A stretch of 34,768 bases of DNA. Origin: Methanoculleus sp. MH98A (GTDB lineage: Archaea; Halobacteriota; Methanomicrobia; Methanomicrobiales; Methanoculleaceae). A program made the position numbers and the translations under genes. Location of the stretch: NCBI RefSeq assembly GCF_000691865.1, contig NZ_JMIO01000001.1:1-34768 (forward strand). The letters run 5' to 3'. The first letter of the stretch is position 1, and each line of letters starts with the position of its first letter. Positions 1 through 34,768 of the stretch are shown here, piece by piece. The notes beneath the pieces were generated by a model, which was not told the DNA's origin, made no database searches, and was given only the letters and a program-made list of their open reading frames with translations.

Positions 1-972
1 ATTGATGCCGGATGCCGGGTGAGCACACAGGTGGACCATGTCTTCGGGAAACGGCCACCGGAACGTCATCCCTGTATCGTATCGGAAAACCGGATCGATA
101 TCGCCATTTAATGCCATATTGACCAGCAGAACCGGGAAATTAACGCCGGAGGCGATAGATAGATCGAGAGACCCCCAGAACTTCGGATTGATCTCCATCA
201 ACTTGAACACGCCATCCCGGTTGTCTTTCTTAAATTCGACCATGGCTACCCCGTGCCACCGTAGTGATTCGAGCAGTTTCAGGCCGATTCTTTTCACTTC
301 TTCGTCGTAGATGCTCTCCGCACAGGTGCTGGGCCCCCCGGTGACGGGGAATTCCCGTTTTCGCCTGTGCATGAAGTATGCTCTCACCTTGCCATGGTTG
401 AAGAGGCCGAAGAATCCGTACCCCGCTCCCGGAATATATTCCTGCAGCAGATACCCGGTGAGATCGAGGCGCTCAAACTCCTGTGGGGAGTCGATATAGC
501 GGATTTTACCGGATCCGTACGGATCCTTTGCCACGACGGGAAACCCGGTGACATCCTCGACCGACACATATTCACCGGGAACGGGAACATCGAGAGTCGA
601 CGCAAACCGGATCGTCTTTTGCTTATTGCACGCAACCTGCATCGGCTCATACTCCGCCACGGGAATCCTGGCGAAAGGGAGCAGTTCCTTCTTATGTCGG
701 GAGATTGCAACAGTGGAGAGATATCCGACCGGAACAAGGACGTCTACCGGGTTTTCCTGGATATAGTTCCCGATGAAGTCGATGAATTGTTCTTCATTGC
801 CGGGATCGGGGCACAGAGTGTTGTCATGGCAGTATCGTGAATAAAATGACACGGCTCCGGGATCGGGCGACATAGCTGTGACACGAAACCCTGCTCGCCC
901 CAGACTTCTCACCGCCCCCAGAGTGTGCGTATACGCGGCGTCGGTGATCAGCACCTTTACCTGTCGATCCAT
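1..972 (-). CDS. ATP-grasp superfamily enzyme (carboxylate-amine/thiol ligase-like), 3' end outside window
   Basis: The reading frame is open from an ATG at 970-972 to the window edge, giving 324 visible residues with no stop. The N-terminus (MDRQVKVLITDAAYTHTLGA) is a Rossmann-like pre-ATP-grasp segment. The middle holds the ATP-binding half with VVAKDPYGSGK and LLQEYIPGAGYGF. The C-terminal part carries VAMVEFKKD and LMEINPKFWGS, the acidic/Asn metal-ATP signature of ATP-grasp ligases of the COG3919/carbamoyl-phosphate-synthase-like type. Such enzymes join a carboxylate to an amine or other nucleophile through an acyl phosphate; the substrate cannot be read here. A purine-rich GAAGGGGGA lies just upstream of the ATG and supports this start. 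Members often sit in surface-polysaccharide or natural-product loci, but the neighbour on the other side is not visible. Family call firm, substrate unknown. Confidence 0.85.
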   Translation of the reverse strand, partial: MDRQVKVLITDAAYTHTLGAVRSLGRAGFRVTAMSPDPGAVSFYSRYCHDNTLCPDPGNEEQFIDFIGNYIQENPVDVLVPVGYLSTVAISRHKKELLPFARIPVAEYEPMQVACNKQKTIRFASTLDVPVPGEYVSVEDVTGFPVVAKDPYGSGKIRYIDSPQEFERLDLTGYLLQEYIPGAGYGFFGLFNHGKVRAYFMHRRKREFPVTGGPSTCAESIYDEEVKRIGLKLLESLRWHGVAMVEFKKDNRDGVFKLMEINPKFWGSLDLSIASGVNFPVLLVNMALNGDIDPVFRYDTGMTFRWPFPEDMVHLCAHPASGIN

Positions 973-1470
973 ATTCCCCCTTCATTTCCGTGTATACCAA
1001 CAGCAGGCGGGAACGTTCCCGCAGATCGCCCATGCTCTTCTCCCCTTTCCGTGCAGCAGGATTTAGTCGTGAGCCGATGACGAGGATGTGGCATGCACAA
1101 CAACGGTCAAAAAGATTTCTGCCGGGCAGGATTTGCACAAGAAATATCTCCTCAAGACGTATCAGGAGTATCTTCCTCTGATAAAGCCCTAAATTCACCG
1201 CTCCGGTGCGGCTTCATCGACGATTTAACAGCACACTATACGTCCTCGAACGTCGGATGCGCCGGACTACTCACTCTCGCGGGCGGCACAACTACGCCCG
1301 TACGAAGATGCGAGAATTCGCTCCGAACTCCATCGCATACCGGATTTACACGATTAACCCCGGCACAGAACCCATACCCCCGTTGTCCGGGCAGGAACGG
1401 GAACCCGGTGAGCCGGGTGCGACCGCACGTGAAAGTGAACAGTATATACTCCCGGAGAGGAAAGGGATGT
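973..1470. other. Gene-poor intergenic stretch between divergent genes
   Basis: About 500 bp separates the divergently transcribed ATP-grasp and methyltransferase genes. Open frames here have no recognisable domain and lack a matching start signal. The stretch holds a perfect 16-bp palindrome (1007-1022) and two small hairpins: CACCG-CTC-CGGTG near 1198-1210 and ACCCGG-TGAG-CCGGGT near 1405-1421. I see no RNA gene. Confidence 0.5.
1007..1022. promoter_or_regulatory. Perfect 16-bp palindrome upstream of the ATP-grasp gene
   Basis: GCGGGAACGTTCCCGC is fully self-complementary and lies 35 nt upstream of the ATP-grasp start codon, about where an operator or core promoter would be. It resembles a site for a dimeric repressor. 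No regulator gene is adjacent, so the role is inference. Confidence 0.35.
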
Positions 1471-2310
1471 ATGCACCGGATCATCGACTGGAACGAGCTC
1501 TGGAAGGCGCTTCACGCGGGCTCGTCCGAACGTGCCGAAAAAGACCGCGATCCTGCCGCCCACTGGGACAAACGCGCCGCCGCCTACCGGCGGATCACCC
1601 AGGACGAGAAGAAAGCGACCGAACATGAACTCGCGATCCTGGACGTACGATCCGGCGACACCGTGCTCGATATGGGTGCCGGGACAGGGAGGCTGGCCGT
1701 GCCGGTTGCCCGGACCGCCGCCCACGTGACGGCCCTCGACCCCTCGGAGGGCATGCTCTCCGTCCTCCGGGAGCGGATGGCGGAAGAGGGGCTCACGAAC
1801 TACTCCACGGTCACGATGCGGTGGGAGGATACGGTGATCGGGAAGGATATCGAGCCGCACGACGTCGTCGTCGCGGCGTTCTCGCTCGGGTTCTACGACC
1901 TCGCCGCCGCCCTCGAAAAACTCGACGCCGCGGCCCGCCGGGCGGTCTACCTCTTCTGGCACGCGGGAGAGTGGCGGAACCCCGACGAGATGGCGCTCTA
2001 TAGGGCGGTCTTTGGGGAGGCGGCGACCATGCAGAAGGGCTACCCGGACTACATCTACCCCGTCAACGTCCTCCACGACGCCGGGATCTACCCGAACGTC
2101 ACGATATACCGTGCCGTCTGGGACGCGGTCTACGACTCCCCCGAAGAGGCCGTCAGGACCTGGGCGGCGATGCACAACCCCGGGATGGAGGACATCGCCC
2201 CCGTCAGGGATTACTTCACCCGGGCGCTCCGCAAAAACGAGTCGGGGAAGTACGTCGAGACGACGGTGCGGCCGACCGCGGCGATCTGGTGGGAAAAAAC
2301 GAACGGTTAG
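1471..2310 (+). CDS. Class I SAM-dependent methyltransferase
   Basis: This is a 279-residue Rossmann-fold methyltransferase. Motif I (VLDMGAGTGRLAVPVA) is at about residues 65-80, followed by the acidic end of strand 2 in VTALDPSEGML near 86-96, which should bind the ribose hydroxyls of SAM. The N-terminal helix region (about 30-55) contains HWDKRAAAYRR, common in small-molecule methyltransferases. The C-terminal half (FWHAGEWRNPDEM, YPDYIYPVNVLHDAGIYPN) is probably the substrate cap. The ATG at 1471 is chosen because the purine-rich GGAGAGGAAAGGG ends just before it and homology-like sequence starts there; the frame stays open further upstream but is featureless. The gene is followed by a strong hairpin and seems to be transcribed alone. 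Acceptor substrate unknown. Confidence 0.85.
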   Translation: MHRIIDWNELWKALHAGSSERAEKDRDPAAHWDKRAAAYRRITQDEKKATEHELAILDVRSGDTVLDMGAGTGRLAVPVARTAAHVTALDPSEGMLSVLRERMAEEGLTNYSTVTMRWEDTVIGKDIEPHDVVVAAFSLGFYDLAAALEKLDAAARRAVYLFWHAGEWRNPDEMALYRAVFGEAATMQKGYPDYIYPVNVLHDAGIYPNVTIYRAVWDAVYDSPEEAVRTWAAMHNPGMEDIAPVRDYFTRALRKNESGKYVETTVRPTAAIWWEKTNG

Positions 2311-2349
2311 CGAATACACCGTAGCAGCCCGGCAGGATGCAGCCATCCG

Positions 2350-2374
2350 TTCCGGAGAAGCGCCGTCTCCGGAA
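2350..2374 (+). terminator. GC-rich hairpin followed by A5 between methyltransferase and pstS
   Basis: TTCCGGAG and CTCCGGAA form a perfect 8-bp stem around a 9-nt loop, 40 nt after the methyltransferase stop and about 55 nt before the pstS TATA element. It could end or stabilise the upstream mRNA, or act as a protein-binding site for pst control. No T-run follows on the + strand, so intrinsic termination is uncertain. Confidence 0.4.
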
Positions 2375-2427
2375 AAACAATACTGCTATTGTGATTATGG
2401 AGTCCCCTATATCCGACGTCGAGAACC

Positions 2428-2435
2428 AATATACC
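2428..2435 (+). promoter_or_regulatory. TATA box of the pst operon
   Basis: AATATACC is centred about 26 nt upstream of the pstS ATG. No Shine-Dalgarno sequence precedes the ATG, which suggests a leaderless mRNA starting at or next to the start codon. Confidence 0.55.
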
Positions 2436-2457
2436 TTTTCGTATTCTCGTTCATACC

Positions 2458-3315
2458 ATGACAGGAAAAAGTCTGTCTGGTGCGACCACGGTTGCCGTCG
2501 CCGGCATCCTCGTGGCATTCCTGGTGGCGGCCGGGTGTGTCGGCGGCCAGCCGTCCGATTCTTCGGGATCACAACAGATCACGGTAACGGGCTCGACGAC
2601 GGTGCTGCCCATCGCCGAAAAAGCGAGGGAAGCGTTCGAAGAGAGCCATGCCTCTGCCGGGATCATGGTGAGCGGGGGCGGCTCAAGCGTCGGGATCAAA
2701 GCCGTCGGCGAGGGGACCGCGGATATCGGCATGACCTCGCGCGACCTCAAACCCGAAGAGGCCGCGGGTTACCCCGGTATCGTCAGGCACCACGTCGCCG
2801 ATGACGCGATCCTCCTCATCGTTCACCCGGGAAACACCGTCGACCGCCTCACGCTTGATGAGGTGCGGGGCATCTACAACGGCACCTGCACGAACTGGAA
2901 CCAGGTGGGCGGCCCTGATACGCAGATCGTCGTCGTCGGGAGAGACAGTGCCTCGGGGACGCGGGAGTTCTTCTCGGAATACGTGCTGGAGAGCGAGGAC
3001 TTCGTCAAAACGCAGGAGGAGTTCAACTCGAACGGCGGGATCCAGCAGAAGGTATCGCGGACTCCCGGCGCAATCGGCTACGTCGGCCTCGGCTACACCG
3101 AAGGCGTGAAGGCGCTCGCGCTGGACGTCGACGGGACCGCCGTCGAGCCCACGCTCGAGAAGATCAAGAGCAAACACTACCCGATCAGCCGGCCGCTCTA
3201 CATGCTGACGAACGGAGAGCCGGACGGTCTCGCGCGGCAGTACCTCGACTTCATCATGAGCGGGGAAGGCCAGGAGATCGTGGCGAGCGTCGATTACATC
3301 CCGGTGCAGGGGTGA
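2458..3315 (+). CDS. pstS: Phosphate ABC transporter substrate-binding lipoprotein PstS
   Basis: The 285-residue precursor begins with a hydrophobic signal (GILVAFLVAAGCVGG) whose VAAGC looks like a lipobox, so the protein is probably anchored by the Cys near residue 25 on the outer face of the membrane. The mature part is a PBP-like domain of the PstS family. TVTGSTTVLPIAE near residues 42-54 is the first phosphate-binding loop. GGGSSVGIKAVGEGTADIG (about 73-91) and GRDSASGTREFF (about 160-171) are the second and third. The Ser, Thr, Arg and Asp residues that bind the phosphate oxygens are present. It is the first gene of pstS-pstCA-pstB-phoU, with pstCA starting 32 nt downstream. It delivers phosphate to the fused permease. 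The ATG is supported by the TATA spacing rather than an SD. Confidence 0.95.
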   Translation: MTGKSLSGATTVAVAGILVAFLVAAGCVGGQPSDSSGSQQITVTGSTTVLPIAEKAREAFEESHASAGIMVSGGGSSVGIKAVGEGTADIGMTSRDLKPEEAAGYPGIVRHHVADDAILLIVHPGNTVDRLTLDEVRGIYNGTCTNWNQVGGPDTQIVVVGRDSASGTREFFSEYVLESEDFVKTQEEFNSNGGIQQKVSRTPGAIGYVGLGYTEGVKALALDVDGTAVEPTLEKIKSKHYPISRPLYMLTNGEPDGLARQYLDFIMSGEGQEIVASVDYIPVQG

Positions 3316-3347
3316 CCCCGCCTCTCTTTTGATCGACCGGAGCGAAC

Positions 3348-5240
3348 ATGAAGAAAGAACAGGCTGCACCGGTTCCGTTCCGGGGCTTCGGGCGGTTCCG
3401 GCGACCCGAAGCCGGGATCGATCCCTCCTCTGCCGGGGCAACGAGGCAGCTCGTCGACAAAATCGTCGGCAAACTCCTCTTCCTCGTCGCGCTCTTCGCG
3501 ATCATCACCGTCTTCTTCATCATCGTCTTCCTGCTCCGCGACGGATACCAGATCGTTCTCGAGACCGGCGTATGGTCATTCTTGACCGGGCCGGACTGGA
3601 ACCCGGCGGGATACAATCCGGCTTACGGCGCATTGCCGCTCATCGTCGGGACCGTCCTGGTGACGGCGCTCGCGATGGTCATCGCCGTCCCCCTCAGCAT
3701 CGGTACGGCCATCTACATCGCGGAGATCGCCGGCCCCCGGACACGGGAGGTGATCAAACCGGCCGTCGAACTGCTGGCCGGCATCCCTTCCGTCGTCTAC
3801 GGGTTCTTCGGCCTGATCCTCCTGACCGACTGGATCCGCATCGCCTTCGACCAGCCGTCGGGATCGAGCTGGCTCGCGGGCTCGATCCTCCTCGCGATCA
3901 TGGCCATCCCGACGATCACGAGCGTCGCCGAGGACGCCATCGGTTCGGTTCCCCGTGAGTTCAGGGAAGGCAGCCTCGCTCTCGGGGCGACCCACTGGCA
4001 GACGATCCGGATGGTCGTCGTGCCCGGTGCGCTCTCCGGTATCGGCGCGGCGATCATCCTCGGGATGGGGCGTGCCATCGGCGAGACGATGGCGGTGCTC
4101 ATGGTCACGGGGAACGCCGCCGTCATCCCGGACCCGATAACCGACGTCTTTTCTCCCGTGCGGACGCTGACCGGGACGCTTGGAATCGAGATGGGCGAGG
4201 TCGCGTTCGGGAGCCTGCACTACCACGCGCTCTTCGGCGTCGCGGTGGTTCTGCTCGTCATCACGCTCGTCGTCAACAGCGCGGCAAGGCTCATCGTCAG
4301 CCGGATGCAGGGGACGGCACGGCCCGGGCCGCATCGGGCGCTCACAGCGGTGGCCTCGCGCATAACCCACGCCGCATCGGCGCCGTTCGGGAGAGTCGTC
4401 CCCCCGCGGACCTCGCAGCGAGGTGCGTTTCTCCTGATGTCGCTCTCGGTCGCGATCGTGCTCGCGGCACTCGGGGTGATCCTCGCGGAGATCGTCGTCA
4501 ACGGTGCTGGGGCGATCACCTGGGAGTTCCTGACCGGGACCCCGAGCGACCTCGGGAGAGAAGGCGGGATCTTCCCCGCGATCGCCGGGACGCTCTACCT
4601 CGTGGGAGGAGCCCTCGCCATCGCCCTTCCGCTCGGGATCGCGACCGCAGTCTATCTCATCGAGTACACGGGCGACGGGCCGTTGACGCGGAGTATCCGT
4701 GCGGCGGTGGACCTGCTGAACGGGACGCCGTCCATCGTCTTCGGGCTGTTCGGGTTTGCCTTCCTCGTCCTCTTCATGGGCTTTGGGGTCTCGATGATCG
4801 CCGGGCAGATCACCCTCGGGCTGATGATTCTTCCCACAATCATACGGACGACCGAAGAGTCGCTCCGGTCGATCCCCGGCTCCCTCAGGGAAGGAAGTTA
4901 CGCTCTCGGGGCGACGAAGTGGCAGACGATCTCGCGGGTCGTCCTCCCCCCGGCGCTCCCCGGGATCCTCACCGGAGCGATCCTCTCCATCGGGCGCGCC
5001 GCAGGCGAAACGGCGCCCATCATGTTCACTGCAGTGATCTTCAGCAGCAGACACCTCCCGTCGTCGCTCACGGAGCCGGTGATGGCGCTTCCCTACCACC
5101 TCTTCATCCTCACCACGAGCGTCCCGGGGGCGTCCGCGCAGAAGTTCGGGACGGCTTTCGTGCTCCTGCTGCTGGTGCTCTCGATCTATCTCGCCGCAAT
5201 CCTCGTCCGGCGGCGATACAACCACGCGAAGGTGATGTAG
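3348..5240 (+). CDS. Fused phosphate ABC transporter permease PstC-PstA
   Basis: One uninterrupted 630-residue frame contains both permease subunits. The N-terminal half (about residues 30-325) is PstC-like, with a cytosolic lead, membrane segment [19 protein letters not shown] and the coupling-loop motif [19 protein letters not shown] hydrophilic linker rich in Arg, Ala and Pro follows (about 325-365). The C-terminal half (about 365-630) is PstA-like, with [20 protein letters not shown] as its own EAA-type coupling loop. Each half has about six membrane segments and a [10 protein letters not shown] or YNPAYGALP-type entry to the permease core. Known Pst systems use separate PstC and PstA chains that dimerise; here they would form an intramolecular pair over two PstB ATPases. 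GGAG precedes the ATG by 6 nt. pstB follows after 2 nt. No interruption is seen between the halves. Confidence 0.93.
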
Positions 5241-5242
5241 AA

Positions 5243-6004
5243 ATGGACAATTCCACAATTCTCGAGACAAGAGACCTCAACCTCTGGTACGGGCAGAAAC
5301 ACGCCCTCATCGACATCACGGTCCGCATCCCGAAGAAGACGGTCACGGCGCTCATCGGGCCGTCGGGATGCGGGAAGTCGACCCTGCTCCGGTGCTGCAA
5401 CCGGATGAACGATCTCATCGATTCGTCGAGGATCACCGGGAACGTCCTCTTCAACGGGGAAGACATCTACGACGGCCATGCGGACGCGTATGCAGTCCGC
5501 GAAAAGATCGGCATGGTCTTTCAGAAACCGAACCCCTTCCCAAAGAGCATCTACGAGAACGTCGCTTACGGCCCCCGCATTCACGGGGTGCGGGAGAAGG
5601 GTGCGCTCGACCGTATCGTCGAGGAGAGCCTGAAGGGCGCAGCGCTCTGGGACGAGGTGAAAGACCGGCTCCATGAACCGGCGCTCGCCCTCTCGGGCGG
5701 GCAGCAGCAGAGGCTCTGCATCGCACGGTCCCTCGCGGTCGAACCCGAGGTGATCCTGATGGACGAACCCTGTTCCGCCCTCGACCCCATCGCCACAGGA
5801 AAGATCGAGGACCTCATCATCCGGCTTGCCCGGAACTACACCGTCGTCATCGTCACGCACAACATGCAGCAGGCGGCGCGGGTCAGCGAATACACCGGGT
5901 TCATGTACATGGGAGAACTGATCGAGTTCGACGAAACCTCGCGGATCTTCGAAGATCCCGGCGAAGAACTGACGGAGAACTACATCACCGGACGATTCGG
6001 GTAG
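5243..6004 (+). CDS. pstB: Phosphate ABC transporter ATP-binding protein PstB
   Basis: This 253-residue ABC ATPase has all expected motifs. Walker A is GPSGCGKST near residue 37, the Q-loop is in [18 protein letters not shown], the signature is LSGGQQQR, Walker B is VILMDEP, and the switch His is in [14 protein letters not shown]. The QKPNPFP and MYMGELIE segments are typical of PstB and separate it from other importer ATPases. It should hydrolyse ATP to drive phosphate import through the fused PstCA permease. The ATG lies 2 nt after the pstCA stop, and GGTGAT at the end of pstCA serves as ribosome binding site, so the two are translationally coupled. The length matches the family. Confidence 0.96.
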
Positions 6005-6009
6005 ATACA

Positions 6010-6660
6010 ATGGCAGAGAAATTTCATGCGGAACTTGCGTCCCTGAAAGAGGACGTCCTCGCGATGGGCTGCCTCGCACGCGACATGCTGCATCGGTCGG
6101 CGGAAGCGCTCCGGACCCGGGACGCGGCGCTGATCGAGTCGGTCGCCCGGGACAAGCAGAGGATCGCGGACCAGGATCACGAGATCGAACAGAAGTGCCT
6201 GAGGCTCATCGCACTCTATCAGCCGATGGCAAAGGACCTGCGGACGATTGCAGCCTCGCTGAAGACGATCACCTACCTCTACCGCATCGGGCGCTACGGC
6301 AAAGACATCGCCGCCGTCGTGCCCGAACTCGCCGACGCGCCGCACGCAGGAGGTCTCATAGGGATTCCCCGTATGGCGGGTATCGTCGAGGGGATGATCG
6401 CGGACGCGCTGGTCGCCTTCGAACGCGAAGACCTCACTGCGATACGCGGCATCGAAGAGAGGGAGGAGGCGGTCGACGCCCTCAGGTATTCCATACTCCG
6501 CGAATGCCTCGCCTGCATGACGGAGAACCCGGAGACGATCGCGAGGTGTACGAACTACATCATGATCGCCCGGTACCTCGAACGGTGCGGCGACTATGCC
6601 TGCAAGATCGCGGAGAAGGCGCACTACATGGTGACGGGGGAACGGGTCGAGATCCGGTGA
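6010..6660 (+). CDS. phoU: Phosphate transport regulator PhoU
   Basis: The 216-residue, all-helical protein begins MAEKFHAELASLKEDVLAMG, the typical PhoU opening. It holds the two repeated three-helix bundles of the family, about residues 8-100 and 115-212. Conserved acidic metal-site residues occur around DQDHEIEQKCLRLIALYQPM in the first repeat and RYLERCGDYACKIAEKAHYM in the second. PhoU restrains the Pst transporter and, in bacteria, the PhoR kinase. No two-component pair is visible here, so direct control of PstB/PstCA is the simpler reading. The gene starts 5 nt after pstB and is the last gene of the operon. A T6 run 60 nt downstream may end the transcript. Confidence 0.95.
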   Translation: MAEKFHAELASLKEDVLAMGCLARDMLHRSAEALRTRDAALIESVARDKQRIADQDHEIEQKCLRLIALYQPMAKDLRTIAASLKTITYLYRIGRYGKDIAAVVPELADAPHAGGLIGIPRMAGIVEGMIADALVAFEREDLTAIRGIEEREEAVDALRYSILRECLACMTENPETIARCTNYIMIARYLERCGDYACKIAEKAHYMVTGERVEIR

Positions 6661-6723
6661 ACGGTCCGGTGGTAAGAGCAGGCCGAAACCGCCGTGGATA
6701 GGGCGAAGACCCCCACAGGCCAT

Positions 6724-6731
6724 TTTTTATA
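6724..6731 (+). promoter_or_regulatory. TATA box of the RNase II-family gene
   Basis: TTTTTATA lies about 27-29 nt upstream of the ATG at 6758 and no SD is present, which fits a leaderless transcript. The T-run overlaps the TATA box and could also end phoU transcription. Confidence 0.6.
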
Positions 6732-6757
6732 CCCGTAAACGAATCACTCAAGCAGAG

Positions 6758-8224
6758 ATGCAGAACCAGCAGCCCGTCAACCTCAAGGGCATCGCGTGGA
6801 CGGCGATGCAGCAGTACGGTTTTATCCCCGGGTTCCCGCCGTCCGTCCTCCGCGAGGTCGAGGGGCTCGACGCAAAGGTCTTCCCGGAGACCCTCGACGA
6901 CCCCCGCGACCTCCGCTCGCTTTTCTGGTCCTCGATCGACAACCACGACTCACAGGATCTCGACCAGATCGAAGTCTGCGAAGAAGGGCCGGACGGGGAG
7001 ATCCTGGTCCGGGTCGCCATCGCCGACGTCGACGTCTACGTCCCGAAAGACTCGGAGACCGACCGGCGCGCCGCCCACAACGGAACCTCGGTCTACACCG
7101 GCGTTACGACCTTCCCGATGCTCCCCGACCGCCTCTCTGCGGGCATCACCTCGCTCCTGCCCGGCCGCGACCGGATGGCGGTCGTCATCGAGTACACCGT
7201 TCTTCCGGACGGGAGCACGGTACCCGGCGACGTCTACCGGGCAATTGTTGCGAACCGGGCAAAACTCGTCTACGAGGAGGTCGGCGACTGGCTGGAAGGG
7301 AAAGGACCCGTTCCGGGGGGGGTCGCGGAGATGCCGGGTCTCGCGGAGCAGATCCTCCTCCAGGACGAGGCCGCGGTGCGGATGAGGAAGCGCCGGACGG
7401 AGGGGGGGGCGCTCGCCCTCGAGACGATCGAGGCCGAACCGCTCGTCGAGGAGAACCGGGTCCTGGGGCTCGTCATCCAGGAGCAGAACCGCGCCCGGTG
7501 CCTGATCGAGGAGTTCATGGTCGCGGCGAACGGAACCCTGACAACGTTCCTGGACGCCGCCGATCTCCCCATGATCCACCGGGTCGTCCGCACCCCGAAG
7601 AACTGGGACGGGATCGTTGCCGAGGCTGCGGAGCGCGGCGAGAACCTTCCCGCCGAGCCGGACGCCGAAGCGCTCACCCGGTTCCTCATCCGGCAGAAAG
7701 CGGCCGATCCCGACCGCTTCCCCGACCTCTCGCTCACCGTGGTGAAACTGATGGGAGCGGGCGAGTACGTGGCGTTCCGGCCGGGCGACGAGCCGATAGG
7801 CCACTTCGCCCTCGCCGTCACCGACTACACCCACGGCACCGCCCCGAACCGGCGCTACGTCGACCTCATCATCCAGCGGCTGGTGAAATCCGTCGTCGAC
7901 GGCGAGCCCCATCCTTACACGCCGGCTGAACTCGAAGAACTCGCCGCACGGCTCACCGGCCGCGAGAAGGCGTCCCAGAAGGTCGAACGCTACGTCCGGA
8001 AGGCCGCAGCGGCCGTCCTCCTCCGGGAGAGGATCGGCGAGACGTTCGAGGCGTTCGTCACCGGCGCCTCGGAGAAGGGGACCTACGTCCGGCTGATCGA
8101 TCCGCCGGCCGAAGGAAGGGTCGTGCTGGGCGAGCAGGGGCTCAGGGTCGGCCAGAGGGTGCGCGTCCGCCTGATGGCGGCGGACCCCTACAAAGGCTTC
8201 ATCGACTTCGGGCGCACCCGGTGA
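6758..8224 (+). CDS. RNase II/RNase R family 3'-5' exoribonuclease (RNB domain)
   Basis: The 488-residue protein is a short member of the RNB family. The catalytic RNB domain fills about residues 45-400, and a C-terminal S1/OB-like segment (about 430-488, ending KGFIDFGRTR) should hold RNA. The metal-site block is SSIDNHDSQDLDQIEV. Compared with E. coli RNase II, three of the four active-site Asp are present, including the one equivalent to Asp209, while the Asp210 position is Gln. HGTAPNRRYVDLIIQRL matches the conserved C-terminal RNB motif where E. coli enzymes have YAHFTSPIRRYPDL. No N-terminal cold-shock domains are present. It should degrade single-stranded RNA processively in the cytoplasm. 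The gene is monocistronic with its own TATA box and start at the first ATG. Confidence 0.9.
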   Translation: MQNQQPVNLKGIAWTAMQQYGFIPGFPPSVLREVEGLDAKVFPETLDDPRDLRSLFWSSIDNHDSQDLDQIEVCEEGPDGEILVRVAIADVDVYVPKDSETDRRAAHNGTSVYTGVTTFPMLPDRLSAGITSLLPGRDRMAVVIEYTVLPDGSTVPGDVYRAIVANRAKLVYEEVGDWLEGKGPVPGGVAEMPGLAEQILLQDEAAVRMRKRRTEGGALALETIEAEPLVEENRVLGLVIQEQNRARCLIEEFMVAANGTLTTFLDAADLPMIHRVVRTPKNWDGIVAEAAERGENLPAEPDAEALTRFLIRQKAADPDRFPDLSLTVVKLMGAGEYVAFRPGDEPIGHFALAVTDYTHGTAPNRRYVDLIIQRLVKSVVDGEPHPYTPAELEELAARLTGREKASQKVERYVRKAAAAVLLRERIGETFEAFVTGASEKGTYVRLIDPPAEGRVVLGEQGLRVGQRVRVRLMAADPYKGFIDFGRTR

Positions 8225-8381
8225 GGGAGGCTCGTTGAAACCGGGAAATCCTCCTGGTTCATAGTGAAGATGCAAAAACGGTTAAGATCTTGAAATAAGG
8301 AAGAAGGGCGGCCTTGCGTTCATCCCGGGTTTTCACCCGCGGGAGTTCACGCTCTGCCGCCTTCAACCCCGGGGTAAAGCC

Positions 8382-8723
8382 TCAGAGAAGCCCCAGGATA
8401 CCGATGACGATCGCGATGACACCGATGATCGTCTGGAAGCCGCCCAGCCACGTGCCGAACTTCTCGAGATACTTACCGAGACCCGGGACCACGTGGAACG
8501 CACCGGTCAGGAGGATGACTCCTACCAGGAAGGCAACTATACCCTGCAGCGAGAAGATCCCCAGCAGTCCGAGGATCATCATGATGATCCCTATGATGAC
8601 CTGGAAACCGCCCAGGAACCTGCCTGCCTTCTCAAGGAAGCCCCCGAGCACGGGCAGAGCCCCTATAATTCCCGCACATAATACCAGTCCGCCGATTATG
8701 TTCATTATCGCGGTTATTGCCAC
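8382..8723 (-). CDS. Small membrane protein with internal duplication
   Basis: The 113-residue hydrophobic protein of unknown function has about four membrane segments. It contains two copies of one module. In the first (about 24-60) LPVLGGFLEKAGRFLGGFQV precedes the run IIGIIMMILGLLGIF. In the second (about 79-113) VPGLGKYLEKFGTWLGGFQT precedes IIGVIAIVIGILGLL. The amphipathic LEKxGxxLGGFQ segment may lie along the membrane surface. The start is GTG at 8721-8723, picked because GGAGGTGA sits 4 nt upstream, the strongest Shine-Dalgarno in the window. A TATA element lies about 40 nt upstream. The gene is alone, with adjacent genes in other orientations or far off. A structural or stress role is possible but not shown. 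Confidence 0.75.
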   Translation of the reverse strand: MAITAIMNIIGGLVLCAGIIGALPVLGGFLEKAGRFLGGFQVIIGIIMMILGLLGIFSLQGIVAFLVGVILLTGAFHVVPGLGKYLEKFGTWLGGFQTIIGVIAIVIGILGLL

Positions 8724-8759
8724 AATTTCACCTCCATTGCATCACGTTACAAAGTTAAG

Positions 8760-8768
8760 TTATAAATA
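8760..8768 (-). promoter_or_regulatory. TATA box of the small membrane protein gene
   Basis: On the minus strand TATTTATAA lies about 40 nt before the GTG start. That leaves room for a short leader carrying the GGAGGTGA ribosome binding site. Confidence 0.55.
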
Positions 8769-9036
8769 TCCCTCTGATACCATAAGTTAATTCAATTAAC
8801 GTCGGACATCAATTAAAAAAATGCATTGACCTTTCTGGACAGGGATACCTGCCAACGTTTGAAAACCGACATTGTACGTGACTCCTCCCCTCGCACCGGG
8901 AGCATCCAGGGACATTTTCAGCCCCGGTTCGGCATCCTGCAATACAGCCGGGATATGCGGGGAGAGAACCCTAAAACCACGGGGACGATGTCCATAGAGA
9001 GTCCCGCCGGGCAGGGAAGGGGCCGGACGCGAATCT

Positions 9037-9042
9037 AAAAAA
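9037..9042 (-). terminator. T6 terminator after the mscS gene
   Basis: A run of six T on the minus strand begins 11 nt after the stop codon of the channel gene, as expected for archaeal oligo-T termination. Confidence 0.5.
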
Positions 9043-9052
9043 TAGAAGTGAT

Positions 9053-9870
9053 CTATTGCATCCTGTCCAGGTGGACGTCCACCTGCGGGAAGGGTATCTC
9101 GATGCCGGCCTCCTTGAACGCCCGGACGACGTCGCGGGTCAGGTCCCACTGGACGTCCCACATATCGGACGTCTTTGCCCACGCCCGGAGAGCGAGGTTC
9201 ACCGAAGAGTCTCCGAGTTCGGTGACGAGAACCGTGGGTTCCGGCGATGGGAGCACTCCCTTGTGGGCCGTCATCAGGTCGGTGGCGACCCGGATCGCCT
9301 TATCGAGGTCGCTGTCGTAGGCGACACCTACCCTGACCTCGGCACGGCGGGTATCCATGCGGGTGGAGTTGATCACCGGGCTCCCCCAGACCAGAGAGTT
9401 CGGGATGGTGATGTAGGTGTTGTCGAACTTCAGCAGCTCGGTCGCCATGATGCCGACCGAGGTGACCGTCCCGGATATGCCGTTGACCTCGACGAACTCA
9501 CCCTTGTCGATGGGGCGGAACGCCGCCAGACCCCGGCGGCGAGGTTGGTGACGGTATCCTGGAGGCCGAAACCGAGGATGAGCCCGATCACCGCCGAGAG
9601 CCCGAGCACCATGGAGGAGACGTCGAACCCGAGCGTCGCGAGGACAATGAGGGCGAGGATCACGTAGAGCAGGACCGAGAAGAACCGGACCAGGAATTCG
9701 ATGACCAGGGCGGGCAGTTTTGACGCCCGGGAGAGCATCTTTGTGAAGACAGACGTAAGCACCTTCACCACGATCCACCCGATGATCGCGACAAGCACAG
9801 CGAGAACAACGCTTTCAATCGTGATGTCGGAGAGCGGAACGGGGAAGCTGAGGATTTCTGCGATCTCCAT
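9053..9870 (-). pseudogene. MscS-family small-conductance mechanosensitive channel, frameshifted
   Basis: Two frames together make one MscS-like protein of about 270 residues. The first frame (ATG at 9868-9870) gives three N-terminal membrane segments and the pore/beta-domain entry GLILGFGLQDTVTNLAAGVW. The second frame resumes with LAAFRPIDKGEFVEVNGISG and runs through the beta domain and the alpha/beta vestibule to PQVDVHLDRMQ and the TAG at 9053. The break is at about 9526-9529, right after the codon for Trp. The sequence there looks as if one copy of a CTGG direct repeat was lost. Intact, the protein would release solutes on hypo-osmotic shock. As read, translation stops in the wrong frame after 146 residues, so the protein lacks the cytosolic cage. 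A true mutation and a sequence error cannot be told apart here. Confidence 0.85.
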
Positions 9871-9893
9871 GCATTAAGGTAGCACGGGAGGTC

Positions 9894-9903
9894 AGATATA
9901 CTG
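9894..9903 (-). promoter_or_regulatory. TATA box of the mscS gene
   Basis: AGTATATCTG on the minus strand is centred about 27 nt before the ATG with no SD between, indicating a leaderless message. Confidence 0.55.
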
Positions 9904-10044
9904 AACCCCCGGGTGGAGGAGAGAGGGGGGAGTAGGGTTGACCCGCGCCTCGCAAAAGAGGTGAACCGGGCATACGCCTGCCGTGAAGACGCTGCCCTTC
10001 ACATGAGCGGGCAGGCCCGGTGCCGCCGCGCGGGACAGCCGGAT

Positions 10045-10737
10045 TCAGTAGCCGAGCCGCTCCCGGATCAGGACCAGGGTTATCCTCCCGTCGGTGTCTT
10101 CGTGGTCGAGGATGACGTGTTTGCCGATGTAACTCCCGGTATTGTAGGCGTGCTGCGCACGCCGGTTCTCGAGAGGCAGGGCGTACTCCCGGCACCGCCG
10201 GAGCGCATCGTCGAGGGTCGGCACGATCTTGTTCGTCCCGGAGACGAGGATGAGGTGCGCCGCCGCGTGAGGCCATGCTCCCATCCGGCTCCCGGTCTTG
10301 TCGCACCCGACGATCTCGCCCGCTTCGGTGATTGCCTGCACCCCGGAGAGGAAGTAGTCCGCAGCGACGCTCTTGCGGCGGAGCGCGTGCCGCTTCCCGG
10401 TGTCGTTCTCGGCGGTGATGGCCGCGTGGTAGTCCCGCCACCCCTTCGGGTTCTCTTTGAGCACCCGGTCGTATCCGATCTCGATCAGGGTCGTCGAGTA
10501 GCCGTTCATGACCTCGGCTCCTTCGGGCAGCAGGTCGACGACCGCCCGGAGCGCGTCCTCGGCCGTATCGACGACGACCACCCTGACGTTCCGGGCCTCG
10601 ATCGCCTCAGCCGTCTTTTTGAGCGTCGCTTCGTCCGGCGTCCGGCTCCATCGCTCCACATCCACCCCGGCATCGGCCGTCAGGTTGACCGCACTGTACT
10701 CCGTGGCTTTCGCCATCTGCTGGGTAACATTCGCCAT
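10045..10737 (-). CDS. LUD-domain protein (LutC/YkgG-like)
   Basis: The 230-residue protein matches the LUD (lactate-utilisation, former DUF162) fold. Near residues 75-90 is AEVMNGYSTTLIEIG, where family members have GS(E/T)TL. GVQAITEAGEIVGCDKTGSR at about 132-151 is the conserved SG(V)xAIAETGTIVL-type strand, and LILVSGTNKIVPTLDDAL (about 161-178) is the VVGxxKIVPTLEDA signature. LutC-type proteins act with Fe-S and flavin partners in lactate oxidation, but no lutA/lutB partners are near, so this is a stand-alone LUD protein of unknown substrate. GAGGTGAT precedes the ATG by 4 nt, and a TATA-like element (GGTATATGTG) sits about 37 nt upstream. Confidence 0.85.
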   Translation of the reverse strand: MANVTQQMAKATEYSAVNLTADAGVDVERWSRTPDEATLKKTAEAIEARNVRVVVVDTAEDALRAVVDLLPEGAEVMNGYSTTLIEIGYDRVLKENPKGWRDYHAAITAENDTGKRHALRRKSVAADYFLSGVQAITEAGEIVGCDKTGSRMGAWPHAAAHLILVSGTNKIVPTLDDALRRCREYALPLENRRAQHAYNTGSYIGKHVILDHEDTDGRITLVLIRERLGY

Positions 10738-10844
10738 CAGATCACCTCACGGTCGGGGGATGCGATCCCACATATACCTCTCGATGAGCGGAGTCGGGAG
10801 AGGAGAGCACATCATTTTCCCGGCGAGGAAGATTCCGGCGTGTC

Positions 10845-11171
10845 AGGATCACGCAGGGACCCCTCTACGTATACGCTTACGACTATGGCGGGACGCTCCT
10901 TGCCCACCCCCACGAGAAGGACGCGATCGGCACGAGCCTGATCGGGCGGCAGGACCCGTACGGGATGGAGAACATCCGGGCGCTCAGGGATACCGCAGAG
11001 TCGGGAGGAGGATTCATCGTCTTCATCTGGCCGAACCCCGGGCAGGAGGACCGTGACGAACTCAAGATCGGCTACGTCCTCCCGGTCGACGACACCTGGT
11101 GGGTGGGGTCGGGGGTCTACTCAAGCGAGATCACCGGGGAGAGCGCATCGCTCCCCTCCCCGGCACCCTGA
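10845..11171 (+). pseudogene. 5'-truncated remnant of a cache-domain sensor protein
   Basis: From about 10845 one frame reads as the second half of an extracellular cache ligand-binding domain: ITQGPLYVYAYDYGGTLLAH, then GTSLIGRQDPYG, GGGFIVFIWPNP and VLPVDDTWWVGSGVYSSEI, ending at a TGA at 11169-11171. Cache domains of methanogens normally begin about 40 or more residues earlier, after a signal peptide, and are followed by membrane and signalling parts or occur in tandem. Here the upstream codons turn into unrelated Arg/Ser-rich sequence at the LUD promoter and no start fits. The first ATG inside (10965) would give only 68 residues. I read it as a decayed fragment; a short secreted cache protein is unlikely without a signal. 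Confidence 0.7.
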
Positions 11172-11175
11172 AAGA

Positions 11176-11475
11176 TCAGGGGGCCTGACCGGCCCCCACT
11201 TCCTCGCTGTCCCATACGAGGGTGCTCTTCATCTCGGTCATGATCACCCGTGAGCCGGGGGGAACCCGGATCGCGTCGCCGATATCCTCGGGCGCCGACG
11301 CCCAGACGACCTGGTGCCTGAAATCCCCGTCGGGCAGCAGCACCACGACGCTGTAGGTGTTCATATCCTCCTCGGGAGTGCCTTCTTCCTCTCCCGGGGT
11401 GACGCGGTAGCACGTAAACGTGACCGGTCCCGATCCTTCCCCTATATTCTCTTCGGCTTCGCCACTCATACGCAT
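11176..11475 (-). CDS. Hypothetical acidic 99-residue protein
   Basis: I do not recognise this family. The protein is small, soluble and acidic at both ends (SGEAEENIGEGSG, TPEEDMNTY), with a beta-rich core (YSVVVLLPDGDFRHQVVWAS, RVPPGSRVIMTEMKSTLVWD). GGTGATGAGG precedes two candidate starts, ATG 11473-11475 and the third codon ATG 11467-11469. Codon usage is similar to its neighbours. It ends 4 nt from the end of the cache remnant on the other strand. Probably a real gene because SD, frame and GC-rich third positions agree, but there is no function to offer. Confidence 0.6.
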   Translation of the reverse strand: MRMSGEAEENIGEGSGPVTFTCYRVTPGEEEGTPEEDMNTYSVVVLLPDGDFRHQVVWASAPEDIGDAIRVPPGSRVIMTEMKSTLVWDSEEVGAGQAP

Positions 11476-11650
11476 TCCTCATCACCCGGGTGAGCGCCGG
11501 TTCCCGGGGTCTCGAACGCCCCTCCCCGGACTGCGGGAGGCCGCGTCCTCCGCCCGCCGGAAAACCCGCCCCTCTCCCGGGAGCCACCCCCTCTGGTGCC
11601 CTCCTGATAATAAACTTGCCCCGTGCCGCAGCCTTCGTGTGCGGGGGGTC

Positions 11651-11657
11651 AAAAAAA
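11651..11657 (-). terminator. T7 terminator after the glutamine synthetase gene
   Basis: Seven T on the minus strand occur 14 nt after the TAA of the glutamine synthetase gene, a typical archaeal stop signal. Confidence 0.6.
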
Positions 11658-11671
11658 GTATTCGCAGGTTC

Positions 11672-13177
11672 TTACGCTACGTGGAGGAACTCTTCAACCA
11701 GTTCCCGGATCGCGTCGTTGTTGCCGTAAAGCCTCTCGCTCAGCCCCCGGTCGTCGAACGCCTTCAGAGTGGCGATCCGGCTCTCGATCATGCCCGCCGG
11801 GAAGACCCCGTTCTCCTCGAAGATCGCCCGCTTCGCCTCGAGCGCTTCGGCGGACTCGACGCAGGAAGCAGGAAGCTGCCGGAACTCAGCGAGCCGCTCC
11901 TTGAACTCGGGACGGAATATATTCCCGCTGACGTAGAGGTTTTCGGCCGCCTCGAGCGCGCCGGGCATCTCGATTCCGCGCAGCGCCGCCACGATGAGGG
12001 CGGAGACGATCAGGTAGGGATCGGCCGAACCGTCGGCGACCCGGTACTCGAACGTCTGCTTCGATGGGCGGTCCGCCGTAAGACCGTTCTCACCGGGGTT
12101 GGCGTCACGAGTCATGCTGTCGGCGCCGATCCAGCCGAGAGGCACCCGGACGACGACCGAGCGGTTGCGGTCGCCCCAGCAGACCGTCGTCGGCGCTTCC
12201 TGGTGGGGAACCAGACGGAGGTAGGAGGTCGGGATGGTGTTCCCGAAGGCCGTCAGGGCGTCGGAGGCGTCAAGGATACCGGCGATCATCTTCCGGGCGA
12301 GCGGGCTCAGTCTGCCCTCCTCGACCAGCAGGTTCCTGCCGTCCTTCTCGACGAGCATGTGAAAGTGCAGCCCGCTTCCCGCCTTGCCGACGGTGATCTT
12401 CGGGGCGAAGCTGATCTCGACGCCGTACTGGTTGCCGAGCATCCGCAGAACCCACTTCGCGACGATCAACTGCTCGACCGCCTGCTCCACCGGCATCGGC
12501 AGGAACTCGATCTCGTGCTGCTCGTAGTAGGTGTCGTCGTTATAGAAGCACCCGACCTCGGAATGGCCGTACTTGATCCTGCCGCCGGCGCGGGCGACGA
12601 GGAGCATCGCCTCGTCCCGCAGGTCCGCGAACTTGACGAAGGGTTCGGCCGAGTGGTAGCCTTTCTGGTCGCGGCCGGGGTAGAGGTCGTCCCGCGGGCT
12701 GATGACGTAGTACTCGAGCTCGCCGAGAGCCTTGAAGGTGCATCCGGTCCGGCGAGTGAACTCCTCGTCCGCCTTGCGAAGCACATACTCGGGCGCGCTC
12801 TCGAGAGGTTTCCCGTCGCTGTCGTAGAACGAGCAGAGGAACTCGAGCGTCGGCACCTCGGCAAAGGGGCTCACGAACGCCGTGCGGTAGCGGGGAATGA
12901 CGTAGAGGTCGCTGCTCCCCGCCTCGATGAACGAGAAGAGGTTGCTGCCGTCGACGCGCTCGCCGTCCGAGAGGATGGTGTCGAGGTGTCCCCTTGAAGA
13001 GATAACGAAATTGAGGGTCTTGAGTTTGCCGTCCTCAGCGGCGTAACGGAAGTTGACCATCTCAATTCCGTTCTCCTCACAAAACCGTATGATATCCTCT
13101 TTCGTAAAATCGGCCGGATCCTTCTTGAGAAAACGTACCAGCTCGTTGGGGTTCATCAGGATCTCAGAATCTTTCAT
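11672..13177 (-). CDS. Glutamine synthetase family protein, divergent type
   Basis: The 501-residue protein has the full GS plan. An N-terminal beta-grasp domain (about 25-110) is followed by the catalytic barrel. Catalytic/metal residues are visible: GELEYYVIS (the Glu pair), GHSEVG and EQHEIEF (the next two Glu), GSGLHFHM (metal His), NRSVVVRVP (Arg) and TFEYRVADGSADPYL (Glu/Arg). Between the third and fourth Glu the spacing is about 15 residues where standard GS-I has about 8, and the segment YYVISPRDDLYPGRDQKG is also unlike the housekeeping enzyme. It should carry out ATP-dependent glutamyl ligation. The acceptor may be ammonia or an amine, so I leave the gene symbol empty. It is monocistronic, leaderless (TATA at 13201-13210) and closed by a T7 run. 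Confidence 0.87.
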   Translation of the reverse strand: MKDSEILMNPNELVRFLKKDPADFTKEDIIRFCEENGIEMVNFRYAAEDGKLKTLNFVISSRGHLDTILSDGERVDGSNLFSFIEAGSSDLYVIPRYRTAFVSPFAEVPTLEFLCSFYDSDGKPLESAPEYVLRKADEEFTRRTGCTFKALGELEYYVISPRDDLYPGRDQKGYHSAEPFVKFADLRDEAMLLVARAGGRIKYGHSEVGCFYNDDTYYEQHEIEFLPMPVEQAVEQLIVAKWVLRMLGNQYGVEISFAPKITVGKAGSGLHFHMLVEKDGRNLLVEEGRLSPLARKMIAGILDASDALTAFGNTIPTSYLRLVPHQEAPTTVCWGDRNRSVVVRVPLGWIGADSMTRDANPGENGLTADRPSKQTFEYRVADGSADPYLIVSALIVAALRGIEMPGALEAAENLYVSGNIFRPEFKERLAEFRQLPASCVESAEALEAKRAIFEENGVFPAGMIESRIATLKAFDDRGLSERLYGNNDAIRELVEEFLHVA

Positions 13178-13200
13178 ATTTCTTTAACGTTGGCTTCGAC

Positions 13201-13210
13201 CGTATAAAAA
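13201..13210 (-). promoter_or_regulatory. TATA box of the glutamine synthetase gene
   Basis: TTTTTATACG on the minus strand is centred about 27 nt before the ATG with no SD, giving a leaderless transcript. Confidence 0.6.
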
Positions 13211-13371
13211 TGAGTGTTTTCCTCTCCGCATCCGGTCCGGCGAGGGCATCGTGCTCCCGGATACAGGGGGGTTTCTCCGGATCGGAGACGAGAGTGCCCT
13301 TCCGGGGGTGAAACCGGCACCGCGATCATCCCGCCTCCCTGCGCCAACGGATAGCGGCTCCGTTCCGATCG

Positions 13372-14388
13372 TCAATCCGCCCCGTCCAGCCTTCCGGAGA
13401 GGTCCCACACCGCCATCGGGGCCTTCGGGATGGCGGCACCGGCCCCCTCGTCCCGGAACCCGGCCACCTCCGCGAGCACCGAGAGGCCCAGTTGAGCGTT
13501 CCTCTTCGCATACCCTAACGACACACGGTCGACGGTGTCATCCGGGGTATGGGCCGGGCCGTGCTCCTCGCAGTGGGTCGTCACGGCCGGATAGCCCCGT
13601 TCCCGGAAGGATATGTGGTCCGAGGTGCAGGAATGGATGTTCTCGGTCAGGGCGAAGTTCGTGCCGTAGAGTGTGTTATGGTCCGCCATGAGTGCCGCGA
13701 TACCTGCCGATCGCTCGTCGTAGACGATGTCGAGGACCGAACGGTTAAGAGGATCGTAGCAGGACGAGTCGTAGTTGAGGTAGAGCGCGACCGGAACCGC
13801 CGCATCGGCGGCGTAGTCGATGCTGCCGAGCCGCCCGACCTCTTCGGCGTTCCAGAACGCGAACTGCACCGTCCGGTTAAACGAGTGACCGCTCATCACC
13901 CGGGCGAGTTCCAGGACGATCGCGACGCCGCAGCCGTTGTCGGTAGCCCCCGGCGCGCGGGTAAGATCCGTCGACGTGCTGTCGTAGTGCGCCCCCACCA
14001 TCACGACACCGTCGGAGGCTTCGACGCTCCCCGGGAGCGTGGCGACGATATTGTTGAGTTCGCCGTCCATGGACTTCACCTCGAGCCCGGGGATGGCGGC
14101 AAGCCTCGCGGAGAGGTACGCACCCGCCTCCCGGTTCCCGTCGGTGCCGTATGCCCGGGTCGAGAAGTTCTGCAGGTCGTGGGTCGTGTCCCGGAGTTCG
14201 GACTCATCGATCTCTGCGAGCATCGCGGCGATCCCGGGGTCGTACTCTCCCCCGGGCGTGCCGGTGGCGGCTGCCGGGGCGGCTGCAAGAAGGACCGCTA
14301 CGCCGGCGAGCAGCAGAACATAGAGAGGCCCCCCGGGGGCGCGGGCATGCCGTCGAGTGTAGTTCCAGTGCGCTGAATCCCGTTCCAT
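13372..14388 (-). CDS. Secreted M28-family zinc aminopeptidase
   Basis: The 338-residue precursor starts with a basic lead and a hydrophobic signal (YVLLLAGVAVLLAAAPAAA), so the enzyme is exported. The M28 co-catalytic zinc site is complete by eye: His in VGAHYDST, bridging Asp in GATDNGCG, catalytic Glu and ligand Glu in WNAEEVG, Asp in NYDSSCYDP and His in TTHCEEHGPAHTPDD. It should remove N-terminal residues from peptides outside the cell. A 45-nt leader separates the ATG from a TATA element at 14425-14436. The last 30 residues look unstructured. It is divergent from the DUF61 gene across a 226-bp gap. M28 family assignment is firm, substrate preference unknown. Confidence 0.9.
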   Translation of the reverse strand: MERDSAHWNYTRRHARAPGGPLYVLLLAGVAVLLAAAPAAATGTPGGEYDPGIAAMLAEIDESELRDTTHDLQNFSTRAYGTDGNREAGAYLSARLAAIPGLEVKSMDGELNNIVATLPGSVEASDGVVMVGAHYDSTSTDLTRAPGATDNGCGVAIVLELARVMSGHSFNRTVQFAFWNAEEVGRLGSIDYAADAAVPVALYLNYDSSCYDPLNRSVLDIVYDERSAGIAALMADHNTLYGTNFALTENIHSCTSDHISFRERGYPAVTTHCEEHGPAHTPDDTVDRVSLGYAKRNAQLGLSVLAEVAGFRDEGAGAAIPKAPMAVWDLSGRLDGAD

Positions 14389-14424
14389 GTATGATCACGC
14401 AGAAGGCACCGAAAGGAGGGGTCG

Positions 14425-14436
14425 AGATATATACTT
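14425..14436 (-). promoter_or_regulatory. TATA box of the M28 peptidase gene
   Basis: AAGTATATATCT on the minus strand lies about 42 nt before the ATG, so this mRNA should have a short leader. Confidence 0.5.
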
Positions 14437-14543
14437 TCCGCCGGGAGATGAGAGCGTTATGATCCGATAAGGGGGGACATTCGGACCCGGATCGGCGAAT
14501 TTGCGCCCGGGGTCCCGGATAGGGAGACGTACCAGCCGGGGCC

Positions 14544-14555
14544 AGATATATATCG
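14544..14555 (+). promoter_or_regulatory. TATA box of the DUF61 gene
   Basis: AGATATATATCG is about 65 nt upstream of the ATG at 14615, leaving a leader of about 40 nt that carries the GGAG ribosome binding site. Confidence 0.5.
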
Positions 14556-14614
14556 CACGGCAACGAGATCAGTCTCTCAACCCGGCCAGGAGAAAAATCG
14601 CCACAGGAGCGGAT

Positions 14615-15046
14615 ATGCCCGACCGACCATCAGCAAGCGACGAGTCGACCCTCTTACGATGGATGCGGCTTGAGATCGGCAGGATCAACGACGGCGTCGT
14701 TTCGGAGCGAAAGCGCCTCTCCCGTCTCCTCGCGGAAGAGCACCCGTCGTCCGTCACGAAGGGCGGCAACCGGCACGACTTCGACCGGGACGTCCTCCTC
14801 CGCCTCGAGCAGGTTCTGCCGGGCGAGTTGCAGCGGCGGCTCCGGCTCCCGATCCTCTTCTACTTCGACTCCACGGTCCCGGACAGTTTCTTCCTCGCGG
14901 ACGAGGCCGCCGTGCAGGCCCTCCAGGGTCTCGGGGAGATCAGTAGCCTCAGGAGGATGCAGGGCGGGAGGCTCTGGATCGCAAAACCCCTCGTCTACGC
15001 CGTCATGAACAGGTACCCGACGGTCATGCAGATTGTAATGGGGTAG
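14615..15046 (+). CDS. UPF0216/DUF61 family protein
   Basis: The 143-residue protein belongs to an archaeal family of unknown function (UPF0216, DUF61). Conserved family segments are LRWMRLEIGRINDGVVSERK near residues 14-33, VTKGGNRHDFDRD near 46-58, LPILFYFDSTVPDSFFLADE near 75-94 and LWIAKPLVYAVMNRYP near 120-135. It has no signal or membrane segment. The ATG at 14615 is chosen for the GGAG 6 nt upstream and because family similarity starts here, although the frame is open further up. The 3' end overlaps the convergent small gene at 15024-15290 by 23 nt. Confidence 0.9.
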   Translation: MPDRPSASDESTLLRWMRLEIGRINDGVVSERKRLSRLLAEEHPSSVTKGGNRHDFDRDVLLRLEQVLPGELQRRLRLPILFYFDSTVPDSFFLADEAAVQALQGLGEISSLRRMQGGRLWIAKPLVYAVMNRYPTVMQIVMG

Positions 15047-15290
15047 GGGAACGATCCCCCACGGAGAACAGGATGAACATCTCCCCGGCACCCGACAGGG
15101 TACCCGCCGCCTGATGGCCGACGATGGAATACGCAGCCGGTGAGGCGCTCGCCGGCATATCGCCCGCATACCGGGCCCCGTCGATCGGCGAGACCGCGGG
15201 AGACGGCCGATCCTGTGTTCCAACGACGATACAGGCTAGTAACCCGCCGACAACCAGTGCCTGAATGGCGACGGTCAATATTGTGGCCAT
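15024..15290 (-). CDS. Hypothetical small membrane-anchored or secreted protein
   Basis: This 88-residue frame starts with a hydrophobic stretch (ILTVAIQALVVGGLLACIVVG) that could be a signal or anchor. A Ser/Ala/Pro-rich exported part follows, with no domain I recognise. A good TATA element on the minus strand (AAAATATAAATAAGG, about 15335-15350) lies 50 nt upstream and supports transcription. A ribosome binding site is weak (GGTGAT about 20 nt away). It overlaps the DUF61 gene tail-to-tail by 23 nt. It may be a real small gene; absence of homologues would weaken the call. Confidence 0.45.
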   Translation of the reverse strand: MATILTVAIQALVVGGLLACIVVGTQDRPSPAVSPIDGARYAGDMPASASPAAYSIVGHQAAGTLSGAGEMFILFSVGDRSPTPLQSA

Positions 15291-15454
15291 CTTTTGCTGG
15301 GAGATTCTATCACCCCGCGTGCCGGTAGCGGGGACCTTATTTATATTTTACTGATTTTATTTTTACGAATAATATTCGTTGACCTGCATACATCTTCGGG
15401 GTAACGGGGGACGGCAACCGGGCAACCGGCGGCCCGGGCGGTGCACGCACGGCG

Positions 15455-16054
15455 TCAGCCGGAACGGCCCGGAGACTGGCCGGAATCGCTCTTCTTCGCG
15501 ACCGTCCGCCGGAACCGCTCAAGCACCGGGCGGGTGACTTCGTCCATCTGCCGGTCGAAGTAATCCACCCATTCCGCGACGAGGGCGAGTTGCTCCTGCT
15601 GCACGGAGAGCCGCTCCTCGAGGTCGTCGACGGCCTTCCGGAGCCGGTCGGCCTCCTCGACCCCCATTTCACGCTCCCGCTCGAGTTCCTCGACCAGACG
15701 CACGATTCGGCGTTCCTGCCGGGCCAGCGTATCCCGCATCACCTGAAGCTCGATCACCACCTCGGGCGGAAGCGGGGCGGCGTCCCGGTCGAACTCTTCT
15801 GCCGGTTCTTCCGGCGCGGCCGACTTCCTGCCGGATTTGACCTCTTCGGCGATCTCATCGGGCGAGAGTCCTCTCCCGGAGAGCTCCGCGAGTTCCCGGA
15901 CGATCTTCACCGCCTTCTGCGGGAAGAGCCGGGCCCGCCCGATCGTCCGGTAGGTGAAAAGACTATCGTATGTCTGGATGAGTGCCCGGACATCCTGCTC
16001 CGAAAGCCCGGTGAGGTGCGCAATATCACCGATCTTCAATTCCTTCTCGTGCAT
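15455..16054 (-). CDS. MerR-like winged-helix protein with C-terminal coiled coil
   Basis: From the ATG at 16052-16054 the product has 199 residues. The first 70 residues (LKIGDIAHLTGLSEQDVRAL, then IGRARLFPQKAVKIVRELAE) form a MerR-type helix-turn-helix with a wing that binds DNA. A long heptad-rich coiled coil covers about 95-165 (RIVRLVEELEREREMGVEEA), ending in a basic tail (RRTVAKKSDSGQSPG). There is no ligand pocket, as in the small MerR/RacA-like archaeal proteins. GGAGG 8 nt before this ATG favours it over an ATG ten codons upstream. It is divergent from the YgjP-type gene and could regulate it or organise DNA. Role is inference. Confidence 0.8.
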   Translation of the reverse strand: MHEKELKIGDIAHLTGLSEQDVRALIQTYDSLFTYRTIGRARLFPQKAVKIVRELAELSGRGLSPDEIAEEVKSGRKSAAPEEPAEEFDRDAAPLPPEVVIELQVMRDTLARQERRIVRLVEELEREREMGVEEADRLRKAVDDLEERLSVQQEQLALVAEWVDYFDRQMDEVTRPVLERFRRTVAKKSDSGQSPGRSG

Positions 16055-16177
16055 GCTGCCGTCCTCCGCACCCGCCCGCTTCATGGGACGGGAGCCCTAC
16101 GTAACTCTTTGTCGGCATCAGGTATAGGTACGTGCCGGATCACGTTTTTTTTCTGCCGGCGTCCCAGTACTGGTATC

Positions 16178-16861
16178 ATGAACCGGGGAGAGAAGGAGAG
16201 CGTCGCGGATGGAACGACCGTCGTTTTGAAGGCGGTGCGGTCCGCCCGCCTCCAGGTGCGGCCGGACGGAACCCTCCGCGTGGTCGCCCCCCCGTCGTTC
16301 GACGTCGAGGGGTTCCTGCAACGCAACGCGGCCTGGATCGAGAAGCGGCGCCGGGAACTCGACCGGCTGGCTGCCGAAGGGCGCGGGCGGGAGGAGATGC
16401 TTCTCCTGCACGGGCGATTTTGCCGCGTGGTTTCGGGCGCGCGGTTCGCGGTCGACGAGGACTCGGGTACCGTCGCCTCCCCGTCCGTCCCCGCTCTCCG
16501 GAGAGGGCTCTCCCGGATGCTGAAAGAGGAAGTCCGCGACCGGCTGAAGGCCTGCCCCGACCTCGCCGGCCGGTGGCAGGGGCGGATCGCGGTGAAGATG
16601 CAGAAGACGCGGTGGGGGAGCTGCTCGGCGCTCGGCAACGTAAACGTCAACCTGCGCGTCGTAGCCCTCCCGGAGACGCTGCGGGAGTACGTCGTCGTCC
16701 ACGAGGCCGCCCACCTCCGCGAGCAGAACCACTCGAAACGGTTCTGGCGTCTCGTCGGCGATCATTACCCCGATTACCGGGCGGCGGAAGCCGAACTGCG
16801 CCGCTACTGGATCATCCTCGAGCGGAACGGGGTGTGGGGGACGCTCGCGGATACACGGTGA
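16178..16861 (+). CDS. YgjP-type (M48/SprT-like) metallopeptidase domain protein
   Basis: The 227-residue protein matches the YgjP-like metallopeptidase family (DUF45). The zinc site is HEAAH at about residues 175-179 followed by HSKRFW near 185, as in the HExxH...H(S/T)xxFW pattern. TRWGSCS at about 144-150 is the other family signature. The N-terminal part (about 10-70) is the usual beta-rich domain with LQVRPDGTLRVVAPP. It is cytosolic, with no signal. ATG 16178 is preceded by no SD and only a T-tract at about -27, so the start is less certain than the family. It ends 6 nt from the convergent PAS sensor gene. A role in protein or DNA-repair turnover is possible but unproved. Confidence 0.88.
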   Translation: MNRGEKESVADGTTVVLKAVRSARLQVRPDGTLRVVAPPSFDVEGFLQRNAAWIEKRRRELDRLAAEGRGREEMLLLHGRFCRVVSGARFAVDEDSGTVASPSVPALRRGLSRMLKEEVRDRLKACPDLAGRWQGRIAVKMQKTRWGSCSALGNVNVNLRVVALPETLREYVVVHEAAHLREQNHSKRFWRLVGDHYPDYRAAEAELRRYWIILERNGVWGTLADTR

Positions 16862-16867
16862 GAGGTA

Positions 16868-18406
16868 TCAGGAGTACTTCCGCCAGAACATGGAGAGTCT
16901 CCTCGACTCGCCCCACCGTTCGTCGAGCTGGTCGATGATCCCGTTGATCCGCTGCACCTGCTGGCGGATCTTCTCCGTCGTCTCGATATCGTCGAGCAGT
17001 TCGGCCCGCCCCATGATCGCCTGGAGCGGGTTCCTTATATGGTCGGCAAGGAGAGCGAACTGCTCCATGTTCCGATCGATCTGAGCGTAGGCTTTCGATT
17101 TCAGGTCTTCGACCTCCCTCTGGGCGGTGACGTCTCTCGCAACGGTGACGACCCTCACGACCTCGCCGTGCTCGAAGATCGGGATCCGCATCTCCCGCAG
17201 AATCATGATCCGGTCGCCCGTCTTAAGAGACCGTTCCGACGTCAGCGGCCGGCCGGTCCGGATGACCCGCTCGTAGAGCTGACGCGTCGCAGGAGGGAAG
17301 AACGGCACGACGGAGAAGAGATCCTTTCCGACGACGTTTGTTTCGAGCCCGAGGTCTTCGCACCAGGCGACGAAGGCGTCGTTCGCGAGAAGGAGGGTGA
17401 GACGGGTATCGACGACGGTGACGGTGTCGGTGATGGCGTCGAGAACGATCTGGTAGAGGCCCTCCGACGCCCGGAAGACGTACTCGGACTGCTTCCGGTC
17501 GATCGCGCCCGCGATGATATGGACGGCCGCAGAAAGAAGCGCCACATCCTCTTCCGCAAAACAGGCCTCGTCGCCGTCCATATCAAACCCGAAAAAGCCG
17601 ACGGGCGCTCCGTTCAGCCGGAGCGGGATCATCAGGATCACGGTAGCGCCGTGCCGCCTCAGGAACTCGCGTTCTATTCTATCCGGCCGCCCGTCCCCGG
17701 ACGCCCCGTTCACGATCACGGTCTCGCCTTCGAGAACCCGCACGGCCCACCGGGGCGGATCGCCCTTGAAGAGGTTGCGGGACTCGCCCCGCAGCGGGGC
17801 CTGCCCCGCCCGGCACCATTCGTGCGTCGTCCCGAGAAGTGTCCGGAGATCGTTGAAGAGAGCGAGATAGACCCTGCATGCCCCGCATGCACGGCCGAGA
17901 TCCTCGAGCGAGTCGTCGATCGCCGGATCGATCTCTGCCGTGTCCATGAACCGGGCGGGCATCGCCGCGACGGCCCGCTCCAGGCTGCTGCGGCGACCGG
18001 GTGCATCGTTGACCTCGATGCAGGAGAGGAGAAGCCAGACGTCGGCGGTTCCGGGGTCGCGGACGGTGCTGAGCGATATTCGGGAGGGGAACGAGGATGC
18101 ATCCCTCCGCCGGGCGGCAACCGTCCCGGTCCACCCTCCGGCAGAGAGAGCACGGTCGATGCAGTCCCGCCCCTCTTCGGCGGAGAGCCAGAGACGGGTC
18201 ACCGGTTTTCCGACCACCTCTGAGAGGTCGTAGCCCCACATGGCAAGCAGGGAAGGGTTGGCAAAAGCGATGCTCCCCTGCCGATCAGCGATGCAGAGCC
18301 CGGAGAGCGAGGTCTCGATCACCTGCTGCAGCATCGCAGCGGTGACGTCGGGCGTCGTCTCGGGGGTCCTGCCGGCCTCCAGGCGGCTCGTCGTATTAGA
18401 ATCCAT
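16868..18406 (-). CDS. PAS-GAF-PAS sensor protein with histidine-kinase dimerisation stub
   Basis: The 512-residue soluble protein has a PAS domain (about 25-130; GLCIADRQGSIAFANPSLLA), a GAF domain (about 145-305; TVILMIPLRLNGAPVGFFGF) and a second PAS with PAC (about 315-435; DTVTVVDTRLTLLLANDAFV ... VVTVARDVTAQREVE). It ends with a helical segment (about 440-500) reading ALLADHIRNPLQAIMGRAEL, a HisKA-like phosphoacceptor helix with His. It stops there: no HATPase domain follows and the next frame is another gene. Such truncated sensors are frequent in Methanomicrobiales and may act through a partner ATPase. A TATA-like AGTTATAATACC is about 105 nt upstream. Ligands of the PAS/GAF domains are unknown. 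Confidence 0.88.
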   Translation of the reverse strand: MDSNTTSRLEAGRTPETTPDVTAAMLQQVIETSLSGLCIADRQGSIAFANPSLLAMWGYDLSEVVGKPVTRLWLSAEEGRDCIDRALSAGGWTGTVAARRRDASSFPSRISLSTVRDPGTADVWLLLSCIEVNDAPGRRSSLERAVAAMPARFMDTAEIDPAIDDSLEDLGRACGACRVYLALFNDLRTLLGTTHEWCRAGQAPLRGESRNLFKGDPPRWAVRVLEGETVIVNGASGDGRPDRIEREFLRRHGATVILMIPLRLNGAPVGFFGFDMDGDEACFAEEDVALLSAAVHIIAGAIDRKQSEYVFRASEGLYQIVLDAITDTVTVVDTRLTLLLANDAFVAWCEDLGLETNVVGKDLFSVVPFFPPATRQLYERVIRTGRPLTSERSLKTGDRIMILREMRIPIFEHGEVVRVVTVARDVTAQREVEDLKSKAYAQIDRNMEQFALLADHIRNPLQAIMGRAELLDDIETTEKIRQQVQRINGIIDQLDERWGESRRLSMFWRKYS

Positions 18407-18564
18407 ATAGAGAACGTCCCGGGCGACCGATCAGAGCCGCCCTGGCCGTCCCGGGGAGCACCGGCATGCGACCTCCCCGGATGACCAGGATGATTAATCC
18501 CCGGGCCTGGTATTATAACTTTTCGTTTGCGCCGCACCGATCCCTCCCCGCAAAAACACCGGGA

Positions 18565-19239
18565 TCAGACGCCGGTTTCAGCCCTTCGCGAATAACTCCG
18601 GTAGGTCACGAGAAGTGCGGCGCCGATCAGGAGGAAGACGGCAAGCGAGACCCAGAACCCGGCTCCCGGCGGGATGAGGTTCACGACGTAATCGATGCCG
18701 AGGGCGATGGCAAAACTGCCGATGAAGCCGCCGATGGCGATGCAGGAGATGACCTCCGTCTTCGTCATCCCGAGCATTCTCCCGACGACGGAACCGACGA
18801 TGCTTCCCGACCCATCGAAGGGGAGAGCCACGAAAGCAATGAGGCCGACGAAGTAGAGCCGTTCAAGCCATGGCCGCCGGTCGAGGAACGTCCTGCCTGC
18901 TTGCGTGAACCGGCTGACCCGGGGGCCGATGTGGGGGACGCGCAGGACCAGCGGGAAGTTCCAGGCCATAAAAAGCCCGCCGGCGAAGTCCAGGAACGCC
19001 AGGGCGAACGCGGCCAGCCACCACGGAACCCCGCAGAGGATGCAGACCGGGATGATCGTCTCCCGGCCGAGCGGCGGGACGATGTAGGCGACCATCATTC
19101 CGAAGAGCAGGAGCCACTGCTCCGCCGGAAGGAAGAACCATACGACGGCCAGGAAGAGCCCGCAGAGCAGGAACGGAACCGAGACCTTCAGCCAGCTCGT
19201 CGTATCGTCGTCATCGCCCCACACATCGATCTGCCGCAT
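18565..19239 (-). CDS. COG2426-type small multidrug export-like membrane protein
   Basis: The 224-residue polytopic membrane protein has five to six hydrophobic segments, among them VPFLLCGLFLAVVWFFL, WLLLFGMMVAYIVPPLG and VSLAVFLLIGAALLVTY. The motif LGRETIIPVCILCGVP and GFIGSFAIALGIDYVV fit the family annotated as putative small multidrug export proteins (COG2426, PF06695). Experimental support for export in that family is thin. An acidic N-terminal lead (VWGDDDDTTSW) precedes the first segment. GGTGA lies about 10 nt before the ATG. It stands alone between the PAS sensor and ribL, in the same direction as both. Confidence 0.8.
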   Translation of the reverse strand: MRQIDVWGDDDDTTSWLKVSVPFLLCGLFLAVVWFFLPAEQWLLLFGMMVAYIVPPLGRETIIPVCILCGVPWWLAAFALAFLDFAGGLFMAWNFPLVLRVPHIGPRVSRFTQAGRTFLDRRPWLERLYFVGLIAFVALPFDGSGSIVGSVVGRMLGMTKTEVISCIAIGGFIGSFAIALGIDYVVNLIPPGAGFWVSLAVFLLIGAALLVTYRSYSRRAETGV

Positions 19240-19286
19240 GAACCGCCGTCACCTGCGGGTATTTCCCGCGCTTTCCGGGGGCCGGG

Positions 19287-19736
19287 TCACTCCTCACCGT
19301 GATATCCGGTGGAATCCGGGGGGGCCCGGGTATTCAGGATACGTTCGATGATCTTCGACGAACTGGCAAGCGAGCCGGGATATCCGGGTATCCGGACGAC
19401 GTCCGCGTCGAGCCCGCGCTCCCGGAGCTTCTGCCGGAGGTGCTCCTCGTCGAAATGCTGGTTAAACCCGAGCGTGATGATGTCGGGCCGGATCTCCGCT
19501 ATCGGCCTGAACATGTCACGGAGGTCGCCGAGGAGCGCGTGGTCTACCGGCTTTAACGCCCGGACCATCCGGAGCCGCTGGTCTTCCGGGAGGATCGGTT
19601 TCGGCTTATGCTTCACGTTCGCGTCCCGCGCCACGATCACGGAGAGTTCGTCGCCGAGGTTCCGGGACTCCTCGAGATAGTAGAGGTGTCCGGGATGGAG
19701 GATATCGAACGTCCCCGTCGCGACCACGCGGATCAC
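19287..19736 (-). CDS. ribL: Archaeal FAD synthase (RibL-type nucleotidyltransferase)
   Basis: The 149-residue cytidylyltransferase-fold enzyme has the HxGH motif in VATGTFDILHPGHLYYLEES near the N-terminus, KPKPILPEDQRLRMV at about 46-60 and the late motif SSSKIIERI, equivalent to ISSTxI. Length and motifs fit archaeal RibL, which makes FAD from FMN and CTP or ATP. The start is GTG at 19734-19736. It overlaps the stop of the upstream JAMM gene in a GTGA, so translation is coupled. Translating further upstream in this frame gives low-complexity sequence, so the GTG start is preferred. A related glycerol-3-phosphate cytidylyltransferase cannot be fully excluded. Confidence 0.85.
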   Translation of the reverse strand: MIRVVATGTFDILHPGHLYYLEESRNLGDELSVIVARDANVKHKPKPILPEDQRLRMVRALKPVDHALLGDLRDMFRPIAEIRPDIITLGFNQHFDEEHLRQKLRERGLDADVVRIPGYPGSLASSSKIIERILNTRAPPDSTGYHGEE

Positions 19737-20104
19737 TCGACCACCTCGAGACGTGTCGCGCTGCCGTCCGCCCGGTAGCACCGCCAGTCCCTCTTCCCGT
19801 AGGGGTAGCCGACGATGATGTGGTACCGCCCCACCGAGGGGAAGAACCTGAGATCCGCCGTCGACGGGGAGAGAACGCCGTTCGGATGGCTGTGGGCGCT
19901 GCCGGCCTGGTGGGTGTCCAGCGGGAGCATATCGACGAAGAACGAGGCGCTCTCTTCCCCGACGATGGTGCCGGGCACCAGGTCGAGGTCCCGGATAACG
20001 CCGTCCTGCTCCCGCAGCACGGCAACGAATTCGTTCGGGTGATGTTCCCGCCCAAGTTCGAAGAGCATCGAAAGCAGATCCCTGCTGATCCCGCATATGG
20101 CCAT
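19733..20104 (-). CDS. JAMM/MPN-domain metallopeptidase (Mov34/PAD-1 family)
   Basis: The JAMM zinc signature is complete: Glu in HPNEFVAVLRE, HSHPNG, then seven residues to Ser and two to Asp (SPSTAD). The family includes archaeal desampylases and related isopeptidases that cleave ubiquitin-like SAMP tags; this short stand-alone form (123 residues from the chosen ATG) may do so or act on other amide bonds. I choose the ATG at 20102-20104, since a TATA-like CTTATGTTT lies about 28 nt upstream, giving a leaderless mRNA. An upstream ATG at 20132-20134 falls inside that element. The gene is coupled to ribL by a 4-nt overlap. A 16-bp palindrome upstream may be an operator. Confidence 0.85.
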   Translation of the reverse strand: MAICGISRDLLSMLFELGREHHPNEFVAVLREQDGVIRDLDLVPGTIVGEESASFFVDMLPLDTHQAGSAHSHPNGVLSPSTADLRFFPSVGRYHIIVGYPYGKRDWRCYRADGSATRLEVVE

Positions 20105-20146
20105 TCTACTGAATGGTAGGGGAGGAGGAAACATAAGCCCTCGCGT

Positions 20147-20162
20147 CGGGCATGCATGCCCG
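20147..20162. promoter_or_regulatory. Perfect 16-bp palindrome upstream of the JAMM-ribL operon
   Basis: CGGGCATGCATGCCCG is fully self-complementary. It lies about 13-15 nt upstream of the presumed TATA element of the JAMM-ribL operon, where an activator or repressor dimer could bind. Confidence 0.35.
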
Positions 20163-20183
20163 GACCTGCGGAGGGGTCTTGAG

Positions 20184-20188
20184 AAAAA
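20184..20188 (-). terminator. T5 run after the cupredoxin-FAS1 gene
   Basis: Five T on the minus strand occur 10 nt after the TAA, a weak archaeal termination signal. Confidence 0.35.
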
Positions 20189-20197
20189 TGGGATCGG

Positions 20198-21133
20198 TTA
20201 AGGGATGACCCGTTGCTCTTCATCCGGGGCTGCCGGGGTCACGTTCTCAACCACGGTCGCGTTCTCCGCAGGGGTCGCGTTCTCCGCAGGGGTCACGTTC
20301 TCCGGCGGCAGGAGATCCGGCGGCACGAGAACCGTGTCGATGATATGGACGATGCCGTTCTCGGCCGCAAGGTCGGAGGCGACGATGGTGCCGTTCTCTA
20401 CCGTGAGATTGCCGTCGGCCGCGCTGACGTTGAGGCTGTCTCCGGTGAGGGCCTCAAGAACCGTCTCGTTCCCGGTGACGTTCGTCTCTTCCATCAGGTC
20501 TTCTTCGGTGTAGTTCCCCCTCACCACATGGTGCATGAGCAGGGAATCAAGCATCTCCGTGTCGTTTAAAAGCGCAGTACGGGTCTCGTTATCGAGTGCC
20601 TCGAAAGCGGCATCGTCCGGAGCAAAGACCGTGTACGGCCCGCCGGCGCCAAGCACCGTCTGTGCGAGCCCGGCCTTCCCGACCGCATCCGCAAAGGAAG
20701 TCAGGTTCTCGTCCCCGGCGATCAGGTCGGCCAGCGTCATGTTCCCCGGCTCCTCCCCGGTTTCATTCCCGTTCTCCTCGACCATCATCCCCTCCGGGAC
20801 GACGATCACGACTCCCTGCATGGGCGTACGCCGCGTCGAGGCGTTGAGCGTACAGCCGTACGGATAGGTTCCCGTATCGGCAAACGTGTAGTTGAACGTC
20901 TCGTTCTGCTCGATCGGCCCGGAGTCGAAGACCCCGCCCGTGCTGGTGACGGTATGGCTCACCTCATCGTAATTCGTCCAGGTTACCGCTGTATTGCCCT
21001 CGACCGTGAGCGAGGCGGGGATGTACTCCCCGCCGCGTATATCGACGTCGGCGGTCGCCGCGAGAACCGGCAGGGCAACGAGTCCGATGACCAGGACGGC
21101 TGCGAGCCCGAGTATGGTTGAATTCATTCTCAT
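20198..21133 (-). CDS. Secreted cupredoxin-fasciclin (FAS1) two-domain protein
   Basis: The 311-residue precursor has a signal peptide (LGLAAVLVIGLVALPVLAA, cut near 26). A plastocyanin-like domain (about 27-113) follows, with His60 in DEVSHTV and Cys94 in YPYGCTLNAS. A FAS1 domain spans about 131-272 (GGPYTVFAPDDAAFEAL and NGIVHIIDTVLVP are its H1 and H2 boxes). The Pro/Glu/Asn tail PENVTPAENATPAENAT is repetitive. The usual second copper His, three residues after Cys, is Asn97, and Met105 is further away than normal. At least ten N-x-S/T sequons suggest N-glycosylation at the cell surface. FAS1 domains mediate adhesion; an electron-transfer role is doubtful without the ligand. GGTGAG precedes the ATG. 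The leader is long and structured. Confidence 0.88.
   Translation of the reverse strand: MRMNSTILGLAAVLVIGLVALPVLAATADVDIRGGEYIPASLTVEGNTAVTWTNYDEVSHTVTSTGGVFDSGPIEQNETFNYTFADTGTYPYGCTLNASTRRTPMQGVVIVVPEGMMVEENGNETGEEPGNMTLADLIAGDENLTSFADAVGKAGLAQTVLGAGGPYTVFAPDDAAFEALDNETRTALLNDTEMLDSLLMHHVVRGNYTEEDLMEETNVTGNETVLEALTGDSLNVSAADGNLTVENGTIVASDLAAENGIVHIIDTVLVPPDLLPPENVTPAENATPAENATVVENVTPAAPDEEQRVIP
20255..20308 (-). repeat. Three 18-bp direct repeats coding for the PAENAT tail
   Basis: GGTCGCGTTCTCCGCAGG occurs twice exactly at 20255-20272 and 20273-20290. A third, diverged copy is at 20291-20308. They encode six-residue repeats in the tail and are likely to vary in number between strains. 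Confidence 0.75.
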
Positions 21134-21154
21134 GCAGTCTCACCACATTTACGT

Positions 21155-21234
21155 GTCCTGGCAGGGAGAACAGCCGGGACCATTCCGGAATCGAACCGGA
21201 ACGGTTCGGCACCGCTCGCCGCTGCCACGGGCAG
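21155..21234 (-). promoter_or_regulatory. Structured 5' leader of the cupredoxin-FAS1 gene
   Basis: Reading the minus strand from the promoter, four hairpins follow each other: CTGCC-CGT-GGCAG (21234-21222), CGGT-GCCGA-ACCG (21214-21202), TTCCGGTTCGATTCCGGAA (21201-21183) and GTCC..GGC/GCC..GGAC (21180-21155). The third looks like a tRNA T-arm with a TTCGATT loop, but no acceptor stem surrounds it. The leader ends 22 nt before the ATG. It may be a cis-regulatory RNA or a protein-binding leader. Confidence 0.4.
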
Positions 21235-21250
21235 GAAAATAACTGCACAA

Positions 21251-21272
21251 TTATATAAGTATTGTTATAAAT
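21251..21272 (-). promoter_or_regulatory. Two overlapping TATA elements upstream of the cupredoxin-FAS1 gene
   Basis: The minus strand holds TTTATAAC (21265-21272) and TTATATAA (21251-21258). Transcription from either would give a leader of roughly 95-110 nt. Confidence 0.5.
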
Positions 21273-21337
21273 TTCGGAGATCGGCATCCCGGCCGTCCCT
21301 GCCCCGCCTCGCATGAGGATCTGCGGGAGCAGGCTGC

Positions 21338-22762
21338 TCAGAACGGTCCGTCCTGTTCGAAGCTCCTCTTCATCCTGATGGCGAGTTCCGCCTTGAAGAG
21401 TTCCTTCCCGAGGTAGGCGGCGTGATCGAGCCGGGAGAGGCTTGCGTTTGCAAGAAGCGTGTAAAAGACGTCTTCCCACCGCTTCCCCCGCACGGCACGG
21501 CCTTTATGGACCGCAACGATCCGGTCCCCCTCGATACCGATACGGATGCACCCCAGGGGATCGTAGACGATCTCGTCGGGCATGGGAAGCGCATCCTCGA
21601 CGCTCCCGTACTCCAGCGGCGGTTCCCGCCGCCGTCGCTTCTCCTTCAGGATCAGGAGATCGAGCCCAAGGTCCTTGGGGTACGGGCGATCGGTCGTGAG
21701 GGCCATCATCTCGGTTGCCCGCCGCATCTCCGCGACCGACCCTCGCGTCTTGTCGCTGTGCTCGCTCGTGAAGACGACCGCAGCCCCGACCTCGTGCGCC
21801 ATCCCCGCAAGCAGGGCGTTCGCCCCGGGGGAGTCGGCATCCAGCAGTTCCACGACGTTGCCCGCCCCGAAGAAGAGCGGGCGGGGGGCACCGGCGAACC
21901 CGGCAAGCGAGTCCGTCAGCCCGGAACCCGCCGGCTGGAGGAGGGGATCGGCGATCAGGCAGCGGATCCCGGCCTCCTCCGCGGCGGCAAGGTTCTCTTC
22001 AAGCGACCGCTCGCACGGCACCACGACCGCCGCCGCTCCGGCATCCGCGACCGCCCCCCCGACGGCGGGGATATTCCCCTCGTGCAGGGAGAGCACCAGG
22101 TCGGCGCGGGAGAGCGCCGCCGCGATGAGGTCGGGGTCCTGCGTATCGACGGCGAGAGGCCCCTCGATATCCGCGAGGGCCGAAAAGCACCGCTCGACGT
22201 CGGCGGGAGCCGCATCGAACCCGAACCCCAGGTCGACGATATCGGCTCCGTCGGCAAAGAACCGCCGGACGTCGGCGAGGAGATCGTCGCGCTTGTGCGC
22301 ATCCATGATCTCCGCGAGCACCTTCATCCTCGAATCCCCGCCGATCTTCACGCCGCGGACGATGAAGTCCGCCTCCGCCTCCGCTTCCCGGAGCGCCACC
22401 TGCCGGCAGGCCTCCTCGCGACGCTTCTCTGCGAGGAACTCGTCGGCGGGGACGGTCTTGGAGAGCCGGACGGTATCAAGCATCGAGAGAACCAGCGGGA
22501 GATCGGCCGCATGCCGCGGGCCGCGGTAGACCGGGACGCCGGTCTCGCGCTCGACGTCGGCAAACGACGCGGTGCACATCCCGGAGACGATCGCCATATT
22601 GTAGTTGCCGCCGGCAAGCAATCGCCGGAGTTCTCCGGGGGCAAGAAACGATGCAATTTCGCCGGTAACCACCACGTCTATCTCATAGCGGTCGCTAAAT
22701 CGCCGGGCCGCCGACTTCACGATGCCGACCGTTGCCGATCCGGTCGGGAGGAGAATGTGCAT
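21338..22762 (-). CDS. Dihydropteroate-synthase-related protein (TIGR00284-like)
   Basis: The 474-residue protein has an N-terminal archaeal domain (about 1-130, MHILLPTGSATVGIVKSAAR). A TIM-barrel of the DHPS/pterin-binding superfamily follows (about 145-400), with GADIVDLGFGFDAAPADVER and GPLAVDTQDPDLIAAAL, matching the ..DIG..S.. and ..SIDT motifs. A C-terminal extension runs to residue 474. Methanogens make tetrahydromethanopterin, and a protein of this type has been proposed for pterin-aminobenzoate condensation, but the assignment to that step is inference. The ATG at 22760-22762 is favoured because a TATA-like GATTATTTG lies about 31 nt upstream; an alternative GTG is three codons earlier. 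It is divergent from the PHP gene with only about 43 nt between start codons. Confidence 0.8.
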   Translation of the reverse strand: MHILLPTGSATVGIVKSAARRFSDRYEIDVVVTGEIASFLAPGELRRLLAGGNYNMAIVSGMCTASFADVERETGVPVYRGPRHAADLPLVLSMLDTVRLSKTVPADEFLAEKRREEACRQVALREAEAEADFIVRGVKIGGDSRMKVLAEIMDAHKRDDLLADVRRFFADGADIVDLGFGFDAAPADVERCFSALADIEGPLAVDTQDPDLIAAALSRADLVLSLHEGNIPAVGGAVADAGAAAVVVPCERSLEENLAAAEEAGIRCLIADPLLQPAGSGLTDSLAGFAGAPRPLFFGAGNVVELLDADSPGANALLAGMAHEVGAAVVFTSEHSDKTRGSVAEMRRATEMMALTTDRPYPKDLGLDLLILKEKRRRREPPLEYGSVEDALPMPDEIVYDPLGCIRIGIEGDRIVAVHKGRAVRGKRWEDVFYTLLANASLSRLDHAAYLGKELFKAELAIRMKRSFEQDGPF

Positions 22763-22805
22763 ACACTTCACTTATTATTCTGAGGATGACAAATAATCTG
22801 ATCTC
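22763..22805. promoter_or_regulatory. Compact divergent promoter between the DHPS-like and PHP genes
   Basis: In 43 nt there is a TATA-like CTTATTATTC for the + strand gene (about 30 nt before its ATG) and GATTATTTG for the minus strand gene (about 31 nt before its ATG). The two core promoters overlap, so expression may be mutually exclusive. Confidence 0.45.
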
Positions 22806-23470
22806 ATGCTACGGTGCGATCTGCATGTCCACACCAGGTTCTCCAAGGACGGAGAGAGCAGTGTGGAGGAAATACTCCGGCGAGCGGAGGCGGTCGGGCT
22901 CGACGCCATCGCGATCACCGATCACGACACAGTGGAGGGCGCCCTCTACGCCCTCGAGTGCGATACCCCCGTGACCGTGATCCCGGGTATCGAGATCTCG
23001 ACGAAGCAGGGGCATCTCCTCGCACTCGGCGTCACGGAACCCCTCCCGGCGGGTCTCGACTTCTTCGAGACCGTCGCCGTCGCACGTGCCCATGGTGCTC
23101 TCCTGATTCTCCCGCACCCATACCACCGCTGGCGCCACGCGTCGGGAGAAGGCTCGCAGCCGGTATCGGCGCGGTGGACGCGGTGGAGGTCTTCAACAGC
23201 CGTTACATCACCGGGTCGGCGAACCGGAAAGCCGCAGTCATAGCAAAGAAGTTCGGTAAACCCGGCGTTGCCGGGAGCGACGCCCACAACGCCCGTTACG
23301 TCGGGTTCGGAGTCACCTACGTCACGGCCGAGCCGGATGTGGCCTCCATCCTCACCGCGATCCGGGAAGGCCGGACGATGGCGGGCGGGAGAATGACCCC
23401 GCTGCACACCTACACCCGCCAGTCCCTCAAGGGCGCCCTCCGTAGAATCCGGCGGACGGTACACCGATGA
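22806..23470 (+). pseudogene. PHP-domain metal-dependent phosphoesterase, single-base frameshift
   Basis: Two frames form one PHP-domain protein of about 221 residues. The first frame has [39 protein letters not shown] and HPYHRWRH. The second frame continues with [20 protein letters not shown] and the metal motif GSDAHNARYVG, ending RIRRTVHR at a TGA (23468-23470). The break is in the codon at about 23139, where GCGTC would read GGCGTC (Gly-Val) with one more base. All PHP metal-ligand motifs are intact across the two pieces. Function would be hydrolysis of a phosphoester such as a nucleotide or histidinol-like phosphate. As read it is broken. The stop overlaps truA in ATGA, so truA translation may suffer if the frame is really broken. 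Confidence 0.85.
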
Positions 23471-24279
23471 ACCTGGCGTTCCGCTTCTCGTACTTCGGGG
23501 ACCGGTTCTTCGGTTCGCAGATGCAGCCCGATCTCCGCACCGTGGAGGGCGAGTTCATCGGGGCCTGCAGGCTTCTTCGGCTCTTCGACGACTGGAGGGA
23601 GGCGAACTTCGCCACCGCCGGTCGCACCGACCGCGGGGTGCACGCCCGGTCCCAGGTCTGCTCGTTTCTGACCGATAAGCCGGAGCGGGCGATCGAAGCG
23701 CTGAACCGGGTGCTCCCGGCGGATATCTGGTGTACGGGGTGGGCCGAGGCTCCGGAAGGGTTTCATCCCCGGTACAGCGCCGTATCGAGGACATACCGCT
23801 ACTACTTCTCTGCCCCCGGTGATGCCGCCGCCATGCACGAGGCGGCGCAGGAGTTTCTCGGGCGCCACGACTTCTCGGCGTTCGCCCGTGCCGGCGACCG
23901 GAACCCCGAGCGGAGGATCCTCGCAGCACGGGTCTTTGCGGACGGGCGGTTCGCCGTATTCGAGGTGACGGGCGAGAGTTTCCTCTGGAACATGGTCAGG
24001 TGCATGGCAACGATGCTCGGACGGGTGGGAAGGGGCGAAGCCGGGGCCGGGGAGGTCGCACGGCTTCTTGCCGGGCCGGCGGAGCAAAGAGTCGCTGCAG
24101 CTCCTCCCGAGGGGCTGATCCTCTGGGATATCGATTGCGGGATTCCCTTCGCGCCCCTTTCGATCGACGCCAGGAGCAGCCGACATCTGGCCGACCGCCA
24201 TCGCTACCACGTCCTCATGGCGGAGGTCTCCGCACACCTTGCGCCGGATCACCGGCAGCCCGACACACCCGGAATATAA
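23467..24279 (+). CDS. truA: tRNA pseudouridine synthase TruA
   Basis: The 270-residue enzyme has the catalytic Asp in AGRTDRGVHARSQV at residue 55, the first-strand FRFSYFGDRFFGSQMQP, VSRTYRYYFSAP near 106-117 and FEVTGESFLWNMVRCMATML near 165-184. These are typical of TruA/Pus3 enzymes that convert U38-U40 of the tRNA anticodon arm to pseudouridine. The start ATG shares bases with the stop of the PHP gene (ATGA), implying coupled translation. A hairpin terminator follows about 30 nt after the stop. The length fits archaeal TruA. Confidence is high. Confidence 0.93.
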   Translation: MNLAFRFSYFGDRFFGSQMQPDLRTVEGEFIGACRLLRLFDDWREANFATAGRTDRGVHARSQVCSFLTDKPERAIEALNRVLPADIWCTGWAEAPEGFHPRYSAVSRTYRYYFSAPGDAAAMHEAAQEFLGRHDFSAFARAGDRNPERRILAARVFADGRFAVFEVTGESFLWNMVRCMATMLGRVGRGEAGAGEVARLLAGPAEQRVAAAPPEGLILWDIDCGIPFAPLSIDARSSRHLADRHRYHVLMAEVSAHLAPDHRQPDTPGI

Positions 24280-24308
24280 TACCTCCCAATGGGGCACTAT
24301 GATCCAGA

Positions 24309-24329
24309 GGGGATCGGGAAACCGACCCC
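24309..24329 (+). terminator. Hairpin with GAAA tetraloop after truA
   Basis: GGGG(A)TCGG-GAAA-CCGACCCC forms an 8-bp stem with one bulge, a GNRA loop and no long T-run (CCTTATT follows). It lies 30 nt after the truA stop and probably ends or protects that mRNA. Confidence 0.45.
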
Positions 24330-24421
24330 CCTTATTATCGCTGTTTTGAAAGGATCAGGGCGCAGACAGTGGATCTTCCGGAAGCGGTGCGGCAGGGGAA
24401 AACAGTCGTTCCGCCCATCAT

Positions 24422-24482
24422 CCGGAGCTATGTCACTTAACCATTCCGAAAAGCATCACCGGGTATAACCGAACATAGCCGG
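24422..24482. repeat. Inverted repeat in the intergenic region before the polysaccharide operon
   Basis: CCGG-A-GCTATGT (24422-24433) and ACATAGCCGG (24473-24482) pair over about ten bases with one bulged A and a 39-nt loop. It sits in the 418-bp gap between truA and the glycosyltransferase operon, in which I see no gene. The rest of the gap is AT-rich, with promoter-like runs near 24580-24660. Confidence 0.4.
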
Positions 24483-24645
24483 AATCACAGCGTAAGAACT
24501 TTTTATCCCCCCCGCCCGGAGGACGGCAGACACCCTCCCCCGGGCCGGAACTTTTAAGTAGTAAGATACGGCTTTGGGGGCGCCACAGTAAACCAAATTT
24601 CATTTATTTTTAGCAAAGTTTAGCAGTTAAGTTTAATAATAACCT

Positions 24646-24655
24646 ATTAATATAT
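24646..24655 (+). promoter_or_regulatory. TATA box of the polysaccharide operon
   Basis: ATTAATATAT is about 48 nt before the first ATG, leaving a leader of about 20 nt with the GAGGGGAAAG ribosome binding site. This is the only strong promoter I see for the six-gene operon. Confidence 0.6.
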
Positions 24656-24697
24656 GCCAGCACAGTCCCGTTTCAGTACGTCAAGAGGGGAAAGTGG

Positions 24698-25852
24698 ATG
24701 TACGACAAGGATCCGGTTCGGGCGAGGCCACCCGCTCACCTGGAGGGGTGGTTCGCCGAAGAAACAACTGTGCCGTTGCCGCAGTACCTAGATGCAGAGA
24801 GAGACAGATGGATCGAACGACATCTCCCCCGGAACATCGGGCAGGAGAGCGCGACAGGCGTCCCGGCCCTCCGCTGTGAGGTCCAGGAACAGGTCAACCC
24901 CCTGAGGACGCCGGCGGCTCCGGGAAACCGGCGAGTGGTGAACGAAACCGCCGAGGCTGCCGCCGTTGTGTCCCGACGGACGAGCAGGATGCGGACGCTT
25001 GCGGCGATCCCCTGTTTCGACGAAGAGGTCGCGATCGGTTCCGTCGTCCTGCGAGCCCGGCAGCACGCCGACGAAGTCCTGGTGGTAGACGACGGGTGTA
25101 CGGACAACACCGTGAAGGTTGCCCGGGACGCAGGGGCGACCGTCATCTCGCACGGAGCCCGGAAGGGGAAAGGACAGGGAATCAAGAGCGCTCTTAAGTA
25201 TGCAGTCGAACACGACTACGACTGCCTGGTCTTCATGGACGGCGACGGCCAGCACGACCCCGGGGAGATACCCCTCCTGGTCGAACAGATCCGCACCGAT
25301 ACCGCCGACCTCGTCATCGGCTTTCGGACCTTCGACCAGATGCCGTTTTACAGGCGGTTCGGCCGGGCAGTGCTCGATATCGCCTCCAGCACCGGCAGTT
25401 CGATAACCGATTCACAGTGCGGCTTTCGGGCGCTGAACAGAAAAACCATGGAATCGATGCTCGGTGCGCTTCGGATGGACGATTTTTCGACGGAATCGGA
25501 GATGCTCCGGATCGCCCAGGAGAGGCACCTGCGCATCGGGGAGACACCGATAAACTGCAAATACGGTGATTTCGACACATCCACAAAGAACCCCCTTTCT
25601 CACGGGATGGAGGTGCTCGGATCGATATTCTGGCTTGCCGTGGAGAGAAAGCCTCTCCTCCACATCGGCCTGCCCGGGCTTGCCGCGATGTTTGCCGGAG
25701 TTTTTTTCTTCCTCCAGTTCCTCAGGGGATTCAGCGAAACCGGCCTCGTCCCGATCGAACAGGGCATGCTTGCATCGCTCTTCCTGATCCCGGGGATCGT
25801 CGCACTCATGCTGGGCCTGGCGCTTGCCCTCGTCGCAAGGATGCGGGGGTGA
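24698..25852 (+). CDS. Family 2 glycosyltransferase with N-terminal extension and membrane tail
   Basis: The 384-residue protein has a GT2 (DPM-synthase-like) GT-A core at about 98-300: TLAAIPCFDEEVAIGSVVLR, VLVVDDGCTDNT, GARKGKGQGIKSALKYAVEH, FMDGDGQHDP (the DxD-type metal site) and SQCGFRALNRK. Two C-terminal hydrophobic segments follow (FAGVFFFLQFL, LFLIPGIVALMLGLALALVA), typical of dolichol- or undecaprenyl-phosphate sugar transferases. The first 97 residues are hydrophilic, with no domain I know; the GT core could start at Met98. I keep the ATG at 24698 because GAGGGGAAAG and the TATA box fit it. It begins the operon and likely attaches the first or an activated sugar to a lipid carrier. 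Confidence 0.88.
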   Translation: MYDKDPVRARPPAHLEGWFAEETTVPLPQYLDAERDRWIERHLPRNIGQESATGVPALRCEVQEQVNPLRTPAAPGNRRVVNETAEAAAVVSRRTSRMRTLAAIPCFDEEVAIGSVVLRARQHADEVLVVDDGCTDNTVKVARDAGATVISHGARKGKGQGIKSALKYAVEHDYDCLVFMDGDGQHDPGEIPLLVEQIRTDTADLVIGFRTFDQMPFYRRFGRAVLDIASSTGSSITDSQCGFRALNRKTMESMLGALRMDDFSTESEMLRIAQERHLRIGETPINCKYGDFDTSTKNPLSHGMEVLGSIFWLAVERKPLLHIGLPGLAAMFAGVFFFLQFLRGFSETGLVPIEQGMLASLFLIPGIVALMLGLALALVARMRG

Positions 25853-25890
25853 GCTGGAATGAACGCTACGATGCAGAGGAGACGTGAAGA

Positions 25891-26970
25891 ATGATTGGAG
25901 TGATACTCGGCACGCGGCCGGAGATCATCAAGATGTCCCCCGTCATCAGGGAGTGCGAACGCCGAGGTATTGACTACTTCCTCCTTCATACCGGGCAGCA
26001 CTACTCCTACGAGATGGATCGGCTCTTCTTCGAGGAACTCGAACTTCCCGACCCGGACTACAGCCTCGACGTGGGTTCCGGCACCCATGCCGGCCAGACG
26101 GCGAAGATCATGACCGGTGTCGAGGACGTCCTCGTAAAGGAGTCGCCCGACGTCGTCCTGGTGCAGGGGGACACGAACACCGTCATGGCCGCGGCTCTCG
26201 CGGCATCGAAGTTGCACACGAGGGTGGGGCATATCGAAGCGGGGCTCCGGAGTTTCAATCGCTGGATGCCCGAAGAGATCAACCGGGTGCTCACCGACCA
26301 TATCTCGGATTACCTCTTCGCCCCGACGGAGAGCGCGAGAGATAACCTTCTCCAGGAGGGGATCGCCGAGCGGAAGATCTGCGTGACCGGCAACACCGTC
26401 GTCGATGCGGTCTACCAGAACCTCGGTATAGCAGAGAAAAAGGGCAACGTACTAAAAGAGCTCGACCTCGAGCCCCGTGAATACTTCCTCGTCACCGCTC
26501 ACCGGCAAGAGAACGTGGACAACCGGACACGCCTCAAAGAGATCTTAAAAGGGCTCGAAGGGGTGCAGAGGGAGTTTTCCCTCCCGGTCGTCTTCCCCGT
26601 CCACCCGCGAACCGAGAAACGGATCAAGGAACTGGGAATCGGCGTCGACGGACTGAACCTCACCAAACCCTTCGGGTTCCTGGAGTTCCTGCAGCTTGAG
26701 TCGCAGGCGAAACTCGTGCTGACCGATTCCGGCGGCGTCCAGGAAGAGACCTGTGTTCTCGGCATTCCCTGTGCTACGATGCGTTACGACACGGAGCGGC
26801 CCGAGACGCTGGACGTCGGATCGAACGTCCTGGTCGGTGCCGACTCAAGAAAAATACTCGAAGCGGTTCGTTCGATAGAATCCTGGAAACCCGGGTGGAA
26901 GAACCCTTACGGCGACGGAATCGCCGGAAAAATGATTGTCATGGTCTGTGCCGCCGCACGGCCCCAATGA
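25891..26970 (+). CDS. wecB: Non-hydrolysing UDP-N-acetylglucosamine 2-epimerase
   Basis: The 359-residue GT-B-fold enzyme has GTRPEIIKMSPVIREC at the start, LLHTGQHYSYEM, VLVQGDTNTVMAAALAASKL, GHIEAGLRSFNRWMPEEINR, TAHRQENVDN, PVHPRTEKRIKELG and LTDSGGVQEE, all conserved in WecB/MnaA enzymes. It interconverts UDP-GlcNAc and UDP-ManNAc. GAGGAG lies 9 nt upstream of the ATG. The end (KMIVMVCAAARPQ) is slightly longer than the common form. It precedes wecC, which uses its product, so the pair should deliver UDP-ManNAcA. Such sugars occur in archaellin and S-layer N-glycans of methanogens. Confidence 0.94.
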   Translation: MIGVILGTRPEIIKMSPVIRECERRGIDYFLLHTGQHYSYEMDRLFFEELELPDPDYSLDVGSGTHAGQTAKIMTGVEDVLVKESPDVVLVQGDTNTVMAAALAASKLHTRVGHIEAGLRSFNRWMPEEINRVLTDHISDYLFAPTESARDNLLQEGIAERKICVTGNTVVDAVYQNLGIAEKKGNVLKELDLEPREYFLVTAHRQENVDNRTRLKEILKGLEGVQREFSLPVVFPVHPRTEKRIKELGIGVDGLNLTKPFGFLEFLQLESQAKLVLTDSGGVQEETCVLGIPCATMRYDTERPETLDVGSNVLVGADSRKILEAVRSIESWKPGWKNPYGDGIAGKMIVMVCAAARPQ

Positions 26971-26989
26971 TTGCCCGAGGAGAATGCAC

Positions 26990-28363
26990 ATGAAGATCTG
27001 TGTACTGGGATTAGGATACATAGGATTGCCGACTGCACTGTTGTTTGCGGCTCACGGAGCGGATGTCATGGGCGTCGACGTGAAACGGAGCGTGGTGGAT
27101 TGCCTCAATAACGGGAACCTGCCGTTCACAGAACCGGGGCTCGAAGACCTTTACAGCGAGGCCAAAAGCCGGTTCCTCGCCAGCACCGAACCGGAAGCCG
27201 CGGACGTGTTTCTGATTGCCGTGCCGACACCCCTGGATCCGGCAACGAAAGTCTCCAACCTCTCCTATGTCAAGAGCGCAGCCGGCATGATCGCCCCCCA
27301 CCTTCGCGGAGGGAACCTGGTCATCCTCGAATCGACCGTCCCTCCCGGAACCAGCGAACGGGTCGTCATTCCGAGACTCGAGAAGAGCGGTGTTGCCGTC
27401 GGAGACTTCCTCTACGCCCACTGCCCCGAGCGGGCGATACCGGGGCGAACCCTGCAGGAGATGACGGGTAACAGCCGCATCATCGGCGGCTACGACCGGG
27501 ACTCCACCGACCGCGCGACCGCGATCTACCAGACCTTCGTCCGCGGGCAGATATACCAGACCGACACGAGGACGGCGGAATTCGTCAAGTTGATGGAGAA
27601 CACCTGCCGCGACGTGAACATCGCGCTCGCAAACGAGTTTGCCCAGCTCGCGGAAGAGTGTGGGATCAACGTCTGGGAGGCCATCACCCTCGCAAACAAG
27701 CACCCCCGGGTCAGCGTCCTCAACCCCGGCCCGGGTGTCGGAGGGCACTGCATCGCCGTCGATCCCTGGTTCCTGACCGAGAACTCGACCCGGTGCAGGA
27801 TGGTCTCCACGGCGCGGGAGATCAACGACTCCATGCCGAACTACGTGCTGCGTGTCGCACGCGGCCTGCTCGCCGGCGTCCGGGACCCGACGATCAGCAT
27901 CCTCGGGGTCGCCTACAAGGGCAACGTCGGCGACACCAGAGAGAGCCCGGCATTCAAATTCATCCAGCTCGCCGGGAACGAAGGGTATGCCATCCGGTGC
28001 CACGACCCGTATGCAGCGGAATTCGCGCATCCCCTCATGGATCTCCCGGAAGCGACCGCCGGGAGCGACTGCATCGTCATCCTCACCGATCACGACTGCT
28101 TCCGGAAACTCGATCCGGCAACGCTCAGGGTGAGGACGAAACTCGTCATAGATGCCCGGAACATCCTCGACCACGAGAAGTGGGTCGACCAGGGCTTTGC
28201 CGTCCGCGTGCTGGGCGACGGTTCTTCGGTGCAGCAGACGGTTCCGGGAGATATCGCGGCCCCGACAGGCCTGTATCCTGCAGGCGCCGCGCGGTCGATT
28301 GCATCCTCATCGCTGCCGTCCATATCCCTGCTCTCTCCGAACGGGCGGGAGGGCTTCCTTTAG
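26990..28363 (+). CDS. wecC: UDP-N-acetyl-D-mannosamine dehydrogenase
   Basis: The 457-residue enzyme oxidises UDP-ManNAc to UDP-ManNAcA with two NAD+. The N-terminal Rossmann motif is KICVLGLGYIGLPTALLFA. The conserved VPTPLD and ESTVPPGTSERVV segments follow. FVKLMENTCRDVNIALANEF contains the conserved Lys and Asn, and the catalytic Cys is in GPGVGGHCIAVDPWF. The C-terminal UDP-binding domain holds SILGVAYKGNVGDTRESPA. The chain then continues with about 35 Ser/Pro-rich residues (ending LLSPNGREGFL) beyond the usual end near VRVLGDG. ATG 26990 is chosen over the in-frame ATG 26984 because GAGGAG is 7 nt away, against 1 nt. The gene follows wecB by 19 nt. Confidence 0.92.
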   Translation: MKICVLGLGYIGLPTALLFAAHGADVMGVDVKRSVVDCLNNGNLPFTEPGLEDLYSEAKSRFLASTEPEAADVFLIAVPTPLDPATKVSNLSYVKSAAGMIAPHLRGGNLVILESTVPPGTSERVVIPRLEKSGVAVGDFLYAHCPERAIPGRTLQEMTGNSRIIGGYDRDSTDRATAIYQTFVRGQIYQTDTRTAEFVKLMENTCRDVNIALANEFAQLAEECGINVWEAITLANKHPRVSVLNPGPGVGGHCIAVDPWFLTENSTRCRMVSTAREINDSMPNYVLRVARGLLAGVRDPTISILGVAYKGNVGDTRESPAFKFIQLAGNEGYAIRCHDPYAAEFAHPLMDLPEATAGSDCIVILTDHDCFRKLDPATLRVRTKLVIDARNILDHEKWVDQGFAVRVLGDGSSVQQTVPGDIAAPTGLYPAGAARSIASSSLPSISLLSPNGREGFL

Positions 28364-28442
28364 TCCTCCCGTACACGGTTTCGCAGGGCAGGAACCGTCG
28401 ACCGGCCTTCCACGACCCCATTCAGAGATCACGAGGAGTTGC

Positions 28443-29651
28443 ATGAAACAGGTATGCATCGTATCACAGCACTTTCCGCCGGAGAAATCGGGAAACGCGT
28501 CACGAATACATGACACCGCCGTGCACCTTGCCAGACTCGGGATCGGCGTGACCGTGCTTGCACCGCACCCCACGTTTCCTACCGGCTCGTTCTCCCGTAC
28601 CTGGAAGCGCTCGGACGTGCAGGAGGTCGACGGGATCCGGGTTGTCCGCCTCTGGACCTGGCAGCCGGGCACCGGCGATCCGGGGTTTGGGAGCAGAATG
28701 GCCTACTACCTCTTCTTCCCGATCCACGCCGCACTCTGGCTCCTCTTCACCAGGAGCCGGTTCGACGCAATCATGACGTCGGCGCCGCCGCTCTTCACCG
28801 GGATCCCGGGGTACGTCCTGAAACGGACGTCACGGGTAAAGTGGATCCTCGATGTCCGCGACCTCTGGATCGATGCATCCATAGGCCTCGGCTTCCTCCG
28901 GGAAGGAAGCCTCTACGAGAGGATGAGCCGGAAGTTCGAGCAGATGTGTCTTGACCGGGCGGATCTCGTCGGGGTCACGACTGAAGAACTCGGGCGGAGG
29001 ATCTCGTCGCGCTACCGGGTTACCGCTCCCATGGAACTGATGCCGAACGGCGTCAACACCGAGATCTTCCGTCCCGCGAACAACGGGAAGAAGCGGCAGA
29101 TCATCTACGCCGGGAACGTCGGGCACGCACAGGATCTCGATAAGGTGGCCCTCGCCGTCAAGTCGATGAACGGCACCTACAACCTGAAGTTCGTCATCGT
29201 CGGGGACGGCGACACGAAGGAGAACCTTGAAGGGCTGGTGAAGGCGGAGAGCCTGACCGACTCCGTCATCTTCACGGGCACCCTTCCGCGCGAGGAGATC
29301 CCGCGGCTGCTCTCCGAATCGCTCGTGGGGGTGGCACCCTTAAAGAGGCTCGCGAACCTCGAATACGCCGCCCCCACCAAGGCCTACGAGTACATGGCCT
29401 GCGGGATACCTTTCGTCGGTTGCGGGAACGGCGAGATCGCCCATCTCGCGAAGGAGTCGGGTGCGGGGGTCATCGCCGACAACACGCCGGAGGCGATCGC
29501 CGCGACACTCTCGGCGCTTCTCGACGACCCGGAGAAGATGGAGGAGATGGGCCGCCGGGGCCGGGAGTACGTTGCAAAGCACTACGACCGGCGATCGGTC
29601 GCCCTGAAACTGAAGCACCATATTGAGAGGATAACATGGACGGGCGCGTAA
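28443..29651 (+). CDS. Family 4 glycosyltransferase (WbuB-like)
   Basis: The 402-residue GT-B enzyme opens with CIVSQHFPPEKSGNASRIHD and has AHPT-type and VDGIRVVRLWTW segments in the N-terminal half. The C-terminal nucleotide-sugar-binding half has IIYAGNVGHAQDLDKVALAV, VIVGDGDTKENLEGLV, VIFTGTLPREEIPRLLSES and EYMACGIPFVGCGNGEIAHL, which carries the E-x7-E-like donor site. It resembles GT4 transferases such as WbuB that add an amino sugar in O-antigen assembly. AGGAG lies 4 nt upstream of the ATG. The 3' end overlaps the next gene by 16 nt. Donor and acceptor unknown; UDP-ManNAcA or UDP-GlcNAc is plausible from context. Confidence 0.88.
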   Translation: MKQVCIVSQHFPPEKSGNASRIHDTAVHLARLGIGVTVLAPHPTFPTGSFSRTWKRSDVQEVDGIRVVRLWTWQPGTGDPGFGSRMAYYLFFPIHAALWLLFTRSRFDAIMTSAPPLFTGIPGYVLKRTSRVKWILDVRDLWIDASIGLGFLREGSLYERMSRKFEQMCLDRADLVGVTTEELGRRISSRYRVTAPMELMPNGVNTEIFRPANNGKKRQIIYAGNVGHAQDLDKVALAVKSMNGTYNLKFVIVGDGDTKENLEGLVKAESLTDSVIFTGTLPREEIPRLLSESLVGVAPLKRLANLEYAAPTKAYEYMACGIPFVGCGNGEIAHLAKESGAGVIADNTPEAIAATLSALLDDPEKMEEMGRRGREYVAKHYDRRSVALKLKHHIERITWTGA

Positions 29652-30826
29652 GATCGCTTCTCTCCCGGGTTGCCGGGGAGGTCCGGGACCTCGCCGTCGT
29701 CGACGGCGAGACCGCGTACATCCGCGACCCGGTCTTTGGGGTTATCCGGAACCGCGTGCATGCCGAGGTCGTAAAAGCGATGCTCCGGTCGGGCGGCGAC
29801 CCTCTCGTGGGCCCGATCCTCGACTACGCCGCAGGATGCCAGAACCCGGACGGGTCCTACAACGAGGTTCACGTGAACTACAACGAGCCGTCGGCCCTGA
29901 TCACGGCGTTTATCGGCGACGCGCTCCTGGAGGCGGAGGACCGGTATCCGCACGAGGAGGCGCTCCGCAAAGCCCGGGACTATGTCCTCGCCGCCGAGAG
30001 GAGCCCGGGATGTTTCCTGAAGTCCCGGGGCTACACCGCCGACCACCTGAACGTCGACGCCTCCTGCGGGGCGTTCCTTGCCCGGTACGCGGAGCGCTAC
30101 GACGACGAGGAAGCCCGTGCGGCCGCGCTGCGGGCGGCGGAGAACGTCGTCCGCCACCAGCGCCCCGACGGCGTCTACCCCTACGCGGTCGATAAGGGGA
30201 CCTACCCTTTCGTATTCGACCTCCCCTGCGTGCACTACCAGGGGGTGACGATCTACTACCTCGCAAAGGCAAACGACGTCCTGTGCGACGAGCGGATCGA
30301 CGAAAGCATCGCAAAGGGCGTGCGATGGCTCGCGGACGCCCAGCGCCCCGACGGGCGGTTCGACTGGTCGAGAAGCGGCCTTTCGTTCGCCTACTACCTC
30401 TCCGGGGCGTACGCGTTCGCCCACGCTTCCTTTGTCTACGCCTCGCGGACGGACGACCGTTACCGGGAACACGCCGATCTCTGCCTTGGCCGGCTTGAAA
30501 AGGACGTGCGGGGGCTTGCACCCCGGTGGGAACCGGGCTCCTGGCCCGGCCTCGTCCCGTCCGTCGCCACGGCAGCGAAGACGGCGTCGCTCGGGCACTA
30601 CCCGTTACGGCACCGGGCGTTCCGGTTCGGCTACGGCATGTACCGCGAGATCGCCCGCAGGCGGTACGGCGAAACCGCAGAGACGCGGTCCTTCGAAGCC
30701 CTCTGCCGGGTGCTCGGAATCCGGTCGTCGACCGTGGAACCGTCGAATAACTTTCCCGATCTCTTCATGACCTCGGAAGTGCTCGACTGTCTCAGCCAGT
30801 CGGGAATCTGGGGGGAATCCACATGA
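29636..30826 (+). CDS. Alpha/alpha-barrel protein of unknown function in the polysaccharide operon
   Basis: The 396-residue soluble protein has no signal peptide. It carries repeated QxPDG turns: CQNPDGSYNEVHVNYNEPSA (about 68-87), HQRPDGVYPYAVD and AQRPDGRFDWSR. These resemble QW-type motifs of alpha/alpha6-barrel folds (terpenoid-cyclase-like, glycoside hydrolases, polysaccharide lyases, glucuronyl C5-epimerases). LCVHYQGVTIYYLAKAND-like helix pairs fit the same fold. In comparable loci a heparinase-like or alpha/alpha-barrel protein sits between a GT4 transferase and a two-domain oxidoreductase. It could act on the glycan as epimerase or lyase, but no catalytic set is clear. It overlaps the previous gene by 16 nt and the next by 4 nt (ATGA), so it is an integral part of the operon. 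Confidence 0.75.
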   Translation: MDGRVRSLLSRVAGEVRDLAVVDGETAYIRDPVFGVIRNRVHAEVVKAMLRSGGDPLVGPILDYAAGCQNPDGSYNEVHVNYNEPSALITAFIGDALLEAEDRYPHEEALRKARDYVLAAERSPGCFLKSRGYTADHLNVDASCGAFLARYAERYDDEEARAAALRAAENVVRHQRPDGVYPYAVDKGTYPFVFDLPCVHYQGVTIYYLAKANDVLCDERIDESIAKGVRWLADAQRPDGRFDWSRSGLSFAYYLSGAYAFAHASFVYASRTDDRYREHADLCLGRLEKDVRGLAPRWEPGSWPGLVPSVATAAKTASLGHYPLRHRAFRFGYGMYREIARRRYGETAETRSFEALCRVLGIRSSTVEPSNNFPDLFMTSEVLDCLSQSGIWGEST

Positions 30827-32970
30827 AACAGGTATTGCTCGATCTGCAGTCAGGGTCTATCCAGGTGGAGAACGTTCCCGTTCCCGCCGTAACGAGGGGG
30901 GTCGTCGTCGAGAACGCCTACTCCCTCATCAGCGCCGGCACGGAGTCGTCGCTGATCAATCTCGCACAGCAGTCGCTCGTCGGCAAGGCGAAGGCACGCC
31001 CCGACGACGTGAGAAAAGTCCTCCAGAAAGTGGGGACGGACGGCCCTCTCTCGGCCTACCGGCAGGCGATGAGCCGTCTTGCAAAACCCGAACCGCTCGG
31101 CTACAGCTGTGCGGGCACGGTGGTGACGACGGCATCCGACGAGTTCGAGGTCGGCGACCGCGTCGCCTGCGCCGGAGCAGGGTACGCGGTGCATGCCGAG
31201 TACGTCTCGGTTCCAAAGAACCTCTGCGTCAGGATCCCCGACGGTGTCGGCTTTAAGGAAGCGGCGTTCACGACCGTCGGGTCGATCGCGATGCACGGCG
31301 TCCGGAACGCCGAAGTCTCGGTGGGCGAAAACGTCGCGGTGATCGGGCTCGGGCTGATCGGGCTTCTCTCAGTGCAGATCCTCAAAGCCGCGGGGTGCCG
31401 GGTGATCGGGATCGATATCGACCCCGAAAAACTTGCGCTTGCGGCGGACCTCGGTGCGGACGTCGTCTCGAACTACGACGGCCTCTTCGAGAGGGCGCGG
31501 GGGTTATCGCCGTTCGGGGCGGACGCGGTCGTCATCACCGCAGCCACCCGGTCAAGCGCCCCAATCGAGGCCGCCGGCCGCCTGGTCAGGGATAAGGGCA
31601 GGGTCGTGGTCGTCGGGAACGTCGGCATGGACGTGCCCCGGGACGTCTTCTACGAGAAGGAGGCGGAGGTCGTCGTCTCCCGCTCCTACGGCCCCGGCCG
31701 CTACGACAGAAACTACGAGGAGCGGGGGATCGACTACCCGATCTACGTCCGGTGGACGGAGAAGAGGAACATGGAGGCGTTTCTCGAACTGGTGCGGCAG
31801 AAGAAGATTGATCTCGACCGCCTGATCACGCACACCTTCCCGCTCGACGACGCGCCGGGGGCCTACGACCTCATCAATGCCGGAAAGGAGCGGTTCATCG
31901 GGGTTCTCCTGCAGTACAGCCCGAACGGTGCGGGTGCCTCCGGCACCGTCGTCAGCCTCGCAAAGCCCGGCGGGAGGGGGCGGAAGGTCCCGGCCGCGGC
32001 CCGGTCGCTCGGGTGCATCGGCGCCGGAGTCCACGCCCAGAGCGCCCTCTATCCGCACCTCTCCGCCCTCCCGGTGAACCTCGGGGGGCTTGCGACCGCG
32101 ACGGGGCTCTCGGCGCAGACGGTCGCGAAGAAGTACGGGTTTGCCTACTGCACCACCGATTACCGCAGGATCCTCGACGACCCCGATATCGACGCGGTGA
32201 TGATCGCGACGAGAAACGACCTGCACGCGCCGATGGCGATCGAGGCGCTGCACGCCGGAAAAGACGTCTTCGTCGAAAAACCGCTTGCCACCAACATCGA
32301 CGATCTGCGACGGATCGTCGAGGCCAGAAACGAGTCCGGGCGGCGGCTGGCGGTGGGGTTCAACCGCCGCCACTCCCCGCTTGCAGTGAAGATGAAGGAG
32401 TTCTTCGCAAACCGGGCAACCCCCGCCGTCCTGCACTACCGGGTCAATGCGGGGCAGATCCCGCCCGAACACTGGGTGCACGACGACGAGCAGGGCAGCG
32501 GGATGCTGATCTCGGAGTGCTGCCACTTCATCGACTTCATGCAGTACGTCACCGGGGCACGGCCGGTCCAGGTCGTTGCCCGGGCGATCGAGCCGACCGG
32601 GACCATCCAGAAGTACGACAACTTCCAGGCGACCCTGACCTTCGACGACGGGTCGCTCGGCACCGTCACCTACACGACGCTCGGCGACCGCTCATACCCC
32701 AAAGAGACCGTCGAGGTCTTCGCCGGCAACGCTGTCGGGAGGATCACCGACTTCCGCGACCTCGAACTCCGGCGGGAGGGGAAGGCATCGAGGGAGAAGC
32801 GGTGGCTCGCCCAGGAGAAGGGGTTTGCCGAGGAACTCCTGGCGTTCGTGAAGGGTGAGGAGCCGGACTTCGCCGGCAACGTCGCGACGACGCTCGCAAC
32901 GTTCGCGGCATGGGAGTCGATCGACACCGGGGCGGCGCAGGAGATCGATCCCGGGCGGGTGGGGTTGTGA
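30823..32970 (+). CDS. Two-domain oxidoreductase: MDR alcohol dehydrogenase plus Gfo/Idh/MocA
   Basis: The 715-residue protein joins two NAD(P)-dependent enzymes. Residues about 1-370 are a medium-chain dehydrogenase (GYSCAGTVV, GDRVACAGAGYAVHAEY, VAVIGLGLIGLLSVQILKAA, GIDIDPEKLALAADLGAD). Residues about 390-715 are a Gfo/Idh/MocA dehydrogenase (LGCIGAGVHAQSALYPHL, DAVMIATRNDLHAPMAIEAL, VFVEKPLATN with the catalytic-site Lys, and HFIDFMQYVTG). Such fusions are known in polysaccharide gene clusters beside wecB/wecC and heparinase-like genes and are thought to modify a sugar, perhaps by oxidation and re-reduction. The ATG overlaps the preceding stop in ATGA. The first MDR segment lacks an obvious structural-zinc Cys cluster. 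It is the last gene of the operon. Confidence 0.88.
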   Translation: MKQVLLDLQSGSIQVENVPVPAVTRGVVVENAYSLISAGTESSLINLAQQSLVGKAKARPDDVRKVLQKVGTDGPLSAYRQAMSRLAKPEPLGYSCAGTVVTTASDEFEVGDRVACAGAGYAVHAEYVSVPKNLCVRIPDGVGFKEAAFTTVGSIAMHGVRNAEVSVGENVAVIGLGLIGLLSVQILKAAGCRVIGIDIDPEKLALAADLGADVVSNYDGLFERARGLSPFGADAVVITAATRSSAPIEAAGRLVRDKGRVVVVGNVGMDVPRDVFYEKEAEVVVSRSYGPGRYDRNYEERGIDYPIYVRWTEKRNMEAFLELVRQKKIDLDRLITHTFPLDDAPGAYDLINAGKERFIGVLLQYSPNGAGASGTVVSLAKPGGRGRKVPAAARSLGCIGAGVHAQSALYPHLSALPVNLGGLATATGLSAQTVAKKYGFAYCTTDYRRILDDPDIDAVMIATRNDLHAPMAIEALHAGKDVFVEKPLATNIDDLRRIVEARNESGRRLAVGFNRRHSPLAVKMKEFFANRATPAVLHYRVNAGQIPPEHWVHDDEQGSGMLISECCHFIDFMQYVTGARPVQVVARAIEPTGTIQKYDNFQATLTFDDGSLGTVTYTTLGDRSYPKETVEVFAGNAVGRITDFRDLELRREGKASREKRWLAQEKGFAEELLAFVKGEEPDFAGNVATTLATFAAWESIDTGAAQEIDPGRVGL

Positions 32971-33086
32971 TACGTTCCGGGTGCTGAGGGTGGGGCTGAT
33001 CATTTGCTACTGTCTCAGTCGCGTATGGCTCCGGCGGTAGCCTCTAATCCTCTCTCCACCGCGTAAAGGGATATCTATAGCCCCCA

Positions 33087-33683
33087 CTCGAAGACCTACG
33101 GTCTTCTCAAGCTCCGGACGTTCCGTCCGTCGCACCCCGCCCACAAGGGGCAGGGGCAGTCATGGCGATAAGCGATGGTTCGGAGAACCGGAGCTAGAGC
33201 ACCGAAGAACGACGTTCCTTCAGGATGCGACGGTTCGTCAGAATCGGAGCTGGAGAAACCCGGAAGGGTTTCGGGAACGGAGTTTAAGCACCGGAGGTGC
33301 GAAGGTGCGAAGCCGGGGGGAAAAGCCGTGCACGGTTCTTTTCCAGAGTCTCCTCGTATAGTGGACCGTGGGGACTACGCACCTTCGGTGCTCGTGCTCC
33401 TGCCCCCGCACCTTGCGGTGCTCAAACTCCGTTCCGGAGGAACGTCGCACCTTCGGCCAGTCGCATATCGCCATGGGGGAGGGGCCGACGGGGAGTGCGA
33501 TGGTTCGTAGAACCGGAGCTCGACCACCGTCAGGTGGGGAGTGCGATGGTTCGTAGAACCGGAGCTCGACCACCGTCAGGTGGGGAGTGCGATGGTTCGT
33601 AGAACCGGAGCTCGACCACCGTCAGGTGGGGAGTGCGAGCGAAGCGAGCTTGAGCACCGGAGGTGCGAAGGGGGCACGCCCCC
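33087..33683. repeat. Island of interspersed palindromic repeat units with paired mini-hairpins
   Basis: Units of about 45-50 bp share the layout TGCGA, hairpin 1, GGAGYTNGAG, hairpin 2, in both orientations. Clear units are 33087-33134 (-), 33172-33225 (+, partly decayed), 33226-33275 (+), the exact tandem copies from 33495 (+) and 33406-33449 (-). Hairpin 1 reads GGTTC-GTA-GAACC, GGTTC-GGA-GAACC, GGACG-GAA-CGTCC or GTTCC-TCC-GGAAC in different units; hairpin 2 reads CCACC-GTCA-GGTGG, GAAACCC-GGAA-GGGTTTC, AAGACC-GTA-GGTCTT or GCACC-GGA-GGTGC. Pairing is kept while bases change. Extra hairpins flank it, for example GGGGG-CACG-CCCCC at 33670-33683. The 46-bp period is not a multiple of three, so it is not coding. 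The rest of the gap (32971-33086 and 33684-33856) shows no gene. Confidence 0.85.
33495..33632 (+). repeat. Three perfect tandem copies of a 46-bp repeat
   Basis: The 46-bp unit starts at 33495, 33541 and 33587, each beginning GTGCGATGGTTCGTAGAACC and ending CCACCGTCAGGTGGGGA. A fourth start (GTGCGAGCGAAG) at 33633 diverges at once. Exact identity suggests a recent duplication. Confidence 0.95.
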
Positions 33684-33856
33684 TCCCCTGTCTCTGCTCC
33701 GTCGCGAACATCTGTAGTTCCCCCATACCCACAGGTCGTGAAACCCCGGTGCGACGCTCCACTAACGGGTTCTCATGCTCTCGCTCCTTTGAAACATCGC
33801 GCCCACAAAAAACGCCCGGGAGACCCTGGCGCCGGACGGCGGGCTCACAATCGATG

Positions 33857-33863
33857 AAAAAAA
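33857..33863 (-). terminator. T7 terminator after the radical SAM gene
   Basis: Seven T on the minus strand begin 5 nt after the TAA of the RaSEA-like gene. Confidence 0.6.
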
Positions 33864-33867
33864 GCGT

Positions 33868-34768
33868 TTACGAAGAAGAAAGCTGGGTACTTCGGATATA
33901 CGCCAGCTGCTCACGGATCCGCTCCGGGATCGTGCGGGAATCTTCTGCCGTAACGGCCTCCTTCCACTCCTCCCGGCACGGGCCGTCCAGTCCGTCGAAC
34001 TCTGTCGTGTCGAAACGGGAGTTGTATCGCTGGATCGCCCCGGTGATCTCGGCATCGCACTTTCCGCAGTTCCGGGCCCAGTCGAGCGACTCGACCGAGT
34101 AATTCCAGGGGCTGACGTAGACGTGGGCACGATCCCCGAACCGCTCCCGGCACTGCTGCAGGAGTTCGACGAGCGTCCAGAGCCACGGCGGGCGGTAGAG
34201 GTCGTTCTTCCAGAGTTCGTGCACGACGGTGTTCTTCTCGACCGTCGTCACCTCGAGGTCGACGTAGTCGATCCCGCGGGAGATACAGTAGGAGATGGTC
34301 TGCAGGATATCGTCTATCGCTTCTCCTTCGGTGAGAAACGGCGGTTTTACGAGGAGGAGCGGTTTTGTCAGCACGCCCATCCCCTGCATCCTCGAATGGA
34401 AGTGATCGAAGTTGTTCGCTGAGAACCCCTTGTTGATGCAGAGGTTCATCACCTGCGAGTTTGCGGACTCGAACCCGAACGCCACCTCGAGCTGCCGCCC
34501 GTTCAAGGCTTTCTTCATCTTTGCCACGTGCTCGTCGGGGGAATAATCGATCCTCGACTCGACGACCACCTTCTTGATGTTTTTGTAGCCGTCGATGTAC
34601 GAGCAGATCTTCTCGATGGCGGCAACCGGCATCTCGCGTTCGTTAAAGATATTGCCGTCGTTGTATATCGAGACGATCGGGTAATCCCCGAGATCGACGG
34701 CGTCCATCACGTATTCGAACTGCGCGATGTATTCGTCCGCCGACACCTCCCTGCCCCGGGACGTTGCA
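33868..34768 (-). CDS. RaSEA-like radical SAM protein, 5' end outside window
   Basis: The frame is open to the right window edge. A GTG at 34744-34746 could be mistaken for the start, but in-frame codons continue upstream (ATSRGREVSADEY). The CxxxCxxC iron-sulfur motif is not visible and should lie just beyond the edge. The visible 300 residues include VVVESRIDYSPDE, LEVAFGFESANSQVMNLCIN, LLLVKPPFLTEGEAIDDILQ and ELWKNDLYRPPWLWTLVELL. These match the ELP3-like TIGR01210 family that contains RaSEA, which with ArcS converts preQ0-lysine tRNA to archaeosine at G15. The C-terminal CGKCDAEITGAIQRYN looks like the usual Cys pair. RaSEA is the best guess; a paralogue cannot be ruled out from the visible part. 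Confidence 0.72.
   Translation of the reverse strand, partial: ATSRGREVSADEYIAQFEYVMDAVDLGDYPIVSIYNDGNIFNEREMPVAAIEKICSYIDGYKNIKKVVVESRIDYSPDEHVAKMKKALNGRQLEVAFGFESANSQVMNLCINKGFSANNFDHFHSRMQGMGVLTKPLLLVKPPFLTEGEAIDDILQTISYCISRGIDYVDLEVTTVEKNTVVHELWKNDLYRPPWLWTLVELLQQCRERFGDRAHVYVSPWNYSVESLDWARNCGKCDAEITGAIQRYNSRFDTTEFDGLDGPCREEWKEAVTAEDSRTIPERIREQLAYIRSTQLSSS

Follow-up and report, generated by a model that had tools for sequence, protein, structure and literature searches.

Near one contig end of the draft genome of Methanoculleus sp. MH98A (2.54 Mb in 306 contigs), a cluster of short palindromic repeats lies between two convergent genes. The window analysed here is the whole 34,768-nt stretch that contains it. 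A preliminary description, made from the window alone, had noted that the stems of these repeats differ in sequence while remaining paired, and had proposed a folded RNA, a cruciform or a family of mobile mini-elements. The locus raises the question of what is kept in these repeats, a sequence, an RNA fold or a DNA fold, and of how they came to lie where they do.

The hairpin island and its neighbouring genes

The features of the locus are as follows (window coordinates, strand).

30823–32970, plus: upstream gene with a zinc dehydrogenase domain and a GFO/IDH/MocA oxidoreductase domain, converging on the island
33087–33688, no strand assigned: the entire island of hairpins, together with the G-rich host motif in its two parts
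33090–33106, minus: H2-type hairpin GAAGACC-gta-GGTCTTC
33115–33129, minus: H1-type hairpin CGGACG-gaa-CGTCCG, boxes TGCGA / GGAGCTTGA
33176–33190, plus: H1-type hairpin TGGTTC-gga-GAACCG, first pair T-G
33231–33246, plus: H1-type hairpin CGGTTC-gtca-GAATCG, one mismatch
33255–33272, plus: H2-type hairpin GAAACCC-ggaa-GGGTTTC, GNRA loop, GG after the stem
33396–33465, minus: host hairpin TGC-GA-CTGGCC-GAA-(module)-GGGCAG-GA-GCA, split by the module
33404–33449, minus: 46-nt two-hairpin module in the loop of the host hairpin, absent at the same place in the relative L176
33430–33444 and 33408–33421, minus: H1 (loop TCC) and H2 hairpins of that module
33475–33495, plus: left part of the rPQS G-quadruplex motif, GGGGGAGGGG CCGAC GGGGAG (host element F1)
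33496–33541, plus: tandem unit 1, H1 at 33501–33515 and H2 at 33524–33537
33542–33587, plus: tandem unit 2, H1 at 33547–33561 and H2 at 33570–33583
33588–33633, plus: tandem unit 3, H1 at 33593–33607 and H2 at 33616–33629
33634–33669, plus: module with first hairpin GCGAAGC (33639–33645) and second hairpin GCACC-gga-GGTGC (33654–33666)
33670–33688, plus: right part of the rPQS with its C-rich partner (GGGGG..CCCCCTCCCC)
33868–34746, minus: downstream gene, converging, no Pfam match at 0.001; it may extend past the window

Inspection of the hairpin listing of the window gave 15 hairpins within 33090–33666, 11 on the plus and four on the minus strand, in agreement with the earlier account of paired mini-hairpins in both orientations with shared boxes. 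Their stems were GGTTC/GAACC, GGACG/CGTCC, GTTCC/GGAAC, CCACC/GGTGG, GAAGACC/GGTCTTC and GAAACCC/GGGTTTC, or close variants. Ten hairpins were capped by GA on both sides and five by GA before and GG after the stem; the loop was GNA in eight, GNYA in four, GNRA in two and of another type in one, which leaves five of the 15 without the right-hand GA and three without a GNA or GNYA loop. From three 57-nt matches at a spacing of 46, three exact tandem copies of 46 nt were obtained at 33496–33633. The GA caps, the GNA loops and the split G-rich motif (33475–33495 and 33670–33688), which encloses the right half of the island, were features beyond those initially described.

In the accessible text of PMC4686876, DNA minihairpins with a GNA or GNNA loop and at least two G-C pairs are described as extraordinarily stable and nuclease-resistant, GCGAAGC melting at 78 °C. 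The window hairpin at 33639–33645 reads literally GCGAAGC. As single strands, the island (33087–33683) gave an RNA fold z of −8.5, and the part at 33490–33683 gave a DNA fold z of −3.1, with 2 of 200 shuffles folding equally well.

Hairpin grammar, covariation and range of the family

The hairpins followed a common grammar, GA, stem, GNA or GNYA loop, complementary stem and GA, which holds as a tendency. Two such foldbacks made up a module of ∼40–46 nt (box-GA-stem1-GNA-stem1'-GA-box'-GA-stem2-GNA/GNYA-stem2'-GA). In a set of triloop hairpins from 856 kb of loci of named genomes (stems of at least 4, both strands read, 9936 distinct entries), GA stood on both sides of 296 entries, compared with 44 for the median flank combination, and 207 of these 296 had GNA loops. 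Perfect stems of 5, 6, 7 and 8 bp were found in 19, 51, 15 and 3 GA-capped hairpins with GNA or GNYA loops (8157 candidates); the corresponding counts for AG/AG-flanked control hairpins with ANG-type loops were 0, 0, 0 and 1 (3783 candidates). For 6 bp this corresponds to 51 of 2087 candidates against 0 of 1294.

For the pairing analysis, H1 inserts were chosen by their flanking boxes and not by pairing, from loci of the source genome and its relatives, and the 15-mer class was used, which comprised 44 of the 89 distinct inserts. Watson-Crick pairs occupied 233 of 264 cells, whereas 500 arm shuffles gave a mean of 146 and a maximum of 168; 20 of the 44 stems were perfect. In the 16-nt class (15 rows), 76 of 90 cells were Watson-Crick, with a shuffle mean of 60.1 and maximum of 72. 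By the formal count on the 44 sequences, standard pairs reached 95.1% versus 66.8% in shuffles, cells changed on both sides numbered 62 versus 18.8, and the covariation was 0.736 versus 0.247, none of the 500 shuffles being as high on any of the three. Two measures were not clearly above shuffles, namely pairs with two-sided change (401 of 500 as high) and pair types (43 of 500), and the box fixes the 3' letter of the first stem pair. Covariation in slid controls was at most 0.143; these controls are the safer ones, because shuffles leave the relatedness of the copies in. The structure-conserving substitution that had been claimed from several units in the window was thereby supported across copies.

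The pairing extended beyond the GA caps. The outer flanks of H1 were AAC/GTT in 37 cases, TGC/GCA in 20, AGC/GCT in 10 and CGC/GCG in 5, and TGC/GCT, leaving a T-T, in 36. Outer position 2 was paired in 125 of 149 cases versus a shuffle maximum of 87, and position 3 in 84 versus 66; for H2, only the first outer position exceeded shuffles. Since the outer flanks pair and covary, H1 can be described as two helices, outer and inner, joined by a tandem GA/GA step and closed by a GNA loop. The conserved bases that it leaves unpaired match those that would enter sheared G-A pairs. A kink-turn, which includes a three-base bulge, was considered for the GA tandem and dropped, as that bulge is absent.

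Among 466 GNA hairpins, a set that includes chance hairpins, 200 different stems were counted, besides the 44 distinct H1 15-mers. Many matches share descent; one stem, GCACC, was carried by 34 of the 63 hairpins whose loop was GTCA or GTTA. As a separate observation, five arrays of near-homogeneous stem were seen on contig C1 of G034, the closest relative searched, at 211566–212069, 307428–307686, 1229463–1229760, 1429853–1430435 and 1923558–1923991, with periods of ∼68, 46, 44, 46 and 45, respectively. A hybrid hairpin CGTTCC..GGACCG with one mismatched pair occurred three times in the fourth of them.

Copies were then counted by motif. In the source genome, TGCGA-N8..22-GGAGYTNGA (H1) was matched 60 times versus 11 for the reversed-pattern control, GGAGYTNGA-N6..24-TGCGA 67 times versus 13, and the H2 motif GAGCACCGNAGGTGCGA 58 times versus 0. 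The H2 motif was scanned in 232 genomes of one order, 35 of Methanoculleus and 197 others, and was found in 31, comprising 28 of the 35 and 3 of the 197; the reversed control gave 0 among the genomes listed. At least 10 copies were present in 21 of the 35 Methanoculleus genomes, with a maximum of 74, while the three genomes outside the genus had 3, 4 and 1, the one with four being a 71% complete draft. The motif was absent from 7 of the 35, one of them 99% and six 80–88% complete. Beyond the order, the scope was a scan of named genomes and one of viral contigs. A fuller form of the repeat gave at least 114 stretches in the named genomes; among the 80 matches listed, 60 carried titles of Methanoculleus, 15 of unclassified Euryarchaeota, 4 of Methanomicrobiales and 1 of Lokiarchaeota, and this last locus (L137) was excluded from the statistics. 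These results demonstrated that the family is real and, among the genomes searched, concentrated in Methanoculleus. Among 2.9 million viral contigs, 17 (L250–L266) had one exact 17-base H2 match each, as a raw count.

Modules within host hairpins and turnover between relatives

The module at 33404–33449 lies in the loop of another hairpin, and the same arrangement was found elsewhere. The host GCGA-CTGGCC-GNA-GGGCAG-GAGC and its close variants were present at 31 distinct sites, 20 of them empty (at most one extra base) and 11 filled, with fillings of 45, 45, 46 (six times), 51, 91 and 92 nt between the loop and the 3' arm, lengths near one or two modules. Of 70 rPQS host sites, 35 were empty and 35 carried a filling at one point, 32 of these fillings starting with TGCGA; many of the loci behind these sites had been chosen for carrying the repeat. 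With that qualification, half of the sampled sites of a published G-quadruplex motif are interrupted. The window copy, whose loop CCGAC is one base off the published CTGAC, is split by 174 nt.

Because the filled and empty patterns for the CTGGCC and rPQS hosts need intact halves, they fix the insertion point that they report; it was left free when all split points of five hosts were scanned. For CTGGCC, gains of 46 and 91 nt piled up at the loop, and split points in its stem gave counts of up to 17, mostly for other lengths and scattered. For TGGGCG, gains of 44–46 and 90 nt were centred on the loop, with adjacent placements arising from a short direct repeat, and for the rPQS they centred on CTGAC|GGGGAG. 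No clear peak was obtained for GGTTC (2–10 everywhere), and H2 GCACC gave a weak one, 45–49 at the loop and up to 40 elsewhere. Modules thus sit as units in three of the hosts, in two hairpins at the loop and in the rPQS at a single position.

Direct repeats were uneven. Three strict rPQS cases had 40–41 nt inserted between two copies of GGGGAG, whereas CTGGCC showed only about three ambiguous bases. A general target-site duplication, six bases long in the rPQS, suggested in TGGGCG and missing in CTGGCC, is not claimed. That the centre of a module is always reverse-complementary to its target was also considered, and was abandoned because only some inserts conformed.

Nesting reached three to four levels in L149 and L012; the nest search returned 79 matches, many of them chance in coding DNA, and about ten nests were read by eye. 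In L144, one module occupied the loop of its own kind, and left halves (3–4) outnumbered right halves (2), which implies that slippage also acts. Another host repeat, CGCGAAG|AACGCGAAG (CACGCGAAGCCGCGAAG-AACGCGAAG; in L153 and other loci), carried hairpin modules in several of 59 pattern matches, many of the 59 being chance matches in coding DNA.

The gap itself was compared between relatives. The neighbouring gene was found in 31 of the 35 Methanoculleus genomes including the source, with 84–97% identity in the others; 30 of its loci were fetched, 11 relatives and the window's own locus were laid out, and ten relatives were read (L185, with a different order, was not among these ten). The ten had 90–97% gene identity, yet each gap was different, ranging from a rich island to other DNA. 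The right part of the window island was common to L176, whose neighbouring gene is 97% identical. Compared with L176, the window had the extra 46 nt at 33404–33449 inside the loop of the host hairpin, with the placement ambiguous by a few bases, and three tandem 46-mers versus one. Among the 30 loci the host hairpin was found at this place only in the window locus (L175) and L176, so gain and loss of the module are indistinguishable.

Comparison of other loci with G034 gave 45 rows, partly overlapping, in which adjacent alignment blocks were separated by gaps of different size; 12 of the rows were inspected for presence and absence between species. Larger islands differed, with 234 bases in L153 and 475 in L091 versus nothing, at A or T runs. 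In addition, larger species-specific inserts in L023, L091 and L087 ended like GGCTCTGTTGAA / TTCAACAGAGCC, as if some islands sat in a bigger element with inverted ends. An insertion-sequence-like insert of ∼845 bases was seen in G034 in a gap where L132 has none (L231 versus L132).

With 60 H1 and 58 H2 motif matches, presence and absence at the same place and modules lying in loops, the third of the initial proposals, a family of mini-elements, is supported. We consider it probable that the island consists of miniature, non-autonomous DNA hairpin modules which spread as folded single-stranded DNA and take loops as their preferred target. Movement as folded DNA is our best reading, and it draws mostly on the covariation, the loops and the nesting.

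Part of this evidence could also come about without transposition, if DNA palindromes were held in register through hairpin-mediated template switching, one arm serving as template for the other, with slippage, recombination and inter-island gene conversion accounting for their local spread. Single mismatches inside the stem were G-T in 24 and A-C in 25 cases, an equality compatible with arm copying and with selection alike. In G034, tandem arrays whose stems are homogenised occur commonly, the TGCGA or GGTGCG boxes common to module ends could be used by recombination, and the GGTTC and H2 hosts showed no clear loop preference. However, no TGCGA box is present in the empty loops, so that modules seem to have required insertion to get in at first; from island to island, one and the same host loop is occupied by different modules; and arm copying leaves the conservation of loops and GA caps amid stem change unexplained. 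We regard this explanation as rather unlikely.

Siting, nature of the fold and comparison with known systems

By a simple, non-standard gene caller of our own, 226 hairpins lay between called genes and 36 inside called ORFs. Of the 34 hairpins with stems of at least 5 in ORFs, 24 were in the outer fifths and 10 further inside. Hairpins were present in 34 of 70 convergent, 26 of 207 tandem and 4 of 80 divergent gaps of the genus sample; these fractions are inflated, because the loci were fetched for holding a copy, and the contrast between gap types should be less affected. The position between convergent genes, remarked on for this island at the outset, therefore holds in the genus sample. A similar bias applies to the G-rich host motif, about half of the rPQS being tail to tail in the accessible text of PMC8044849, which mentions termination.

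Such siting would be expected if the hairpins were selected RNA structures, terminating transcription in both directions or protecting 3' ends where genes converge, in line with the block to read-through first suggested for the island. It fits avoidance of promoters too, however. In tandem gaps, hairpin orientation relative to the genes was 36:31, which shows no preference, and the ten relatives with 90–97% gene identity all had different gaps, some without an island. Few loops were GNRA, and the H2 motif was absent from seven of the 35 Methanoculleus genomes. A role as terminators is in our judgement quite unlikely.

The loops bear on the nature of the fold more generally. GNRA tetraloops are what RNA would be expected to favour. 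GA-capped hairpins had 60 GNYA, 12 GNRA and 55 other tetraloops, whereas elsewhere GNYA numbered 244 and GNRA 342 (Fisher p ∼1e-11, the copies being related by descent). On the strand level, plus-strand hairpins numbered 35 of 80 and 38 of 81 in two 400-kb stretches of G034, indicating no bias. The wobble test was mixed. Over all positions G-T mismatches outnumbered A-C (62 versus 39), and the excess lay mostly at the first pair (28 versus 8), whose 3' G belongs to the box; inside the stems an RNA wobble signature was absent. Loop types and the lack of orientation preference favour folded DNA over RNA, short of proof. Of the initial alternative between folded RNA and cruciform, conservation of a fold was upheld and the choice was narrowed towards DNA.

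Known RNA families were rejected. No Rfam family exceeded its threshold in 32000–34768 (best E of 0.048, 20.1 bits against a cut-off of 153.8), and eight island loci gave nothing above threshold beyond two tRNAs and one ribosomal leader. An L4-Archaeoglobi ribosomal leader (RF03135) was matched above threshold in L144 at 5176–5254. A structured non-coding RNA family encoded in the islands would account for the strong covariation, the RNA fold z and the G-T excess at the first stem pair, but with these Rfam results, tetraloops of GNYA rather than GNRA type, and nesting and turnover too fast for one defined RNA, it is very improbable.

Candidate movers were searched for by Pfam family. PF01797 (Y1_Tnp, RAYT) had no match in the source genome, which is 96% complete so that a missed gene is possible. 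Matches were found in 7 of the 35 Methanoculleus genomes, mostly repeat-poor, one of the seven being under the cut-off; among the 21 genomes with at least 10 H2 copies, one match was over and one under the cut-off, and 19 had none. Membership in a REP/RAYT system was rejected on these grounds. RVT_1 (reverse transcriptase) had no match in the source genome, on which retro-mobility was rejected, and occurred in 3 of the 35 genomes, two of them repeat-rich. As a side observation, a genome without the H2 motif (G132) had 19 Y1_Tnp matches, several of them broken.

If modules do move as folded DNA, they would spread as single strands, with exposed loops of resident hairpins as the preferred target, and joining might be carried out by an enzyme acting in trans or by the replication machinery. 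What is copied and kept would be the fold, so stems could drift as long as they remain paired, while GA caps and GNA loops could not. Tandem arrays may arise by slippage between TGCGA boxes, and islands would accumulate where genes converge, since an insertion at such a place damages no promoter. A more specific version, in which a self-nesting DNA element targets shape and not sequence, its mover belongs neither to the Y1 transposases nor to the reverse transcriptases and the fold is what is inherited, is possible but doubtful. If the reading of movement as folded DNA is true, the family offers a test case for shape-guided movement, and units placed inside one another's loops, at increments of roughly one module, would be a natural record of DNA folding back on itself in living cells. 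It also suggests a cause for the fast divergence of the studied intergenic region between close species.

A literature search of titles and the beginnings of abstracts, with subscription papers mostly outside it and supplements excluded, returned no paper on the hairpin modules, and the accessible text of an inverted-repeat survey (PMC13155455) had no word beginning with Methano. The preliminary remark that no named family matches holds for the modules as far as the search went and fails for the G-rich host. The latter is the rPQS of Methanomicrobiaceae (GGGG..GGGG-CTGAC-GGGGA-GGGG with a C-rich partner; PMC8044849). Four G runs, a CTGAC-type loop and a 3' C3TC3 belong to the host only; the rPQS is what the modules interrupt, and its splitting by hairpin modules goes unmentioned in the accessible part of that paper. 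The arrays may be the Methanoculleus marisnigri satellites Fam_48_45_4 and Fam_102_51_3, which are 45- and 51-nt tandem repeats of the same genus listed in PMC6749651, in its accessible part without structure or mobility.

In the accessible text of PMC3116915, REP/REPIN sequences with their RAYTs are likewise short, intergenic, dispersed and hairpin-forming, with compensatory changes in part of the hairpin. Extragenic hairpins with compensatory changes are found here as well (226 between genes, 36 inside). In REP/REPIN the REP word is conserved and the RAYT is the presumed mover, whereas in the Methanoculleus modules the stem sequence varies and caps and loops are kept; instead of inverted doublets, the two hairpins of a module are of different kinds in direct order. 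Also comparable are the mitochondrial DHE and sponge RHE elements, described in the accessible parts of PMC10085805 and PMC2800124 as short, mostly intergenic hairpins, two per DHE unit, that are thought to be mobile. The Methanoculleus modules resemble them, by description only, in the two-hairpin unit, the intergenic position and apparent signs of mobility, and differ in lying on an archaeal chromosome rather than in mitochondrial DNA and in nesting into loops. The sponge elements keep their stems and vary their loops. Among the mobile hairpins compared here, in which stems or REP words are conserved, the Methanoculleus modules would be miniature mobile hairpins of a variant of their own, with the fold, caps and loops kept, the stem free and units nested within one another.
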